From Allomuricauda sp. CAU 1633 (GTDB taxonomy: Bacteria > Bacteroidota > Bacteroidia > Flavobacteriales > Flavobacteriaceae): DNA of 64,000 nucleotides. Below, piece after piece: positions 1-64,000 of this stretch. The notes below the pieces were generated by a model, which was given only the letters and a program-made list of their open reading frames with translations, had not been told where the DNA came from and did no database searches. Made by a program: the position numbers and the translations under genes. The stretch lies in assembly GCF_017313225.1 (NCBI RefSeq), contig NZ_JAFLNE010000001.1, forward strand, positions 1-64,000, given 5' to 3'. Numbering within the stretch: the first letter of the stretch is position 1; each line of letters begins with the position of its first letter.

Positions 1-109
1 TATTTAACAGCTGACTTTGTTCTATCATCTTGGAGGATGAATTTTGTGATTTACCAATGTTACACGCTGTAAAAAATATAATCAGGATTAAATAGTATAT
101 TTTCTTCAT
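1..109 (-). CDS. Partial lipoprotein, N-terminus only
   Basis: An open frame starts at the ATG at 107-109 and runs leftward off the window edge, giving 36 visible residues. It begins MKKIYYLILIIFFTACN, a type II signal peptide with a lipobox (FTAC), so the product should be an outer- or inner-membrane lipoprotein. The start lies 8 nt from a copy of the 18-bp junction motif at 118-135, as for the neighbouring array genes. The function cannot be seen from the fragment. Confidence 0.6.
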   Translation of the reverse strand, partial: MKKIYYLILIIFFTACNIGKSQNSSSKMIEQSQLLN

Positions 110-117
110 CTAGAGTA

Positions 118-135
118 ATCGTTATTTTGAACTTT
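118..135 (-). repeat. Array junction motif, copy 1
   Basis: ATCGTTATTTTGAACTTT on the + strand, two differences from the consensus ATCGTTTATTTGAACTTT. It lies 8 nt from the stop of the gene at 144-641 and 8 nt from the start of the partial lipoprotein. Confidence 0.75.
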
Positions 136-143
136 ATTAATCC

Positions 144-641
144 TTAGTTCTTATCCAAAAACTTTTCAATCGGTAAATAAGGCATTTTATGCCAAACGTA
201 TTTCTCCTGTAAGTTCCATTCATTTATGTTACTAATTGGGAGTTTAAATTTTTCAACTATTTTTTGCATATCCGAATTACAATCGAACAACATAACGCTA
301 TCATTTCGAATGATAAAACATTTGTTGCTTTCAGGTAATTTTTGAAAGAAATCACCTTGACGTATTTGTTCATTGACCTCACAATCATGACCAATAGAAA
401 CGGTGGCTGTATCCTTTTTGAATGAGATATATTTTCTATTTGAATTTACAAACTCAATCGATAGACCACAACCTTTCCAGAGTTCCTTGTTTTTAATAAC
501 ACCAGCTCTTTGAATTTGGTACTCTTCGAAATAATAATCTTTCATGGATGGATTATCCCATGGTCGACCTAATATGAAAAGGAACACAAGAAACAGAATT
601 GGAAGTGCAACCAAAATTTTTATTCCTGGTATTTTAGTCAT
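144..641 (-). CDS. Hypothetical single-pass membrane-anchored protein
   Basis: A 165-residue protein with one N-terminal hydrophobic segment at residues about 8-25 (ILVALPILFLVFLFILG) and a polar remainder of about 140 residues, most likely facing the periplasm. Cysteines in the polar part (GCGLS, GHDCE, KCFII, FDCNS) may pair. I recognise no family. It sits between two copies of the junction motif and is read in the same direction as all other array genes. The ATG at 639-641 is the first in frame and gives a sensible membrane anchor. Confidence 0.6.
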   Translation of the reverse strand: MTKIPGIKILVALPILFLVFLFILGRPWDNPSMKDYYFEEYQIQRAGVIKNKELWKGCGLSIEFVNSNRKYISFKKDTATVSIGHDCEVNEQIRQGDFFQKLPESNKCFIIRNDSVMLFDCNSDMQKIVEKFKLPISNINEWNLQEKYVWHKMPYLPIEKFLDKN

Positions 642-672
642 GTTATGTTGATCTTGCTTTCTGGATTTACGA

Positions 673-690
673 ATCGTTTATTTGAACTTT
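673..690 (-). repeat. Array junction motif, copy 2
   Basis: Perfect ATCGTTTATTTGAACTTT. It begins 8 nt past the stop of the gene at 699-1592 and lies 31 nt upstream of the start at 641. Confidence 0.85.
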
Positions 691-698
691 TGATCAAA

Positions 699-1592
699 CT
701 ACCTACTGGGTGTCATTATCCCGTCTTGTGACTTGCCTAGTTTTAAATTAACAAGTATTTCATGCAATGTTTCTGTGGCAAGCCCATGAAGAACGAGTCT
801 GTAAGCTGCAGTATAGGTGGAAGTTGGCACCATAGGGTGTTTATTGTTCACAAGTCCCAAATGTCCAGGCGTACCAAGGATTTGTGTAGTGTAAATAGCA
901 ACCGTTTCGTCTAACTGGAGTGAATTTGAAGCCCTGACAAAATCGTTTACCGTTAGAAAAAGTTGATAGAAAGGTGTAAACAGTTCTATGGCAGACCTTA
1001 AATCCAGAATGTTTGTCCATCTACTCGGAAATTCGATATGGTTAAACTGATCCTCTGATATCATTTCCAAATTGAGGGATTCCTGTTTTTGTATGTTCAA
1101 CCCCTTGCTTTTGAGTTGGCTATTCAGGTTTATTACAAAATTGTACAGGTTAAGATCATGATTTAGGAATAGATCTTCCTTCACATCCTCGAAATCAAAT
1201 GGTTTAAGTGGGCTTGTTTTTACCTCTATACCCGATATATTCTTGGCTATGAACTCCAAAATTTCACTGCCTGCATGAAAATGCCTGAAAATGAGCAAAT
1301 TGGCGTCAGGATTCACGAAATTCTTCAACCCCCATGCTAAAATTTTGTGCAAAATACTGGAAGAGTTGAAAAGCTTCGGAAAGAAAAACTTAAAGGCATG
1401 AATGAAAAACATAGAGATTTTCGACCAAAGCTGGATAAACGGCAGAAGGTATCGCGTGGACCTACTGTTATTGTCCCTCATCAGGGCTTGCTTTGTTTTG
1501 TTGTTTATGGGAATACTGCTGTCCAGATACATTGCAAGCCAAGGGTTTGGGTCCCTTTGGTCGTGCTTTCCAATATCAAATTCATCGCTCAT
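699..1592 (-). CDS. Unrecognised partner of the ketosynthase fusion
   Basis: A 297-residue protein with no signal peptide but a hydrophobic, aromatic-rich stretch at about 47-75 (LLPFIQLWSKISMFFIHAFKFFF) suggesting membrane association. Several histidines (FRHFHAGSE near 103-109, FNHIEF, NKHPMV, LHGLATETLHE) are spread through the chain. I do not recognise the family. It starts only 9 nt after the stop of the ketosynthase/oxidase fusion at 1602-3452, and no junction motif separates the two, so they are probably co-transcribed and act in one pathway. This is the only motif-bounded interval with two intact genes. Confidence 0.6.
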   Translation of the reverse strand: MSDEFDIGKHDQRDPNPWLAMYLDSSIPINNKTKQALMRDNNSRSTRYLLPFIQLWSKISMFFIHAFKFFFPKLFNSSSILHKILAWGLKNFVNPDANLLIFRHFHAGSEILEFIAKNISGIEVKTSPLKPFDFEDVKEDLFLNHDLNLYNFVINLNSQLKSKGLNIQKQESLNLEMISEDQFNHIEFPSRWTNILDLRSAIELFTPFYQLFLTVNDFVRASNSLQLDETVAIYTTQILGTPGHLGLVNNKHPMVPTSTYTAAYRLVLHGLATETLHEILVNLKLGKSQDGIMTPSR

Positions 1593-1601
1593 ATGCTCAA
1601 T

Positions 1602-3452
1602 TTAGTAATTTCCCAGTTCTTTTAATTGCAAATGGTAAAGAAGAGCTGTGGTTTTGGCCGTCTTTGCTATTTTACCGGCTAGATCCAAATTCATAAGAGG
1701 ATGGTTCAAAGCTTCCTCAAGTCGATGGAAATGATTTTCATCCGCTACACCGTGATAGGTTAGAAATGATACTTGGGCGTTGCTCAAATTAAGCTGGTCC
1801 TGAATGAGTTCGCCCCAATAACCGGCTAAGCGCTTTCCTATTCCCTCAATGATGAACATGGCACCTAATAGGTCAATTGGGTTTGGTTTACTTGCTTGTT
1901 GAAACATAAAGGATGATAAAGCAATACTCCCGATGTTTTTTTCGCTATTCCTTATTTTTTCTAAGGGTTCTCCCAAGGCAACGTAATTCGATTCCAATAG
2001 CTGATAGTCTTTGTGTTCAGTTGCCGTATGCTTTATGAAAGCTGAACGCAGTTCAAATAAGTCAATATCAATGTTGGAGGCTGCCCTGGAGATCCATTGT
2101 GACCCATCGATTACCTGTTGTCTTAAATCTAGCAATAAAAGTTTATAATCGTCAAGGCCCAATGTCCCGTCATGTATTTTTCTGACTATGGGTACTTGTA
2201 GGAGTTGGGTTTCGAAATCAATCCATATTTGGCTAAGCTGTCTAACCAACCATTCTGAAGTTGGGTTTTTAATGATTTCAAGTTCTGGTGCTTCGACTTT
2301 TCTTATCGGATACTTCGTCAAACCATTTTTTTCATTCCCCACCACACTCAACTTCATAAACGATGTGATGAACCTTCCACTTTCGGGAACCATACAAAGA
2401 ATGGTCTGACCCGGCTTCAATTTTCCTGAATACATAAGCTCTTCCAACATTATGTAGATTGAAGCGGCACCTGTATTACCCTTGCTTATCAAATTACTGA
2501 ACCATTTTTCTTCCGGAATATACGCTCCGCCTTTTTCAAGAAGTTCCTGGATTGGTTTTTTGAAAAATTCAGAGGAATAATGGCAGCAAAGCCAATCTAC
2601 TTCCTCCGTAATAATTTTTCCGACATCAATTAATTCAAAGTAATGGGAGACGCCAACTTTCATGACTCTTTGAAGAAGACGAACATCCTGCTTTAAATTA
2701 ATTGCGCCTGCTTTTGATGCGGATTCATAATCGGGATAGTCAAGCCAACTGGAGATATTACCATTAGATGTGCCACTGGGGCCGACATACATACAGAGAG
2801 GGTGGTCATTGGCATATGATTTAATATCTATCCATTCGATTTTGAGGGATAGCCCATCAATATTTGGTTTGTTTTCCAATACCATAGCGCCAGCACCATC
2901 CGATAACATCCATCTAAGGAATTCAGTGTCAAAAGGAAGGGAGGTTTGTCCTTGGGCCTCAAACCTTGAAGCTTTGAACAATCTGCTGGCAAACTCACTT
3001 CCGATACAAAGTGCATTTTGCTTTTCATTGGCTTTTATTTGACAATAACCGCTTTTCAAGGCCATTATCCCACTTGCGCAAACACTTTGGAAATTTGCAA
3101 GTTCACACTTTGGGGCTCCGAGTGCTGCATGTACCATGCTTGCAAAACCAGGGACTGGGAGATCTCCTTGTGTTGTCCCTGTGGATATCATCTGAATGTG
3201 GTCATCTAAAACAGAGCTTCGTCGAAGGGCAGTCTTTGAAGCCATCGCCGCCATTTCGGCATTGGAATGTGTACTTTTCTGTTTCTTGTCAAGGGCATAA
3301 TACCTATGCTTAATTCCATTTTGCTGCAGTATTTTGGTTTTTAAAGTACTGGGCGCCCCATTAATCTCACCCAAATACTCCTCCATTTCATGATTTGGTA
3401 TAGCCTCGTTAGGGAGAAAGGCTCCCAAAGCATTGATATATACATCACTCAT
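1602..3452 (-). CDS. Ketoacyl-ACP synthase III-like / HDO-like diiron oxidase fusion
   Basis: 616 residues in two parts. Residues 1-370 form a KAS III/DarB-StlD-like thiolase fold with the full Cys-His-Asn triad: Cys125 in SVCASG, His291 in CCHYSS and Asn326 in GNTGAAS. Such enzymes perform Claisen condensation of acyl thioesters. Residues about 395-616 are all-helical and resemble the heme-oxygenase-like / iron-containing redox enzyme superfamily, with candidate ligands His475, Glu479, His480, Glu536, His567, Asp571 and His574. Known members of that superfamily (e.g. UndA, SznF) carry out oxidative chemistry on acyl or amino substrates. The fusion suggests that a condensed acyl chain is passed directly to an oxidase. 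The product is unknown. It is by far the largest gene of the array. Confidence 0.75.
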   Translation of the reverse strand: MSDVYINALGAFLPNEAIPNHEMEEYLGEINGAPSTLKTKILQQNGIKHRYYALDKKQKSTHSNAEMAAMASKTALRRSSVLDDHIQMISTGTTQGDLPVPGFASMVHAALGAPKCELANFQSVCASGIMALKSGYCQIKANEKQNALCIGSEFASRLFKASRFEAQGQTSLPFDTEFLRWMLSDGAGAMVLENKPNIDGLSLKIEWIDIKSYANDHPLCMYVGPSGTSNGNISSWLDYPDYESASKAGAINLKQDVRLLQRVMKVGVSHYFELIDVGKIITEEVDWLCCHYSSEFFKKPIQELLEKGGAYIPEEKWFSNLISKGNTGAASIYIMLEELMYSGKLKPGQTILCMVPESGRFITSFMKLSVVGNEKNGLTKYPIRKVEAPELEIIKNPTSEWLVRQLSQIWIDFETQLLQVPIVRKIHDGTLGLDDYKLLLLDLRQQVIDGSQWISRAASNIDIDLFELRSAFIKHTATEHKDYQLLESNYVALGEPLEKIRNSEKNIGSIALSSFMFQQASKPNPIDLLGAMFIIEGIGKRLAGYWGELIQDQLNLSNAQVSFLTYHGVADENHFHRLEEALNHPLMNLDLAGKIAKTAKTTALLYHLQLKELGNY

Positions 3453-3518
3453 ATTAAACAGCCTTCTTTTATTGCCGGTTTACAATATATATTTACCCGC
3501 AATAGAATTGAGGGTCTG

Positions 3519-3536
3519 ATCGTTTATTTGAACTTT
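3519..3536 (-). repeat. Array junction motif, copy 3
   Basis: Perfect consensus. It lies 12 nt past the stop at 3549 and 66 nt upstream of the ketosynthase start at 3452. Confidence 0.85.
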
Positions 3537-3548
3537 CTATTTCTAAAA

Positions 3549-3797
3549 TCACCAAATCCAATCTATTAGGAAGCCTAATGCAATCATAAATATTATTGCC
3601 ACAAACCCATTATTGAATAGATGGTGTCTGTCATAATAATCCTTTGATTTTTTTGGTCCCCACAAGTATTCTTTATAAGTGAATTTAGGTTTATTCAAAA
3701 TAGTTCTCCAGACAGATCCATAAATCCAGCGTAAAGTACCTCCAATGACATTCACTATTAAATGAAATAGAGTGTATCCAATAACTTCATCTATCAT
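3549..3797 (-). CDS. Small membrane protein
   Basis: 82 residues with two hydrophobic stretches, one at the N-terminus (about 5-22) and one at the C-terminus (about 63-80, FVAIIFMIALGFLIDWIW), separated by a basic, aromatic polar loop. No family is recognised. The ATG at 3795-3797 lies 5 nt from a junction motif. The size and topology match several other products of this array. Confidence 0.55.
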   Translation of the reverse strand: MIDEVIGYTLFHLIVNVIGGTLRWIYGSVWRTILNKPKFTYKEYLWGPKKSKDYYDRHHLFNNGFVAIIFMIALGFLIDWIW

Positions 3798-3802
3798 ATG
3801 AA

Positions 3803-3820
3803 ATCGTTTATTTGAACTTA
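3803..3820 (-). repeat. Array junction motif, copy 4
   Basis: ATCGTTTATTTGAACTTA, one difference. It overlaps the stop codon of the gene at 3818-4213 and lies 5 nt from the start at 3797. Confidence 0.85.
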
Positions 3821-4213
3821 TCTATTAAGAATTGAATCTCTGTAATCAATCCATTTTTGTAAATCTCCTTTCGACTTTTCAACATCAAAGAAGAAAGGAC
3901 TAGAACCATCTGACGCTTTTAATTTAAGGCTGCTCAAAATATTTCCGATACATGGCATCGCAAGTTCATTTCCTCTTATATGCATTACGAAACTATTGAA
4001 ATCCTCAGATTCACCCATATTAAACTCAATTGAGAATTGTCCGTTCTCCAATATCCCCCATGATGGATTTGAAAAATCTACCGTAGGTTCAACTGTCTTG
4101 ATCTTATCAATGATTTCTGACCTCATACCAATTGATTTTGGTTCAAAGTCATCGGCAATCTCATCCAAAGAATCAAAATCCCCCCAATCTTGCACGAACA
4201 AATCCCAACTCAT
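3818..4213 (-). CDS. Conserved small cytosolic protein, immunity-like
   Basis: 131 residues beginning MSWDLFVQDWGDF, with internal ADDFEPKSIG, FSNPSWGILE and FSIEFNMGE. I recognise this pattern as a widespread conserved hypothetical family whose members start MSWDvFVQD; I know no proven function. It is acidic, soluble and of a size usual for immunity proteins of polymorphic toxins (inference from context). The frame stays open upstream to 4315, but that extension would run into the neighbouring gene and across the junction motif at 4223-4240, so the ATG at 4211-4213 is preferred. Confidence 0.7.
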   Translation of the reverse strand: MSWDLFVQDWGDFDSLDEIADDFEPKSIGMRSEIIDKIKTVEPTVDFSNPSWGILENGQFSIEFNMGESEDFNSFVMHIRGNELAMPCIGNILSSLKLKASDGSSPFFFDVEKSKGDLQKWIDYRDSILNR

Positions 4214-4222
4214 TTTGACACT

Positions 4223-4240
4223 ATCGTTTATTTGAACTTT
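4223..4240 (-). repeat. Array junction motif, copy 5
   Basis: Perfect consensus. It lies 2 nt past the stop at 4243 and 9 nt from the chosen start at 4213, and it supports that start choice. Confidence 0.85.
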
Positions 4241-4242
4241 AT

Positions 4243-4659
4243 TTAAAACCATCCTATAAAATATACCAAACCAACTACAGCCAAAAACAAGACGAATATT
4301 ATTAGTGCTAAACATCCCAAACCAAATAATTTATCCTTCCATGAATCTTTTAAGGGTTTCTCAATATTAATTTCAGATTTGAATTTTCGGGTAATTTGAA
4401 AATAATCAAATGGATTGTTTTCTTGGCTCTGGACCCATTCAAAATTTGGATGGTACATTTCAGTATCCCCTTCATTAAAGGTTCTTAGTTCTATTTCTTT
4501 TGCAGCTTTCAAAAGTTCTACAGAATACAATAGTAGCCCATCCTTATTTCCCTTTGCATACCCAAAATCTTCATTAAATGAATAATCAAAGTACGCATTT
4601 TGTCTGGAGCTCTTTGACTCTATTTCTTCTATTAATTTCTCAAGCTCTGGGTTGGTCAA
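4243..4659 (-). CDS. Hypothetical tail-anchored membrane protein
   Basis: 138 residues with a charged, probably cytosolic N-terminal domain and a single strongly hydrophobic C-terminal segment at about 112-135 (LFGLGCLALIIFVLFLAVVG). The start is a TTG at 4657-4659: a stop lies three codons further upstream and no ATG occurs before the middle of the protein. The start is therefore the least certain part. No family is recognised. A diverged junction motif lies 28 nt upstream. Confidence 0.5.
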   Translation of the reverse strand: MTNPELEKLIEEIESKSSRQNAYFDYSFNEDFGYAKGNKDGLLLYSVELLKAAKEIELRTFNEGDTEMYHPNFEWVQSQENNPFDYFQITRKFKSEINIEKPLKDSWKDKLFGLGCLALIIFVLFLAVVGLVYFIGWF

Positions 4660-4687
4660 AACTTTATTTATTTGGTCTTAATTGTGA

Positions 4688-4705
4688 ATCGATTATTTAA
4701 ACTTT
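4688..4705 (-). repeat. Array junction motif, copy 6
   Basis: ATCGATTATTTAAACTTT, two differences. It overlaps the terminal TAA (4704-4706) of the interrupted TIMP-like gene. Confidence 0.7.
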
Positions 4706-5210
4706 ATAGTTTTATACGGTCCCTTCTCCTTCTCAAGGCATAAATTTCATCTGCCAAATCCATTCTACGCTCTTTCCACAATTCTGAGTATAATTTATCT
4801 TCAGTCATGTTGCCTTTATCTTTAGCTTCCTTTTTTTCAGAATTTGATGGAGGAGCGGTTGGTTTACCAAAAGCTCTGCTTAATCCTCAGATGTTCATTT
4901 TCAAGAATTCATTTTCCATTCGTCCATAGACGAGCCAAAAGCCCTCTTCCTCAACATAAGGCTGGCAAGATTTCCAATTTTTTCCGATATAGATATTGTC
5001 TTGTAGGTCCCCACCATCCAATGATTCTATTACCCTTATTTTGTAAGTCAGGTCACTATTTATTTCAATGATTTCCCCAATAAAAATACATTCAGAAATC
5101 TCAATTTCCTTTGTTTGAAGTTCAGCCAAACTTTTAAATCCACAATCACACGCAAAAGTATATTGGGTCAATATCGATAAAAATGTGAATGTCCAGATTG
5201 ATTTCTTCAT
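4704..5210 (-). pseudogene. Secreted TIMP-like (CxC) protein interrupted by an in-frame TGA
   Basis: From the ATG at 5208-5210 the frame encodes a signal peptide followed at once by CDCGFKSL (Cys21, Cys23), then SECIFIGEI and a beta-rich segment, like the N-terminal OB-fold of TIMP/netrin domains. The frame stops at TGA 4887-4889 after residue 107. The same frame then stays open for 60 more codons (GLSRAFGKP ... LYSELWKERR ... RRRRDRIKL) to TAA at 4704-4706, which abuts a junction motif. As I recall the flavobacterial family, a Cys is expected exactly where the TGA falls (NI-C-GL). A Cys-to-TGA nonsense change in a protein of about 168 residues is the simplest reading. A separate 34-residue gene from the ATG at 4808 is less likely. 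Confidence 0.6.
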
Positions 5211-5226
5211 CGTTTATTTGAACTCA
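5209..5226 (-). repeat. Array junction motif, copy 7
   Basis: ATCGTTTATTTGAACTCA, two differences. It includes two bases of the ATG at 5210 and lies 5 nt past the stop at 5232. Confidence 0.85.
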
Positions 5227-5231
5227 GCTAT

Positions 5232-5552
5232 TTAAATACCCACTATTTTCATTTTCCAGAAATAGATAATCAAGGTTATAATTCCAACTACAATTGTCAC
5301 CATACTTTTTTTAAAACCTTTTGCCAACAGCATTAATGACAGCCCTAAGACCAGAATAATGCCTCCAAGGTAGATAGGTTGATACAGTTCAGTCAAAATT
5401 GATTTTTGACTGTCCAATCCATCTAGTATATGAGTGGAAGTATCGTCCAAAACATAGAATACGCCTAAAAGCATAAAAAGAACCCAACCAATGAATACGT
5501 TTGCAATTACTGAAATCCAATTCTCTATTAAGTAATTTTTTAGCCGATTCAT
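5232..5552 (-). CDS. Small three-helix membrane protein
   Basis: 106 residues with three hydrophobic segments at about 13-35, 60-77 and 83-102. The short loop between the first two is acidic (LDDTSTHILDGLD). No recognised family and no catalytic motif. The ATG at 5550-5552 lies 4 nt from a junction motif. Expected location is the inner membrane. Confidence 0.55.
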   Translation of the reverse strand: MNRLKNYLIENWISVIANVFIGWVLFMLLGVFYVLDDTSTHILDGLDSQKSILTELYQPIYLGGIILVLGLSLMLLAKGFKKSMVTIVVGIITLIIYFWKMKIVGI

Positions 5553-5556
5553 TTAA

Positions 5557-5574
5557 ATCCGTTATTTGAACTTT
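5557..5574 (-). repeat. Array junction motif, copy 8
   Basis: ATCCGTTATTTGAACTTT, two differences. It lies 4 nt from the start at 5552 and 18 nt past the stop at 5593. Confidence 0.8.
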
Positions 5575-5592
5575 TTATATAAAAATCAACAT

Positions 5593-5841
5593 TCACCATT
5601 CAAAAAATTTAATATAAGGCCAACCATATTTTACTGCTAAACTTGTGTATATTAAGGTCAAACCAAGTATTAACAATATAATAAAAAGTGGTAATTCATA
5701 ATACTTTGTGATCCAATAGGAATAATCAGAGTTTGGGTCTTCATTATATTCGGAATAAAGTTTTTTAGTATCCTTTTGAAAAAAAGCGAATGAAATTATT
5801 CCAATACTAGCTATAATGGTTAATACGATTCCTTCTTTCAT
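5593..5841 (-). CDS. Small two-helix membrane protein
   Basis: 82 residues with an N-terminal hydrophobic helix (about 5-20), a polar tyrosine-rich loop (YSEYNEDPNSDYSYWITKYY) and a second helix (about 50-70). The ATG at 5839-5841 lies partly inside a junction motif, so translation begins at the motif itself. Function unknown. Confidence 0.55.
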   Translation of the reverse strand: MKEGIVLTIIASIGIISFAFFQKDTKKLYSEYNEDPNSDYSYWITKYYELPLFIILLILGLTLIYTSLAVKYGWPYIKFFEW

Positions 5842-5857
5842 CGTTTGTTTGAACTTT
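5840..5857 (-). repeat. Array junction motif, copy 9
   Basis: ATCGTTTGTTTGAACTTT, one difference. It contains two bases of the ATG at 5841. The distance to the stop at 5900 (42 nt) is the longest among the intact junctions. Confidence 0.85.
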
Positions 5858-5899
5858 TATATCCCAAGCACTTCAAAAGTGCACTCACTTAGGGGCATT

Positions 5900-6319
5900 T
5901 TACTTTTTAAACTCTGATGGGCTCTCTACAAATTCTAATTCTGACATCTCACAAACTCCGTATGAACCATCTAAATATTTAACCCCCACGATGTGTTGTT
6001 CTCCAATCATTTCAGCTTGAATAACTATAACAGGGGTTTTCTTATTTGTCTCAACATCAACTTGAAAAGCTAATGAAGGAAGCTGAATATCTAAAGGTTT
6101 ATGATCCTTCCCTTGACTGTCAATAATAAAAGTTGCAGAGCCAGCATTGACATCCATTTCCGTTGCTAATCGTCCTGATACATGAGGTGTTTCCATCCAA
6201 TTTTCTAAATCAACCTTATCCAAGATAGTTGTTTGCGAAACTATATTTGTTTTGTTTTCATTTTCTCTGCAACTCATTAAGAAAGCGCAAACAAGACCAA
6301 GCACTACTATATTCTTCAT
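5900..6319 (-). CDS. Hypothetical lipoprotein
   Basis: 139 residues with a type II signal peptide ending in the lipobox LMSC (Cys17). The mature part is polar, with a beta-rich look (SATFIIDSQGKDHKPLDIQL, VETNKKTPVIVIQAEMIGEQ). No family is recognised. The ATG at 6317-6319 overlaps a junction motif. It is most likely attached to the outer or inner membrane facing the periplasm. Confidence 0.6.
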   Translation of the reverse strand: MKNIVVLGLVCAFLMSCRENENKTNIVSQTTILDKVDLENWMETPHVSGRLATEMDVNAGSATFIIDSQGKDHKPLDIQLPSLAFQVDVETNKKTPVIVIQAEMIGEQHIVGVKYLDGSYGVCEMSELEFVESPSEFKK

Positions 6320-6335
6320 CGTTTAATTGAACTTT
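6318..6335 (-). repeat. Array junction motif, copy 10
   Basis: ATCGTTTAATTGAACTTT, one difference. It overlaps both the start codon at 6319 and the last base of the stop codon at 6335, so the motif is the entire intergenic region. Confidence 0.85.
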
Positions 6336-6772
6336 TAATTTTTCGAATTCTTGTTTGAAAGAGATTTTATCTTGTCTATGAAGGTAATTACCAACCCCAT
6401 TAAAACTAGTAAAGTTCCGTATAAAATGTCGTTTGAATTTTTGTATTCATTTATAAAGACAATTTTATTCCTTTTCAAATTTGTTAATACATCAACACTT
6501 TCCTTTCCAAAAACCTGTTCACAAATAAGTCGATTCCCGTTTTTCACAAAAACCATTCCATTGAATTCCAATTTGTAATAGCCCCCTCGTCTCCCTAAAT
6601 CATCACAATCCAATGGTGTCTCAAGAACCTTTGCAGATACAATCCTATTTTCCTCGGTTATTTTCTTTTTGATTACTCCATTCCTAATCACTAACAAGGA
6701 AACAAGAACCATAAAAAGTCCACCAATTTTTAAACCATACTTATTGAGAAATGTGTGTGATTTTGATTTCAA
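6335..6772 (-). CDS. Hypothetical two-helix membrane protein
   Basis: 145 residues: one hydrophobic helix near the N-terminus (about 15-30), a polar central domain of about 80 residues with paired cysteines (LDCDDLG, RLICEQ), and a second helix (about 115-133) before a basic tail. This topology would place the central domain in the periplasm. No family is recognised. The start lies 37 nt from the nearest motif. Confidence 0.55.
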   Translation of the reverse strand: MKSKSHTFLNKYGLKIGGLFMVLVSLLVIRNGVIKKKITEENRIVSAKVLETPLDCDDLGRRGGYYKLEFNGMVFVKNGNRLICEQVFGKESVDVLTNLKRNKIVFINEYKNSNDILYGTLLVLMGLVITFIDKIKSLSNKNSKN

Positions 6773-6809
6773 GTCAGTGTTATAAAAATAAGTTTGAAAG
6801 GCTATTTGA

Positions 6810-6827
6810 ATCGTTTATTTGAACCTA
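6810..6827 (-). repeat. Array junction motif, copy 11
   Basis: ATCGTTTATTTGAACCTA, two differences. It ends directly against the stop codon at 6828-6830. Confidence 0.85.
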
Positions 6828-7028
6828 TCATTTTTTCTTTGTTTTTTTCAAGCCTAGATAACTAGCAAAGTTTATAATTGCAATAAGCAAACATACCATT
6901 CTTACTATTTGAATGTCAATCGGCAATCCTCTGTAATAAAAGGGTCCTGACTGGAAATGAAGCCCAATAAAAACTAATGTGAAAACAATTCCAAGAATCA
7001 AGAAATGGTTCCAGTTTTCGCTTTTCAT
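6828..7028 (-). CDS. Small two-helix membrane protein
   Basis: 66 residues with two hydrophobic helices (about 8-24 and 42-60) and a short loop (QSGPFYYRGLPIDIQ), ending in a lysine-rich tail. Unrecognised. The ATG at 7026-7028 directly follows the decayed sequence at 7029-7170. Confidence 0.5.
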   Translation of the reverse strand: MKSENWNHFLILGIVFTLVFIGLHFQSGPFYYRGLPIDIQIVRMVCLLIAIINFASYLGLKKTKKK

Positions 7029-7170
7029 TTATGCCAAGAGCTTTTCAATTTTTTCACAATGAATGTCTACTTGTTCAAATCGTTTAAATAGACTTTTGCA
7101 TTTTTGATTTAGCCTTTCCCAAAGCTTCACGAAATTCCTTTAATTTCGGATGAACATCCCTTCTTTCTCA
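7029..7170 (-). pseudogene. Decayed coding remnant
   Basis: The minus strand here has two protein-like stretches in different frames and no intact start. One reads RDVHPKLKEFREALGKAKSK and ends at a TAA. The other, one base out of frame, reads LFKRFEQVDIHCEKIEKLLA and ends in TAA next to the gene at 6828-7028. Joined by a frameshift they give a plausible charged helical C-terminus. A diverged junction motif (7079-7096) lies within the break. This looks like the remains of one or two former array genes. Confidence 0.4.
7079..7096 (-). repeat. Array junction motif, diverged copy 12
   Basis: ATCGTTTAAATAGACTTT, four differences. It lies inside the decayed sequence at 7029-7170. Confidence 0.5.
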
Positions 7171-7401
7171 TTTGATTAGAGAATTAAAAACCTCTACGGC
7201 TTTATTTAGAACCCTTATTTCGTCCCGCACAGATTTTTCTTTACGATAGATAACTGCTAATCTCCTATATGGAAAACTTCCTACAAAATCTTCTGAAACA
7301 TTGGCTTCGTAAAGTGCTTTAGCTTCCTGGACCTTTCCTTCCTTTTCAAGTCGCTTCCCCATTAAATTTCTATCAACCTGTGTTTCGAAACTGCTCATCA
7401 T
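7168..7401 (-). CDS. Small TPR-like protein
   Basis: 77 residues from the ATG at 7399-7401 (a second ATG follows at once). The sequence EKEGKVQEAKALYEANV and FPYRRLAVIYRKEKSVRDEI matches the spacing of tetratricopeptide helices, so it probably forms about one and a half TPR repeats. The frame stays open upstream to 7434, but that extension would nearly touch the preceding gene. A gapped junction-like motif overlaps the start. Possible protein-protein adaptor; function unknown. Confidence 0.5.
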   Translation of the reverse strand: MMSSFETQVDRNLMGKRLEKEGKVQEAKALYEANVSEDFVGSFPYRRLAVIYRKEKSVRDEIRVLNKAVEVFNSLIK

Positions 7402-7413
7402 TATTTTAACTTT
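7397..7413 (-). repeat. Array junction motif, degenerate copy 13
   Basis: ATCATTATTTTAACTTT, one base short of the consensus. It overlaps the start codon region of the TPR-like gene and lies 26 nt past the stop at 7440. Confidence 0.35.
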
Positions 7414-7439
7414 ATCTAGATGTTTCAAGAACAAAAGTA

Positions 7440-7811
7440 TCAGGGGTTCATTTCCCTGACCAGATAGTATGTGAATCCAGATAGGAACATTATTCCCACG
7501 AAAGATATATCAATGATTATGGATTTTTTGCCAATATCCAATTTTTCCGTGCGCATAATTTCTGAACCATTTCCTTTAACCACAAAATAATAATAATTGA
7601 GTCCAAATAGACCAATAACCAAAAAGGTTCCTACATAATGAATCTTATAGAGCAATTTAAATCTCAAAAGAAGCAGAACAGAATTAAATCCAGTTATAAG
7701 GAGTGAAGTTATTAAGAATGCCATATACGATAAAACTGGAATTTCAGGAGAAGCATTTCGTTTTCGACTAACTCTAAAAAGGTTATAGTAAATCAGGTGG
7801 TAAATCCTCAT
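7440..7811 (-). CDS. Hypothetical multi-pass membrane protein
   Basis: 123 residues with about four hydrophobic helices (roughly 28-48, 55-75, 97-115 and a short preceding segment) and a basic N-terminus (YYNLFRVSRKRN). No family is recognised. The ATG at 7809-7811 overlaps a junction motif copy. Confidence 0.5.
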   Translation of the reverse strand: MRIYHLIYYNLFRVSRKRNASPEIPVLSYMAFLITSLLITGFNSVLLLLRFKLLYKIHYVGTFLVIGLFGLNYYYFVVKGNGSEIMRTEKLDIGKKSIIIDISFVGIMFLSGFTYYLVREMNP

Positions 7812-7827
7812 AGTTTGTTCAAACTTT
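7810..7827 (-). repeat. Array junction motif, copy 14
   Basis: ATAGTTTGTTCAAACTTT, four differences. It contains two bases of the ATG at 7811 and lies 13 nt past the stop at 7841. It is the last copy in array orientation before the recombinase. Confidence 0.6.
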
Positions 7828-7840
7828 ACTGAGTTTTCTA

Positions 7841-8353
7841 TCAGCTACCATATTCCTTGAATCGCTTAATTAGATCTGACATTAATTCATTGGACGTAAT
7901 TGGATAAATCACGCAACCAATAGAATTCCAATAGACTTTTTCTGATATTTTGTTTTCAGTTCTCAATACGGACTCTGCACTGTCCAGTTTATTGTTTTTT
8001 ACCAAAGCCCAAAATCCATAAACCCTTAAAGCTGGATTTTTGCTTTCCGCCATTTGTAGAAAATCTGACACATTCCCTCTCTTATATATCTTTTGAAAAA
8101 TACTATAGGATTCATTATCCGAGAAATTACGTTTAGATGAAACAACATTGAAAGTTGCATTGTCGTTGACCGTAAATTGAACTATTGGTGTCTCTAACTC
8201 AAATATTTCAGGTCGCTCATCATCAATATAGGTTGTATCAGTGACGGAAATTTCTAAGTCATGGACCAATGCTGCAATTCTTTTGACAGAATACTGCGAG
8301 TGAGCATGAGAAGCGCCCAATAATAGAAGTAAACAAAGAATGAGTCCTCTCAT
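7841..8353 (-). CDS. Hypothetical secreted protein
   Basis: 170 residues with a signal peptide (LILCLLLLLGASHAHS) and a mature domain that includes NPALRVYGFWALVKNNKLDSAESVL, a HEAT-like helical pattern of the kind seen in small periplasmic proteins of Bacteroidota. No enzyme motif is visible. The start at 8351-8353 is followed on the + strand by TTTGATTGTTAACTTG, at best a very weak relative of the junction motif. It is the array gene nearest to the serine recombinase. Confidence 0.55.
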   Translation of the reverse strand: MRGLILCLLLLLGASHAHSQYSVKRIAALVHDLEISVTDTTYIDDERPEIFELETPIVQFTVNDNATFNVVSSKRNFSDNESYSIFQKIYKRGNVSDFLQMAESKNPALRVYGFWALVKNNKLDSAESVLRTENKISEKVYWNSIGCVIYPITSNELMSDLIKRFKEYGS

Positions 8354-8430
8354 TTGATTGTTAACTTGTTTATATAAAGCTTAAAATACATCTATATAGA
8401 CTCAAAATGGAAAATTATCGATGTAATTGA

Positions 8431-9039
8431 TCATCTTTTATACGATCTCAACTTTCCTGAAAGCCCCCTATGTCGTAAATACTTGTAATAGGTGGCCCTT
8501 GAAATGTTCAATCGTTCACATATCTCTGTAACGGCCAACACCCCGTTATTGAAATACTCCTCACAAAGTACAGCTTTTTGTTGATTTTTCTTACTTAATC
8601 CCTTTGGCGCTCCTAAAATCTTCCCTCTGCGTCTTGCCGATTCCAGACCTGCTTTCGTTCGTTCAATGATGATATCCCTTTCCAATTGTGCCAAGGCAGC
8701 AAATATGTTGATGATAAACTCAGAATGGGAAGACTTCTCTGTAGTGTCTATAAAAGGTTCTGTGATGCTCCTGAAACGGACTCCCTTTCCTTTTAACTTT
8801 GTCATTAGATTGGTAAAATGAATCAGGCTCCTTGCCAACCGATCAAGTTTCCAGACCACAATAGTATCCCCGTCCCGTACATATTTTAAAAGTTTACTCA
8901 AGCTTTTCCGCACTTCCTTGGTACTCGATACCTTATCCGTGTAAATGTTCTTTTGTGGAATCCCTTCTTTGAGGAGTGCATCCAATTGAAGGTCCAAACT
9001 TTGTTCCATGGTACTCACCCGTGCATATCCAAAAACCAT
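8431..9039 (-). CDS. Serine recombinase, resolvase/invertase family
   Basis: 202 residues. The N-terminal catalytic domain begins MVFGYARVST, with the nucleophile Ser9 and Arg7; the DRLARS motif and the long E helix (ALAQLERDIIIERTKAGLESARRRG) follow. The C-terminus (about 160-195, VTEICERLNISRATYYKYL) is a helix-turn-helix like that of Hin/Pin/Tn3 resolvases. Such enzymes cut both strands at short dyad sites and exchange them by rotation. It reads in the same direction as the array. Copies of the array motif in reverse orientation lie just upstream (9046-9063, 9132-9149), making the motif a candidate binding or crossover element (inference). Confidence 0.93.
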   Translation of the reverse strand: MVFGYARVSTMEQSLDLQLDALLKEGIPQKNIYTDKVSSTKEVRKSLSKLLKYVRDGDTIVVWKLDRLARSLIHFTNLMTKLKGKGVRFRSITEPFIDTTEKSSHSEFIINIFAALAQLERDIIIERTKAGLESARRRGKILGAPKGLSKKNQQKAVLCEEYFNNGVLAVTEICERLNISRATYYKYLRHRGLSGKLRSYKR

Positions 9040-9045
9040 AACCTG

Positions 9046-9063
9046 AAAGTTTAAATAAAGGGT
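9046..9063 (+). repeat. Inverted copy of the array motif
   Basis: AAAGTTTAAATAAAGGGT on the + strand matches the reverse complement of the array consensus (AAAGTTCAAATAAACGAT) at 15 of 18 positions. It lies 6 nt upstream of the recombinase start, in the orientation opposite to all array copies. Confidence 0.55.
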
Positions 9064-9094
9064 AGAATGTAAACTATTTATTTAGTACGGGGAA

Positions 9095-9140
9095 TTGAAC
9101 TTTAACAAACCAGTGGACACATTTTACATTGAAAGTTCAA
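9095..9140. repeat. Inverted repeat built from half motifs
   Basis: TTGAACTTT at 9095-9103 and AAAGTTCAA at 9132-9140 are perfect 9-bp inverted repeats separated by 28 nt, and each equals the most conserved half of the array motif. The single strand could fold into a hairpin. Confidence 0.6.
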
Positions 9141-9149
9141 TAAAACGGT
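9132..9149 (+). repeat. Second inverted copy of the array motif
   Basis: AAAGTTCAATAAAACGGT matches the reverse complement of the array consensus at 15 of 18 positions. It shares its left half with the inverted repeat above. Confidence 0.5.
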
Positions 9150-9290
9150 GCCTTATAACGCCCTGTCATGAAATGGAAATCGATATGGAGGCGAACGCAA
9201 CGAAGTGGAGTGCTGCAAGCCCCAAATCTTACACAAACTAATACTACTGAGCGAGGCAAATTTTGACCAACACTTGTACTTAATGGTCAT

Positions 9291-9347
9291 TTTTTTGTAA
9301 AAAACGCCTTGATTTTACTGGCCTGAACCCCATTTTTTAGTAAAAAA
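9291..9347. repeat. Hairpin-core-hairpin unit A
   Basis: A T-run/A-run hairpin (TTTTTTGTAAAAAA, 9291-9304), a 20-nt core CCTTGATTTTACTGGCCTGA (9307-9326) and a second T/A hairpin (TTTTTTAGTAAAAAA, 9333-9347). The core matches unit B at 17 of 20 positions. Confidence 0.6.
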
Positions 9348-9421
9348 GACAATTACCGCTAGAGTCAAAACAACATTATATCAAGAATTGAAGACAACTT
9401 GATTAAAAGCAACAAAACTCC

Positions 9422-9480
9422 ATTTTTAAGCTAAAAATTCCTTGGTTTTATTGGGCTGAGAGGGTTTTTAAGCTAAAAAT
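9422..9480. repeat. Hairpin-core-hairpin unit B
   Basis: ATTTTTAAGCTAAAAAT (9422-9438), core CCTTGGTTTTATTGGGCTGA (9440-9459), then TTTTTAAGCTAAAAAT (9465-9480). Same order and spacing as unit A, with the two hairpins nearly identical to one another. Confidence 0.6.
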
Positions 9481-9591
9481 GAACTAAACGTACTGAACCG
9501 GTATTTTGCAAAACCCCTTAAATATGGGCTTTTCCGAAGGAAAATGAATCAATAGCGCTGCGTCAGCACGCTATCCTCTTGCTCTTCATTT

Positions 9592-9611
9592 TTTCTTTGC
9601 AAGCAAAGAAA
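9592..9611. repeat. Hairpin, possible terminator
   Basis: TTTCTTTGC-AA-GCAAAGAAA forms a 9-bp stem with a 2-nt loop. It lies downstream of the integrase gene (minus strand) and could end its transcript, though the T-run is short. Confidence 0.35.
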
Positions 9612-9779
9612 ACCTGAATAGCATTGCTTTTTGTGAAGGAATTGAACTCTTTCAATATTGAAAATAGGCCATTGCACCCTATTTCAATTTTACTTCACGC
9701 TTATCTTTCCGATCACTATAAAATTGAAACAGGAACCACGTGCAAAAGTTGAAGGTAAGATTTGGGGAGCTACTCTTCG

Positions 9780-11072
9780 CTATGCTTCATTTGCTTTTCT
9801 TTTGGCACTTGATGCATTAGGAGATTCTAGTTTGCTTCTCAAAACTTCCATGTCCTCACTCACTTTTCTCTCTAAAACCTTGGCATATATCTGAGTTGTG
9901 GTAAGCTTACGATGTCCCAGCATTTTTGAAATGGTCTCTATAGGTACACCATTGGTCAAGGTCACAGTCGTAGCGAACGTGTGTCTAGCCATATGGAAAG
10001 TCAAATTCTTCTTGATTTTTGCTTCACTTGCAATCTCTTTCAAATAGGCGTTCATCTTTTGGTTCGATATTCTCGGAAACAAAGTATTGTTAATAATAGA
10101 CCTAGGATCCTCCTTATATCGTTCAATCAAGTCAAGAGCTTTTTTTAATAGCGGTATTTTTACCGGGTTTTGGGTTTTCTGCCTTTTGGTGATTATCCAA
10201 TATTCCTTATCCAAACCCATAACCACGTTATCTTCGGTAAGAAGCATTAAATCAGTATAACACACCCCTGTATAACAACTGAAGACAAAAAGGTCCCTGA
10301 CAGTTTTTAATCGCTTACTATGAAGTTTCAGTTTTTCAATGGCTTGAAGTTCCTCGGAACCTAAATATTCTCTGTTCGTAGGGGTCAGCCTCTGTTTAAA
10401 CTGCCTAAAAGGATCTTTATCTATCCACTCCAGTCGATAGGCCAGGGAGACCATTTTTCTCAGTCTTTGAATATGCTTCATTACAGCATTGTTACCAATT
10501 TGCTTTTGATAGTGATTAGGTTTATGCTTGCGAAGAAAATTTTCAAAGTCAAGGATAAACTTATAGTTCAGTTCATCAAGTCTGATGTCTTCCAATTTTA
10601 ATTTTGTTTTCAAGAATAAAAAGATATACTTCTGGCTTGTCAGGTAGAGTCTTGAGGTATTTCCGTGGAGCTTGGGAAACATATTGGAATTATGGTAGGA
10701 TACCAAGTCCCTCATGGTAAAATGTTGATTTTCCACTTCCTCATCCATAAATCTGGCCTTTACACTATGAGGGGTAATGTGCTTACCCTCTATTCGCAAT
10801 TGTTGAAATGATTGGAACAGTCCTGAGTAAAACTCATCAAGGTACTGATTGATGGATTTAGCATCAATAGTAGAATTCTTTACCCGCTGCCTTTCGGGGT
10901 CCCAGTAATTGATTTTGATTCTCCGCTTTAAACTAATGTTTAGTTTTTTACCATTGACAGAAATCCTAGCATAAATAGGGGCTTTGCCATTTTTTGACCT
11001 AGCGGAATAAAGCCAAAACAGGACGGAAAAAGTGGAATTTGACCTCATAATTGTCTTCTTTTTGTTAAACAT
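9780..11072 (-). CDS. Tyrosine recombinase (CTnDOT-type integrase)
   Basis: 430 residues with the three-part layout of Bacteroidota integrases: an arm-binding domain (about 10-100, with RSKNGKAPIYARI), a SAM-like core-binding domain (about 115-220) and a catalytic domain (about 235-410). Visible catalytic features are HMARHTFAT (HxxR), LGH and the nucleophile Tyr in TTQIYAKV. The usual first Arg position reads TGVCYTDL, i.e. Cys instead of Arg; loss of this Arg is known in CTnDOT-like integrases, so the enzyme may be active. The gene sits about 200 bp from the 3' end of tRNA-Arg(CCT), the usual place for an integrase that recombines at a tRNA attachment site. It should catalyse insertion and excision of the island to the left. 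Confidence 0.93.
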   Translation of the reverse strand: MFNKKKTIMRSNSTFSVLFWLYSARSKNGKAPIYARISVNGKKLNISLKRRIKINYWDPERQRVKNSTIDAKSINQYLDEFYSGLFQSFQQLRIEGKHITPHSVKARFMDEEVENQHFTMRDLVSYHNSNMFPKLHGNTSRLYLTSQKYIFLFLKTKLKLEDIRLDELNYKFILDFENFLRKHKPNHYQKQIGNNAVMKHIQRLRKMVSLAYRLEWIDKDPFRQFKQRLTPTNREYLGSEELQAIEKLKLHSKRLKTVRDLFVFSCYTGVCYTDLMLLTEDNVVMGLDKEYWIITKRQKTQNPVKIPLLKKALDLIERYKEDPRSIINNTLFPRISNQKMNAYLKEIASEAKIKKNLTFHMARHTFATTVTLTNGVPIETISKMLGHRKLTTTQIYAKVLERKVSEDMEVLRSKLESPNASSAKRKANEA

Positions 11073-11246
11073 TGACGAAGACGAAAGTCAAATCAAATCG
11101 AACATATCAACTAAATTACTGTATTTTAATCACTTATCTCAAAACAGTAACCTGAAAAATGTTGACGATTTGTGAACTCTAAAAGCCAAAATCAAAGGAA
11201 TTCAATTAAAATCAAAAAATATTAAATATTTGGTTTTCAATAATTT

Positions 11247-11265
11247 AATGATTTATTGAATCATT
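11247..11265. repeat. Inverted repeat beside the tRNA 3' end
   Basis: AATGATT-TATTG-AATCATT, a perfect 7-bp stem 15 nt from the tRNA 3' end on the integrase side. It is a candidate integrase core or arm site (inference). Confidence 0.35.
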
Positions 11266-11279
11266 CGGAAGTCAAAAAG

Positions 11280-11351
11280 TAGCCCCGGCAAGAATCGAAC
11301 TTGCATCTAAAGTTTAGGAAACTTCTATTCTATCCATTGAACTACGGGGCC
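11280..11351 (-). tRNA. tRNA-Arg (anticodon CCT)
   Basis: The minus strand folds as a full cloverleaf of 72 nt. The acceptor GGCCCCG pairs with CGGGGCT, the D stem is GTTC/GAAT and the anticodon stem is GAAGT/ACTTT around loop TTCCTAA. The variable loop is 4 nt, the T stem is GCAAG/CTTGC with loop TTCGATT, and the discriminator is A. The loop gives anticodon CCT, decoding AGG. CCA is not encoded. Its 3' end faces the integrase, so it is the likely chromosomal attachment site of the island. Confidence 0.93.
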
Positions 11352-11450
11352 ATTGCTAAAAATGGATTGCAAAAATAGGGTTTTTTAAAAACTTTAAACA
11401 ACCCACAAAACCAAAATAAGATGATTGACTTTGAGAAGATTTAAAAGGAA

Positions 11451-11858
11451 TTATGAAATACGCTTTTTCTCCTCTTCTTTTAGGATTCTCTCCAAATACG
11501 AGCGCGACAAAGGTTTATCCACATATCCGGCAATCATCCCATTTTGCTTGGCGATAGTACGGTCTTTGGCATTGGTAAAGGCAGAAAGCACATAAACACT
11601 GGGCAGCCTGTGTCCTTTGAATAGATTTCGAAGATTTTCAAGAAATTCCCAACCATTCATCCCGTCCATAACCAAGTCCAAGAAAATAATATCTGGAAGT
11701 TTGCTATGTTCCTCCACGGAGCCAAAACAAGCTTGTATACCTTCTTCTCCACTGGAACAGGTAACAATATCAAAATCGCTATGGGATTGTTGTATGCAGT
11801 ATCGGGTCGCGAACTGCGACACCAAATCATCGTCTATGATAAACGTGGTTAGCTTCAT
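11451..11858 (-). CDS. Stand-alone response regulator receiver
   Basis: 135 residues, a single REC domain. Acidic pocket Asp9-Asp11 (IIDDD), phosphoacceptor Asp61 in FLDLVMDG, Ser92 in VLSAF and Lys115 in VDKPLS are all present. No output domain follows, so it acts through protein contact, as CheY/Spo0F-type or hybrid-kinase partners do. No histidine kinase lies in the window. The ATG at 11856-11858 is chosen because the residues before it in the longer frame do not resemble a REC fold. It is the first gene on the chromosomal side of the tRNA. Confidence 0.88.
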   Translation of the reverse strand: MKLTTFIIDDDLVSQFATRYCIQQSHSDFDIVTCSSGEEGIQACFGSVEEHSKLPDIIFLDLVMDGMNGWEFLENLRNLFKGHRLPSVYVLSAFTNAKDRTIAKQNGMIAGYVDKPLSRSYLERILKEEEKKRIS

Positions 11859-11960
11859 GTAGGGACAATTATGTAAGTTTGGGACAGCCAAAGCTATAGG
11901 CTTGCACCCAACAAACCATTCAAATTCGTTGTTTTGCCCAAATATCCCGTTAAATCAACC

Positions 11961-12374
11961 TTAATGGGGCAGTTTACCCCTCAAAATACCATATAAAAAG
12001 GCACCTAAAACAGCTCCTATAAGTACAATAACTATGGGCCAATACCCTGCTCCTACCAAAATATAAATGGGCCCTGGACAGGCTCCAGCCAATGCCCAAC
12101 CCAAGCCAAAAAGGGTTCCGCCCAAAATATAACGGGCAAAAGATTTTTCTTTATCCTGTATGTTTATGACTTCTCCAAAAAAGGATTTGGTCTTTGATTT
12201 CTTGATCAACTGTACCAATACGATTCCTAACGCCAAAGCTGACCCGATTATACCATACATGTGGAATGAATCGAACTGGAACATTTCATAAATCCTGAAC
12301 CACGAAGCGGCTTCAGATTTGTATAGAACAACTCCCAAAAAAGTCCCTATAATGATGTAAGCTACATTCTTCAT
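11961..12374 (-). CDS. YeeE/YedE-type sulfur transporter, C-terminal half
   Basis: 137 residues with about four membrane helices. It contains the signature GLGWALAGACPGP with Cys99, the half-motif of the YeeE/YedE (sulf_transp) family, whose members import thiosulfate or sulfane sulfur through a relay of conserved cysteines. Its start codon overlaps the stop codon of the upstream half (ATGA at 12371-12374), which points to translational coupling and a two-subunit transporter. It is the last gene of a seven-gene operon. A longer frame reading into the upstream gene is an overlap artefact. Confidence 0.88.
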   Translation of the reverse strand: MKNVAYIIIGTFLGVVLYKSEAASWFRIYEMFQFDSFHMYGIIGSALALGIVLVQLIKKSKTKSFFGEVINIQDKEKSFARYILGGTLFGLGWALAGACPGPIYILVGAGYWPIVIVLIGAVLGAFLYGILRGKLPH

Positions 12375-12928
12375 GCTGCAAAAATTAAGGGAAATAACAA
12401 GTGAACCATGATCAATCCACCCATAAAAAATCCAATAACGGCAATCAAAGAGGGTCGCTGTAGGTTGCTCAAGCCCGAAATGGCGTGTCCAGAAGTACAT
12501 CCTCCAGCATAACGCGTTCCGAAGCCAACTAAAATTCCTGCAATTAAAAGAATAATCCAAACTTTTGGCTCGGATAACGATTCCAAACTAAAAAGCTCCG
12601 TGGGCAAATAGGCTTTTCCAGCACTATCAAATCCCAATTCTTGAAGTTTGGTAACGGTTTTTGGTGAAATATCGACTGCGGGGTTGGGTGACAACCAATG
12701 TGCTCCCAAAAATCCACCAATAACGGAGCCGAGAACCACCAATAGGTTCCAGCGTTTGGATTTTATATCTACTTTGAAGTAATCTGTGAATTTTCCTGCG
12801 CCTCCAATGGAACAAAAAGTCTCGAGGTTGGAGGACATTCCGAAACGTTTGCCCATTAAAATGAGCAATGCCATACAAATGGCAATAAGGGGCCCAGCTA
12901 CATACCAGGGCCAAGGTTGATAAAGCAT
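12371..12928 (-). CDS. YeeE/YedE-type sulfur transporter, N-terminal half
   Basis: 185 residues with about five hydrophobic segments and the family signature [18 protein letters not shown], with Cys144 in the pore motif. It forms the partner of the 137-residue protein downstream. The start codon (12926-12928) lies inside the 3' arm of an inverted repeat (12923-12965), so its translation may be controlled by mRNA structure. Context with sulfite oxidase, persulfide dioxygenase and rhodaneses supports thiosulfate or polysulfide uptake. Confidence 0.88.
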
Positions 12929-12965
12929 TTTCGCGTGGTTTTATACAAATGTCACGAAAATGCTT
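12923..12965 (-). promoter_or_regulatory. Hairpin enclosing the YeeE start codon
   Basis: AAGCATTTTCG (12923-12933) and CGAAAATGCTT (12955-12965) are perfect 11-bp inverted repeats separated by 21 nt. In the minus-strand mRNA the 3' arm contains the ATG of the YeeE half at 12928, so folding would hide the start codon. It may instead stabilise or process the operon mRNA. Confidence 0.5.
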
Positions 12966-12988
12966 TAATTATCAAATATGGGTGAAGT

Positions 12989-13192
12989 TTAGTAACAGTC
13001 CTTTTCACCGTCGGACACCCCAAACTTTTTCAGGATACCTTCCAGCAAACACCATTTGGTCAATGATGATTGCAACAAATTGGCACCGACAAATGCGGTA
13101 AGCCAAAGCCAGTTCTGACTCACATAAATGGCCAAAATCAAACTGATCAATATAAAGCTTCCTGCTACTCCTCTTACTATTCTATTTCTCAT
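12989..13192 (-). CDS. DUF2892 (YgaP-like) membrane protein
   Basis: 67 residues beginning MRNRIVRGVAG, then two membrane helices separated by a short turn, and a C-terminal WCLLEGILKKFGV. This pattern is that of DUF2892 proteins, which resemble the membrane part of the rhodanese YgaP and usually sit with sulfur genes. It lies 9 nt after the PII-like gene and 60 nt before the YeeE half in the same operon. A paralogue lies at 19534-19740. Confidence 0.8.
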   Translation of the reverse strand: MRNRIVRGVAGSFILISLILAIYVSQNWLWLTAFVGANLLQSSLTKWCLLEGILKKFGVSDGEKDCY

Positions 13193-13201
13193 GCTACAAT
13201 T

Positions 13202-13507
13202 TTAAACGGTTCTTTCTATAGGTAATTCTATGGCTCTGATCGGGTTGGTAGTTTCACTTTCCTCATTGAATTGCTTGATCAACTTGAACAATTCGGTCAC
13301 CTTTTCTTCTTCGGTGAATGAAAAGAACATATTGGAAGCGGCCCCACCTTTTTCACTTGGAAACCAACTGCTGGTGTACATTAATGGCGCTGCACTTTTG
13401 TAACCATCGATATCGGATTCGCTAAAACTGTCCACTCCTGCTTGTTTAAAGAGTCTAAAAACTTGGCTTTTATACTCTTCGACTGTGGTAACAATGATCA
13501 TTTTCAT
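13202..13507 (-). CDS. Small PII-like/ferredoxin-fold protein
   Basis: 101 residues from the ATG at 13505-13507 (MKMIIVTTVEEYKSQVFRLF), which starts 1 nt after the RND stop; the longer frame would overlap the RND gene. The alternation of a strand, a helix starting TVEEYKSQVFRLFKQAGV, central strands and a helix EEEKVTELFKLIKQF is what a PII/ACT-like ferredoxin fold would show. I recognise no named family. Tight coupling to an RND pump suggests a cytosolic accessory or sensor of the pump (inference). Confidence 0.65.
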   Translation of the reverse strand: MKMIIVTTVEEYKSQVFRLFKQAGVDSFSESDIDGYKSAAPLMYTSSWFPSEKGGAASNMFFSFTEEEKVTELFKLIKQFNEESETTNPIRAIELPIERTV

Positions 13508-13508
13508 G

Positions 13509-16500
13509 TTAGCTATAATTTTTACGTTCAATCATATAATACACCAATGGCACCACCAAGAGCGTCAATACGGTAGACACAATGGTTCCTCCCATAAGTG
13601 ATATGGCCAACCCTTGGAAAATAGGGTCGAACAGAATCACAAAAGCTCCAATCACAACAGTTCCTGCGGTTAACAAAATAGGTGTGGTACGCACGGCACC
13701 TGCTTCAATTACGGCTTGCTTAAGGGGAACTCCCTCATTCAACCTAAGGTTGATGAAGTCGATAAGCAATACCGAGTTCCGCACCATGATTCCCGCCAGG
13801 GCAATCATCCCGATAAAGGAGGTTGCGGTAAAAAATGCACCCAACATCCAGTGACCCAACACAATTCCGATCAAGGAAAGTGGAATGGCCACCATCATTA
13901 CCATGGGCGCTTTAAAGTTTTGGAACCACCCTACGATCAACATGTAAATGATCACAATGACGCCGAGGAACGCGATTCCCAAATCACGGAACACCTCAAG
14001 GGTTATTTGCCATTCCCCATCCCATTTCACCGTATAGTCATCCTCATACTGGGGTTGCTCCATATAGAGCTCGTTAATGGAATAGCCTTGAGGTAGCTCC
14101 AATTGATTTAACTTATCCGTCATACCCAAAATGGCGTACACCGGGCTTTCCAGTTCACCCGCCATATCAGACATCACATACACCACTCGCTTTTGGTTTT
14201 TTCTATAGATGCTCTTGGCCTTGGTTCCCTCTTTAATGGAAACCAAATCACCCACGGACACCATATTCCCTTGTTGTGATGTTATTTTTAATTGTTGAAT
14301 CTGATCCAAGCTTGATTTGTCCTTTTCACTAACGGATAGCACAATGCCAATTTGGTCGAATGCTTCTTCGCGATAGATATGGGAAACGGGCTGCTCACGG
14401 AAAGCCATAGCCATCACCTGAACAATTTGCTGGGGTGTTACTCCATAAAGCATCGCTTTCTCTTTGTCCACCACAAAATCGTACTCCATTTGATCATCCT
14501 CAACCATCCAATCCACATCCACAACATCGGTGGTATTGTTCAAGATGCCTTTTACATCATCTGCCAATGCAATTTGCTTATCGTAACCTGGGCCGTACAC
14601 CTCAGCAACAATGGTAGACAATACAGGAGGGCCTGGAGGCACCTCGACAATTTTGATGTTTGCATTGTACTTTTTGCCCAATTCTTGGATTTTAGGTCGT
14701 AACAATTTGGCGATATCGTGACTTTGCTCACTACGGTCGTGCTTATCGGTGAGGTTTACTTGAATATCGGCCATATTACTTCCTCCTCGTAGGTCGTAGT
14801 GTCTCACCAATCCATTGAATGTTATGGGTGCAGAAGTTCCTACATAGGTTTGATAGTTCACTACTTCTGGTCTTGTAGACAAGTATGCCCCTACTTCTTT
14901 AGCGACTGCTGAAGTACGTTCCAAAGTAGACCCCTCAGGGAGGTCAATCACCACTTGGAATTCGTTTTTGTTATCAAAAGGAAGCATTTTTACGGCTACC
15001 GATTTGGTAAAGAACATCCCCACAGAAGCAAATAACAACACCACCGTGATGCCAATAAAAATCCATCGCTTCTTTCTACTTTCAATCAGTGGTTTTTCGA
15101 AACGTTCGTAGGCTTTATAAATAAAGGTGTCTTGAATTTCGACAGCCTCCTTTTCCTTTTTGTTCTTCTTTTTGTCCTTTTCTCTCAAGAAGATGAAGCC
15201 CAAATATGGGGTAATGGTCAACGCCACAAACAGGGACAACAACATGGCAATGGATGCTCCGATTGGCATTGGGGACATATAAGGCCCCATCAACCCAGAA
15301 ACAAATGCCATGGGCAATACGGATGCGATTACCGTAAAAGTTGCCAGAATGGTCGGGTTACCTACTTCGTTGATGGCGTAGAGTGCCGCATCCTTGAACG
15401 GCAGACGTTTCATCTTAAAGTGGCGGTGCATGTTCTCCGCGATAATAATGGAGTCGTCCACCACAATACCCGTTACAAAAACCAACGCAAACAAAGTGAT
15501 TCGGTTCAGGGTGTAATCGAGCATGTAATAGCTGAGCAAGGTCAAAGCGAATGTGATCGGTACGGAAAGGAATACAACCAATCCACCTCTCCAACCCATG
15601 GCTAACATCACCACAAAGGTCACGGCAATGATTGCACCGATCAAGTGCATCAACAATTCGGATACTTTTTGCGAAGCTGTTTGACCGTAGTTACGGGTTA
15701 CCTCAACATGCACATCATCAGGAATTAGATTTGATTTTAAGTGCTCCACTTTGTCCAACACCACATCGGCAATCTTCATAGCATCGGCCCCTTTTCTTTT
15801 GGCAATGGAAATGGTTACCGCTGGATATTCAGATTTGAAAGTTTCTGACTTCTCACTTGCAGCCCCGAATCCAAGGGAGACATAATTTTTGGGCAATTCT
15901 GGGCCATCCAAAACGGTTGCTACCTGTTTTAAATAGATGGGTTGACTTTGTTTGGTGCCCACGATCAGGTTTTCCAGATCTTCCTTGCTTTCCAAAAAGT
16001 TGCCTGTGCTGATGTGAAACTCGGTATCGTTGGAAAGGAAATTCCCAGCATCCATTTGTTGGTTGTTGGCTTGAATCATTTGGGCCACGGCCAACATATC
16101 AATGCCAGATTCAGCCATTTTATCCTTGTCCACCACTACACGAAGCTGACGGTTTCTTCCTCCAATCTTTTTAGTGATGGAAACCCCGTTTACTTTTTCA
16201 ACCTCATTGATCAACTCACCAGAAATCTCTCGTAATTGAAAATCATCGTATTCATCGCTCCAAAGGGTTAGAGCAAGCATGGGCACATCATCAATCGCAC
16301 GGGTTTTTACCAAAGGCATGGTAACCCCGTTTGGCATTTGATCCATGTGCTTGTTGATCTCATCGTACAAACGCACCAATGATCTTTCAATATCTTCCCC
16401 GACATAGAACTGTACAATGGCCATCCCCTGCTCCTGCATGGATGTAGTGTACACGTACTCTACGCCTTTAATGTTGGATATAATTTTTTCAAGCGGTTTT

Positions 16501-16706
16501 GTGATCCTGGATTCCACCTCGGTTGGGCTGGCCCCAGGGTATCCCACAAAAATATCCGCCATGGGCACATCGATCTGTGGCTCCTCTTCCCTTGGAATCA
16601 AGAAAGAACTGTACACTCCAATGACCATGAACACGATCATTAAGAGCACCGTTAGTTTGGAGCTGATAAACCCTTTGGCTATTTTTCCTGCTAGTCCGTC
16701 TTTCAT
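13509..16706 (-). CDS. RND efflux permease
   Basis: 1,065 residues, the normal length for an RND inner-membrane permease. It has the N-terminal helix, a first large periplasmic domain (about 40-340), helices 2-6 with the proton-relay pair Asp417-Asp418 in GIVVDDSII, a second periplasmic domain (about 570-870) and six C-terminal helices. The double Asp is AcrB-like and differs from CusA-type metal pumps, which keep only one. With the adaptor and TolC genes just upstream it forms a complete tripartite pump driven by proton import. The substrate is unknown; its operon with sulfur-transport genes suggests a sulfur-related toxic compound or protection from it (inference). Confidence 0.93.
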   Translation of the reverse strand: MKDGLAGKIAKGFISSKLTVLLMIVFMVIGVYSSFLIPREEEPQIDVPMADIFVGYPGASPTEVESRITKPLEKIISNIKGVEYVYTTSMQEQGMAIVQFYVGEDIERSLVRLYDEINKHMDQMPNGVTMPLVKTRAIDDVPMLALTLWSDEYDDFQLREISGELINEVEKVNGVSITKKIGGRNRQLRVVVDKDKMAESGIDMLAVAQMIQANNQQMDAGNFLSNDTEFHISTGNFLESKEDLENLIVGTKQSQPIYLKQVATVLDGPELPKNYVSLGFGAASEKSETFKSEYPAVTISIAKRKGADAMKIADVVLDKVEHLKSNLIPDDVHVEVTRNYGQTASQKVSELLMHLIGAIIAVTFVVMLAMGWRGGLVVFLSVPITFALTLLSYYMLDYTLNRITLFALVFVTGIVVDDSIIIAENMHRHFKMKRLPFKDAALYAINEVGNPTILATFTVIASVLPMAFVSGLMGPYMSPMPIGASIAMLLSLFVALTITPYLGFIFLREKDKKKNKKEKEAVEIQDTFIYKAYERFEKPLIESRKKRWIFIGITVVLLFASVGMFFTKSVAVKMLPFDNKNEFQVVIDLPEGSTLERTSAVAKEVGAYLSTRPEVVNYQTYVGTSAPITFNGLVRHYDLRGGSNMADIQVNLTDKHDRSEQSHDIAKLLRPKIQELGKKYNANIKIVEVPPGPPVLSTIVAEVYGPGYDKQIALADDVKGILNNTTDVVDVDWMVEDDQMEYDFVVDKEKAMLYGVTPQQIVQVMAMAFREQPVSHIYREEAFDQIGIVLSVSEKDKSSLDQIQQLKITSQQGNMVSVGDLVSIKEGTKAKSIYRKNQKRVVYVMSDMAGELESPVYAILGMTDKLNQLELPQGYSINELYMEQPQYEDDYTVKWDGEWQITLEVFRDLGIAFLGVIVIIYMLIVGWFQNFKAPMVMMVAIPLSLIGIVLGHWMLGAFFTATSFIGMIALAGIMVRNSVLLIDFINLRLNEGVPLKQAVIEAGAVRTTPILLTAGTVVIGAFVILFDPIFQGLAISLMGGTIVSTVLTLLVVPLVYYMIERKNYS

Positions 16707-16722
16707 TGTTAGCTTTTTTGGG

Positions 16723-17814
16723 TTATTGAATAGTTACTTTAGCTCCATTGTACAGCTTTCCTTCGGCTGAAACGATGTATTGATCTCCTTTGGACAATCC
16801 AGATAATACTTCTACTTGATCACCATAATTCTCGCCCAAACGCAACCAACGCAAAAGCGCCACATTATCTTGTCCAAGCGTATAAACCCCTGTCAATTGC
16901 CCTTTGTGCACCAAGGCTGTGGACGGAACTGTCACAACTGTTTTTCCATTGCTCTCATTTTCCGCCTCTAGCCTCACGGTTGCATACATACCTGACAAAA
17001 TCTTGGCATCTGTTTCATCCAAGCCTACTTTCATTACATATTGGCCTCCTGTATTTTGTGCAGAAGCACTCAATTCGGAAACCGTACCTGTGATTGTGGT
17101 ATCCAATGCTTTCACCAAAACTTGGGCTGTTGTACCCACTTCAATGGCAGAAATGTTGTTTTCGGCTACTTTGGCCTCTACCTCAAATCCTGTTCCTGGG
17201 GATTCCACAGAAACCAAAGGCACTCCAGGATTGGCCATATCGCCCTCATCAATGTAGGTGTTGGTCACTACACCACTGAATGGCGCTCTGATATCGGCAT
17301 AGGCGAACTGGGAATTCACCTCGTTCTTCATTTGGTTTGCCGCTTCCAATCTGGCCTTGGCCATTTCGTAACGCGCGGTCATATCGTCCAGTTCCTTTTG
17401 TGAAGCACTGCTTTCTTTAAAAAGGTTTTGGAACCTTTCGTAGTCCTTTTTAGCATTGTTGAATGCCACTGTAGCCTCGGTAATGGAAGCTTCTACTTGT
17501 GCTTTTTTAGCTCTTAAATCTCCATTGTTTATGGAAATAAGCAAGTCACCCTTGTTTACTTTCTGACCTATTTTAACGGGAAGTGACTCCACATAGCCCA
17601 TCATTCGGGTACTCAAGGTAGCGCTGTTCACAGCCTTAATTTGACCACTCCCTGCCAAAATGGTGGAGCTATCGCCCAAGTCCACATCGGCAACCGTTAC
17701 TGGCACGGCCGCAGAGGTATCAACAGTTTGTTTTTCGTCACTTCCGCATCCCATTAAGGTCAGACCTAAGGACACGGTTAAAATGATGCTTTTATATATC
17801 GTAGTGTTTTTCAT
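16723..17814 (-). CDS. RND periplasmic adaptor (MFP/HlyD family)
   Basis: 363 residues with a lipoprotein signal (LTLMGCGSDE, Cys23). Then come a split barrel-sandwich (TRMMGYVESLPVKIGQKVNKGDLL), a coiled-coil hairpin at about 100-160 (VEASITEATVAFNNAKKDYE and following), the second lipoyl half (DIRAPFSGVVTNTYIDEGD) and a beta-barrel/MP domain. It links the RND permease to the outer-membrane channel. It lies between those two genes with gaps of 7 and 16 nt. Confidence 0.92.
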   Translation of the reverse strand: MKNTTIYKSIILTVSLGLTLMGCGSDEKQTVDTSAAVPVTVADVDLGDSSTILAGSGQIKAVNSATLSTRMMGYVESLPVKIGQKVNKGDLLISINNGDLRAKKAQVEASITEATVAFNNAKKDYERFQNLFKESSASQKELDDMTARYEMAKARLEAANQMKNEVNSQFAYADIRAPFSGVVTNTYIDEGDMANPGVPLVSVESPGTGFEVEAKVAENNISAIEVGTTAQVLVKALDTTITGTVSELSASAQNTGGQYVMKVGLDETDAKILSGMYATVRLEAENESNGKTVVTVPSTALVHKGQLTGVYTLGQDNVALLRWLRLGENYGDQVEVLSGLSKGDQYIVSAEGKLYNGAKVTIQ

Positions 17815-17821
17815 GTTGCAA

Positions 17822-19123
17822 TTATTCTTTGGTTAAAAATTTGAGTAAGGATTGTGCTTGATTGTATTCAAAAATGGTTTGATAATAGGCCAATTGCTTT
17901 TCGGCATAAGTGGCTTCGGCCATTAATAAATCGGTTGTTTTTTCCAATCCCTCTTTAAATCGGTTTGTACGTATTCTCAATGATTCTTCGGATTGCTCCA
18001 TAGCCAATTTTGATGTCTGGAGCCTGTTCTTGGCGTCCTCGACCATCCGCTTGGTGCGTTGTAGCTCCATAGTACTTTTGGCGACGTATTGTTCGTATGC
18101 TGTTTGTGCTTTTTCATAGTTTGTTTTGCTTTTTCCTGCCTTGGCAAATCGCTGTGATCCTTTAAAAACATCCCAGCTCAAGCTTGCCCCAACAATGTAT
18201 CCTTTGGAATCTGCCTGAAATATCTGATCATCATACATCTCATAGCTGGCAAAGGCATTTAACCTTGGCAAAAAGGTCATATTATCCGCTTTCATGTTTG
18301 CTTTGTATGCTTCGGAAACCAAATCCATGGCTTTCACATCTGCCCTATTTTCCAAAGCAGCTTCGGTTGCTACACCAATATTATCTGGTAACAATTCTTG
18401 GGTAGGTTCAAAAACAACGTTTCCTTGTTCGTTCATTAAAAAAGCCACGTAGTCAGAAGCGTTTTTTACATTGCTTTGCGCCGTTTTCAATTGATCGGAA
18501 ACTTCGGTGACTCTAACTTTCACCTCCAATAGATCCGCTTTTTGAAGCAATCCTTGGTCAAAGCTGTTTTGGGCCATGTTCAGGTTGGCGGTTGCTGCAT
18601 CGTAGGCTTTTTGCATCACTTCCACAGCACGATACGCCAATTGCAATTGACCGTATGCTTTCTGGGCTTCAAAATCAAGGTAATCCCTAGTTCTCATCGC
18701 TTGAAGCTCTTTGGCTTCCATGGTAGTTTTGGCTGCTTTACGCTGATAAAAACCATCCATATTGATCAAGGGTTGTTGTACCGATACCACGGTGGCAAAG
18801 TTTTCCACCTGATCGGGATCGTTCAATAAGTCTGGGTTAAAATCAGCCTGGGTCAAAATCCCTTGATTGAGTTTGGATCCAAATGCCATTAAAGGGTTTG
18901 TGGTTGCCATCCCCGTATGCGATACAGAAATCTGTGGCAAAAAGACAGAGTTTGAAAATCTATAGTCGTATTTGGCCATTTTGGCTTCCTGATCGGAAAC
19001 CTGAATGCTCGCATTGGACTCTTGCACCCTAACCAAGACATCATCCAATGAAATCTTCACCTGATCTTGGGCAAAAATCACCTGCGCAAGCACCAATGAC
19101 ATTACTAATAAAGTTCGCTGCAT
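17822..19123 (-). CDS. TolC-family outer-membrane channel
   Basis: 433 residues with a signal peptide and two long alpha-helical OEP repeats rich in Asn/Gln/Ala heptads (e.g. AATANLNMAQNSFDQGLLQKADLL and a second copy near NRFKEGLEKTTDLLMAEATYA), as in TolC homologues. It makes the outer-membrane exit duct of the pump. As the first gene of the operon it lies about 47 nt downstream of an FNR-type palindrome at 19171-19184. Confidence 0.92.
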   Translation of the reverse strand: MQRTLLVMSLVLAQVIFAQDQVKISLDDVLVRVQESNASIQVSDQEAKMAKYDYRFSNSVFLPQISVSHTGMATTNPLMAFGSKLNQGILTQADFNPDLLNDPDQVENFATVVSVQQPLINMDGFYQRKAAKTTMEAKELQAMRTRDYLDFEAQKAYGQLQLAYRAVEVMQKAYDAATANLNMAQNSFDQGLLQKADLLEVKVRVTEVSDQLKTAQSNVKNASDYVAFLMNEQGNVVFEPTQELLPDNIGVATEAALENRADVKAMDLVSEAYKANMKADNMTFLPRLNAFASYEMYDDQIFQADSKGYIVGASLSWDVFKGSQRFAKAGKSKTNYEKAQTAYEQYVAKSTMELQRTKRMVEDAKNRLQTSKLAMEQSEESLRIRTNRFKEGLEKTTDLLMAEATYAEKQLAYYQTIFEYNQAQSLLKFLTKE

Positions 19124-19170
19124 TTTAGTTCATTTTGAGCCAAAATTAGAGCGATGGAATTGTATCCACA

Positions 19171-19184
19171 GTAACATTGGTTAC
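19171..19184 (-). promoter_or_regulatory. FNR/Crp-type palindrome upstream of the pump-sulfur operon
   Basis: GTAAC-ATTG-GTTAC, a perfect 5-4-5 dyad 47 nt upstream of the TolC start. The same dyad precedes the sulfite oxidase, rhodanese and persulfide dioxygenase genes. Confidence 0.7.
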
Positions 19185-19228
19185 TTAGGTACTGGGGAAC
19201 TTTATACTATAGATTGGATTGGGAAATA

Positions 19229-19357
19229 CTATTTTTTTCCGCTGTTCATCATGGCCAAAACGGCAACAACAAGAACGACCACCACAAGGGCGAACACACC
19301 TATCATCAAGATACCGTTCTCCCATGATACTAATGGAATACTTTGTAATGCTTTCAC
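19229..19357 (-). CDS. Possible 42-residue single-pass membrane protein
   Basis: A short frame from GTG at 19355-19357 to TAG at 19229-19231 encodes MKALQSIPLVSWENGILMIG, then a strongly hydrophobic stretch of Val/Leu/Ala, then MMNSGKK. One membrane helix with a basic tail is a normal design for a small membrane protein. The non-ATG start and lack of a recognised family keep the confidence low. It lies between the terminator of the DUF2892 gene and the operon promoter. Confidence 0.4.
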   Translation of the reverse strand: MKALQSIPLVSWENGILMIGVFALVVVVLVVAVLAMMNSGKK

Positions 19358-19488
19358 AATGTATTGGTTTTAAGTTTTAATCAAATTTAACTGCTGTGCT
19401 ATATTCATAATATGATAATCCTCATAAAGCCATAACCAACATTCCAATATGCAATGGTTCTTCACTAACCGTATTGTTTCTAACAAAG

Positions 19489-19512
19489 AAAGCCGCTCTA
19501 AAGAGCGGCTTT
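19489..19512 (-). terminator. Intrinsic terminator after the DUF2892 gene
   Basis: AAAGCCGCTCT-AA-AGAGCGGCTTT, an 11-bp stem with a 2-nt loop, 22 nt past the DUF2892 stop at 19534. T-rich sequence follows on either strand, so it could work in both directions. Confidence 0.8.
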
Positions 19513-19533
19513 TACATCAACCAACTAAAAAAC

Positions 19534-19740
19534 CTAGTTTTTGACCTTGCAAGTACTTATTCCAAATAAGGTATACAAAGGACAAAAACTAACTAAGCTT
19601 GTCAATACGAATATGCCCGCCAATACCAATAGCACAGTGGCCAAAGTTCCAGAAATCACTCCAAAATAATATAAGGCAACCACTACAAGAGCAATGATCA
19701 ATCGTACTACGCGGTCCATACCGCCCATGTTTGTTTTCAT
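19534..19740 (-). CDS. DUF2892 (YgaP-like) membrane protein
   Basis: 68 residues from the ATG at 19738-19740 (MKTNMGGMDRVVRL), two membrane helices and the C-terminal CPLYTLFGISTCKV with two cysteines, a standard DUF2892 pattern. The longer frame adds 29 residues that do not fit the family. It is divergent from the sulfite oxidase operon and has its own terminator. The role is probably membrane-linked sulfur handling, as for YgaP relatives (inference). Confidence 0.85.
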   Translation of the reverse strand: MKTNMGGMDRVVRLIIALVVVALYYFGVISGTLATVLLVLAGIFVLTSLVSFCPLYTLFGISTCKVKN

Positions 19741-19874
19741 AATTTTCAGTTTATGTTTTCTACCAATACAACTATTAAGGTAATCATTATGAGGCAGATA
19801 ACACACACCATCACCAATTTCTGCCACTTTCTAAACTTCATGTTTAAAACTACAATAATGGCTCAAACCATTCG

Positions 19875-19888
19875 GTAACTTGGGTTAC
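19875..19888 (+). promoter_or_regulatory. FNR/Crp-type palindrome upstream of sulfite oxidase
   Basis: GTAAC-TTGG-GTTAC, a perfect dyad 40 nt upstream of the sulfite oxidase ATG. A TATTTTTA box follows near 19902, matching the -7 element used elsewhere in this window. Confidence 0.7.
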
Positions 19889-19928
19889 ATAGCTTTACTT
19901 ATTTTTACGATACATTTAATCTCTATTT

Positions 19929-21149
19929 ATGAACAGAAGGAAATTTACGTTAGGAATGTCTTTGGCAACCATGGCCAGCATCTTGGGCGTGGACATTGTT
20001 TATGGTGGCCTGATGCCAAAAGGATACCATCCTCTAGGTCTTCAAGACCCAGACCCTTTTGAACTATTCAACAAAGACAAGGAAATGGTTGTACTCAACA
20101 ACAAACCATGGAATATGGAGGCCCAAGCCCACTTGTTGAATGATAAAATCACCCCGAATAAATTCATGTTCATTCGGAATAACGGTCGAATTCCCGAGAG
20201 CATTGATGTTTCCAATTGGACCTTGACTTTGGATGGTGAGTCCATCAAAACCAAAAAAACGTATTCTCTGAGCGAGCTCAAAAGCAAGTTCCAACACCAT
20301 ACCTACAAATTGACATTGGAATGTGGAGGCAATGGACGGAGCGAGTTCAACCCACCTGCAAAAGGCAATCAATGGACCGTGGGTGCAGTTTCTTGCGCCG
20401 AATGGACCGGGGTTCGACTGCGGGATGTTCTTGAGGACGCCGGAATAAAATCTGATGCTGTATATATTGGCTATCATGCTGCAGACACCCATTTAAGTGG
20501 CGACCCCAACAAGGAGCCCATCTCCAGAGGGGTTCCCATTGACAAAGCACTACAGGATGAAACTTTATTGGCATTTTCCATGAATGGGGAGGATATTCCC
20601 TTGGCACATGGCCACCCATTGCGATTGGTCTGTGGCGGATGGCCCGCTTCCACTTCTGGGAAATGGATCAATCGAATCAGTGTTCGCAACAAAGTGCATG
20701 ATGGTGAAAAAATGGGCGGTACTTCGTACCGTGTCCCTTGTGAAACGGTGGCTCCGGGCAGCGAAGTCGCAGAATCCAATATGTGCATTATTGAATCCAT
20801 GCCGGTTAAATCCTTGATTACCTATCCAAAAAGTGGTGCGTTAATCAAGGAAGGCCAAAAATTGAACATCAACGGACATGCGTGGGCCGGAGAATTGGAG
20901 GTTTCAAAAATGGAGTATTCCATCGACTTTGGAAGTACGTGGCGCAGTTGCACCCTTGAAAAACCTACAAATCGATTGGCTTGGCAACATTTTAAAGCGA
21001 CTGTTTCCTTCCCCAAAAAAGGGTATTATGAAGTTTGGGCAAGAGCGACCGACTCCAATGGAAAAGGTCAGCCCATGATATTGCCCGGATGGAATCCGAA
21101 AGGGTATCTCAATAATGCCTGTCACAGAATAGCGGTTAAAATCGTATAG
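19929..21149 (+). CDS. Sulfite oxidase-type molybdopterin enzyme (SorA-like)
   Basis: 406 residues. An N-terminal NRRKFTLG resembles a Tat twin-arginine signal, suiting export of a folded molybdenum protein. The Moco-binding domain spans about 60-280, with the cofactor-ligating Cys132 in LECGGNGRSEF, and HGHPLRLV and GGWPASTSGKW further on. A dimerisation domain (about 295-406) follows. It oxidises sulfite to sulfate in the periplasm. The cytochrome gene starts 1 nt later, matching the SorAB arrangement in which electrons pass to a c-type cytochrome. Confidence 0.92.
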   Translation: MNRRKFTLGMSLATMASILGVDIVYGGLMPKGYHPLGLQDPDPFELFNKDKEMVVLNNKPWNMEAQAHLLNDKITPNKFMFIRNNGRIPESIDVSNWTLTLDGESIKTKKTYSLSELKSKFQHHTYKLTLECGGNGRSEFNPPAKGNQWTVGAVSCAEWTGVRLRDVLEDAGIKSDAVYIGYHAADTHLSGDPNKEPISRGVPIDKALQDETLLAFSMNGEDIPLAHGHPLRLVCGGWPASTSGKWINRISVRNKVHDGEKMGGTSYRVPCETVAPGSEVAESNMCIIESMPVKSLITYPKSGALIKEGQKLNINGHAWAGELEVSKMEYSIDFGSTWRSCTLEKPTNRLAWQHFKATVSFPKKGYYEVWARATDSNGKGQPMILPGWNPKGYLNNACHRIAVKIV

Positions 21150-21150
21150 C

Positions 21151-21603
21151 ATGGGGGACAAGTTTCAAAAACAGGTAAGTGCATTTTCCAAAGTCCTTCT
21201 TTCCTTTTTAGTATTGATTTTGGTGCTGTTTGGTGGATTGTATTATTGGTCCAATCAAAAGCCAAAACCTAAAATTGAAGAAATTCCCGTGGAAGAATCA
21301 ATCGAAGATTACGACAAAGTTGAAAATGGCATTCATGTGGCCACCGGATTTATTGATGATGAGGGAATGGAAGCCACCATCCAGAATTGTACAAGTTGCC
21401 ATTCCGCAAAATTGGTCACCCAGAACCGTATGAGCCGCGAAGGATGGAAAGCCACCATTACCTGGATGCAGGAAACCCAAAACCTTTGGGATTTGGGGAC
21501 CAATGAGGAATTGATTTTGACCTATTTGGCCAAAAATTATGCCCCTACAACCAAGGGTCGGCGGCAAAACTTGGAAAATATTGAATGGTATGAGCTAAAA
21601 TAA
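21151..21603 (+). CDS. Membrane-anchored monohaem cytochrome c
   Basis: 150 residues. One N-terminal membrane anchor (about 12-33), an acidic linker, then a c-type haem site CTSCH (Cys80, Cys83, His84). MSREGWKATITWM follows and supplies a possible distal Met. It is the likely electron acceptor of the sulfite oxidase encoded immediately upstream and would pass electrons to the respiratory chain. It lies 1 nt after the oxidase and 5 nt before the hydroxylase gene. Confidence 0.9.
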   Translation: MGDKFQKQVSAFSKVLLSFLVLILVLFGGLYYWSNQKPKPKIEEIPVEESIEDYDKVENGIHVATGFIDDEGMEATIQNCTSCHSAKLVTQNRMSREGWKATITWMQETQNLWDLGTNEELILTYLAKNYAPTTKGRRQNLENIEWYELK

Positions 21604-21608
21604 TCCTG

Positions 21609-22481
21609 ATGGAATATATAGATGCGTTTGTAAATGGTTTTTTGGGTATGGTACAGTGGACCTGGAAGTCCATTATCTTTGAAGTACCCTGGTATACCAA
21701 TTATTTTTGGGGGTTGATTGCCATTTCACTCTTGGTATGGGGGTTGGAAATTCTTTTTCCATGGCGAAAGGAGCAATCCATTTTTAGAAAGGACTTTTGG
21801 TTAGACGCTTTCTACATGTTCTTCAACTTCTTCATTTTTGCCATCATCATCAGTGGGGTGTTTAAAGTACTGGAAGTACTTTTTGCAGATATGGGTATCA
21901 CTTCAAAAAGTCTGTCGATTGTCGAGGTCACGCTTTGGCCACAATGGGTGCAACTTTTGGTTTTCTTCATCATTTTGGATTTTGTACAGTGGTTCACCCA
22001 TGTGCTCTTGCATAGGGTTCCGGTTTTTTGGGAATTTCATAAGGTGCACCATAGTGTGAAGGAGATGGGATTTGCGGCGCATCTCCGGTACCATTGGATG
22101 GAAAACATCCTCTATAAACCGTTGAAGACTCTGGGAGTTATGATTCTGGGTGGATTTGAACCCGAACAAGCCTATATTGTCCACTTTGCCGCCATCGCCA
22201 TTGGGCATTTTAATCATGCCAACCTTAAACTGACCTGGGGACCTTTAAAATACATTTTGAACAACCCTGTGATGCATTTGTACCATCATGCCTATAACCT
22301 TCCTGAAGGACATCGGTATGGAATGAACTTTGGAATCAGTCTTAGTCTTTGGGATTATATTTTCCGCACCAATTATATTCCAGAAAGTGGCGGTAAAATT
22401 GAATTGGGATTCCCTGGGGATGAAAAACTTCCCAAGGGATTCTGGGGGCAGTTGATTTATGGGTTAAAAAAAAGGGGGTAA
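21609..22481 (+). CDS. Fatty acid hydroxylase/sterol desaturase superfamily protein
   Basis: 290 residues with four or more membrane helices and the eight-histidine diiron pattern of the family: HVLLHR, HKVHHS, HFNHAN and HHAYN. Members hydroxylate or desaturate lipids at the membrane. It ends an operon with sulfite oxidase and cytochrome c, an unexplained but clear linkage; the cytochrome could supply electrons to it as well (inference). The C-terminus (GLKKRG) overlaps the decayed HMA gene on the other strand. Confidence 0.88.
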   Translation: MEYIDAFVNGFLGMVQWTWKSIIFEVPWYTNYFWGLIAISLLVWGLEILFPWRKEQSIFRKDFWLDAFYMFFNFFIFAIIISGVFKVLEVLFADMGITSKSLSIVEVTLWPQWVQLLVFFIILDFVQWFTHVLLHRVPVFWEFHKVHHSVKEMGFAAHLRYHWMENILYKPLKTLGVMILGGFEPEQAYIVHFAAIAIGHFNHANLKLTWGPLKYILNNPVMHLYHHAYNLPEGHRYGMNFGISLSLWDYIFRTNYIPESGGKIELGFPGDEKLPKGFWGQLIYGLKKRG

Positions 22482-22645
22482 TGTAACAAAGGAAGCGACA
22501 TCGGCCCCCTGATGATCAAAGCTAACCGATGCGCTTTCCTTTTCCACAATCACACTTTGTATACCTTCCATTTCCAAAAGTTGTTGGAAATGGTCTTGGC
22601 ACAACCACCACATTTAAGGTTTTTCACTTGGAAAGTGGTTTTCAT
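22464..22645 (-). pseudogene. Frameshifted heavy-metal-associated (HMA) domain protein
   Basis: From the ATG at 22643-22645 the frame reads MKTTFQVKNLKCGGCAKTIS, a standard HMA metal-binding start (CxxC as CGGC), but stops after about 31 residues. Shifting one base after the SNN codons restores the expected continuation LLEMEGIQSVIVEKESASVS, then FDHQGADVASF, ending at TAA 22464-22466. A single missing base is the simplest explanation. It could also be a sequencing error. If intact it would be a metallochaperone of about 60-70 residues for copper or a similar ion. Confidence 0.65.
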
Positions 22646-22665
22646 ATTTCTTGTGTTTTACAGGC

Positions 22666-23010
22666 TCAATAGCTCCATGTTCTGTAACCACCACGAAGGT
22701 CATATACTTCTTGGAAACCCATTTCCACCAACCTTCTTGCTGCTTTTTGACTTCTATTCCCCGATTGGCAATAGAGATAAATGGGCTTTTCTTTCTTCAT
22801 TTTTGAAAAAGCGGACTCAAAGGCAGAGCCTTGAAAAAAGTCAATGTTACTGGCCCCTTTGATATGGCCTGACATGAATTCGGCTCGCGTACGCACATCC
22901 ACCAATTGAACCTTACCCTTTGAAATGGCTTCTTTATACTCCTCCCTATCCAAAATTTTAATGGTATCTGGAAGGCTTTGTTCTTTGAACAAAAAACGTA
23001 GTATCGACAT
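22666..23010 (-). CDS. Rhodanese-like sulfurtransferase
   Basis: 114 residues, one rhodanese domain with VQLVDVRTRAEF, HIKGASNID and the active-site loop CQSGNRS (Cys81), ending in GGYRTW. There is no signal peptide, so it is cytosolic. It transfers sulfane sulfur through a Cys81 persulfide. It has its own FNR-type palindrome (23061-23074) 50 nt upstream. Confidence 0.9.
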   Translation of the reverse strand: MSILRFLFKEQSLPDTIKILDREEYKEAISKGKVQLVDVRTRAEFMSGHIKGASNIDFFQGSAFESAFSKMKKEKPIYLYCQSGNRSQKAARRLVEMGFQEVYDLRGGYRTWSY

Positions 23011-23060
23011 GTATCCTATTTTTATTGGAGTAAAAGTAAATAGGATGTTAGATGTAGTCA

Positions 23061-23074
23061 GTAACGCGAGTTAC
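23061..23074 (-). promoter_or_regulatory. FNR/Crp-type palindrome upstream of the rhodanese gene
   Basis: GTAAC-GCGA-GTTAC, a perfect 5-4-5 dyad 50 nt upstream of the rhodanese start at 23010. Confidence 0.7.
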
Positions 23075-23101
23075 ATAAGAAAAAATAGTTTGGAAAAACG
23101 G

Positions 23102-23482
23102 CTAATCCTTGGAATTCCAATCGTCATATCCGCCTGTGTAATCGTAAATCTGCGTGAATCCTTCGCTCTTTAAAAGTTCTGCAGCACGATTGCTCCTCCC
23201 TCCAATTTTGCAGTACAGATAAACAGGTTTGTCCTTATCCAACGTTTCAATTTGGTTGAGGAAACCTTCATCGTTGATATTGAAATTAACCGCATCATCA
23301 ATATGACCTTGGTTGTATTCCATAGGCGTACGAACATCCACCAATTGCACATCTTTTCCAATGACTTCAGATTGTACAGTGGCCTTATCAATTTTTTTTA
23401 CAAAGGGCTTTTGTTGGGTATGGCATGAAAAGGCCCACAAGAGTGCAAAGCTCATGAGGGCCAATCGTACTATTTTTTGCAT
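23102..23482 (-). CDS. Lipoprotein rhodanese
   Basis: 126 residues with a signal peptide ending LLWAFSC (Cys20), suggesting a periplasmic lipoprotein, then a complete rhodanese domain (VQLVDVRTPMEY, HIDDAVNFN, active loop CKIGGRS with Cys91). It follows the persulfide dioxygenase fusion with only 7 nt between. It would handle sulfane sulfur outside the inner membrane, complementing the cytosolic rhodanese at 22666-23010. Confidence 0.88.
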   Translation of the reverse strand: MQKIVRLALMSFALLWAFSCHTQQKPFVKKIDKATVQSEVIGKDVQLVDVRTPMEYNQGHIDDAVNFNINDEGFLNQIETLDKDKPVYLYCKIGGRSNRAAELLKSEGFTQIYDYTGGYDDWNSKD

Positions 23483-23489
23483 TATCTAT

Positions 23490-24899
23490 TTATTTCAATG
23501 TTGTTGGACATACATAATCGGTCATGGGTATGCCGGCTTCTTTCATGGCACTGAACCCTGAATCCACATCTACCAAGTTATGGATTCCCCTGCTTTTTAG
23601 AATGGACGCGGCGATCATACTTCTGTATCCTCCTGCACAATGGATGTAAAACGTTTCCTTATCCGGAAATTCAGCTAAATGTTCATTTAGAAAATCTAAT
23701 GGGGTTAAATTGGCATCCACAGCATGTTCGGCATTGTATTCGGTTTCTTTCCTGACGTCAAAAACAGGGACTTTTTGCTCCATGAGTTGCTTTAATTCCT
23801 TGGCATGGACACTTTTTACGGTATCGACTTCCTTACCAGCTTTTTTCCAAGCTTCAATGCCTCCTTCCAAGTAACCCAAGGTACCATCAAAACCCACTCG
23901 GGAAAGACGGGTTACGGTTTCTTCCTCACGGCCTTCTGGGGTAACCAAAAGAATGGGTTGTTTTACATCAGCAATCAGCGCTCCCACCCAAGGGGCAAAA
24001 CTTCCATCCAATCCAATAAAAATAGATCTTGGGATATGTCCTTTGCCAAAATCATCCTGATAGCGTACATCCAATACTACGGCTCCGGTCTCATTAGCAG
24101 CCACCTCAAAAGCCTCAGGACTTAAAGCTTGGGTACCGCGTTCCAATATCTCATCGATATCCTCGTAGCCCTCCTTGTTCATTTTTACATTTAGGGGGAA
24201 ATATTGGGGTGGAGGCAGTAAGCCATCAGTCACTTCTTTGATAAATTCTTCCCGGGTCATATCCGCCCGCAGGGCATAATTCATTTTCTTTTGGTTGCCC
24301 AAGGTATCTACGGTTTCCTTCATCATGTTTTTCCCACAGGCGGAACCTGCTCCGTGTGCTGGATAAACGATAACATCATCTGCCAAGGGCATAATTTTGT
24401 TTCGAAGGCTATCAAATAATGTTCCTGCCAATTCCTCTTGAGTCATGTGGGCGGCTTTTTGGGCCAAATCCGGTCTTCCCACATCTCCCAAAAACAGGGT
24501 ATCCCCACTAAAAATAGCATGGTCTTTCCCATTTTCATCCTTCAACAAGAACGTTGAACTTTCCATGGTGTGCCCAGGAGTGTGCAATACTTTTATGGTA
24601 ACCTTTCCTAACTTGAACTCTTGGCCATCCTTCGCAATAATTGCATCAAAAGAGGGTTGGGCAGTAGGCCCATATACAATAGGAGCACCTGTTTCCTTGG
24701 ACAAGGTTAGGTGTCCACTCACAAAGTCTGCATGAAAGTGGGTCTCAAAAATATATTTAATGGTCGCACCATTATCCTCCGCCTTTTTAATGTAGGGATT
24801 TACCTCTCGCAATGGGTCAATGATAGCCACCTCTCCTTCACTTTCTATGTAATAGGCCCCTTGGGCCAAGCATCCTGTATATATCTGTTCTATTTTCAT
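23490..24899 (-). CDS. Persulfide dioxygenase-rhodanese fusion (CstB-like)
   Basis: 469 residues. The N-terminal metallo-beta-lactamase fold has THFHADFVSGH (His54, His56, Asp58), HTPGHT and FSGDTLFLGDVGRPDL, the mononuclear-iron persulfide dioxygenase pattern. Two rhodanese domains follow: the first (about 270-355) lacks the active Cys (VTPEGREE), and the second carries Cys421 in HCAGGYRS. This domain order matches CstB/Blh-type enzymes, which oxidise low-molecular persulfide to sulfite and/or thiosulfate. Its sulfite product would feed the sulfite oxidase. It shares an operon with the lipoprotein rhodanese. Confidence 0.93.
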   Translation of the reverse strand: MKIEQIYTGCLAQGAYYIESEGEVAIIDPLREVNPYIKKAEDNGATIKYIFETHFHADFVSGHLTLSKETGAPIVYGPTAQPSFDAIIAKDGQEFKLGKVTIKVLHTPGHTMESSTFLLKDENGKDHAIFSGDTLFLGDVGRPDLAQKAAHMTQEELAGTLFDSLRNKIMPLADDVIVYPAHGAGSACGKNMMKETVDTLGNQKKMNYALRADMTREEFIKEVTDGLLPPPQYFPLNVKMNKEGYEDIDEILERGTQALSPEAFEVAANETGAVVLDVRYQDDFGKGHIPRSIFIGLDGSFAPWVGALIADVKQPILLVTPEGREEETVTRLSRVGFDGTLGYLEGGIEAWKKAGKEVDTVKSVHAKELKQLMEQKVPVFDVRKETEYNAEHAVDANLTPLDFLNEHLAEFPDKETFYIHCAGGYRSMIAASILKSRGIHNLVDVDSGFSAMKEAGIPMTDYVCPTTLK

Positions 24900-24945
24900 T
24901 GTCTATGGTTTTTCCCAAAAATAACAATCAATTGTCCACTATACT

Positions 24946-24959
24946 GTTACCAAAGTTAC
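24946..24959 (-). promoter_or_regulatory. FNR/Crp-type site upstream of persulfide dioxygenase
   Basis: GTTAC-CAAA-GTTAC, one base from the perfect dyad, 46 nt upstream of the persulfide dioxygenase start. It overlaps the end of the SulP gene. Confidence 0.55.
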
Positions 24960-26707
24960 AAACTCTTGGTTTTGGATTGTAGAGATATCCGTTCTTGTAT
25001 TTCACTTCTTTCCTTTTGATTGGAACAATAGTCCACAGCTTCAAACGTTTGCACAAAAAGGTTTTCCCTTCCAATACAATCAATAAGTCCGCTGTTGTAA
25101 AAAATATCCCTTGTGGGCCCAATGGCTCCGGTAACAATCAATTGTATTCCTTTCTCTTTTAAGTCGTTCACGATACGCTCCAGCATTACTAATGCACTGC
25201 TATCAATGTAATTGATTGCTTCGGCATTGAGAATGACATATTTCAGGGCAGGGCCCTTTTTTTGGATTTGTTTGTAGAGTTCTTTTTTGAAGTAATCTTT
25301 GTTCCCAAAATACAACTGGGCATCAAACCGTATGATAAGTTTGTCGGCATCAACAGTAACTTCTTCAGGAAACCTGCTTACATTTTTGAAATAGTCTGTC
25401 CCTTTAATTCTGCCCAAAACCGCAATATGGGGATTGGAAATCCGATAGACCAACAATAAAAGTGAGAGCAACACACCCAAAAGAATACCTTCAATTAGAC
25501 CGATGGACAAGGTCATTAAGAATGTGGCCACCAATAAAAAGAACTCATCTTTTCTATTTTCCCATAGCATTAATGGATATTTAAAATCAATCAATCCAAA
25601 AACGGATACAATGATGATGGCACCCAAGGCAGCTACAGGCAAATTATGGAACAATGGTGTGAGGAACAACAAGATTCCTGCAATGAGCACGGCACTAAAA
25701 ATCAGCGACATTCCTGTTTTTCCTCCTGTCTGATCGCTGACAGCAGTTCTGGAAAAACTTCCAGACACGGAAAAGGATTGAAAAAATGAGGCTGCTATAT
25801 TGGACATCCCCAAGGCTCGTAGCTCTTGATTGGCATCCAATTCATACTCTGGGTGTTTTTCCTCTACCGTTTTTGCGATGGAAATGGATTCCATAAATCC
25901 AAAAAGTGCCACAGTGATGGCAATAGGAAGCAACTGCCCCAGTCTATCCATTTGGATTTCCGGAACTTGAAATGAGGGAAGTCCAGTGGGAATCTCTCCC
26001 AAAACACGTATCCCCTTGGACTCCAAACCAAAACCGAAAACTGCTAAAATACCTAAGGAAATGACCAATAAAGGGGTTGATATTTTTCTGCTGATTTTGT
26101 TCATACCAAGAATAAAAGTTATGGCCACTACACCAAATATTAGTGTGTAAAAACTGATTTGTCCCAAACTTTCAAAAATATTGCCGACCAGCACATGGAT
26201 TTTACTGGATTGGGCTACATCGGTTCCGAAAATATGTTTTAATTGACCTAACCCTATCAAGATGGCGGCGGCAGAGGTAAACCCACTAATGACCGGTTTG
26301 GACAAAAAATTGACAAAAAATCCCATTTTCAATAACCCCAACAGCAATTGTATGCTTCCAATGAGCAAGGTTAAAAAAAGTACGGTTGCAATGTAACTTT
26401 CAATACCGGTGAGTTGCAACGCCCCCACTCCCGCAGCCACTAACAGCGAATCCATAGCTACGGGCCCTACCGCCAATTGCCTCGAAGTTCCCATCAATGC
26501 ATAGACCACTTGAGGAACCAAGGCAGCGTAAAGTCCATAAATGGGCGGCATCCCCGCAATCATAGCGTAAGCCATTCCTTGAGGTACCAACATGATTCCT
26601 ACCGTTGCACCTGCAATTACATCTCCGTAAAAGTGGGAGCGATTGTAAGTAGTTATCCAAGATAAAAAAGGAAAGAACCGTTTGAGCATGTAATGAACTT
26701 TAGGCAA
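24956..26707 (-). CDS. SulP-family anion permease with STAS domain
   Basis: 583 residues: a 14-segment SulP membrane domain (about 20-420, with GATVGIMLVPQGMAYAMIAG and the VSGSFSRTAVSDQTGGKT region) followed by a cytosolic STAS domain (about 440-560, with NYIDSSALVMLERI). SulP proteins carry sulfate, bicarbonate or similar anions. Placed among sulfite- and sulfate-forming genes, it most likely exports or exchanges sulfate/sulfite (inference). A weak FNR-type site lies 27 nt upstream. Confidence 0.92.
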   Translation of the reverse strand: MPKVHYMLKRFFPFLSWITTYNRSHFYGDVIAGATVGIMLVPQGMAYAMIAGMPPIYGLYAALVPQVVYALMGTSRQLAVGPVAMDSLLVAAGVGALQLTGIESYIATVLFLTLLIGSIQLLLGLLKMGFFVNFLSKPVISGFTSAAAILIGLGQLKHIFGTDVAQSSKIHVLVGNIFESLGQISFYTLIFGVVAITFILGMNKISRKISTPLLVISLGILAVFGFGLESKGIRVLGEIPTGLPSFQVPEIQMDRLGQLLPIAITVALFGFMESISIAKTVEEKHPEYELDANQELRALGMSNIAASFFQSFSVSGSFSRTAVSDQTGGKTGMSLIFSAVLIAGILLFLTPLFHNLPVAALGAIIIVSVFGLIDFKYPLMLWENRKDEFFLLVATFLMTLSIGLIEGILLGVLLSLLLLVYRISNPHIAVLGRIKGTDYFKNVSRFPEEVTVDADKLIIRFDAQLYFGNKDYFKKELYKQIQKKGPALKYVILNAEAINYIDSSALVMLERIVNDLKEKGIQLIVTGAIGPTRDIFYNSGLIDCIGRENLFVQTFEAVDYCSNQKERSEIQERISLQSKTKSL

Positions 26708-26734
26708 AAATATGATGCAAAAAAATGACTTTGG

Positions 26735-26748
26735 GTAACCTAGGGCAC
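26735..26748 (-). promoter_or_regulatory. Weak FNR/Crp-type half palindrome upstream of SulP
   Basis: GTAAC-CTAG-GGCAC has one perfect half and three of five matches in the other. It lies 27 nt upstream of the SulP start and 4 nt from the regulator stop. Suggestive only. Confidence 0.3.
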
Positions 26749-26752
26749 ATAC

Positions 26753-27385
26753 CTACAAATCCAAAACTTGGATATAGCTTCTGTGGAGGGCCACTTTTTT
26801 CATTTTTTCCAACTTCTTCAACAATCTGGAAATCACTACCCGTGAGGTATGCAGATCGTAGGCTATTTCTTGATGCGTATTGCTAATCTTGTTATCATTG
26901 GTAACCTCAACTTTCTTTTTGAGGTATTCCACCAGCCGTTGGTCCAAATTTTTGAACGCAATACTATCAACAGTCTGCAAGAGTTCATTCAAGCGGTTGT
27001 GATAGCTTTCAAAAACATAGTTGCGCCAGCCCCTGTACTTGCCCATCCATTCTTCCATTTTCTGTACTGGCACCATAACGATCACCGCATCGGTCTCGGC
27101 AATGGCCCTAATCTCGCTTTTGGTATGGCCCATACAACAGGCCATGGTAACAGAACAGGTCTCACCTTGCTCCAGATAGTACAGCAACAGTTCATCACCA
27201 TCGTCATCCTCTCGCAAGACTTTGATTGCACCGGAAATCAATAGCGGTATACTCCTAATGTAATTACCTATATCCATTATGATTTCACCAGCAGGTATCT
27301 CCACCAATTTTCCCACCTCATTGATTTCATCGATAAGAGGTTGTTCAAAATACGCGTTGAATGTTTCTAAAAGCGCTTCTTTCAT
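26753..27385 (-). CDS. Crp/Fnr-family regulator with cysteine cluster
   Basis: 210 residues from the ATG at 27383-27385 (MKEALLETFN). A cyclic-nucleotide-binding-like beta-roll (about 15-120) is followed by a dimer helix (about 125-150) and a winged helix-turn-helix (about 165-205, NTHQEIAYDLHTSRVVISRLLKKLE). Within the sensor domain lies ETCSVTMACCMGH, giving Cys77, Cys83 and Cys84. There is no FNR-type N-terminal iron-sulfur Cys set, so thiol or persulfide chemistry at this cluster is a possible signal (inference). It lies at the head of the sulfur genes and is the likely reader of the GTAAC-N4-GTTAC sites. Confidence 0.88.
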   Translation of the reverse strand: MKEALLETFNAYFEQPLIDEINEVGKLVEIPAGEIIMDIGNYIRSIPLLISGAIKVLREDDDGDELLLYYLEQGETCSVTMACCMGHTKSEIRAIAETDAVIVMVPVQKMEEWMGKYRGWRNYVFESYHNRLNELLQTVDSIAFKNLDQRLVEYLKKKVEVTNDNKISNTHQEIAYDLHTSRVVISRLLKKLEKMKKVALHRSYIQVLDL

Positions 27386-27459
27386 AGAATTAAAATACTC
27401 TTCTAAGGTACATATTTTGAAAAAAACATTTCTGAAACTTCTCCTCGATATAAACGAAA

Positions 27460-27484
27460 AAACCCGCATTTGCAATGCGGGTTT
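27460..27484 (-). terminator. Intrinsic terminator after the phosphonate operon
   Basis: AACCCGCATT-TGC-AATGCGGGTT, a 10-bp stem with a 3-nt loop flanked by A- and T-runs. It ends the minus-strand operon whose last gene stops at 27536 and insulates it from the Crp gene. Confidence 0.85.
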
Positions 27485-27535
27485 CGAGCAAACTTACTTA
27501 AACTAAAATACCTGATATAAAATCTGTTAATATTC

Positions 27536-28615
27536 TTATAGTTTCATGGGACTCCCTTTCATCTCCTTTGGAATGGAAAGGCCCATGTATTTTAAAATTG
27601 TTGGGGCAATTTGGTTGGAGTACAATTGCTCTTCTTGTTTCACCTCTCCTTTAGTTTCTACCCCTTTTCCAAAGGTTACAAACCAAACCCCTCCGGCTCC
27701 ATTTATCTGGCTGCCATGGCTTTTCCATGTTTCCAAAGGTTGAGTTCCCCTGCCATGATCGGTTGTGATTAAAAAGACCGTCTGGTCTTTATAAAACTCA
27801 TCTGTCTGGGTAAACTCCCATAATTCTTCAATCATGGCATCGGTGCGATTCGCTGCTTGCAGATAAAAATCATAAAAGCCGCCATGGGCAAAATCATCGG
27901 TCTCGCCGTATGAGATATACACTAGTTTTGGGTGATTCTTTTTCATTTCTTCCAAAACGTAGTTGTGGGTAAATACATCCAAACGAACCGATTCCCAAAT
28001 AACGGGTGCCTGCCGTTGAATATCATTGAGCATTTTTTCCCTTTCGGTAAGGTCATCTCCAGTAGCTTTTTCATATCCAGCATTTACTGGAATCCCAGAG
28101 CGTTCTTCATTGATGATGTAAGGGAACACATCCCAACTTCCAAAGGCGGCCACTTTTCCTTTTCCCTCGGAAGAATTGTTGTACAACTCCAAAATGGTTG
28201 TATTGGGATTTGGCATTTTATCATTGCTGGTAATTCTAGCATCGTCTGCAGACCCACTCAAGATTTCATTATAGCCTGGATACGAAAACCACATAGTGTT
28301 AGTCAGGTCTACTTTGCTACCTAATGCTCTATTTCCATGCAATTGTCCCATCTTAGCCACTTGGTTCCAGAAAAAAGGCATCAATGCCTCCCTTCTTTCA
28401 ATTGGAGTATCTTTCCAAAATGCTTTTTTGAGTGATGCGATATCCTGCACATATTCCCTATTGGTAACCAAAAGAGCATCGGCTCCAGTGAACAATTCCT
28501 GCCAACGGAACCCATCAAGGGTAATCAATATTACTTTGGTATCTTTTGGATTCTGGGCATAGGTCAATCCCATAATGGCCCATCCCATTAGTAGAAATAG
28601 AATGTTGTTTTTCAT
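27536..28615 (-). CDS. Secreted alkaline phosphatase-superfamily phosphodiesterase
   Basis: 359 residues with a signal peptide (ILFLLMGWAIMGLTYAQ). Alkaline-phosphatase-superfamily metal ligands are visible: LITLDGFRW (Asp), SYPGYNEILSG, GETDDFAHGG, TTDHGRG (Asp-His) and SHGSQINGAG. Members include nucleotide pyrophosphatase/phosphodiesterases and phosphonoacetate hydrolases. As the last gene of the SusCD-phosphonate operon it probably hydrolyses a phosphate or phosphonate ester in the periplasm or at the surface; the exact substrate is unknown. Confidence 0.82.
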   Translation of the reverse strand: MKNNILFLLMGWAIMGLTYAQNPKDTKVILITLDGFRWQELFTGADALLVTNREYVQDIASLKKAFWKDTPIERREALMPFFWNQVAKMGQLHGNRALGSKVDLTNTMWFSYPGYNEILSGSADDARITSNDKMPNPNTTILELYNNSSEGKGKVAAFGSWDVFPYIINEERSGIPVNAGYEKATGDDLTEREKMLNDIQRQAPVIWESVRLDVFTHNYVLEEMKKNHPKLVYISYGETDDFAHGGFYDFYLQAANRTDAMIEELWEFTQTDEFYKDQTVFLITTDHGRGTQPLETWKSHGSQINGAGGVWFVTFGKGVETKGEVKQEEQLYSNQIAPTILKYMGLSIPKEMKGSPMKL

Positions 28616-28619
28616 ATTC

Positions 28620-30209
28620 TTATTCGGTTTTAAACGATGCGGTTTCTGACCAATTGCTCCAGTTCAGGTTTTGATCTCGGTAGCGTACCCGCCAGTAGTA
28701 GGTAGTATTTGGTTTTAAGCGTCTTGTTGTTTCATCGGTGAGGTCATCCTCTTTCTGGCGATTTTCTTTGTAGTACCAGTTCTCAAATTGCTTCCAGCTG
28801 TCCAAGGCCAATTTTTCAAAATCTTGGCTTTCTGAAACTTGCCAATGTGATGCAGCATGGAATGCCCCGTTCAACGAACTTGAAAACTCACCTGCTTGCA
28901 ACATCGTAAATTCGGATGTGATTTTCTCTTCATTTATCGGAGTGATGGCTTTGGGGGCATCGGGTTTCTTTTCCAATCTCCATACAGTGATGCTATCGCG
29001 AAGTTCATTCTCGCGCGACTTTTCCATATTCCCACGACTGATTCTTTTGATGGTGAATTTGGGGTCGTTTTGGTTGCCATCAACTTCAACCATTACGAAT
29101 CCATACTCATCTTGGGTTACAGTAAACTCATCATAATCCCTGCCTTCAAACTCTCCCCAATTGTCTATGGCGCCACCCGCCGAAGCCACATTAATCCATA
29201 AATGCTTATGATCTTTGGATTGTCCTCTGGAATAACCGTGGGTGTGCCCAAAGAAATGCACGCTGGGTTTTCCCGTTGTTGTAGAGAACTCCTCCAACAT
29301 CTTTACAACCTTTCCTGTGGATTCTTCCTCTCCGGGAATCCATAATTCTGATTTGTGCGGATGGTGCAATTGGGCAAAAACAAAATCGATGTCCTCATTT
29401 TTTGCCGTTTCTTCCAGTACTTTTTCCAGCCAATGGTATTGTTCGCGCAAATCGCGATAACCCTCATTGGAATTCAACCCAATAACTCGAGTGTTGCCAT
29501 AGTCTTTGTACCACCAATGCTCGGCATAGGCGGGTGTTCCATTTTCAGGAAGGCTAAAATATTTGAAATAGAACACTGAATTTCGTTCATGATTGCCCAA
29601 CACCGGATACACGGGAACTTCTGAAAACAGTTTTTGTGCCGGGTCGAAAAAATGTTCTTTCCATTGGTAGTATTCGCTCCCCGTGGAAACCAAATCCCCA
29701 GGAATCAATACCATAGCCAAATTATCGGGAAGTTTACCTCCGTATTCCTTTTCCAAATACTGCAAAATTCCTTGGTTGACTATTTCATTGAACTTGTTAG
29801 GATGTTGGCTATCGTATTGCATATCACTCATAGCCACCATATTGAAGGATTCCTGATCACTGGCAAAGGGCGGGGTTTTGAATTGGAAAATATCCGATAT
29901 GACCTTTCCCGTTCTTACCCGATAATAGTATTCGGTGAAACGTTTTAAGCCGGTCAGTTCCACTTCATGGATTCTGGAATTCGAGAAATTGATATCATAG
30001 GCAATGCCTTCAGACTTTTCCCCCAATTTATTTGTTGTTCCCCATTCCACAATGCTCTCTTCCCCGGTACTTGTTTCCCACTTGATGGTTATGGAATTGG
30101 GTTCTGCATCTTGTAAGTAGGGTTGCACTAAAATTTCTGTTTCTTTCTGCGCAAACACAAAAGTTGAACAAGCTAGAAAACAGCTAAAAAGTTGGTTGAT
30201 TTTTTTCAT
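28620..30209 (-). CDS. Purple-acid-phosphatase-like metallophosphoesterase
   Basis: 529 residues with a signal peptide. An N-terminal fibronectin-III-like purple acid phosphatase domain (about 22-110, with PNSITIKWETSTGEESIVEWG) precedes a calcineurin-like phosphoesterase domain (about 115-370) with metal ligands MSDMQYD, PGDLVSTG, GNHER, LHHPHKS and FGHTHGYSR. A C-terminal fibronectin-III-like segment follows (YYWRVRYRDQNLNWSNW). It would remove or cleave phosphate or phosphonate esters outside the cytoplasm. The start shares a base with the stop of the PbfA-like gene. Confidence 0.85.
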   Translation of the reverse strand: MKKINQLFSCFLACSTFVFAQKETEILVQPYLQDAEPNSITIKWETSTGEESIVEWGTTNKLGEKSEGIAYDINFSNSRIHEVELTGLKRFTEYYYRVRTGKVISDIFQFKTPPFASDQESFNMVAMSDMQYDSQHPNKFNEIVNQGILQYLEKEYGGKLPDNLAMVLIPGDLVSTGSEYYQWKEHFFDPAQKLFSEVPVYPVLGNHERNSVFYFKYFSLPENGTPAYAEHWWYKDYGNTRVIGLNSNEGYRDLREQYHWLEKVLEETAKNEDIDFVFAQLHHPHKSELWIPGEEESTGKVVKMLEEFSTTTGKPSVHFFGHTHGYSRGQSKDHKHLWINVASAGGAIDNWGEFEGRDYDEFTVTQDEYGFVMVEVDGNQNDPKFTIKRISRGNMEKSRENELRDSITVWRLEKKPDAPKAITPINEEKITSEFTMLQAGEFSSSLNGAFHAASHWQVSESQDFEKLALDSWKQFENWYYKENRQKEDDLTDETTRRLKPNTTYYWRVRYRDQNLNWSNWSETASFKTE

Positions 30210-31579
30210 TAGGCTATAGCATTTGTTTTTAGGAAAGCTTCATTTAATATCTCCAAGGCTTTGTCCAATTCTTCTCGGGTAATTGTCAAAGGAGGCGACA
30301 GCTGCAGCACATTTCCTTTGGAAACTTTAAAACTCAACCCCTGTTTTAGGCATTCGTACATGATTTCTTCAGCTTCGTCCACTGCTTTTTCCTTGGTGGT
30401 TCTATCCGTGACCAGTTCAATGCCCCATAAAAGGCCAATGCCCCGTACATCGCCAATCAAGGAATATTTTCGGTTCAACTTGTAGAGGGCCGCTTTCATG
30501 TAGGCTTCATCCGCTTTTACTTTTTCCAACAAGTTTTCTTCTTCAATAACCTCTAAAACAGTCAATCCGGCCAATGCTCCCAACGGACTTTTTTCATGGG
30601 TGTAATGGCCCAAGGAAATGTGCCCGAACTTGTTATACTCTTCACGGGTTACAATAGCCGCTTGTGGTATGATTCCGCCGCCCAAGCCCTTCCCTAAGCA
30701 AAGAATGTCCGGTTCAATGCCAAACTCTTCAAAGGCGAACATTTTTCCTGTTCGTCCCAAAGCGATGGGAATTTCATCCAAAATCAAAAGGACACCATAT
30801 TTGGTGCACAGTTCCCTAGCTCCTTTCCAAAATTTTGTAGAAGGAATCTGTACATCGGTATTTCGAATGGTCTCCGCTAAAAATGCCCCAACTTGATTGT
30901 CTTTAGACAGCACGTATTCCAAATATTCCAAAGCCTTGTTCTCGTTTCCTTCAAAAATACCACGATAGGTTATGGGAGGCGGAATGCGTTCCACACCGGG
31001 CATCAGAGGCCCCATATGCTCCCGAAACACCGACTCTCCGCCCACACTTATAGCATCGAGCGAAGCCCCATGAAAAGAATCCCAAAAAGAGACTACTTTG
31101 TGTTTTCCCGTAACAGCTCGTGCCAATTTCAGAGCTATTCCGATGGCAGAACTACCATTGGGCGTGAGTAGAATCCTATCTAGACCATTGGGAGTCAACG
31201 AAGCTAGTTTTTCAGCAAATTGAATGGCAACCTCGTTCGTGTATCTTCTTGTGGAAAAAGTCAGTCCTTGCTGAAGTTGTTCTGTTAATCGACTCACCAA
31301 TTTGGGATGCGAAAATCCTATTTGGTGCACATTATTCCCATGAAAATCCAAATATTTTTTTCCTGAAATACTTTGAATATAAGACCCCTCGCAATGCTTC
31401 AGCACATCCAAACAGGGGGTAGACATAGATTGGTGCATAAAGTATTTGGCATCTTTTTCCAGTAGTTCTTTGGTTCGTTCACCTACGTCCTCAATCCACT
31501 CCCCTCTGGCAGAGGTAAGATTGATATCGCCTTCCACAACGTATTCCGTGTTGTGCTCATCTTGATTTGTATGGTCCAT
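30209..31579 (-). CDS. pbfA: Class-III PLP enzyme, PbfA-like (HAEP ammonia-lyase)
   Basis: 456 residues from the ATG at 31577-31579; an ATG at 31615 would extend it by 12 residues but overlaps the upstream gene further. Fold type I class-III aminotransferase with LLILDEIP and the PLP lysine in LGKGLGGG. Patterns such as STPCLDVLKHCEGSYIQ, DFHGNNVHQIGF, TRRYTNE and SFWDSFHGASLDAISVGGE match PbfA, the (R)-1-hydroxy-2-aminoethylphosphonate ammonia-lyase, better than ordinary transaminases (judged from memory). It would give phosphonoacetaldehyde and ammonia in the cytosol. The HAD phosphatase at 40144-40827 supplies the next step. Confidence 0.78.
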   Translation of the reverse strand: MDHTNQDEHNTEYVVEGDINLTSARGEWIEDVGERTKELLEKDAKYFMHQSMSTPCLDVLKHCEGSYIQSISGKKYLDFHGNNVHQIGFSHPKLVSRLTEQLQQGLTFSTRRYTNEVAIQFAEKLASLTPNGLDRILLTPNGSSAIGIALKLARAVTGKHKVVSFWDSFHGASLDAISVGGESVFREHMGPLMPGVERIPPPITYRGIFEGNENKALEYLEYVLSKDNQVGAFLAETIRNTDVQIPSTKFWKGARELCTKYGVLLILDEIPIALGRTGKMFAFEEFGIEPDILCLGKGLGGGIIPQAAIVTREEYNKFGHISLGHYTHEKSPLGALAGLTVLEVIEEENLLEKVKADEAYMKAALYKLNRKYSLIGDVRGIGLLWGIELVTDRTTKEKAVDEAEEIMYECLKQGLSFKVSKGNVLQLSPPLTITREELDKALEILNEAFLKTNAIA

Positions 31580-32828
31580 GTTTTGCTCGTATTTCCCGTT
31601 TTTCAGATGTGTCATTCAGCACATAAATATCGTATGTATTTCCGGAATTATACACCCGAATCACAATATGTCCTTCCTGACTTTTGTATTGATCCAACCT
31701 TCCACCGATCACGTCTTTGGTCCCTTGCAGCATTATGGTTGAAAAAATATCCCGTTCCCCGGGGTACAATTCTTTGGAAGTAATCCTTCGCAACACCTCC
31801 TCTCCCGGATGGTCCGCCGTCCAATTTTGTTGGATCCAAACCCGTGGTCGAATAGTTCTTACGTAATACGGATTCTGCGAATCCCGATTGCCATGATGGT
31901 TGAGCGTGGCCACATCCACAGGGCCAATTATGGGTGCCACTTGGGATTCCAAACTGTTGATATCCATTTGACCAAATCCATCGATTCCTGAAATGTCGCC
32001 TCCTGTAAAGTAGTTGAACTTGCCATAATCGATGCGAATGCCATTGCTCAGCGGGTTTTCTCCTGGATATTCTCCAGATTGAAAAAGGGAGTAGGTGTTG
32101 TTTCCGTCACCTGTCCAAATAATCCCATTTGAGAAAAGGTTCTGGACAGAGAATTCAGGATAATGAGCTGGTTTACTTTTTAACACGATTTGGTCCGTGT
32201 GCCCCACTTTCAAAGCCTCATTTTCTAATCCTACCTCTTTGGATTGAACAGCTATAAACTTCCAATATTCTTTTAAGGTGGGAATCATGCCGTAAACATC
32301 CTTGGAAAATCGTTCCTCGGATTGCACTTTGGCATCCCTCAAATTGATGGGGAAATCAAAACCCCGGTCTATTAATTTTTTAATGGGAATCAAAGTGCCC
32401 ACCTCCATAATTCCAGTGAGTTGATAGCTCCCCGGAGCCATTTTTCGAAGCGAGTCAATCTCTCCAAAATGATCATCATGATAGTGGGTGATCAAAGCGT
32501 AATCCAGTTGTCGCTTTTGACTTTTTGGGATGAATTGATCTATATAATCCACAATCCATTCCGGAGCAGTTTTTGACCGATTGGGAACCAATTTTGCATT
32601 TCTGCTTGAGGTTGTTCTGGGATGTGTCTCGGACATATCGCCCGCATCCACTAGTAAGGTTGTGCCATCGGGAAAAACCATAAAAGCAGCGTCTCCCCTT
32701 CCCGTATTAATATGGTGAATATCTAAAAAACCGGGCTCCCAAGCAGGAAGTTGTTGCCCATGCCCCCCTATTCCTACCAAGGTCAGGGCAAGGACAAACA
32801 AACAGCTTTTTTTGAGGTTACAGCACAT
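31557..32828 (-). CDS. Secreted MBL-fold hydrolase (ComEC/Rec2-like)
   Basis: 423 residues with a signal peptide (SCLFVLALTLVGIGGHGQQ) and an MBL fold: LLVDAGDMSETHP, the metal motif THYHDDHFGEID, and NHHGNRDSQ later. This resembles the hydrolase part of ComEC-like proteins but has no membrane competence domain. It would act in the periplasm as a metal-dependent phosphodiesterase-type hydrolase (inference). The gene lies 6 nt after the PA14-phosphatase gene and overlaps the PbfA-like start by about 23 nt. Confidence 0.78.
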   Translation of the reverse strand: MCCNLKKSCLFVLALTLVGIGGHGQQLPAWEPGFLDIHHINTGRGDAAFMVFPDGTTLLVDAGDMSETHPRTTSSRNAKLVPNRSKTAPEWIVDYIDQFIPKSQKRQLDYALITHYHDDHFGEIDSLRKMAPGSYQLTGIMEVGTLIPIKKLIDRGFDFPINLRDAKVQSEERFSKDVYGMIPTLKEYWKFIAVQSKEVGLENEALKVGHTDQIVLKSKPAHYPEFSVQNLFSNGIIWTGDGNNTYSLFQSGEYPGENPLSNGIRIDYGKFNYFTGGDISGIDGFGQMDINSLESQVAPIIGPVDVATLNHHGNRDSQNPYYVRTIRPRVWIQQNWTADHPGEEVLRRITSKELYPGERDIFSTIMLQGTKDVIGGRLDQYKSQEGHIVIRVYNSGNTYDIYVLNDTSEKREIRAKHGPYKSR

Positions 32829-32834
32829 GGGGTA

Positions 32835-34508
32835 TTATTTTTCTCGGTACAGCAAATTAGCTGGTATTATCTGTTTGGGCATGTTAGCTCCCTGAAACTT
32901 TACATCCAAATGATAGCCACCACCGCCATTAAAAAACTCAACCCGAATCAAATGCCTTCCAGTTGTTAACTCAATGCCTGCACCACGCTCCAAAACGCCA
33001 TGGTCACCATCATTGTCCACTACCAATTTGCCGTCCACATAGAGTTTGCTACCATCATCGCTATTGGTAAAAAATCCGTACGTCCCTTCTTCCACAATTT
33101 CCAAGTAGCTCTCCATCACCAAGGCCACTTGATCTTGTTGCACATCTTCGGTCATGACCTGTTTATGGGAGAATTCGGTGATAAATCCTTCTTTTACGGA
33201 TTTTAGAGTTGAAAAGTCTGGGAGTTTTTCCATTTTCTCTCCATAAAACACCTGATATTTCACTGGGTCTTCCTTACTTATGGGAACTATTCTGAAGTTG
33301 GCTTCAGCTATGGTACTTGCTAATTTTCCTTCTTGAAAAATACCCGCCTTCAACACCGAAGTTTGTTTAAGATAGAAGGTGTCCTGATAGGCAATACTAT
33401 TTTCCATATTGGGCACTTCGCTACCCAAAACATAGCGAATTTCACCTATTCCGTTGGGTTTTTGCATGACAACCGCCACGGAGTCCTCTTTAAAAATCCC
33501 TCCAGCTGGCTCATAGTATCCTGCATCGGGAAGAATTTTCGGTTGCACTATTTGTTCCTTTCGTTTATAGGTCAAGTTTGGTTTTTCATTACCGATAAAA
33601 GCTCCTTTGACGGGTCTTCCAATCCAAGCCTGTGGGGTTTGAAGTCCCATGGCGTAGGCCACCGTTGGGGCGTTGTCGTATTGATATACGGTTTCCTCAA
33701 TCTTATATCCTTTTTTGATTCCCGCTCCATACAGAATGAAAGGAATTTCCATTTCAGCCAGACTTTCACCACCGTGTCCATAACCCAATCCACCATGATC
33801 TGCAGAAACAATAAATAGGGTTTTTTCAAAAATTCCAGCTGCTTTGGCAGCGTTGACGATTTCCGCAATCAGGGAATCTGCTTTTTCAACCGATTGGTAA
33901 TATTCGGGGCTTCCGTGTGCCATGCTATGTCCCGCATGATCAACATGATCCAAATGCACAAAAGTGAATTTTGGAGTGTGTTCCTTGATATAGTTTACCG
34001 CTTCTTTCGTGGTATTGTCCTCATGGTCTCCATCAATATCAAAATCGACATCTTCCTTTTCAAACAGGCGACCGAATCCATCCCAATCGTAAATGGCACC
34101 TACATGAGCTTCGGGTTGTTGGTCATGGAAAAGAGTAAATATGGTTGGAAAAGTTCCATTTTTAGTCGCCACCACCGGTGGTAATTCGTGGTCGTGCTTT
34201 TCCCAACCATTAGATGTTACTCCGTGCTGTTCGGTATCTGCACCCATGATCATACTGGCCCAATTAGGACTGGAGCTTGAAGGCAATACGGAGCGTGCGT
34301 GCATGGTAGCCGCCCCATTTTGTATCATGGTATCCAGCATTGGGGTATTTGTATTTTGAATCCCGTTTGGACTCATACCATCAACCCCAATAATCACGAC
34401 ATGTTCAATGCCAAAAATTGTGTCTTCTTCCTTGGAAGCACAAGACCACAGGAACAAAATTCCTGTGGTCATGGCTATATACTTTATGACTTTGCTTTGC
34501 AATGACAT
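32835..34508 (-). CDS. Alkaline phosphatase-superfamily lipoprotein with PA14 domain
   Basis: 557 residues; lipoprotein signal (FLWSCASKE). The catalytic domain (about 30-310) has IIGVDGMSPNG, PSSSSPNWASMIMG (nucleophile Ser/Thr region), DHVDHAGHSM and SADHGGLGYGHGG, as in nucleotide pyrophosphatase/phosphodiesterase relatives. A C-terminal PA14-type domain (about 440-555, with YGFFTNSDDGSKLYVDGKLV and HLIRVEFFNGGGGYH) usually binds glycans. A surface phosphodiesterase docking onto a glycan- or glycolipid-linked phospho- or phosphonoester is a reasonable inference. It lies 4 nt after SusD. Confidence 0.85.
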   Translation of the reverse strand: MSLQSKVIKYIAMTTGILFLWSCASKEEDTIFGIEHVVIIGVDGMSPNGIQNTNTPMLDTMIQNGAATMHARSVLPSSSSPNWASMIMGADTEQHGVTSNGWEKHDHELPPVVATKNGTFPTIFTLFHDQQPEAHVGAIYDWDGFGRLFEKEDVDFDIDGDHEDNTTKEAVNYIKEHTPKFTFVHLDHVDHAGHSMAHGSPEYYQSVEKADSLIAEIVNAAKAAGIFEKTLFIVSADHGGLGYGHGGESLAEMEIPFILYGAGIKKGYKIEETVYQYDNAPTVAYAMGLQTPQAWIGRPVKGAFIGNEKPNLTYKRKEQIVQPKILPDAGYYEPAGGIFKEDSVAVVMQKPNGIGEIRYVLGSEVPNMENSIAYQDTFYLKQTSVLKAGIFQEGKLASTIAEANFRIVPISKEDPVKYQVFYGEKMEKLPDFSTLKSVKEGFITEFSHKQVMTEDVQQDQVALVMESYLEIVEEGTYGFFTNSDDGSKLYVDGKLVVDNDGDHGVLERGAGIELTTGRHLIRVEFFNGGGGYHLDVKFQGANMPKQIIPANLLYREK

Positions 34509-34512
34509 TGTG

Positions 34513-35976
34513 TTAGTTTTCCCACCAAACTTTAGTGGTAATCTGATCTCCTCCTATTCTTTGCACGGCTTCATTATAGTTGGCACTGTTCAAGGATTCC
34601 TCTTCACTGGGATACTCAAATCTGCTTGGGTAATCATCATAAAAGGCATCTGGACCTGGTGCTATGGTATTTGGGAACCCAGTTCTCTTGAACTCAATAA
34701 ATCCTTGGTAATCGGTATAGAAAAGGGCTACATATTTTTGCTTCATGATAGTTTCCAAAGAGTTATCAAAGGCAACCTCAGTCCTGGTAAGATAATCTGC
34801 AGGAAGTTCCACATCCCAATACTCAAAATTGGTTTGAATACCCATTTCATAATACTCTTGGGCATTGGCTGTAATCCACCCTCTTTGTGCAGCTTCAGCA
34901 AAAATAAAAGCTACTTCGGCATATTGCATTAGGCGTGCTTGGTTGCTGTTGGGCTGGAAATAGAAGTAATCAATATTGAATTTGGACAAAAAGGCGTCTC
35001 CTCCTTTGTATTCATAGGCGGGCCCATCCACAATTCCATTTTGCATACCTTCAATAGCTGGAGTACCATTTTCCACTGAATTTGCAGTTGGGTCAGCAAA
35101 AAAGTCCAATCTGGGATCAGCAAAGCTTTCCAACAATTGCACGAAGTGCTCAGAGATTCGATATTCGTTGTAAGACCCAACACGATACACAGATTCCTCT
35201 GTTATGGGATGTGCATCTGGGTTGGCACCCAAAAACTGCAACACGGCATTATCCTCATTGGACTCCATCACTGGGTTACTGCTTGGATTATTGAAAATTC
35301 CAGCGATTACAGATTGTGAAGTGGAAGCATCCACCTCGCTTAAACGCAATGCCAAACGCAAACGCAATGAGTTGGCAAATTTCCGCCACATCGCCAAATC
35401 CCCATCAAACACCAAGTCACCTTTTACCAAACCTAGGTTGGAACCTGAAAGAATGGTATTGGCACGCTCCAATTGCACCAACATATCGGTATAAATAGCC
35501 TGTTGGGTATCATAGACAGGGGTGTAATTTGGTTCTTCATCCACAGCTTGATTGACTTCGCTGTAGGGAATGTCCCCGTACATATCAGTTAATATGCTGA
35601 ACATCCAAGTTTGCATGATTACTGAGATGGCCTCGTAGCTGGGCAGTTCATTTTCAATAGCTATTTTCTCCAACTCTTTAGCGTCGCGGATGGCCAAATA
35701 ATAGGTTGTCCAAGTTCCACCTTGATCACCCCAATCGAAAAGGTCAAAAGAGGTAAAAACGATACGGGCCCCGTATTGTCCCATGAGGTTTCCCTCGCTC
35801 CAAGAATCACCAACAGCCCTTCTGATGGAATTTCTCTGGAAATTGGTCAATAACAGCTCTGGATTTTTACTGATGTTCAATGCCACATCAGGGTTCTCAT
35901 TTGAAACATCAAATTTGTCACACGAGCTTATGAGGCCCATGATTATGATTCCAATGATTATGATTTGTTTTTTCAT
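34513..35976 (-). CDS. SusD/RagB-like outer-membrane lipoprotein
   Basis: 487 residues from the ATG at 35974-35976 (a GTG-initiated frame from 35994 is rejected). Lipoprotein signal IMGLISSCDKFDV. Helical TPR-like SusD fold with NPELLLTNFQRNSIRR, MYGDIPYSEV and a C-terminal Lys/Tyr-rich region (MKQKYVALFYTDYQGFIEFKRTGFP) seen in SusD-like family 2. It forms the substrate-capturing lid of the SusC transporter encoded 39 nt upstream. Confidence 0.92.
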   Translation of the reverse strand: MKKQIIIIGIIIMGLISSCDKFDVSNENPDVALNISKNPELLLTNFQRNSIRRAVGDSWSEGNLMGQYGARIVFTSFDLFDWGDQGGTWTTYYLAIRDAKELEKIAIENELPSYEAISVIMQTWMFSILTDMYGDIPYSEVNQAVDEEPNYTPVYDTQQAIYTDMLVQLERANTILSGSNLGLVKGDLVFDGDLAMWRKFANSLRLRLALRLSEVDASTSQSVIAGIFNNPSSNPVMESNEDNAVLQFLGANPDAHPITEESVYRVGSYNEYRISEHFVQLLESFADPRLDFFADPTANSVENGTPAIEGMQNGIVDGPAYEYKGGDAFLSKFNIDYFYFQPNSNQARLMQYAEVAFIFAEAAQRGWITANAQEYYEMGIQTNFEYWDVELPADYLTRTEVAFDNSLETIMKQKYVALFYTDYQGFIEFKRTGFPNTIAPGPDAFYDDYPSRFEYPSEEESLNSANYNEAVQRIGGDQITTKVWWEN

Positions 35977-36015
35977 TTTTCTATTTGTTATCACGTTCGT
36001 TTATTCAACTTTGGA

Positions 36016-39000
36016 TTACAGTCTTAGGTTAACTGCCATACCTATGCTCCTTGTGGTAGGCACGGTTGCATTTTCAACACCGGGAACATAAGAACCGCCT
36101 CCAAAGGACAATAGTTCTGGGTCGCCATGGTTAAAATCTTTGGCCCACAACCAAAGGTTGGTTCCAATTAAGGAGAAACTGAAGTCCTGAACCCCCATTC
36201 TATCTACTACTTTTCTAGGAAGCGCATAGGTCAACCTAGCTTCACGAAGTTTAATGAAAGTGGCATCGTACATTCCTTCCGTCTCATTATCCCTTCTGTA
36301 TCGATTGTTGTGATAAGCGTTGGCGGGTACAATAACATCGTTCACAACATAACTTCCATCTGCAAGTTGTCTAACACCATCACCGATGATACCATCAGAA
36401 TGGGCACCACCATAATCCAATCCAGAATCAAGGATGCCTGGGTGTGGTCCGCCAAACTCAGGAGAGCGTCCCCAAAGTGTTTCCACCACGTTACCTGATG
36501 TAGCCGCTATCAACCGAGTTCTAGATTGTAGCTCACCACCCTGTCTCCAATCAAAAAGGAAATTCAAGGAGAAGTTTTTATAGGTAATGGTATTGTTCCA
36601 TCCCAAGGTAAAATCAGGGTTGAAGTTCCCTAATTTTCTAAGGGTATTATCCTGTTGTACCAAGCCTTCGTTGAATACCACCTCACCATAAAATGGGCTG
36701 CTTTCATCTTGAACGGTTACCAAACCAGTTCCCCACATATCACCAAGAGAGCCTCCCTTTTCAGCAATCAAGGTAATCCCATTTCCTCCGTAGGAATATC
36801 TGTCCACACCATCGGCCAATTCCAATATCTCATTTCGGTTGAGACCAAAATTGAACATCGTGTTCCACGAGAAATTATCAGTACTCACGGGAGTGGCATC
36901 CAACATCAATTCCACACCATAGTTTTTGATTTTACCCGCGTTGATCGTTCTGGAAGTCTTACCAGAGGTTGTGGCCAAATCAATATCCAAAATTTGGTTT
37001 TTGGAAATGGTATTATAGTAGGTAAAGTCGATTCCTATTTTGTTGTTGAACAATCTTAAATCCGTTCCAATTTCATAGGAAGTCTGAATTTCTGGCTTTA
37101 GGTTGGCGTTGGCCAAATTGTTGGAAGGCGATGCCGTTGGGTTGCTCCCCACTGGAGTTCCCAGGGCAAAGAAGTTGTTCAACCCATAAGGATTGGTGTC
37201 GTTACCCACTTGTGCCCAACCAGCCCTTAGTTTAGCAAAGGAAAGTACTTCGCTATCAATATCAAACATATCCGTGAGCAACATACTTAAAGAAGCCGAA
37301 GGATAGAAATAGGAATTGTTCTCTTTGGGAAGTGTTGAAGACCAATCGTTACGTGCGGTCAAATCCAAAAATATTTGATCTTTCCATCCCAATTGGGCAA
37401 ATCCATATAGGGAATTGATTTGTTTCTCCGGTCTACTCAATCGCTGTACCAAAGGTCCATCAGCATTATTGAAGGAATATATTCCTGGCAACAACAACTT
37501 GTTGGCCATTAAAGCATTAAAATGGTTTTTCTGCACCATTCGGTTTCCACCAAAGTTGGCATTTACACTAAAGTCTTCCCCTATTTGTTGATCATAGCTC
37601 AACAAGAAATCCAAATTGGTCTCTTGGAAGTTGATTTTATCCTCCCTATACTGACCATTGGGAAAACGCTGTGTGGAATACGCTCTTTTGATGAAACGAT
37701 ATTCCGAGAAGAAATCGCGACCACCCCTTACCATGAATTTAAAGTTGTCCGATAATTTATAGGTAGCCGAAAGGTTCCCAATGATTCTATCCTTGGCCAA
37801 ACCATTGGTATTCTCATACATGGTAAAGTAAGGGTTGTCATGGTAGTTATAGTTGTAGTTGAACTGCTGGAAGCCTTCAAGGCCATCTTGCCAGTAATCT
37901 CTAAGTCCCTTAACATCCACTTGTTGCCCCCACCAAATAAAGAGGTACATTACAGACTCTGTTCCATATCCATTTACGTGACGGTTATCAGAATCTGTTC
38001 TGATGTAGTTTACTTTCGAGTTCACAGTAAGTCTATCCGTTAGATCATATGTTCCAGAAAGTGAGATTGTATTTCTTCTGATATCGGTGTTGGGCAATAT
38101 CCCTTCGTTGTCCAAGTTGGTGTAACTTACCCGATAGTTCCCTTTTTCGTTTCCTCCATAGAAAGAAATATTGTTGGTGAACGTTCTTCCCGTTTGAACA
38201 AAATTTTCAACTGGATCCCCTGGATCTACAAAAGGAGTTGGAGTAATGGCGCCTCTTCTGGATAAATCAACCCCTGAAGATCCTAAAATGAAATCCAATC
38301 CGTGCACATCACCGCCACGCAGGCCATTAGCAGTTGGAGAATCATGTTGGGCCCTTGGCGTTCCGTCCATCAATGGACCCCAAGATTCATCCACACCATC
38401 AAAGGTTCCGTTTCCATAACCATCCACAAACTGGAAATCGAAGTTTTTACCTTGTCCATATACTCTTTGGTACTCTGGTCCTTTCAGCATGCTTTCAAAG
38501 GTCATTTTGGAGTTGACCGAAATACCCATCCCTTTTCTGGATCGTCCAGATTTGGTAGTGATGATCACCGCACCGTTGGCAGCGCGAGAACCGTAAAGTG
38601 CTGTTGCGTTTGCACCTTTTAATACAGAAACAGATTCAATATCATCCGGGTTTACCTCTGCAGCACCGTTACCATAATCCAAGTTCATGTTGCTGGCACC
38701 ACCCAACGTATTGGTTCGGGTGTCTGTAGAGTTGTTGATTGGAATACCATCTACCACAAACAAGGGCTGGTTATCTCCTTGCATGGAGCTATATCCCCTG
38801 ATTACCACAGATGAAGATTGTCCAGGACCTGTTCCATTGGTTACCACCTGTACCCCGGCCGCTCTACCGGAAAGCGTGCTCACGAAGTTGGTGCTGGTGG
38901 ATTGGGACACTTCATCGCCCCCTACCTTTTCAACGGCATACCCCAAGGTTTTCTCATCTCGGGTAATGTTCAAAGCGGTAACCACCACCTCATCCAATTG

Positions 39001-39294
39001 TTGCGAATCGGGTTGCAACATAATGGTAGCTGTGGTTTGACTTGCTGTGTCAAATTCTTGGGAAATGTACCCAATGTAGGAAACCACTAAAACCGTACTT
39101 CCCTGGGAAAGTTCAATTTCAAAGTTTCCGTCAAAATCTGCAGCCACCCCTGTGGTGCTACCTTTTACAACAACCGATGCCCCGGGCAGCGGCACGCTGT
39201 TCTCATCCACAACCGTTCCCGAAAATGTGGTTTGTGAATAGCCAATAATACTTACGGTAAAGGCAAGTAAAAATGCTACGATTGATTTTTTCAT
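36016..39294 (-). CDS. SusC/RagA-type TonB-linked outer-membrane transporter
   Basis: 1,092 residues. Signal peptide, a carboxypeptidase-D-like domain (about 23-110, FSGTVVDENSVPLPGASVVV), TonB-box area with LDEVVVTALN, plug domain (about 120-250, SGRAAGVQVV, VDGIPINN, ANATALYGSRAANGAVIIT) and a large beta-barrel ending in ATVPTTRSIGMAVNLRL. It imports an oligomeric substrate across the outer membrane with TonB energy. First gene of a seven-gene operon that ends at the terminator 27460-27484; the phosphonate genes that follow suggest a phosphonate-bearing ligand. Confidence 0.95.
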   Translation of the reverse strand: MKKSIVAFLLAFTVSIIGYSQTTFSGTVVDENSVPLPGASVVVKGSTTGVAADFDGNFEIELSQGSTVLVVSYIGYISQEFDTASQTTATIMLQPDSQQLDEVVVTALNITRDEKTLGYAVEKVGGDEVSQSTSTNFVSTLSGRAAGVQVVTNGTGPGQSSSVVIRGYSSMQGDNQPLFVVDGIPINNSTDTRTNTLGGASNMNLDYGNGAAEVNPDDIESVSVLKGANATALYGSRAANGAVIITTKSGRSRKGMGISVNSKMTFESMLKGPEYQRVYGQGKNFDFQFVDGYGNGTFDGVDESWGPLMDGTPRAQHDSPTANGLRGGDVHGLDFILGSSGVDLSRRGAITPTPFVDPGDPVENFVQTGRTFTNNISFYGGNEKGNYRVSYTNLDNEGILPNTDIRRNTISLSGTYDLTDRLTVNSKVNYIRTDSDNRHVNGYGTESVMYLFIWWGQQVDVKGLRDYWQDGLEGFQQFNYNYNYHDNPYFTMYENTNGLAKDRIIGNLSATYKLSDNFKFMVRGGRDFFSEYRFIKRAYSTQRFPNGQYREDKINFQETNLDFLLSYDQQIGEDFSVNANFGGNRMVQKNHFNALMANKLLLPGIYSFNNADGPLVQRLSRPEKQINSLYGFAQLGWKDQIFLDLTARNDWSSTLPKENNSYFYPSASLSMLLTDMFDIDSEVLSFAKLRAGWAQVGNDTNPYGLNNFFALGTPVGSNPTASPSNNLANANLKPEIQTSYEIGTDLRLFNNKIGIDFTYYNTISKNQILDIDLATTSGKTSRTINAGKIKNYGVELMLDATPVSTDNFSWNTMFNFGLNRNEILELADGVDRYSYGGNGITLIAEKGGSLGDMWGTGLVTVQDESSPFYGEVVFNEGLVQQDNTLRKLGNFNPDFTLGWNNTITYKNFSLNFLFDWRQGGELQSRTRLIAATSGNVVETLWGRSPEFGGPHPGILDSGLDYGGAHSDGIIGDGVRQLADGSYVVNDVIVPANAYHNNRYRRDNETEGMYDATFIKLREARLTYALPRKVVDRMGVQDFSFSLIGTNLWLWAKDFNHGDPELLSFGGGSYVPGVENATVPTTRSIGMAVNLRL

Positions 39295-39354
39295 TTGTTG
39301 AGTATTTGTAAAATTTGGTTAATTATTTATCAACAAATATCCAACACATGGGTT

Positions 39355-39366
39355 AAGGCATGCCTT
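39355..39366. promoter_or_regulatory. Perfect 12-bp palindrome between susC and the XRE gene
   Basis: AAGGCATGCCTT lies 60 nt upstream of the SusC start and about 210 nt upstream of the divergent XRE-cupin gene. It is the clearest dyad in this 282-bp AT-rich intergenic region and a candidate operator for that regulator. Confidence 0.4.
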
Positions 39367-39576
39367 TATACAGATTAAAAAAATGATACGGAAAGGTTAA
39401 AAGAATCAACGCTATGTTATGTAAACATTATTTACAAATATTCAATTTTTATACTATCTTGCATGGAATGAATATCTTAATATATCATTGTTTAACAGTT
39501 GATTAAAGAATTTTTATGTATTTATGAAAATTGAAAAAATATTATAAATACTAAAATACTGCGTCCAAAGAAAATT

Positions 39577-40143
39577 ATGGAAGACTATTTAATAGGTATT
39601 GGCAAGCGCATCAAGGATATTAGAAAGAACAATAAGAAGACCATTAGCGACGTTGCCATCCAAGCCGGGGTAACCGCAGGACTCATTTCCCGTATTGAAA
39701 ATGGCAGAACCATCCCTTCCCTCCCTGTGTTCTTAAAAATTGTGGGGGCCTTGGAAACCGAAATGACGGATTTCTTTGACGGTATGCCCAAAGTAAATGG
39801 ATATAACTTTTTAGTCTCACGCAAAGATGACCAGACTGTTATTGAAAAAGAAGACGAAGCTATTGGATTTACCTACAATTACATCTTTGGGAAACAGCTT
39901 AACTCGGTAGGTTTTGAAAGTGTCTTATTGGAAGTACTCCCCAACTCCAAAAGGGACAAAGTGGTAACGGACGCCTTTGAGTTTAAATATATTCTTACTG
40001 GAGAATGCTATTATGAAATTGGCGATCAAGAAGTGCTGCTTAAAGAAGGTGATTCCATTTTTTTTGATGGAAGAATTCCCCATGTTCCCATAAACAAGGG
40101 GAAAGTACCCTCAAAAATGTTGGTGGTTTACTTTTTTATCTGA
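39577..40143 (+). CDS. XRE-family regulator with cupin sensor domain
   Basis: 188 residues. HTH of the lambda-repressor type at about 8-65 (IGKRIKDIRKNNKKTISDVA then AGVTAGLISRIENGRTIPSL). A C-terminal cupin at about 110-188 has FEFKYILTGECYYEIGDQEV and GDSIFFDGRIPH. Such regulators bind a small metabolite in the cupin. Its place between the SusCD-phosphonate operon (divergent) and the second phosphonate operon (convergent, 1 nt apart) suggests it controls both in response to a phosphonate or its breakdown product (inference). Confidence 0.88.
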   Translation: MEDYLIGIGKRIKDIRKNNKKTISDVAIQAGVTAGLISRIENGRTIPSLPVFLKIVGALETEMTDFFDGMPKVNGYNFLVSRKDDQTVIEKEDEAIGFTYNYIFGKQLNSVGFESVLLEVLPNSKRDKVVTDAFEFKYILTGECYYEIGDQEVLLKEGDSIFFDGRIPHVPINKGKVPSKMLVVYFFI

Positions 40144-40827
40144 TCATGAAAATAGAATCCCTACTAAGGAATCCAAAGTATTTAGGATAAGGGTTGGGTT
40201 GGCCTTTTCCAATTGCTCACGTGTTTGCGCGCCAGTCAATACTCCGACGGTAATGCCACAGTTTGCATTTTTTCCTTCCTCAATATCAATTTGGGAATCG
40301 CCCGCTTTCAACACCTGTTGGGAATCCTCAATATTGAACAGTTTCATGGCCTTATCAATCATTTCTGAGGAAGGTCTTCCAATTTCTACATCATCCGCAG
40401 TGACCAAACCATCAATCTGCTCACCCACTTTCCACCCTAATTTATCCAATAGGGATTGAGCTGTTTTATAATCATAACCTGTATTCAGCACCACCTTTAC
40501 GCCGTGGGATTGCATTGTTTTAAAAAGTTCTTCAACACCATCATAAGAGCTCACCTCCAAACTGGCATAAGCTTCTTTCAGCATTTCCTTAAAATCGGCA
40601 TGTACCACTTTGGCATCCACTTCATCAGTACGCTCTACTTTGGTTTCTTCCAAAATATCTGCAATGGCTTTAAATTTTTCCTTACCCGCTCCAAATTCGA
40701 GTACAGTATTTAATGAAACCTCAACTCCTGCCTTGGCCAATGCCGCCTTTACGGTTTTGTACACCACATTATCTTCATTTACGGTGGTACCTGCCATATC
40801 AAAAACTGCAAGTTTTATGTCTTTCAT
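40144..40827 (-). CDS. Phosphonatase-like HAD hydrolase
   Basis: 227 residues with the HAD nucleophile motif FDMAGTTVNED (Asp10, with Ala12 as in phosphonoacetaldehyde hydrolase in place of the usual general-acid Asp). The cap helix region has FGAGKEKFKAIADIL, motif II is VVLNTGYDY, and motif III/IV reads GRPSSEMIDKAM and KAGDSQIDIEEG. It belongs to the phosphonatase-like family (TIGR03351 type). The expected reaction is phosphonoacetaldehyde to acetaldehyde plus phosphate. It lies 6 nt after the FAD oxidoreductase in a three-gene operon. Confidence 0.85.
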   Translation of the reverse strand: MKDIKLAVFDMAGTTVNEDNVVYKTVKAALAKAGVEVSLNTVLEFGAGKEKFKAIADILEETKVERTDEVDAKVVHADFKEMLKEAYASLEVSSYDGVEELFKTMQSHGVKVVLNTGYDYKTAQSLLDKLGWKVGEQIDGLVTADDVEIGRPSSEMIDKAMKLFNIEDSQQVLKAGDSQIDIEEGKNANCGITVGVLTGAQTREQLEKANPTLILNTLDSLVGILFS

Positions 40828-40833
40828 CTTTGT

Positions 40834-41991
40834 TTATCTGTTAAAAATTGTAGCAATGTTCTTTCTTGAAAATCCGGCACTTCCAGTCATTCCCTTACCT
40901 CCAATACCAGTCACAATATGGATATGTTCATCTATGGTCTTTTTGAAAAGGTCACTGGATTTGCATTGTGAATACACTCCATACCATCTGCGTTGGATTT
41001 GGTAAGTAGGCAATTGTATGATTTTTTTTGCCTCTTCCACCATAAAATTATCAATATCCATATCCAAATCGTATCCCACATCTTCCATTTTATCTACGTC
41101 GGCATATTGGTGCGAGTCTCCCAAAATAACCGAACCATCTACGGCTTGCTTGAATAAAATATGAACGCCCCATTTCTTCTGCAAACTGTCTACAGGTTCG
41201 TTCTTTTTGATTTGGGCATAAGAGGGGCATTCATGGAACGCCTCATATCTTCTGATGGACCATCCTGTAAGGATGGATCCCTTTAAGGTATAATTTTCCT
41301 GGGGTTTGGTCTGCATCATCTGTAGTTTGGAAACTTCTAAATCGCTATTGGCGAACAATGTTGGATAAAGGGTTTTAAAGTCGCTTCCATTGCAGACGAT
41401 CACCTTACTAGCATGGAGCATTTCCCCCCTCGCACTCAACACCTCAACCCCGCTTGTTGTTCTTTCACAGGAAATAACTGGGAAATTGGTCTTCATTTCC
41501 AGTCCTTTTTCTTTCACCAAGTACTCCTGAAGCCGATGAATCATGGTTCGAGGTTCAACGGTAACCTCCTCTGGAAAAAACAATCCTGCTTTAACATAAT
41601 CCTTCCTGAGACCAGGATATCGCTCCAAACACTCGTTTTTGGTGAGCATTTTGGAACTGTATTCATTGTTGTTGTTGATGGCCCTAAGTTCTACCAGCAG
41701 TCGTTCTTCTTCTTCATTGGATGCCAAGTACACTGTTCCATTTTGTCGAATGCTGATATCAAATTTGGATTGGATGTCTTTGTAAATCCGGAGGCTTCTT
41801 CTCCCAAATTTCTGCCATTTTGAGTTCATTCCCGAAGGAACCACTTGTCCGAAATTCTGGGTTGTGGCTCCTTGTGGATAGGCATTTTTTTCTACCAGGC
41901 ACACCTTCAACCCTAGTTCTAGGGCGTGAAAAGCATGAAAAGTCCCTAAAATACCCCCACCTACTATGACGGCATCATATTTATTGACCAT
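40834..41991 (-). CDS. FAD-dependent amine oxidoreductase (TIGR03364 type)
   Basis: 385 residues with the Rossmann FAD motif DAVIVGGGILGTFHA and a DAO/glycine-oxidase fold (TTQNFGQVVPSGM, VEPRTMIHRLQEYL, GIGGKGMTGSAGF). The family, known from phosphonate gene clusters, includes oxidases acting on aminoethylphosphonate or its N-methylated forms to release phosphonoacetaldehyde (recalled; the exact substrate is not shown here). It overlaps the DUF5690 transporter gene by 11 nt and precedes the phosphonatase-like HAD. Confidence 0.82.
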   Translation of the reverse strand: MVNKYDAVIVGGGILGTFHAFHALELGLKVCLVEKNAYPQGATTQNFGQVVPSGMNSKWQKFGRRSLRIYKDIQSKFDISIRQNGTVYLASNEEEERLLVELRAINNNNEYSSKMLTKNECLERYPGLRKDYVKAGLFFPEEVTVEPRTMIHRLQEYLVKEKGLEMKTNFPVISCERTTSGVEVLSARGEMLHASKVIVCNGSDFKTLYPTLFANSDLEVSKLQMMQTKPQENYTLKGSILTGWSIRRYEAFHECPSYAQIKKNEPVDSLQKKWGVHILFKQAVDGSVILGDSHQYADVDKMEDVGYDLDMDIDNFMVEEAKKIIQLPTYQIQRRWYGVYSQCKSSDLFKKTIDEHIHIVTGIGGKGMTGSAGFSRKNIATIFNR

Positions 41992-43261
41992 AGTTGAGCT
42001 GCTCGTTACGATTTTCAGATTTGTGTCTTGCCCAAAAATGAAAGAACAAGACCACGGAGACTACAATTCCCACCAAGGCAACTGCGTAGGTTCCGTATAC
42101 GAAGAAATTCAGCCAAGAAAGATTGGCTTGCCCGAAATTCTTGTAAAGCAACACCAATACGCTACCCACATACCCAAAAGCATCGGCAATGTAAATGAGG
42201 AAACCTGAATTGCCTTTTATTTTGAATGCCGCGATAAATCGGTCAAAGAACAGACAGTTGAATGGAACATAGCAGATGTACAATCCAAAACCTGTACAGA
42301 CCATCCAAAGGAAGGCATCCAGCACACCGATTTGAAACATTAGGGTTGACAATCCCAAGACCACCGTCCCCAATATCAACAGCAAATGGTAGGTTAAAAG
42401 TGCCGTTATATTATTCTTGATATAAAAGATGGAACCGATAATCAGCAGAACACTGATGGCAATAATAATTTCCGAAGTGGAGAACACCGAAATATCGCCT
42501 TGATACCCGATGCTGTCCCAGAGCTCACGTGCAAAATTGTCCCGAAAATCCCGGAACGCGGTAAGAAAGGTGTAAAAAATCACCACCAAGAGTAACGGAA
42601 AAAAGAATTTTTTAATAAGCTGTTTTCTATCGGCACTGGTCATAGGGACGCGTTCCGTGCGTAACTCTTTATCGATATCCGTTGGTGGGGGCACTTTTTG
42701 CAATAAAAATGAAGATAATAGTAATGGTGCAACAAACAAAGCACCAGTAACCGAGGGCATCCAAAACTCCGTCACGCCCCAATGGGTCATCACATACAGC
42801 CCTATGGATTTTACTACACCGCTGGACACAATAAAACTGGCACAGAGGGCAACACCCAAAATGTCGGTGAACCTTCGCCCTTCAATATAGGAAAACACAA
42901 TGCCCCAAATCATTCCAAGGGGAATTCCGTTCAAGAACATAAATACAATATTGTAGGGAGCAGGCACCCATGCAAAGAAGAAAAGAGCCACTTCGGCCAG
43001 AAGAATCAAAGAAATCAAGAAAAGTAACCTACGGTTGGGTTTTAATTCTGAAATCACCTTGATTCCTATAAATTTTGAGAGGGCATATCCCAAGACTTGG
43101 GCAATGATGAGCAATATTTTATAATCGACCCCTATGTAGCTCAGTCCTTCAAAAGTAGCTACCGTAAAGGGTTTCCGAAAAGCGTACATGCAAAAATAGG
43201 TGCCAAAAGCAGCTAGGGAGGCATGAAGGACAAAAACGAAACTGGACTGCTTTTTAAACAT
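41981..43261 (-). CDS. DUF5690 MFS-type transporter
   Basis: 426 residues with about 12 membrane helices, start MFKKQSSFVFVLHASLAAFG then CMYAFRKPFTVATFEG, a pattern of the DUF5690 branch of the major facilitator superfamily. First gene of the MFS-FAD-HAD operon. It is the obvious inner-membrane importer of the released aminophosphonate (inference from linkage). A Bacteroidota SusCD locus needs such a transporter to complete uptake. Confidence 0.85.
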   Translation of the reverse strand: MFKKQSSFVFVLHASLAAFGTYFCMYAFRKPFTVATFEGLSYIGVDYKILLIIAQVLGYALSKFIGIKVISELKPNRRLLFLISLILLAEVALFFFAWVPAPYNIVFMFLNGIPLGMIWGIVFSYIEGRRFTDILGVALCASFIVSSGVVKSIGLYVMTHWGVTEFWMPSVTGALFVAPLLLSSFLLQKVPPPTDIDKELRTERVPMTSADRKQLIKKFFFPLLLVVIFYTFLTAFRDFRDNFARELWDSIGYQGDISVFSTSEIIIAISVLLIIGSIFYIKNNITALLTYHLLLILGTVVLGLSTLMFQIGVLDAFLWMVCTGFGLYICYVPFNCLFFDRFIAAFKIKGNSGFLIYIADAFGYVGSVLVLLYKNFGQANLSWLNFFVYGTYAVALVGIVVSVVLFFHFWARHKSENRNEQLNYGQ

Positions 43262-43368
43262 TGCACTAAAGAAACATAAAGTTTACAAATACTAAATTAA
43301 TATTTCAAATTACTCAAATTTATAAGAATTTACCTATCCATTTTAGTTTAAATAATTGTTAGCAAAAA

Positions 43369-43394
43369 ATTATGCCCTCGATTGAGGGCATAAT
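43369..43394 (-). terminator. Intrinsic terminator after GH43
   Basis: ATTATGCCCTC-GATT-GAGGGCATAAT, an 11-bp stem with a 4-nt loop, 26 nt past the GH43 stop codon. Confidence 0.8.
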
Positions 43395-43420
43395 CAGATT
43401 TATAGATACGGAATTACTGT

Positions 43421-44569
43421 TTACTGATTGGGCTCCACATAAGCATTAATGCGCTTAATGGTTCCATCTGGATTATGAGTAAGCTCTGTCATTTTTACGC
43501 TACGCAAATGGGTTTCTCCTCCAGACATGGAACTATCATGAAAGAACAACCACCATTTTCCTTGATACTCCACAATAGAGTGATGGTTGGTCCATCCTAA
43601 AACGGGATCTAGGATCACCCCTTGGTAGGTGAAGGGACCATAAGGGTTATCGCCAATGGCGTAGGCAATATTATGTGTATCCCCAGTTGAATAGGAGAGA
43701 TAATATTTTCCATTGTATTTGTGCACCCAAGCCGCCTCAAAAAACCTTCTGTCATTATCACCGGTTGTGATTGGATTTCCATTTTCATCCAAAATGACCG
43801 CATCTTTGGGCTCCGCTGCAAAGCTTACCATATCATCGGCCATAAGGGCAACTTTAGGAGAAAGTGCCGGTGCATCATCGGCCGGATAGGTATCTTCGCC
43901 CAGATATTCATTATTGCTCCATTTTTGGAGCTGTCCGCCCCAAATTCCACCAAAGTACATATAATACTTCCCATCCGTATCTTCAAAGACAGAGGGGTCC
44001 ATACTATAGCTTCCTTCAATTGGATGATCTAATGCCTCAAAAGGCCCTCCTGGATTTCCACTTTTGGCAACACCAATATGAAAAACATCCTCCTTATCCT
44101 TTACGGGAAAATATAGAAAATAGTCATCACCTTTCTTGGCAGCATCAGGAGCCCACATTTGTCTTCCTGCCCAAGGCACATCCTTAATATGAAGGGCCAA
44201 TCCGTGATCAGTGACCTCTCCACCTACACTATCCATGGAGAAAACATGGTAATCCTCCATATTAAAATGACTTCCAAGGTCATCTTGGGGTATTCCAGAT
44301 TCATAGTCATGGGAGGGGTACACGTATAGTTTGCCCTCAAAAACATGCGCCGATGGATCTGCGGTGTACAGCTCAGAAGTCAACGTGTATACTGTACCAG
44401 CGGGAGCCCCTATGGTATCGACTACGCTATCGATTTCATTACTATCTTCAGTTGAAGGTTGTTTTTGGCGCTTACAACCGATTGTTGCCAAAAGAAATAA
44501 AGATGATAAAAAACAAAGGAGAACACCTCTGTTTAGATAATTTTTTCGTGCATTCATTGTGTTTTTCAT
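43421..44569 (-). CDS. Glycoside hydrolase family 43 lipoprotein
   Basis: 382 residues; lipoprotein signal LLATIGCKR (Cys32). Five-bladed propeller GH43 with the three acidic residues in place: Asp71 (TADPSAHVF), Asp191 (SMDPSVFED) and Glu278 (FFEAAWVHK). Substrates of the family are arabinans, xylans or galactans; the exact one cannot be told. It is divergent from the SusC gene and has its own operator-promoter at 44594-44630. It probably acts at the surface or in the periplasm on side chains of the polymer taken up by SusCD. Confidence 0.9.
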   Translation of the reverse strand: MKNTMNARKNYLNRGVLLCFLSSLFLLATIGCKRQKQPSTEDSNEIDSVVDTIGAPAGTVYTLTSELYTADPSAHVFEGKLYVYPSHDYESGIPQDDLGSHFNMEDYHVFSMDSVGGEVTDHGLALHIKDVPWAGRQMWAPDAAKKGDDYFLYFPVKDKEDVFHIGVAKSGNPGGPFEALDHPIEGSYSMDPSVFEDTDGKYYMYFGGIWGGQLQKWSNNEYLGEDTYPADDAPALSPKVALMADDMVSFAAEPKDAVILDENGNPITTGDNDRRFFEAAWVHKYNGKYYLSYSTGDTHNIAYAIGDNPYGPFTYQGVILDPVLGWTNHHSIVEYQGKWWLFFHDSSMSGGETHLRSVKMTELTHNPDGTIKRINAYVEPNQ

Positions 44570-44593
44570 AAGATAAAGGAAAGGTTAATTTGC

Positions 44594-44630
44594 TAAAAAT
44601 AAACATTCTTCTGGAAAAACAATCGTTTGC
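44594..44630 (-). promoter_or_regulatory. LacI-type operator overlapping the GH43 promoter
   Basis: On the minus strand GCAAACGATTGT (44619-44630) ends in a TTG that serves as the -33 element. After an 18-nt spacer comes TATTTTTA (44594-44601), a Bacteroidota -7 box. It lies 25 nt upstream of the GH43 ATG, with the same layout as the three + strand sites of this locus. Confidence 0.6.
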
Positions 44631-44730
44631 TTATAAAAACCTAATTTCTTATAAATCTGATTATCAACTATTTAATATGAAAAAAGAAATCGCATAAAAT
44701 AATTTTTATACAGAAAGTCAAAAAAATTAA

Positions 44731-44769
44731 CGCAACCGATTGCGTCAACAAATATAATGTGTATATTTA
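44731..44769 (+). promoter_or_regulatory. LacI-type operator overlapping the susC promoter
   Basis: CGCAACCGATTGCG (44731-44744), a near-perfect dyad. Its right half contains the -33 TTG (44740-44742); 19 nt later lies TATATTTA (44762-44769). The SusC start is 75 nt downstream. Confidence 0.75.
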
Positions 44770-44844
44770 TCACATTCTAAATATTATGTGCTCTTTTTTG
44801 TCATAATTGAATTAATTAACTAAACAAAATCAAAACTTAGTAAC

Positions 44845-47800
44845 ATGACTAAACAATCATTATTTGTTTTTACAAATAGCAAATGGTCGTCACCTTTGCA
44901 TTTGTACCTAACAAGCTTTTTGTTATTTGTTTTTTGCACTACTGCTATGGCGCAGAATACGATTACCGTATCCGGTACGGTGACCGATGAGTCTGGCGCA
45001 CCTATTCCTGGGGCAAGCATTATTGTACAGAACACAACAAATGGAACGACAACTGACTTTGACGGGAACTACGTGATTGAGGCAGCTTCCAATGCTACAC
45101 TCGAGTTTCGCTACCTTGGATTTGTTACGCAAACGATTGCAATCAACGGAAGATCAACCGTAAGCATTCAAATGGCGGAAGACACCCAACAATTATCCGA
45201 GGTGGTGGTAATTGGTTACGGTACCCAAAATAAGGAATCTGTAACGGGTTCAGTAGTATCTATTAAGGGCGAAAGTTTGAATGAGGTGCAATCCGCCAAT
45301 TTCCAACAAGCACTACAAGGTAGAGCCGCTGGGGTTAACATATCCACAACCAGTTCAAGACCCGGGGCTGCTCCACAGATACGGATTCGGGGTACACGCT
45401 CCCTTTCAGCAGACAATGATCCATTGATAGTACTCAATGGCATTCCTTTTTCGGGTGGTCTTAGTGATATCAATCCCAATGACATTGAAAGCCTTGACAT
45501 ATTAAAGGATGCATCCGCTACAGCCATTTACGGGTCTAGGGGTGCTAACGGGGTTATCTTGATCACAACAAAATCTGGTACTAAGGGACAAAAGGCAACA
45601 ATCACCTATAATACCTATTATGCAGCAAAAGAAGTATTTGCAAAATTCCCAATGATGAATGCAGCGCAACTCATACAATTGCGCGCTGATGTTGCAGCTA
45701 TTAATGGTGGAACCCCACTTTTTGGCTTGGCCGGTGATGAATACTTAGGCAATGATACAGACTGGCAAGACTTGCTGTTTGGAACCGGTTTACAAACCGC
45801 GCATGACATTAGTGTTCAAGGGGGTACTGAAAACGGTTCTTATAACGTTGGTTTAGGATATTTTAAAGAAACGTCTGTAGTTCCCGGTGATTCTTTTGAT
45901 AGATATTCCTTAAGGGTGCAGCTCGATCAAAATGTAGGGAAATTATTTCGTTTTGGCGTAAATTCAGTGACCAATTTCAACAAAACCAGCAGTATTATTG
46001 GCATTTACGGTACACTGGCGGCATCTCCTCTTTTAAGTCCCTATGATGCCGACGGGAATTTTCTTGAGTCGGTTCGTCTTCAAACGCAAGCGGACGACCA
46101 GTGGATTCCTACCCGAAATGAAATTAGTAGAATTGGGAAAGGCAGGGTAAACGAACAGCTCGATTTTGGTACGTATAATAACATCTATGGAGAATTACAA
46201 ATTCCTTGGATAGACGGACTGAAATATCGTCTTAATGTTGGTTTGAATTTCCGTTCCTCCAGAGACGGTAACTTCACAGGGCGAGGTGTATTTAATTACA
46301 ACCCCATCAACCCTTCTTCGGCAAGTTATAATTCTACGATTCAAAGAGATTATGTAATTGAAAACCAATTACTTTATGACAAGACATTTGGTAAACATCA
46401 AGTAAATTTTGTTGGATTATTCTCCTCACAAAACACCGAATTTGACAATATAGGTTTAGGTGCACGAAACATTCCAAATGAGACATCTTTATGGTATGCT
46501 TTAGATGATGATGCCATTCTTGCTGAAGATGTTACGAGTTTTGGCACTGGTTATTCGGCCACTGGATTGTTATCCTACATGGCCAGGGTTTTGTATCAGT
46601 ATGACAATCGTTATTTACTTACTGCCACGGTACGTTCCGATGGTTCATCCAGATTGGCTCCCGGCCGTAAATGGGTTACGTATCCCGCGGTGTCCTTAGG
46701 GTGGAATATTAGTAATGAAGCTTTTATGGACGGTGTAGATTGGATCAACTTGCTTAAACTACGAGCAGGTTATGGTGAAACTTCAAACCAAGCCATTGCT
46801 CCTTATTCTGTTCAAGGGAATTTAAATTCAGTCAACTACAATTTTGGAAGTACATTCGCTACCGGTTATTTTGTAGATGGCCTGCCCAACCCAAACTTAG
46901 GATGGGAGTTTTCAGAGACCTATAACTATGGTCTTGACTTTGGATTGTTCAATAATCGCTTATCAGGTAGCGTTGAATACTACATCACCAAAACCAATGA
47001 TATCTTATTGGGCCTCGGGCTTCCAAGTACGGCGGGTGTAGGTAGCGTAACCAGCAATATTGGTAATACCGAGAACAAAGGTCTTGAAATAGCCCTTAAC
47101 GGTACTATTTTTGACAATCCAGATGGATTTTCTTGGGATGTAGGCGTTAACGTGTATACAAATCAAAACGAGATTACCTCACTGGCTTCAGGTCAAGTTG
47201 AAGATCAGGGAAATCTTTGGTTTGTTGGTTCTCCTATCAATGTTATTTATGATCAGGAACGTATCGGACTTTGGAATGAAACAGATCCAGATTTCCAATA
47301 TTTGGATATATTGGAACCCGGGGGAAATGCCGGTATGATCAAAGTAAGATATACGGGTGACTACAATGAGGATGGTTCTCCAACCAGAGCCATAGGTCCT
47401 GACGATAGAATAGTACAAGATCCCACGCCTGATTTTTTAGGTGGTTTTAACACACGTTTGGCCTATAAGAATTTTGATTTAAGTATGGTAGGCGCTTTTC
47501 AAAGTGGCGGTATCCTTGTAAGCACATTACATTCATCCAGTGGCTACCTAAATTTAATGACGGGTAGAAGAAATAACATTGATGTTGATTATTGGACACC
47601 AACCAATACCGATGCTAAATATCCTGCCCCTGGAGGGATACAAAGTGGTGATAACCCAAAATACGGAAGTACCCTAGGGTATTTTGATGGATCTTACTTG
47701 AAGGTACGCGCCATGACTTTGGGATATAATTTTGATCAAGACATGGTAAGAGACTCCTGGTTTAAAAGTCTCCGTCTCTATGCCACTGTACAGAATCCCT

Positions 47801-47988
47801 TTGTACTATTTTCACCGTTTCATGATGAATCTGGTTTAGATCCAGAAACCAACTCAGGGGTCAATGCACAAGGACAGCGTCAAAATGTTGCCGTTAATAC
47901 AGGCAACATCTCTACAGGAATACCAACGGTTGGTTACAATGTTCCAACGACACGAAATTTTATGCTAGGATTAAACGTAACATTTTAA
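44845..47988 (+). CDS. SusC/RagA-type TonB-linked outer-membrane transporter
   Basis: 1,047 residues. Signal peptide ending TTAMAQ, carboxypeptidase-D-like domain (about 40-120, SGTVTDESGAPIPGASIIV), plug with LSEVVVIGYG, GRAAGVNIS, VLNGIPFSGG and ASATAIYGSRGANGVILIT, then the beta-barrel to the final NVPTTRNFMLGLNVTF. It imports glycan fragments made by the GH43/GH2 enzymes. First gene of the PUL's plus-strand operon; SusD follows after 9 nt. Confidence 0.95.
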   Translation: MTKQSLFVFTNSKWSSPLHLYLTSFLLFVFCTTAMAQNTITVSGTVTDESGAPIPGASIIVQNTTNGTTTDFDGNYVIEAASNATLEFRYLGFVTQTIAINGRSTVSIQMAEDTQQLSEVVVIGYGTQNKESVTGSVVSIKGESLNEVQSANFQQALQGRAAGVNISTTSSRPGAAPQIRIRGTRSLSADNDPLIVLNGIPFSGGLSDINPNDIESLDILKDASATAIYGSRGANGVILITTKSGTKGQKATITYNTYYAAKEVFAKFPMMNAAQLIQLRADVAAINGGTPLFGLAGDEYLGNDTDWQDLLFGTGLQTAHDISVQGGTENGSYNVGLGYFKETSVVPGDSFDRYSLRVQLDQNVGKLFRFGVNSVTNFNKTSSIIGIYGTLAASPLLSPYDADGNFLESVRLQTQADDQWIPTRNEISRIGKGRVNEQLDFGTYNNIYGELQIPWIDGLKYRLNVGLNFRSSRDGNFTGRGVFNYNPINPSSASYNSTIQRDYVIENQLLYDKTFGKHQVNFVGLFSSQNTEFDNIGLGARNIPNETSLWYALDDDAILAEDVTSFGTGYSATGLLSYMARVLYQYDNRYLLTATVRSDGSSRLAPGRKWVTYPAVSLGWNISNEAFMDGVDWINLLKLRAGYGETSNQAIAPYSVQGNLNSVNYNFGSTFATGYFVDGLPNPNLGWEFSETYNYGLDFGLFNNRLSGSVEYYITKTNDILLGLGLPSTAGVGSVTSNIGNTENKGLEIALNGTIFDNPDGFSWDVGVNVYTNQNEITSLASGQVEDQGNLWFVGSPINVIYDQERIGLWNETDPDFQYLDILEPGGNAGMIKVRYTGDYNEDGSPTRAIGPDDRIVQDPTPDFLGGFNTRLAYKNFDLSMVGAFQSGGILVSTLHSSSGYLNLMTGRRNNIDVDYWTPTNTDAKYPAPGGIQSGDNPKYGSTLGYFDGSYLKVRAMTLGYNFDQDMVRDSWFKSLRLYATVQNPFVLFSPFHDESGLDPETNSGVNAQGQRQNVAVNTGNISTGIPTVGYNVPTTRNFMLGLNVTF

Positions 47989-47997
47989 AAAGATATC

Positions 47998-49917
47998 ATG
48001 AGAAAGATGAACAGAAAAAGTATATCAATAGCAATCTTATCGATTGTGTTGTTTACAGGCTCATGCACAAAAGACATTATAGAAGAGGAACCAAGAGGTG
48101 TCTTCACTCCAGAGTTTTTCTCAACTGAACTTGGGGTTCAAGGTGGTTTAACATACCTGTATCAAAATTTACGAAACGTATACGGGTTTGCCTATTTTTT
48201 AAATTTGGGAGAAACAGGCACAGATGAATATTGTGCTGGACAAAGTGCAGATAACAACTTTTATGACCTAGACCTTGCCGGAGAGGGTAATTTAAACCCT
48301 GACAGTGGTTTTTCAATTGGCACACCTTGGGGGAATGCTTTCCCTGCCATTAACACAGCCAGTGGCATTATTGAAAATGCAGCAGCTGTAGGGCTGGATG
48401 AATCTCTGATAGCAGAGGCCAAATTTTTCCGCGCTTTCAACTATTTCATGTTGGTACAAACCTATGGGGGCGTACCGTTGGATTTAGGTGCTGGAGAATT
48501 GGCATTTAATACCTCTGTAGCAAGAACTTCAGTACGTAACACGGTACCTGAGGTATATACGAGAGGTATTTTTCCCGACTTAATTGATGCAATCAGTGAT
48601 TTGCCTGAAAGTCCTCGACTAACAGGGACAGTAACCAAGAATGTGGCCCGATTGATGCTGGCAAAAGCCTATCTAACCTATGGATGGTGGCTGGAAAACC
48701 CCAACGGTATTCCCACCTATCCAGATGCACAAAGAACCGATCCAGATGGCAACGGTCCGTCCTATTATTTTCAACAAGCATATAATGTAGCTGTTCAAGG
48801 TATAAATAATCCTGGACCATACAGCTTGCTTGACTATTTTTATGATGTGCATGTTGCCACAAACGACCGTCATGAGGAAATGATGCTCTATGCCGATCGT
48901 ACAGAAGAAAGTCAAATCTACAATGGGGCCGATATAGGATTCAGTGGAACAGACAACAGTGCCAACACAGCGGTTTGGATGGTAACCTCCAATTATACCA
49001 CTATTAGTGTTAATGGTGTTGCCGCGGTGCAACGTGAAGCTGCACAAAGCTATGGAAGACCATGGACGCGTATGGCGCCTACCATTGGTGCACTCACAGA
49101 AACATTTACCAATAAAGATATGGATTCCCGGTACGATGGCACTTTTGTTACCAGCTATCGAGGAAACTGGGATAAAGGTGGTGACCCTTCACCTTCTTTA
49201 ACAGCAGCAAATGGCATGGAAATAGAGCCAGGTGATGCAGTTGTTTCATTCTTGGATGAATACGATCCCGCTGTTGACTATAGCGTAAACGGTGGTAATA
49301 TTGGTGGTGGACAAATTCCTGGAAGATCGGATTATGTCATCAATTTAAATGAAATCAATAGAAGATTTTATCCCGGGTTATGGAAGCTCGGAACCTATCG
49401 TACCGACAATGAAGGTGGTTTGGGATCACCAAATGGTGCCATAACACGCCCATTTCCAATAGCTAAGTATTCAGAATTCTATCTCGTAGCCGCTGAAGCC
49501 GCTGTAAAAGGTGCCTCTGGAAGTTTCACTGCCCGCAATTTGGTAAATGTGCTTCGTGCCCGTGCCGGTATGTGGCGTTTTGATAATGGTGAACAGCAAG
49601 AACGTATGGAAGACAATAGCGCTGCCATGATGTCTGCAACTCCAGCCACCATTGATATAGATTATATTTTGGCCGAACGATCTCGAGAATACTTTGGAGA
49701 AGGGATGAGATGGTATGATTTGGTACGTACTCAAAAATGGACAGAATATTCAAGTTCATATGAAATTGCTGGGAACGATGCCACGGATCACAGTCCTACA
49801 ACAACCAATAGGACCATTGAGCCCTTTCATTACTTAAGACCAATCCCCCAAAGTCAAATAGACGATTTGAATATGACTGAGGCTGAAAAAGATGCGTATC
49901 AAAACCCAGGTTATTAG
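47998..49917 (+). CDS. SusD/RagB-family outer-membrane lipoprotein
   Basis: 639 residues, at the long end for SusD. Lipoprotein signal LFTGSCTKD. Canonical RagB/SusD features: AEAKFFRAFNYFMLVQTYGGVPL, VARLMLAKAYLTYGWW and the C-terminal DYILAERSREYFGEGMRWYD. It binds the glycan over the SusC barrel. A strong terminator follows at 49969-49996. Confidence 0.95.
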   Translation: MRKMNRKSISIAILSIVLFTGSCTKDIIEEEPRGVFTPEFFSTELGVQGGLTYLYQNLRNVYGFAYFLNLGETGTDEYCAGQSADNNFYDLDLAGEGNLNPDSGFSIGTPWGNAFPAINTASGIIENAAAVGLDESLIAEAKFFRAFNYFMLVQTYGGVPLDLGAGELAFNTSVARTSVRNTVPEVYTRGIFPDLIDAISDLPESPRLTGTVTKNVARLMLAKAYLTYGWWLENPNGIPTYPDAQRTDPDGNGPSYYFQQAYNVAVQGINNPGPYSLLDYFYDVHVATNDRHEEMMLYADRTEESQIYNGADIGFSGTDNSANTAVWMVTSNYTTISVNGVAAVQREAAQSYGRPWTRMAPTIGALTETFTNKDMDSRYDGTFVTSYRGNWDKGGDPSPSLTAANGMEIEPGDAVVSFLDEYDPAVDYSVNGGNIGGGQIPGRSDYVINLNEINRRFYPGLWKLGTYRTDNEGGLGSPNGAITRPFPIAKYSEFYLVAAEAAVKGASGSFTARNLVNVLRARAGMWRFDNGEQQERMEDNSAAMMSATPATIDIDYILAERSREYFGEGMRWYDLVRTQKWTEYSSSYEIAGNDATDHSPTTTNRTIEPFHYLRPIPQSQIDDLNMTEAEKDAYQNPGY

Positions 49918-49968
49918 AAAACTAAGTAATCTTCCTATAATTAGTTTGAGTTAGTTAAGTTGCGTAAG

Positions 49969-49996
49969 AAAGAGGCTGTCCTGGACAGCCTCTTTT
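49969..49996 (+). terminator. Intrinsic terminator after susD
   Basis: AAAGAGGCTGTCC and GGACAGCCTCTTT form a long stem around a minimal loop, followed by TTTTGATT, 52 nt past the SusD stop. Confidence 0.85.
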
Positions 49997-50131
49997 GATT
50001 ATCGAGAGCAATAATAACCAGCCAATATAGACAGCATGTAATCCGCTTGTAAAATGCACAATTTGGAAACGGCGCATAATCGTTTTTAACTCAAAATCAC
50101 TATATTAAATACTATTCCAACTAGCATTTAA

Positions 50132-53100
50132 ATGAAAAATATATTTGGGGCCTTCTCGTTAATTTTGTGTTTTGTTTTTTTATTTTCCTGTAGCCGCGAA
50201 ACTAAAATCAGAAATAAAAAAGCTACTGGTGATACGCTTTTTACATTGCTGAACAATGAGCAGACCAACATCCATTTTAAAAATACAATACGCGAAACGG
50301 CAGATTTCAATGTCCTAAACTATTACTATACCTATAACGGTGGTGGTGTGGCTGTTGGAGATGTCAATAATGACGGACTTGACGACCTCTATTTTACCTC
50401 CAACCAAGAATCGAACAAACTATACCTCAACAAGGGTGATTTTACTTTTGAGGATGTTACAACCCAGGCCCAAGTAACTGATGCAGAAGGGTGGACCACA
50501 GGAACAACCATGATCGATATCAACAATGATGGTTGGATGGATATTTACGTATGCAAGTCGGCTTCATTGAATAATGACCTGTATCGAAGAAACAAACTTT
50601 TTGTCAATCAAAAAGATGGAACTTTTAAAGAAGAAGCCAAAAAATGGGGACTGGATGATGATGGGTTTTCAACACAAGCCTATTTTTTTGACTACGATAA
50701 AGATGGGGATTTGGATATGTACCTCATCAACCACCGAGTGGATTTCCTGAACTCCATCAATCTAGAGGTCATTCTGAACGACCAAAATTTTTTCCCACAG
50801 ACCTCAGACCATCTCTATAGAAACGATGGCGACAAGTTTACCGATGTAACCATCAATAGTGGCATCATGAACAAAGAATTCAGCCTAAGCGCTGCCATTG
50901 GGGATTACAACAATGACGGTTGGTTGGATGTATTTGTTGCCAACGATTTTATCACTCCGGACAAACTCTATATCAATAACAAAAATGGCACATTCTCCAA
51001 TCAGATAGACCAGCGGTTAAAACATATTTCATACAGTAGTATGGGTTCGGATATTGCTGACATCAATAATGATTTATTGCCGGATTTGATGGTTTTGGAC
51101 ATGTCTGCCGAAGACCACAGCCGGGGAAAACAAAACATGCCCAGCATGAATACGAGTGGGTTTTGGTATATCGTTAGGTCTGGATATCACTTTCCGTATA
51201 TGTCCAATATGCTCAACTTGAACAATGGGAATGGCTATTTTAGTGATATTGGTCAATTGGCGGGCGTATCCAAAACCGATTGGAGTTGGGGCCCTCTTTT
51301 GGCTGACTTTGATTGCGATGGCCTCAAGGATATTTTTATCACAAACGGCATTAAACGTGAAATCGCCAATCAAGATTTTGGGGATTTCCTCGACACACAA
51401 ATAGATTCAGTCAAAAATATGTCCATTCAGCAGATTTTGGATAGAATGCCCTCCGAAAAGCTCCAGAATTATGCGTTTAAAAATGATGGTAATTTGGCAT
51501 TCACCAAAGCAACTACATCTTGGGGATTTCATCAAAACATGAACTCCAATGGCGCCGCTTATGCAGATTTAGACAATGACGGCGATTTGGATTTGGTCAT
51601 GAACAATCTTGACGATGAGGCCAGCATTTATCAAAACAATGCATCCAACAACTTTCTAACGGTTAAATTATTGGGAAATGAGCGCAATAAAAATGCTATC
51701 GGAGCCAAGGTCAAAGTTTTTACAGATAACAGCACACAATATCAAGAACTGTTTTTGTCCAGAGGATATCAATCTTCCGTTTCCCCCACTTTAAATTTTG
51801 GAATTGGTGATGAAACCACTGTTAAAAAGATAGAAGTAGTTTGGGGTGATGGAACTGTATCCGTTGATGAAAATATTGGTGCAAACCAAGTGCTTACATT
51901 CCATCAAAAAAATTCTGAATCTACAGCCACGGAATCCAGCCATACTTTTTCCCATAATTTCAAAAGGGTAAATCCACAAGAACTGGGTATTCCCTATAGG
52001 CATGAAGAGAATGACTTTAATGATTTTTCAAAACAAGTGCTCTTGCCTCAAAAACAATCCGAGAAAGGCCCTGCTTTTGCCGTAGCCGACATTAATAATG
52101 ATGGCTTGGACGATCTTTTTTTGGGAGGAGCAATGAACCAGCCCGCAGAAGTTTACATCCAAAACTCTAAAGGTGCATTTGAAAAATTAAATCAATCCAT
52201 TTTTGAAAATGATAAGGCATATGAAGATGTTGGAGCACATTTTTTTGATGCCGATAACGATCAGGATGTAGATCTATATGTAACTAGTGGGGGGTATGAA
52301 TTGGATGAGCGCGCTCCTCTACTCCAAGACAGATTGTATTTGAATGACGGAAATGGAAATTTTGCCAAATCAAACAAGCTCCCAAGATTAATTTCAAATA
52401 CCAAAGCCGTTACATCCTTTGATTTTGATGCTGATGGAGACTTGGATTTGTTTGTGGGAGGGAGTGCTATTCCCGGTAAATACCCCTTGCCTTCCACTTC
52501 CTTTGTTTTGGAGAATACAGGGTCTCAATTTATTGAGGTAACGCAAACGGTTGCACCAGACTTCAAAAATATTGGGATTGTTAATGACCTTCTTGCTTCC
52601 GATTACGATCAAGATGGCGATACAGATTTGCTCGTCGTTGGAGAATGGATGCCCATAACTGTTTTTGAAAATACCAATGGCATTTTCACCAAAATTGAAC
52701 CAACAGCATTTGAACATACCAGTGGTTGGTGGAACACTATTGCTGAAATTGACTTTGACCGAGATGGTGACTTGGATTACTTTGTTGGCAACTTAGGCGG
52801 GAACAATAAATTCCATCCTTCTATTGAAAAACCCTTGCACATCTATGGCACCAACTTGGGTGACGACAATAAGTATGACATGTTCCTTAGCAAGGACTAT
52901 CATGGCGACTTGGTTCCGGTAAGAGGCAAGGAATGCTCCACCCAACAAAACCCCTTTGTGAGCGAAAAGATAAAGTCGTACCAAGAATTTGCCAATTCCA
53001 CCCTAGCGGATATTTATGGAAGTGAGGTGCTGGAAAACTCATACCATAAACAAGTAAATGAGTTTGAATCGGTTTATCTGGAAAACGAAGGAAATGGAAA

Positions 53101-53422
53101 CTTCACTATTCGGCATTTGCCCAAATATGCTCAATTGGGTCCTACCCTATCTTTTGGGTTTGTTGATGTGAACGGAGATGGAAACATGGACGTTATCGGA
53201 GCAGGCGCCATACACGAAACTGAAGTGGAAACTGTACGCTACGATGCAAACGTTGGTTATGTGCTTTTAGGAGATTCCAAGGGTGGCTTTAAGCCATACA
53301 AAGACGTAAATTTTTATAATGACTTGAATGCCAAAAGTATGAAGCTGGTCAATATTAAAAACGAGCCGTATATCATTATAACAAACAATAATCGTCCGTT
53401 GACCGTCTTTAAATTAAACTAA
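50132..53422 (+). CDS. FG-GAP/VCBS and ASPIC/UnbV lipoprotein
   Basis: 1,096 residues; lipoprotein signal VFLFSCSRE. Many calcium-binding FG-GAP repeats of the form DVNNDGLDDLYFTSN, DINNDGWMDIYV and DYNNDGWLDVFVAND make one or two beta-propellers. An ASPIC/UnbV-type segment lies at about 510-590 (IGAKVKVFTD, LSRGYQSSVSP, VVWGDG). Proteins of this kind often accompany SusCD pairs and are thought to be surface glycan-binding or scaffold proteins; no catalytic site is evident. It is a clear paralogue of the gene at 55420-58722. No complete operator precedes it; ATAATCGTTTTT at about 50077 is at most a half site. Confidence 0.9.
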   Translation: MKNIFGAFSLILCFVFLFSCSRETKIRNKKATGDTLFTLLNNEQTNIHFKNTIRETADFNVLNYYYTYNGGGVAVGDVNNDGLDDLYFTSNQESNKLYLNKGDFTFEDVTTQAQVTDAEGWTTGTTMIDINNDGWMDIYVCKSASLNNDLYRRNKLFVNQKDGTFKEEAKKWGLDDDGFSTQAYFFDYDKDGDLDMYLINHRVDFLNSINLEVILNDQNFFPQTSDHLYRNDGDKFTDVTINSGIMNKEFSLSAAIGDYNNDGWLDVFVANDFITPDKLYINNKNGTFSNQIDQRLKHISYSSMGSDIADINNDLLPDLMVLDMSAEDHSRGKQNMPSMNTSGFWYIVRSGYHFPYMSNMLNLNNGNGYFSDIGQLAGVSKTDWSWGPLLADFDCDGLKDIFITNGIKREIANQDFGDFLDTQIDSVKNMSIQQILDRMPSEKLQNYAFKNDGNLAFTKATTSWGFHQNMNSNGAAYADLDNDGDLDLVMNNLDDEASIYQNNASNNFLTVKLLGNERNKNAIGAKVKVFTDNSTQYQELFLSRGYQSSVSPTLNFGIGDETTVKKIEVVWGDGTVSVDENIGANQVLTFHQKNSESTATESSHTFSHNFKRVNPQELGIPYRHEENDFNDFSKQVLLPQKQSEKGPAFAVADINNDGLDDLFLGGAMNQPAEVYIQNSKGAFEKLNQSIFENDKAYEDVGAHFFDADNDQDVDLYVTSGGYELDERAPLLQDRLYLNDGNGNFAKSNKLPRLISNTKAVTSFDFDADGDLDLFVGGSAIPGKYPLPSTSFVLENTGSQFIEVTQTVAPDFKNIGIVNDLLASDYDQDGDTDLLVVGEWMPITVFENTNGIFTKIEPTAFEHTSGWWNTIAEIDFDRDGDLDYFVGNLGGNNKFHPSIEKPLHIYGTNLGDDNKYDMFLSKDYHGDLVPVRGKECSTQQNPFVSEKIKSYQEFANSTLADIYGSEVLENSYHKQVNEFESVYLENEGNGNFTIRHLPKYAQLGPTLSFGFVDVNGDGNMDVIGAGAIHETEVETVRYDANVGYVLLGDSKGGFKPYKDVNFYNDLNAKSMKLVNIKNEPYIIITNNNRPLTVFKLN

Positions 53423-53560
53423 TATATATGGTTTTTGTGAAGGTCATAGGTCTTTCGAATCAGTCTGGAAATACATCAAAATACGCATTGGGTGTTGCAG
53501 TAAATCCTTGAAAAAAGTGGGTAGCTTAAAAAAAACAGATTATTTTCAGAAAAAAATCTA

Positions 53561-53599
53561 CGCAATCGATTGCATCATAATGTTTATTGTGTATATTTA
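53561..53599 (+). promoter_or_regulatory. LacI-type operator overlapping the TIG/CBM gene promoter
   Basis: CGCAATCGATTGCA (53561-53574), then TTG (53570-53572), a 19-nt spacer and TATATTTA (53592-53599). It lies in a 372-bp intergenic region; the remaining sequence to the ATG at 53795 is an AT-rich leader of about 190 nt with no visible gene. Confidence 0.75.
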
Positions 53600-53794
53600 C
53601 CATATTGTGATTTTTAGTGATGCTTTTTTGCTATAAAGAAATAAAACAACAATGCTATTTTAAAACTTCTCAACATGACGAATTTTATTTTTAAATGTAT
53701 CTGTAGCTGAATCCTTTCGGAATACTGACCTTATTATCTCGTATATAAACTACATAATTGAACATAACATAAACTAACTAAAAAAACGAAAATC

Positions 53795-55306
53795 ATGTCA
53801 AAAGCCTTAAAATACATAGGTAATTTTCTAGCCGTTGTTGCAATCGTTTTTGCCTTAAGTTGCGAAGAAGACGATTCCACTCCTGTAGTAACTGTGGCTA
53901 GCGTTACATCAGATAATTTTTATCCTGGTGATCAAGTAACTATGGAAGGGGACAATTTTGATGCCGTTCTATTTGTATTCTTGGAAAACAATCAAATCCC
54001 TTTTCAATTGGATGGAGAGACATTAACGTTTACGTTGCCTTCAAATGCAGCTATTGGTGACAGAAAAGTTACTTTGGTAATGCCTGATGGGTACATAGTT
54101 GAACGCAATATTGAAGTGGTTGCAAGACCATTTCCAATTATTACAGCACTATCAACCAATGCCGCGCCTGAAGGAGGAGAAGTAACCATTGCAGGAACCT
54201 CTTTGGATAATCTTCAGTCAGTAACCGTTGGGGAGATTGAAGCAAGTGTTGTTTCCTCAACAGCTACTGAGTTGACAATTACAGTTCCAGCAGGTCTTGA
54301 GGAAAATTTAGATGCCGTCATTAAAGTTGTTACCTCTGGTGGAGAAGCTACAGCACCTGGAAAATTTTATGTTGGTGAAAATTTACTTCTCAATGGTGGT
54401 TTTGAACTTGGTGATGGTGATGACTTTACCAACTGGTCCAAATTTAATGGTGGTGATGGAATGACTGCTACCACCGCTGCCGGTGAAGCTTATTATGGTA
54501 GAGCCTTACGGGCCGTGGGTGCCGGAGGAGATGCCTGGAGAACACAGTTGGCAAGTGACCCTGCCGCAACGCAAGTTGATGTGGAATACACCCTGTCCAT
54601 GTGGATTAAAGCACAACCAGGAACGCCTGGAGATGGGGGAAATATTAGATTTTCAACCAATCCCGATGCGCTTTATAGCGGTAATTACGATATCACTACA
54701 GAGTGGCAGCAAATTGAGTGGGTATTTACCGCCAATACTAACCCAGCAAGAGCGGTATTAGACCTTGGTGTTATTGCTGATGCTGTATATTATGTCGATA
54801 ATGTAACCTTGGTCGCCACAGGTCTTTCAGGACCACAGCCTACGGAAATTTTGCTCAACGGAGGGTTTGAGGAAGGAGATGGAGATGACTTTACCAACTG
54901 GAGTAAATTCAATGGTGCCGATTTACTGACCGCTACCACGGAGGCCGATGAAGTCCGGAACGGTGAAAGAGCACTTAGGGCCGTAGGATTTGGCGGGGAT
55001 GCTTGGCGAACCCAATTGGTCAGTGATGCTGTTGCTACCGAAGATGGTGTGGAATACACAGCAAGCCTATGGATTAAAGCTGCGGTAGGCCCAGGTAATG
55101 GCGGTGTTATACGAATGTCAACAACAGGTAACGGGGATGCCCAATACCAAGGTAATGTAACCGTAACAACAGAATGGCAAAAAGTTGAATGGATATTCAC
55201 TGCGAATAGCACACAGACAGGTATTGTCTTGGATTTGGGTGCCACCTTGGATGCCGTTTATTTTATTGACGATGTGAGTCTTTTGGCCCCGCCGGAAGAT
55301 GAATAG
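53795..55306 (+). CDS. TIG-domain lipoprotein with twin carbohydrate-binding modules
   Basis: 503 residues; lipoprotein signal VFALSCEED. Two IPT/TIG Ig-like domains (about 30-190, e.g. PEGGEVTIAGTSLDNLQSV). Two near-identical beta-sandwich modules of about 145 residues follow (about 198-343 and 350-497), each opening LLNGGFE, then GDGDDFTNWSKFNG and GDAWRTQL, and closing with YYVDNVTLV or YFIDDVSLL. The modules resemble CBM families of the CBM4/9/22 type. This is the usual design of a SusE/F-like surface glycan-binding protein. It has its own operator-promoter and a terminator downstream. Confidence 0.88.
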   Translation: MSKALKYIGNFLAVVAIVFALSCEEDDSTPVVTVASVTSDNFYPGDQVTMEGDNFDAVLFVFLENNQIPFQLDGETLTFTLPSNAAIGDRKVTLVMPDGYIVERNIEVVARPFPIITALSTNAAPEGGEVTIAGTSLDNLQSVTVGEIEASVVSSTATELTITVPAGLEENLDAVIKVVTSGGEATAPGKFYVGENLLLNGGFELGDGDDFTNWSKFNGGDGMTATTAAGEAYYGRALRAVGAGGDAWRTQLASDPAATQVDVEYTLSMWIKAQPGTPGDGGNIRFSTNPDALYSGNYDITTEWQQIEWVFTANTNPARAVLDLGVIADAVYYVDNVTLVATGLSGPQPTEILLNGGFEEGDGDDFTNWSKFNGADLLTATTEADEVRNGERALRAVGFGGDAWRTQLVSDAVATEDGVEYTASLWIKAAVGPGNGGVIRMSTTGNGDAQYQGNVTVTTEWQKVEWIFTANSTQTGIVLDLGATLDAVYFIDDVSLLAPPEDE

Positions 55307-55373
55307 TGCCAAACTTAATATTGAATTTTAGATTGCAACCAATGGTGCTTGTCTATAAAAACTAATTTATATC

Positions 55374-55405
55374 AAAGGCTGTCAAATGACAGCCTTTCTT
55401 TTTTA
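55374..55405 (+). terminator. Intrinsic terminator after the TIG/CBM gene
   Basis: AAAGGCTGTCA-AA-TGACAGCCTTT (55374-55397), an 11-bp stem followed by CTTTTTTA. Only 14 nt remain to the next ATG, so the downstream gene may depend on partial read-through. Confidence 0.8.
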
Positions 55406-55419
55406 TTTTAGTAATTCAT

Positions 55420-58400
55420 ATGATTTCCAAAATGGGATGGGTATATAAAATTTGGGTCTTCATATTCTTTTTTTCCCTATTGATTGGGTGTACTGATTCT
55501 GGGGTCAAAAAGAAGAAAACTTCCAATGCCACAACTTTATTTTCATTGGTTGAAAACGCACACACAGGAATCAATTTTATAAATACGGTCAAGCAGGATA
55601 TCAATTTCAACTACATTGAATATCTATATGCATTCAATGGAGCAGGAGTTGCGATCGGCGATATAAATAATGATGGCCTGGAGGACATCTATTTCACTTC
55701 AAACCAAAATTCCAATAAATTATATTTAAATCAAGGTGATTTCAAATTTGTTGATGCCACTACCAAAGCCGGCCTTGAAGATACTGAAGGATGGTCCACA
55801 GGAGTGTCCATGGTAGATATAAACAATGACGGCTGGTTGGATATTTACGTATCCAAATCAGCATCTTTCAACGATGATGAACTGCGAAAAAACAAACTCT
55901 TCATCAACCAAAAAGATGGAACGTTTAAAAATGAAGCCAAAAAATGGGGACTGGACCAGAACGGTTTTTCCATTCAATCCTACTTTTTTGATTATGATAA
56001 AGATGGAGACCTGGATATGTATTTGGTAAACCATCGCCCAGATTTTAGCCAAAGCAACAAAATCGAGTACAAAGCTGAAAGAGAATATTTCAGGGAAACC
56101 TCGGACCATTTGTTTCGAAATGATGGAAATACATTCACAGATGTTACCCTTCAGGCGAAAATCATGAATAAAGAATGGGGATTAAGCGCCTCAATAGGTG
56201 ATTTTAACAATGATGGTTGGCTCGATGTCTATGTTGCCAATGATTTTATAAATCCAGATTATTTATATATAAATAATAAGGACGGTACGTTTTCGAACCA
56301 AATAAATATGAGATTTAAGCATATTCCCTATAACGGAATGGGATCGGATTATGCAGATATCAACAATGACTTTTTACCAGATTTGGTCGTGTTGGATATG
56401 CTCGCTGAAGATCACAGACGTGGCAAGGAAAATATGGCCTCCATGAACACACAGGGTTTTTGGAAAATGGTAGAATCCGGCTATCATTACTCGTACATGG
56501 CCAATACGCTTCAATTGAACAATGGTAACGGCTCTTTTAGTGATATTGGCCAATTGGCAGGGATTTCCAAAACAGACTGGAGCTGGGCGCCATTGATCGC
56601 TGATTTCGACAACGATGGACATAAAGATATTTTTGTTTCCAACGGTATTGAACGGGAATTGGGCAACCAAGATTACAAAAAGGAATCCGCTCGACAGCAA
56701 AAGGAGAAGGGTGCTATGACGGTACAAGAAATGATGAACATTATGCCTTCCGAAAAAATTGCCAATTATATCTACAAAAACAATGGGGATTTCACTTTTG
56801 AAAAAATGACCGAAGCTTGGGGATTGAGTAAAAAAGTAAACTCGAACGGGGTTGCCTATGCCGATTTGGACAACGATGGCGATTTGGATTTGGTCATGAA
56901 CAACATGTCCGATGAAGCAACCGTGTACAGGAACAATTCAACCAATAATTACATTAACATTAAGCTTATTGGTGATGAAAAAAATGTAAAGGCCATCGGC
57001 GCTAAAGTCAAGGTATATTCCAAAGAAAAATCACAATACCAAGAATTGTTTCCATCCAGAGGATATCAATCATCCATGGGATATCAGCTGAATTTTGGCC
57101 TGGGCAATGAAGAGATCATTGACCGGATTGAAGTCACCTGGGGCGATAATTCGATATTGGCCATGGACAATGTTGAAGTGAATCAGACCCTTGTTTTCGA
57201 CAAAAAAGACTTTAAGTTTGATGGTGTAACGCCATTTGAAGTTTCCCAAAATTTTGTGCGGAATGATGCTAGCCGTTTAGGAATAACCTACCATCATCAA
57301 GAAAATAACTTCAATGACTTTGATTTACAGACCTTGTTGCCCCAAAAGCAGTCGCAAAGAGGCCCTGCGCTGTCAGTTGCAGACGTCAACGGAGATGGAT
57401 TGGATGATTTTTATGTAGGTGGTGCATTGAATCAAGCTGGGGAAATGTACCTACAAACCCAAGACGGGAAATTCAATAAGGCCAGTGAATCCTTATTTTC
57501 AAGGGAAAGCAAATACGAGGACATTACTTCACTCTTCTTTGATGCCGATGCCGATGGAGACCTAGATCTATATGTGGGCAGTGGCAGTTATGAAGTAGGA
57601 GAGAACAATCCGTTGCTTCAAGACAGGCTTTATCTAAACGATGGAAAAGGGGATTTTTCAAAATCCAACAAACTCCCTAAGATGTTCGGGGTCACTAAAG
57701 CGGTTGCAGCCCATGATGTTGATGGGGATGGCGACTTGGATTTGGTGGTTGGCGGACAGGTAATTCCGGGAAAATATCCCCTCTCATCCAAAACCTATTT
57801 GCTTACCAATGAAAATGGCCGCTATATCGATTCAACGGAAGAAATCGCTCCAGAATTAATGGACATCGGAATTGTAAACGATTTGCTCTTTACGGATTAT
57901 GATGGAGACGGCGACAAAGACCTAGCTGTAGTTGGGGAATGGTTTCCAATTACTTTTTTTAACAACCAAAACGGAAAATTCACCAAAACTTCCATTGCTG
58001 CATTAAACCATACGGAAGGGTGGTGGAACACCATTACCGAAGTCGATTTGGACAAGGATGGTAACATGGATTATCTGGTCGGCAACTTGGGTGATAACAA
58101 CAAGTTCCACCCCACAAAAGAAAAGCCGCTCCATGTCTATTCCACCAATTTTGATGAAGATGGCAAATATGATATGATATTGAGCAAGGTTTACCAAGGC
58201 AACCTAGTACCTGTTCGAGGTAAGGAATGTTCCACGGAGCAAAACCCTTTTGTGAGCGAAAAAATTCAGACGTATAAGGAGTTTGCCAATTCCACTTTGA
58301 TTGATATTTACGGTGAGGAAGAGCTAAACTCAGCCTACCACAAACAAGTCCATGAGTTTGGTAGTGTTTATCTAAAAAACAAAGGCGATGGCTCGTTTGA

Positions 58401-58722
58401 AGTGCAAAAGCTTCCTACAACAGCTCAATTTGGGCCAACTATGGCCTTTCAGGTAATGGATATTAACCAAGATGGGCATTTGGATATTTTGGGCGTTGGA
58501 AACATCTACGAAGCTGAAGTGGAAACCATTCGTTATGACGCCAACACAGGTTATATCCTTTTGGGAGATTCCAAGGGAAATCTGACCCCACATACCGATA
58601 TTAGCTTTTTCACCCAAGGTAATGTAAAGGACATGAAAAAGATAGCCATTGGTGGCGAAGCGTGTTATTTGATTGCCAACAACGATGAAGAATTGACCAT
58701 TTTTAAAGTGAAAAAAGGCTAG
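55420..58722 (+). CDS. FG-GAP/VCBS and ASPIC/UnbV lipoprotein, paralogue
   Basis: 1,100 residues, co-linear with the protein at 50132-53422. Lipoprotein signal LLIGCTDSG, FG-GAP repeats (DINNDGLEDIYFTSN, DFNNDGWLDVYVANDFINP, DADADGDLDLYVGSG) and an ASPIC/UnbV-like segment at about 515-590. Conserved blocks such as VRGKECST and NPFVSEKI are shared with the paralogue. It probably binds the glycan or builds a surface complex. No promoter fits between the terminator and its ATG, so it is probably expressed with the TIG/CBM gene. Its stop overlaps the convergent CRTAC1 gene by 4 nt. Confidence 0.9.
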   Translation: MISKMGWVYKIWVFIFFFSLLIGCTDSGVKKKKTSNATTLFSLVENAHTGINFINTVKQDINFNYIEYLYAFNGAGVAIGDINNDGLEDIYFTSNQNSNKLYLNQGDFKFVDATTKAGLEDTEGWSTGVSMVDINNDGWLDIYVSKSASFNDDELRKNKLFINQKDGTFKNEAKKWGLDQNGFSIQSYFFDYDKDGDLDMYLVNHRPDFSQSNKIEYKAEREYFRETSDHLFRNDGNTFTDVTLQAKIMNKEWGLSASIGDFNNDGWLDVYVANDFINPDYLYINNKDGTFSNQINMRFKHIPYNGMGSDYADINNDFLPDLVVLDMLAEDHRRGKENMASMNTQGFWKMVESGYHYSYMANTLQLNNGNGSFSDIGQLAGISKTDWSWAPLIADFDNDGHKDIFVSNGIERELGNQDYKKESARQQKEKGAMTVQEMMNIMPSEKIANYIYKNNGDFTFEKMTEAWGLSKKVNSNGVAYADLDNDGDLDLVMNNMSDEATVYRNNSTNNYINIKLIGDEKNVKAIGAKVKVYSKEKSQYQELFPSRGYQSSMGYQLNFGLGNEEIIDRIEVTWGDNSILAMDNVEVNQTLVFDKKDFKFDGVTPFEVSQNFVRNDASRLGITYHHQENNFNDFDLQTLLPQKQSQRGPALSVADVNGDGLDDFYVGGALNQAGEMYLQTQDGKFNKASESLFSRESKYEDITSLFFDADADGDLDLYVGSGSYEVGENNPLLQDRLYLNDGKGDFSKSNKLPKMFGVTKAVAAHDVDGDGDLDLVVGGQVIPGKYPLSSKTYLLTNENGRYIDSTEEIAPELMDIGIVNDLLFTDYDGDGDKDLAVVGEWFPITFFNNQNGKFTKTSIAALNHTEGWWNTITEVDLDKDGNMDYLVGNLGDNNKFHPTKEKPLHVYSTNFDEDGKYDMILSKVYQGNLVPVRGKECSTEQNPFVSEKIQTYKEFANSTLIDIYGEEELNSAYHKQVHEFGSVYLKNKGDGSFEVQKLPTTAQFGPTMAFQVMDINQDGHLDILGVGNIYEAEVETIRYDANTGYILLGDSKGNLTPHTDISFFTQGNVKDMKKIAIGGEACYLIANNDEELTIFKVKKG

Positions 58723-61001
58723 TGATGCTGGTGGTTGGCCATACTTTTCTTGAATGAAAATTTCGGAAGACTCAATTTTTGAATTTCCCCTCCCTCTTCA
58801 ATTTGAATCGTTTGGTTGACCTCCACGTTATTGAAAATAGAAACTGGCTTTGTATGATGCGGCCATTTGATCTCCAATTGTTTGATAACCTCGGCTTGCC
58901 CCAAACCAATTTCAGCCATTAAGCTGTTTCCGCCAAAACTCGCTCCGGTATCCACCGAATTATAAATGTTTCGTTCCTTACCATCTTCTTCAATGGTGAT
59001 GATGATTTTTGCCCCAATCGCAGACCGATTGCTTTGCTTCCCTTTCAACACAATATTGATCCAATTATTTTCATTGCCCATCGGGTTTTCAAAAAGCAGA
59101 TTGCGGAATACATCGCCTTCCACTGCCCCGCCCATTACGGCATAAATATCCTGGTCCCCATCCATATCCATATCCCCAAAACCAATGGCATGTCCTTTTT
59201 GAATGTGTCCAAAACCACCACTGTAGGTAACATCTTCAAAATTTTTCCCGTTTACATTTCGGTACATTTTGTTGGGCACTATAGAAAAGAAATCTGGATC
59301 TCCAGTGGCCAGGTAAAAATCCAAAAAGCCATCATTATCCAAGTCCCCGAAATTACAGCCCATAGTAGCAACGGGTTCGGTCAGGTTGGTTTTTAAGGAG
59401 ACTTCCGTAAAGGTGTTATCACCATTATTTTGATATAATAGTGGTCGATATTCGGATGTATTGGTCTTGAGATTTCTTAGGAGCATTTCGGATGGCAACA
59501 CCTCGGAAGAAGAGTAGCCGGAAACAAAAATATCCTCAAAACCATCATTGTTGTAATCGAAAAACCATGTTGGGAAACTCAATTCTGGTTCTGCAACGCC
59601 AGCACTTTCATCGGCAATTTTAAAAGACGGTTTTCCGGTTTCTTTTGTGGTGTTAATGTACAAGGTGTTCGGACCGTCGTAGTCGGACAGGTATAAATCG
59701 GGGTATAAATCATTGTTGATATCACCACTGGCAACCCCTTTAAAATATCCCGGCACAGTAATCCCCGCTTCTTTGGCGATATTCTGGAAGGTGCCGTCCC
59801 CATTGTTCAAAAACAGTTCACAAAAGCTTTGTTTGGCTTCGGACCATTCGTTGGCAATGAATAAATCGAGCCATCCATCCAGATTAACATCGGTCCAAAC
59901 GGCCGTTTGCGTTGGATGCAAGGAATACAAGCCCGCAGCCTTGGTCACATCGGTAAAGGTTCCATCCCCATTATTGCGCATCAAGGAGTTGGGAATACTT
60001 CCGTAGACAGACAACCAAGCACCTCTTAAAATCATAAAATCCATATGGCCATCATTGTCATAATCGGCATGTCTTAAATTAAGGCCACCAGTAACGCCTT
60101 TCAGTCCAGCATCATTGGTTTTGTTCGAAAAGCCCCCCACTCCATCATTTTCAAAATACTTGATTTGATCATTGAACCCCCATGAGGATGCAATAATATC
60201 CAAATAGCCATCGCCATTAAAATCATCTACACAAGTTCCCCCAGACAATTGGTTAACATCCACCCCCAAGTCCATGGCAATATCACTAAAGTGAGTGATA
60301 GATCCGGAGTTGGAAAAGTGGGATTCTGGAATTCTAAACTCCCTCGGCACTTTTTCCGGATATTGGCCCAAAGTCATATTAGCTATATTCAACAAATATT
60401 GACACTCCAAATCATTTGGATTGATGGCAAGCAATTCGATTAGTAATACTATGGATTGCTCCGCCCCTTCGCGCATAACATGTTGTGCTTTTGGGCTTAT
60501 GGGAATGATACAAGATTCATTGGTGTGGTTGGCAATACAATTGTCCTGTTCGGCTTTTCGCATATAGGCAATGGCCAATTGCTTTTTGAGGTAATAGACC
60601 AACTCTGTCTTTGACTTTACATTATTCCCTTCCACAACTTGTAGAACACGGTTTAAATTGGCTATGGCCTCTTCCGTCTTCCCAGCATTCAACAGTTCCA
60701 ATCCATAAGTAAACATCAAATTGAGTTGTTCACTTCCCCTGGTTGATTGGATTCTCTTCTCCAAAATAGAAACTTTTTGACTGTTGAATATGTAGGGTAC
60801 GCTTTCTATATTGATGGCTGCAATTCTTTGTTGGATGTCCTGAATCATCTCCAGAGTGGAACTGTCCTTTTTTACAGATATCGTACTCGTTTCACCTACC
60901 TTGGAAGCATCGTTGGTTTTATTCGAATTTATACAACCAACCAACAATACAGACCATAAAACCAGTATTTTAAAAATTCTATTTTTAATAAGAGAATGCA
61001 T
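58719..61001 (-). CDS. CRTAC1-type FG-GAP/UnbV lipoprotein
   Basis: 760 residues from the ATG at 60999-61001; a TTG-started frame reaching 61067 would run into the operator and is rejected. Lipoprotein signal WSVLLVGCINS. An N-terminal helical, TPR-like part (about 60-200, ELLNAGKTEEAIANLNRVLQ) is followed by FG-GAP repeats (DFNGDGYLDIIASSW, DVNLDGWLDLFIANEW, DMDMDGDQDIYAVMG). A C-terminal ASPIC/UnbV domain follows (about 650-740, NRSAIGAKIIITI, VDTGASFGGNSLMAEIGLG). It is the standard CRTAC1 architecture, unlike the two larger paralogues. It is divergent from GH2 across one shared operator. Confidence 0.9.
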   Translation of the reverse strand: MHSLIKNRIFKILVLWSVLLVGCINSNKTNDASKVGETSTISVKKDSSTLEMIQDIQQRIAAINIESVPYIFNSQKVSILEKRIQSTRGSEQLNLMFTYGLELLNAGKTEEAIANLNRVLQVVEGNNVKSKTELVYYLKKQLAIAYMRKAEQDNCIANHTNESCIIPISPKAQHVMREGAEQSIVLLIELLAINPNDLECQYLLNIANMTLGQYPEKVPREFRIPESHFSNSGSITHFSDIAMDLGVDVNQLSGGTCVDDFNGDGYLDIIASSWGFNDQIKYFENDGVGGFSNKTNDAGLKGVTGGLNLRHADYDNDGHMDFMILRGAWLSVYGSIPNSLMRNNGDGTFTDVTKAAGLYSLHPTQTAVWTDVNLDGWLDLFIANEWSEAKQSFCELFLNNGDGTFQNIAKEAGITVPGYFKGVASGDINNDLYPDLYLSDYDGPNTLYINTTKETGKPSFKIADESAGVAEPELSFPTWFFDYNNDGFEDIFVSGYSSSEVLPSEMLLRNLKTNTSEYRPLLYQNNGDNTFTEVSLKTNLTEPVATMGCNFGDLDNDGFLDFYLATGDPDFFSIVPNKMYRNVNGKNFEDVTYSGGFGHIQKGHAIGFGDMDMDGDQDIYAVMGGAVEGDVFRNLLFENPMGNENNWINIVLKGKQSNRSAIGAKIIITIEEDGKERNIYNSVDTGASFGGNSLMAEIGLGQAEVIKQLEIKWPHHTKPVSIFNNVEVNQTIQIEEGGEIQKLSLPKFSFKKSMANHQHH

Positions 61002-61062
61002 TTCCAAAGAGTATTGTAATCCTATAAGATTACTGAATTTAAATTGATTGTCAAAAAAATGA

Positions 61063-61100
61063 TGCAACCGATTGCATTAGTGGAATATTATGTATCTTTA
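61063..61100 (+). promoter_or_regulatory. LacI-type operator overlapping the GH2 promoter
   Basis: TGCAACCGATTGCA (61063-61076), -33 TTG at 61072-61074, an 18-nt spacer and TATCTTTA (61093-61100). It lies in the divergent region between the CRTAC1 and GH2 genes and may control both. Confidence 0.7.
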
Positions 61101-61263
61101 AGACATTCAACTTATTAAGGGATTTTTACCCTTTGATAGGACTAGTTGTAATTTCGGTGAAGACCGCTTAGCTAATGGCAGGCGGTTTTCTTACTTAAAG
61201 AACTTTTAACTTTTATTCATTATTTTGAGAAAGCAGCACATAATTTATACCCAATTCCTAAAC

Positions 61264-63984
61264 ATGATCCATAGAACAAACCATTATTTCATTATAATAG
61301 CCCTTTTATTAGTTGCGGCCTGCAATTCAGTCCCCGATACAATCCAAAACCCTAGGGAACATATTTCAATCAACCAAGATTGGAAATTTTTTAAATATGA
61401 ATCCTTTACAGATGCTGATGATTTATATTATGACGTCCGTCCAGAAGTAATAAATGTTAACGACGCAAAAGCCGCCGATACGCCTGCAACGGAAGCAGAA
61501 AAATTAAAAGCATCAGAAAAAGCATTGAAACCTTATATTTTGCCAACTGCAAATGCTTTTATAAAGGACAGCTCTAGACACTACATAAGACCCGAGGGAA
61601 ATCCTGGGATAGATTTTCCATTTGTGCAAAGCGCTTTTAATGACAATGCGTGGGAAGAAGTTACAATCCCCCACGATTGGGCCATAAAAGGGCCTTTTCA
61701 AGAAGGTGATAATGCTGAAGTCACTGGTGGAATGGGACGCTTGCCGAGTAATGGAGTTGCTTGGTATCGAAAGAAAATTGATATTACCAAGGCCGATAAA
61801 AACAAGGCTATTTTTTTAGATGTAGATGGAATCATGTCATATGCCATGGTTTGGTTAAATGGCAATTTAGTCGGTGGTTGGCCCTACGGATATAATTCAT
61901 GGCGGCTGGATTTAACGCCTCACCTTAATTTTGAAGGTGATAACCAATTGGCCATTCGTGTAGATAATCCTAACCATTCTGCACGTTGGTACCCAGGAGC
62001 TGGCATTTATCGCAATATTTGGTTGACCAAGACCCATAAAGTTCATATCGCACAATGGGGAACAACGGTTTCAACCCACAATGTTTCAGAAAATTCCGCG
62101 ACAGTGGATTTTTCCGTTTGCGTGGATAATGATTCTGAAATAAGTGCCGAAATTGATGTGGTTACCGAAATTTTTTCTTTGGAAGATAGTCTATCGGTGG
62201 TTGCACTGCTACCAAAAAAGACTTTGACGATAGCTTCGGGAAAATCAAAAAAAATATCTGGCAGGGCAACCGTTAAAAACCCCAAACTATGGGGCCCACC
62301 TCCAACACAAACACCAAACTTATATAAAGCCATTACGACAATTTCAAAAAATGGAAAAGTCATCGATTCGTACGATACCTCTTTTGGAATTCGCTCGTTG
62401 GAGTTCGACCCAAATCAAGGCATTTTGGTAAATGGCGAATTGGTTAAAATACAAGGTGTTAATGAACATCACGATTTGGGTGCTTTGGGCTCGGCCTTTA
62501 ATGTTCGTGCTGCAGAACGCAAATTGGAAATCTTAAAAGAAATGGGGTGTAATGCCATTCGAATGGCACATAATCCCCCAGCACCAGAGTTGTTGGATTT
62601 ATGTGATACAATGGGCTTTTTGGTCATTGATGAAGTGTTCGATTCCTGGGAACGTAAAAAAACACCACACGATTTTCATTTAATTTTTCCAGATTGGTAT
62701 GAAGCCGATACGCGGGCCATGGTACGTCGCGATAAAAATCATCCATCCATAATCATGTGGAGTTATGGCAATGAAGTTGGCGAGCAATATACTGACGAAG
62801 AGGGCGCTGATATAGGTAGGAAATTAGTTGAAATAGTCAAAGATGAGGACCCCACGCGTTTAACGACAAGCGCCATGAATTGGGCAAAATCCGATATGCC
62901 ATTTCCAACGGTTATGGATGTGATCAGTTTCAATTATCAAGGTGAAGGTATTCGACAAGACCCAGTTTTCGACAAGGTTACAAATCGAATAAAGACCAAG
63001 CCACAATATGAGCCTTTCCATGAAAAATTTCCCAATAAGGTGATTCTGAGTAGCGAAACAGCTTCTGCAGCCAGCAGTCGAGGAATTTATTTGTTTCCCG
63101 TAACGGATAAAATAAGTGCCCCAATGTTAAACGGAAATGGCAAAGACGACAGTATTTCGCAAGTAAGTGCGTATGAGTTGTATGCCGTGGATTTTGGATC
63201 TTCGGCAGATAAGGTTTTTGCCTCGCTCGACAAACATCCTTATTCGGCCGGAGAGTTTGTTTGGACCGGATTTGATTATTTGGGCGAACCTACCCCCTAT
63301 TATAATTGTAGAAGCTCCTATAATGGCATTATTGATTTGGCAGGTTTTCCCAAAGACAGGTATTACCTGTACCAAGCCCGTTGGCGGCCCGATTTACCCA
63401 TGGTGCATATTTTCCCCCACTGGAACTGGCCTGACCGAGTTGGGAAGGTCACTCCTGTACATGTGTTCACTTCTGGGGATGAGGTGGAATTGTTTCTTAA
63501 TGGTACATCACTTGGAAAAAAGAAAAAAGGAGAATTTGAATATCGGTTACGATGGGATGATGTGATATATCAACCAGGGGAACTAAAGGCAGTTTCCTAT
63601 AAAAATGGAAAAGTTTGGGCTGAGGAAATTGTAAAAACTACCGGTGTTCCAGCACGTCTAGAGGTAGAAGTAGATAGAAATACCATTAATTCCAATGACT
63701 TGGATTTGGCTTACATAACTGTTAAGGTGCTGGATAAAGATGGCAATTTTGTGGCCAATGCTGAAAATGAAATTGAATTTACCATTGATGGTCCAGGAGC
63801 ATTAATTGCGACCGACAATGGGAACCCATGTGATATGACCGAGTTTCCTTCACCCAAAAGAAATGCCTTTAGCGGACTGGCCTTGGGAATTGTAAAATCA
63901 AAAGATGGTCAACCCGGCACAATCAAAGTAACAGCCACTGCAGATGGATTGGAGTTGGCAACGGTTGAAATTGAAAGCAACTAA
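61264..63984 (+). CDS. Glycoside hydrolase family 2 (beta-galactosidase-like) lipoprotein
   Basis: 906 residues from the ATG at 61264; a TTG 39 nt upstream is rejected because the ATG gives a proper lipoprotein signal (IIIALLLVAACNSVP). GH2 sugar-binding domain (about 25-260, PHDWAIKGPF, VDNPNHSARWYPGAGIYRNIW), Ig-like domain, then the TIM barrel (about 385-670) with GVNEHHDLGALG, acid/base Glu504 (YGNEVGEQ) and nucleophile Glu598 (SSETASAASS). C-terminal DUF4982-like and Big-type domains follow. Likely exo-beta-galactosidase or beta-glucuronidase activity on the PUL's glycan. The gene is complete, ending 16 nt before the window edge. Confidence 0.93.
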   Translation: MIHRTNHYFIIIALLLVAACNSVPDTIQNPREHISINQDWKFFKYESFTDADDLYYDVRPEVINVNDAKAADTPATEAEKLKASEKALKPYILPTANAFIKDSSRHYIRPEGNPGIDFPFVQSAFNDNAWEEVTIPHDWAIKGPFQEGDNAEVTGGMGRLPSNGVAWYRKKIDITKADKNKAIFLDVDGIMSYAMVWLNGNLVGGWPYGYNSWRLDLTPHLNFEGDNQLAIRVDNPNHSARWYPGAGIYRNIWLTKTHKVHIAQWGTTVSTHNVSENSATVDFSVCVDNDSEISAEIDVVTEIFSLEDSLSVVALLPKKTLTIASGKSKKISGRATVKNPKLWGPPPTQTPNLYKAITTISKNGKVIDSYDTSFGIRSLEFDPNQGILVNGELVKIQGVNEHHDLGALGSAFNVRAAERKLEILKEMGCNAIRMAHNPPAPELLDLCDTMGFLVIDEVFDSWERKKTPHDFHLIFPDWYEADTRAMVRRDKNHPSIIMWSYGNEVGEQYTDEEGADIGRKLVEIVKDEDPTRLTTSAMNWAKSDMPFPTVMDVISFNYQGEGIRQDPVFDKVTNRIKTKPQYEPFHEKFPNKVILSSETASAASSRGIYLFPVTDKISAPMLNGNGKDDSISQVSAYELYAVDFGSSADKVFASLDKHPYSAGEFVWTGFDYLGEPTPYYNCRSSYNGIIDLAGFPKDRYYLYQARWRPDLPMVHIFPHWNWPDRVGKVTPVHVFTSGDEVELFLNGTSLGKKKKGEFEYRLRWDDVIYQPGELKAVSYKNGKVWAEEIVKTTGVPARLEVEVDRNTINSNDLDLAYITVKVLDKDGNFVANAENEIEFTIDGPGALIATDNGNPCDMTEFPSPKRNAFSGLALGIVKSKDGQPGTIKVTATADGLELATVEIESN

Positions 63985-64000
63985 ATTTAGTTCACTCTAT

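Follow-up and report, generated by a model that had tools for sequence, protein, structure and literature searches.

What kind of element ends one gene after another in the same 18-bp motif at the beginning of contig NZ_JAFLNE010000001.1 of Allomuricauda sp. CAU 1633, and which enzyme might act on that motif? A scan of the window (the whole stretch analysed, positions 1 to 64,000 of the contig) at up to 3 mismatches returned 13 matches against 0.19 expected from shuffles, among which the largest count was 2. Eleven matches, each with at most 2 mismatches, are co-oriented; the remaining two, at 9046 and 9132, have 3 mismatches each and are inverted, immediately ahead of a serine recombinase gene, referred to below as S. 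The latter pair had escaped the original prediction. Three further, weak copies exceed 3 mismatches; they lie at 7079, 7397 and 7810. Thus, the array announced with at least 12 good and two weak copies is real, but the tally becomes 11 good and three weak; the uniform orientation holds for the 11 good copies at 118-6827, and the interval with two genes is not the first, as stated, but the second (673-3519, with ORFs 699-1592 and 1602-3452). The features are as follows:

118..135, minus strand: cassette site, 2 mismatches
673..690, minus strand: cassette site, exact
3519..3536, minus strand: cassette site, exact
3803..3820, minus strand: cassette site, 1 mismatch
4223..4240, minus strand: cassette site, exact
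4688..4705, minus strand: cassette site, 2 mismatches
5209..5226, minus strand: cassette site, 2 mismatches
5557..5574, minus strand: cassette site, 2 mismatches
5840..5857, minus strand: cassette site, 1 mismatch
6318..6335, minus strand: cassette site, 1 mismatch
6810..6827, minus strand: cassette site, 2 mismatches; half-site AAAGTTCAAATAAACG and AT core on the gene strand
7079..7096, minus strand: weak, probably decayed cassette site, more than 3 mismatches
7397..7414, minus strand: weak, probably decayed cassette site, more than 3 mismatches
7810..7827, minus strand: weak cassette site closest to the recombinase, more than 3 mismatches
673..3536, minus strand: two-gene cassette; ORF 1602-3452 has a StlD/DarB-type beta-ketosynthase domain, its best scores lying just under or below the curated cut-offs
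3803..4240, minus strand: cassette common to L238/G004 (97%)
5209..5574, minus strand: cassette common to L209/G021 (90%)
5840..6335, minus strand: cassette common to L205/G057 (97%)
6318..6827, minus strand: cassette common to L205/G057 (92%) and, within a longer unit, to L267/G028 (92%)
7841..8353, minus strand: first gene after the recombinase, 170 aa, without a convincing family
8431..9039, minus strand: array-head serine recombinase S of the resolvase/invertase family, 202 aa (PF00239 and HTH_7)
9046..9063, minus strand: second inverted copy of the motif, immediately ahead of the S start codon and resembling an accessory site
9132..9165, minus strand: resolvase site-I-like crossover site upstream of S, with a degenerate half, an AC core and a strong inverted half (CGTTTTATTGAACTTT)
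9780..11072, minus strand: Y1, a tyrosine recombinase of 430 aa (PF00589, PF17293, PF13102) that probably serves the array-bearing island as its tRNA-site integrase

In the 4.26-Mb source genome the motif has 40 matches at up to 2 mismatches, 37 of them on five contigs (C1, C5, C8, C16, C17), and the reversed control pattern has a single one; the motif is therefore clustered and not scattered over ordinary operon junctions. Arrays or lone copies were found in 60 of 71 genomes of the genus, and the exact 18-mer is also present in six viral contigs. The genes of the units are short and share one orientation, and the motif between them is conserved; a longer antisense ORF occurs in 25 of the 690 units of up to 1.8 kb. 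Over 641 small units (those above 1.8 kb excluded), the median distance from the stop to the next site is 11 nt, and that from the site end to the next start is 18 nt (75th percentile 58), the starts being approximate since each was set at the earliest start codon in the longest ORF. The arrangement noticed in the window, i.e. a motif near the preceding stop and at a variable distance from the next start, is thus general.

According to comparisons between genomes, the units of the array are mobile and are exchanged one by one at the motif. In all 35 strict cross-genome unit pairs homology stops at the motif on both sides, with identity outside at chance level; several of these pairs represent one cassette family, and pairs between L206 and L207, which represent a single array present in both G004 and G042, were excluded (both loci were counted in the S-locus, tRNA and site-number comparisons). 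In a larger set, both flanks are unrelated in 144 of 286 homologous unit pairs, and 132 of 289 pairs of that set are letter-identical units, mostly one region counted twice. Four of the ten window intervals recur in other species next to different neighbours, and the cassettes 5840..6335 and 6318..6827, adjacent in the window, lie about 7 kb apart in L205/G057. Strict conservation of the array order is not observed. Neighbouring units remain together in 104 pairs, 92 of which show an identity of at least 99.9% and mostly reflect one region sampled twice. With one genome per species, the comparison that the original prediction had proposed revealed single units common to different genomes, joined at the motif to neighbours that are unrelated. 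The clean gain or loss of a single unit between conserved neighbours was found in one weak case (L146 vs L097, in which the second common unit is 76% identical); such cases are few because one genome per species was compared. The motif is inherited mostly with the gene upstream of it, in agreement with its proposed role as a 3' cassette recombination site. These data support the interpretation of the region as a gene-capture array.

The cargo is mixed, so that immunity or membrane functions, which had been suggested as its content, may be represented without being its sole component. The median cluster representative of the cassette proteins is 149 aa long. We scanned 121 cassette proteins (up to 70 from clusters of at least two members plus 60 random singletons, excluding proteins on the own-genome contigs C5, C8, C12, C16 and C17); among the matches listed, at least one belongs to SUKH-1 and at least one to the integron cassette family Hfx_Cass5.

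The best single exchange boundary lies at motif positions 16-17, where 415 of 500 bootstraps place it. The core dyad GTTyAwwTrAAC, to which the original prediction drew attention, is not the best-placed exchange point: at three identity cuts, a boundary at its centre loses 18, 13 and 8.6 log units if treated as a point, or 13, 11 and 7 if treated as a 2-bp window, and in 16 of 500 bootstraps the dyad did as well as the AT core or better. On the basis of the model comparison and the bootstraps, we rule out the internal dyad as the crossover centre. Positions 8-17 exhibit mixed inheritance (mismatch ratio 0.40 with the upstream gene and 0.70 with the downstream gene), and a window model spanning 11-17 fits slightly better than the point model. 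We infer that exchanges occur mostly at the outer end of the motif, at the AT beside the half-site, with part of the data remaining mixed.

S comprises a resolvase catalytic domain (PF00239, E 1.4e-40) and a C-terminal HTH (PF02796, HTH_7), both above the cut-offs, which places it among the small serine resolvases/invertases; its best relatives in the PDB are a DNA-invertase (4m6f, E 6.4e-36) and the gamma-delta resolvase (2gm4, E 1.5e-28). Among 43 loci of the genus, selected for carrying S, 34 have at least two co-directional downstream sites, four have one and five have none, and three of the nine loci with fewer than two sites are cut by contig ends. In other genera, two or more sites are present at all ten S-clade loci (L300-L309, of which L302 has a stop codon within the S gene) when up to 3 mismatches are allowed, and at eight of the ten when the limit is 2. 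Six recombinases 39-47% identical to S have no co-directional site. Relatives of S outside the source genome were examined at 17 of 18 places, with a partial match in G493 excluded and with only about 3 kb of sequence past the recombinase in L315. Genomes with an S-clade match contain on average 12.2 sites (n=34, none with zero) vs 3.6 in those without (n=36, ten with zero; P 6e-7, not corrected for phylogeny, G041 excluded). In near-complete genomes, an S-clade gene lies within 10 kb of 9 of 15 clusters (five intact, four broken); six clusters have no S gene in cis, and four further clusters retain the left end of the platform. No co-evolution was seen between the site letters and the recombinase subgroup.

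Homology between the S loci starts at the crossover site 9132..9165, and in 50 platforms the strong half is accompanied by the core AC (47 cases) or GC (three cases). A palindromic crossover site with a 2-bp core upstream of S is clear in L304 and L309, and its left half is degenerate in the genus. Plasmid resolvases 46-53% identical to S offer a useful comparison: in each of the first seven listed, a pair of inverted motif-like copies flanks a 2-bp core some 110-138 bp ahead of the resolvase gene, with 21-27 of 32 bases matching the motif and with scores reached by 0-3 of 1000 shuffles each. The cores of these sites vary (AC three times, AA, TG, CG and CC; four genera only), and the stretches examined around the seven plasmid resolvases contain no array. 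The cassette motif resembles one half of the crossover site of the resolvase family to which S belongs. In five loci (L223, L228, L232, L233, L245) the platform trailer ends in a motif-like site at which homology breaks; in many others this site is weak or unrecognisable.

We consider it likely that this is a mobile cassette array moved by the plasmid-type serine resolvase S at a 16-bp half-site followed by AT. The window region would represent one arm of such an array, and the platform would comprise the S gene, preceded by the crossover and accessory-like sites and followed by a site that receives cassettes. Each cassette would be a small gene (sometimes two) ending in one S half-site and then the AT core. 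The probable action of S is to bind the half-site and swap strands at AT, so that a cassette between two co-oriented sites could be excised as a circle and inserted at another such site. The sequences themselves show that units are exchanged at the motif, that S is specific as a clade and stands at the array head, and that the motif is like half of the family's crossover site. The catalysis of cassette exchange by S is our reading of these comparisons, as are the circular intermediates and the sufficiency of single half-sites. Against this mechanism, known resolvases act on two half-sites, but no conserved second half-site is visible to the right of the cassette sites; cassettes have AT as their core and platforms AC or GC, and such a pair may not recombine together; six of the 15 clusters have no S in cis, and among the nine with an S gene it is broken in four; and the plasmid cores are varied and from few genera. 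With less conviction, though still leaning towards it, we propose a broader scenario, in which the integron was reinvented independently: a plasmid dimer resolvase with serine chemistry would have become a gene-capture engine, with half of its crossover site and an AT core ending arbitrary genes, and hundreds of unrelated small genes would be traded among marine Flavobacteriaceae, often on tRNA-linked islands.

The main competing explanation, which we regard as unlikely, is that a tyrosine recombinase (Y1 or a relative) moves the cassettes, with S resolving dimers or being a passenger. This would parallel the recombinase-associated acquired interbacterial defence (rAID) arrays of gut Bacteroidales, which are defined by a tyrosine recombinase (PMC12247911). 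Y1-like genes lie upstream of many platforms and, in L244, L261 and L271, 10-17 bp past the last site; some arrays have Y1 and no S (L246, L262, L268, L272). The variable positions 8-14 may follow either neighbour, which is compatible with an overlap of 6-8 bp, and such an overlap would likewise blur inheritance at positions 8-17. However, the model comparison together with the plasmid sites leads us to prefer the outer AT core to this overlap, and it also counts against Y1 that the motif resembles one half of the crossover site proper to the serine family. Y1 relatives occur in 66 of 70 genomes of the genus (E 1e-60), some of which lack any site at 1 mismatch, and for many S-headed arrays the stretch examined, usually 4 kb upstream, contains no relative of Y1. 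S is the nearest upstream recombinase in the S-headed loci, with Y1 further out in some and heading a few S-less arrays. Y1 adjoins tRNA genes, as expected of an island integrase; in the window, a tRNA-Arg lies 2129 bp upstream of the left end of the platform.

It is still less probable that another recombinase acting in trans (the host Xer or an unlinked enzyme) reads the sites and that the half-site near S reflects platform descent only. Genomes devoid of an S-clade gene do have sites, and S-deleted platforms retain both sites and cassettes, but the former have fewer sites and include all ten zero-site genomes compared, and the latter are compatible with S acting from a copy elsewhere. That the array is a classical integron whose attC sites have degenerated is very improbable in spite of the integron-like architecture and the Hfx_Cass5 match. 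Y1 scores 52.8 bits against the TIGR02249 integron-integrase model (cut-off 265), a search for IntI in 70 genomes of the genus at E 1e-40 gave no match (the control genomes were equally silent), and no attC-like fold appeared in 100-nt gene-strand stretches at up to 60 sampled sites (mean fold z 0.03 vs -0.40 inside genes). We reject this candidate because the sampled sites lack the fold and the head gene, a serine recombinase, is not IntI-like, in line with the original suggestion of a system other than the classical integron. Finally, the probability that the motif serves operon junctions as a regulatory or RNA element is negligible: the motif does lie near stops and starts, but it has no stable fold, and we reject this idea on the exchange of units between genomes at the motif and its clustering.

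Preference for the serine resolvase S, if correct, has several implications. Integrons and rAID arrays are both based on tyrosine recombinases, so gene-trading arrays would have arisen more than once, by different chemistry. The short and simple site could serve gene-assembly tools, and the results bear on the construction of rAID-like arrays, presented as an area of active research in PMC12247911. The cassettes also constitute a reservoir of largely uncharacterised small genes in marine bacteria, including toxin-antitoxin, SUKH, candidate phage-defence and others.

Among the known systems, Acinetobacter dif modules are similar in that gene modules flanked by short sites are common to several replicons, but they involve the XerC/XerD tyrosine recombinases and pdif sites (PMC9455709). 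The rAID arrays (PMC12247911) share with the present ones a head recombinase, co-oriented short genes, a conserved intergenic motif and the phylum. As a possible counterpart of the orphan immunity genes against T6SS effectors in rAID arrays, at least one of the 121 cassettes, among the matches listed, encodes a SUKH-1 protein. Judged from the description of rAID, the present arrays differ in their head gene, a serine resolvase specific to one clade, in a motif that is like half of the crossover site of this enzyme, and in a broad cargo. A literature search gave no serine-recombinase cassette array among the matches listed, most subscription papers lying outside its coverage. The serine resolvases/invertases (gamma-delta/Tn3, Sin, Gin-like, Mpi-like) correspond to S in protein family and in the succession of crossover and then accessory-like sites before the gene. 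They resolve or invert at full sites, in contrast to the single half-sites found here at the ends of many genes. With integrons, the present arrays share a recombinase platform, small genes each ending in a recombination site, diverse cargo and unit-wise exchange of cassettes at a recurrent site, but they differ in the serine chemistry, in an 18-bp half-site without a fold instead of attC, and in a recombinase co-directional with the cassettes. Marine flavobacteria thus appear to practise an integron-like trading of small genes, apparently by means of a different enzyme family.

The 18-bp motif, which reads AAAGTTCAAATAAACGAT on the gene strand, occurs 13 times in the window at up to three mismatches, compared with 0.19 copies expected. 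Eleven copies, spanning 118-6827, share one orientation, in agreement with those originally predicted at 118-6810, while the copies predicted at 7079, 7397 and 7810 are weak. The other two of the 13 are inverted and lie just ahead of the recombinase gene nearest to the array:

8431-9039, minus strand: S, a 202-aa serine recombinase of the resolvase/invertase type

One gene (7841-8353) separates S from the first weak site. The window starts at the contig start, and further array fragments lie close to contig ends on contigs C5, C8, C16 and C17 of the same genome, so the assembly is probably broken within arrays. On C17 (L033, about 1416-1604) the C-terminal end of S is present as a fragment that starts at an array site, which would fit a fusion of two arrays. 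Allowing one mismatch, 60 of the 71 genus genomes contain the motif. So do 10 of 296 genomes in a sample of the order and 9 of 395 in a sample of the phylum, with the source genome counted in both; besides the source genome, each positive genome of these two samples has one match, except G361 with seven. Among the matches listed, exact copies occur in Allomuricauda/Flagellimonas, Maribacter, Aquimarina, Arenibacter, Pricia, Ulvibacterium and Euzebyella. Ten near-complete genomes contain 15 clusters of at least three sites, two pairs and 18 solitary sites. An exact copy is also found on six viral contigs (L164-L169), and an array of Aquimarina pacifica (L097) combines AAAGTTCAATAAAACGAT-like and AAAGTCTAAATAAACGAT-like variants, perhaps two site specificities within one array.

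To judge from sequence comparison, the gene-plus-motif units are mobile. When 298 units cut from 47 arrays were compared all against all, 35 pairs passed strict limits (different genomes, identity of 85% or more, almost equal length, cover of 90% or more), and all 35, which are not 35 independent events because several belong to one cassette family, have chance identity (0.18-0.47) in the 60 bp outside both motifs. A larger set of 767 units yielded 289 homologous pairs, 132 of them letter-identical (mostly one region fetched twice); flanks were readable in 286, and both were unrelated in 144. Neighbouring units are conserved as pairs in 104 cases; identity is 99.9% or higher in 92 of these, again mostly the same region fetched twice, and lower in 12. 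Of the window's ten complete intervals, four recur elsewhere at 90-97%. Units 5840-6335 and 6318-6827 adjoin here, but in G057 (L205) about 7 kb separates them. The cargo is highly varied: 641 ORFs fall into 404 clusters, including 261 singletons. Pfam matches among 121 cassette proteins (25 of 78 families listed) include ParE toxin, SUKH-1, RhuM, GNAT and glyoxalase, as well as one Hfx_Cass5 integron cassette protein, and PADLOC matches include candidate defence families. A two-gene cassette (699-1592 and 1602-3452) encoding a StlD/DarB-type beta-ketosynthase domain with a long C-terminal part is unusual cargo for an array of small genes. In three species (L261 in G025, L269 in G031, L271 in G034) the same array block recurs, with 3,200 bp between its two exact sites; in L261 and L271 a tyrosine recombinase lies about 10 bp past the last site.

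The shared units also bear on the point of exchange. With the gene-strand motif numbered 0-17, positions 0-7 agree at the 3'-side site (8.3 mismatches versus 29.5 expected, 37 shared-unit families) and not at the 5'-side site (35 versus 36, 45 families); hence the left half goes with the upstream gene. Inheritance is mixed at positions 8-17, which follow that gene more often (mismatch ratios 0.40 upstream, 0.70 downstream). In a likelihood comparison the best single boundary falls at 16-17, at the AT (18 at the middle identity cut), and a window of about 11-17 fits slightly better than a point; bootstrapping over families placed the boundary at 16 or 17 in 415 of 500 replicates and at 10-12 in 69. 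The internal dyad, described in the original prediction as the core of the motif, fares worse at all three identity cuts, by 18, 13 and 8.6 log units for its centre. The AT is thus the likely core of exchange, the caveat being an unclean right half of the motif.

After a search for S relatives across the genus, 43 loci were set in the direction of S. Downstream of the gene, 34 have two or more co-directional sites, four have one and five have none; contig ends truncate L222, L230 and L235. The 34 of 43 is not the share of arrays having S, because the loci were picked for holding S, some of them in broken copies. An unbiased figure comes from the 15 clusters of the near-complete genomes, which count one array twice (G004 and G042): an S gene is found at nine, intact in five and broken in four. 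Of the six without S, four keep the left end of the platform (L244, L262, L272, L273) and two show no trace of it. Within the genus, genomes with S-clade matches have more sites. Beyond it, a relative of S at E 1e-35 occurs in 15 of 299 genomes of the family, source included. All ten S-clade loci found there, L300-L309 (L302 has a stop inside S), have two or more sites when three mismatches are allowed, and eight still do at up to two, the limit used in the genus. L310, 52% identical to S and interrupted by a stop, has no array, and six recombinases 39-47% identical to S have no co-directional site. In the tree, array-associated sequences form two large groups separate from the distant ones; the tree leaves many forks open, has several long branches of doubtful position and does not place L214. 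No array is seen at four group members, of which two are contig-cut. L215 and L236 have S genes free of internal stops and no recognizable array in the stretch examined.

Compared with one another, the loci become homologous at an inverted motif some 110 bp ahead of the S start codon; to the left of it homology is mostly missing, and some loci have a common repeat-like stretch. At this motif L304 and L309 have a full palindrome, i.e. half-site, 2-bp core and inverted half-site. At the genus platform the left half is degenerate yet motif-like (7.3 of 16 versus 4.2 in controls; the P value, 8e-18, overstates the difference because some left flanks are related), and the core is AC in 47 of 50 sites and GC in three. 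An independent test came from seven plasmid resolvases, those heading a list of 4,803 plasmid records and 46-53% identical to S (two Aureispira, three Runella, one Phocaeicola, one Pseudomonas). In all seven, a pair of inverted motif-like copies flanks a 2-bp core, about 110-138 bp upstream. These match 21-27 of 32 bases, a level reached by 0-3 of 1000 shuffles, and their cores vary (AC three times, AA, TG, CG, CC); the 2.4-31 kb fetched around each contain no motif array. No clear match to this site came from a phage resolvase or from eight chromosomal resolvases that are more distant, and L311 and L313 share with it the inner TAAAACG-GC-CGTTTTA alone. We therefore read the array motif as a putative half-site of the S resolvase family. 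S would then bind the 16-bp half-site at a cassette end and exchange strands at the AT with another cassette site, and this exchange would excise or insert gene-plus-site units; resolvase action on single half-sites is the weakest step of the model. Cassette sites have the core AT and platform sites AC or GC, a difference that may keep the two classes of site apart.

After S, many loci have a trailer in common; it runs up to a motif-like site, beyond which homology is lost and the first cassettes differ (L223, L228, L232, L233, also L245). Several platforms have lost most of S and kept the sites (L245, L273, L276, L279; L266, L270). L245, L276 and L279 share an apparent single internal deletion with the same junction, that of L273 being similar; the common deletion suggests that a non-autonomous platform seems to spread. 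A tRNA gene in the same direction lies within 4 kb upstream of 24 of the 52 platform left ends listed, often with a tyrosine integrase of the Y1 type between it and the platform. In the window, Y1 (9780-11072) adjoins a tRNA-Arg gene at about 11280, and of the many related platforms in tRNA-linked islands with Y1-type genes, several have a common repeat-like stretch between the Y1-type gene and the platform. We read Y1 as the island integrase and S as the cassette enzyme.

A cassette array with a serine recombinase was not found in the literature, among the matches listed in one partial collection. The prediction of a system other than the classical integron was sound: the array works similarly, but it fails on defining features of the integron. 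It resembles the rAID arrays of gut Bacteroidales, which are described as co-oriented short genes with intergenic motifs and a tyrosine recombinase, their biogenesis being an area of active research (PMC12247911); here, however, the recombinase at the array head is a serine recombinase. The dif modules use XerC/XerD (PMC9455709). On the strength of this search and these comparisons, we call the system a member of the gene-cassette arrays.
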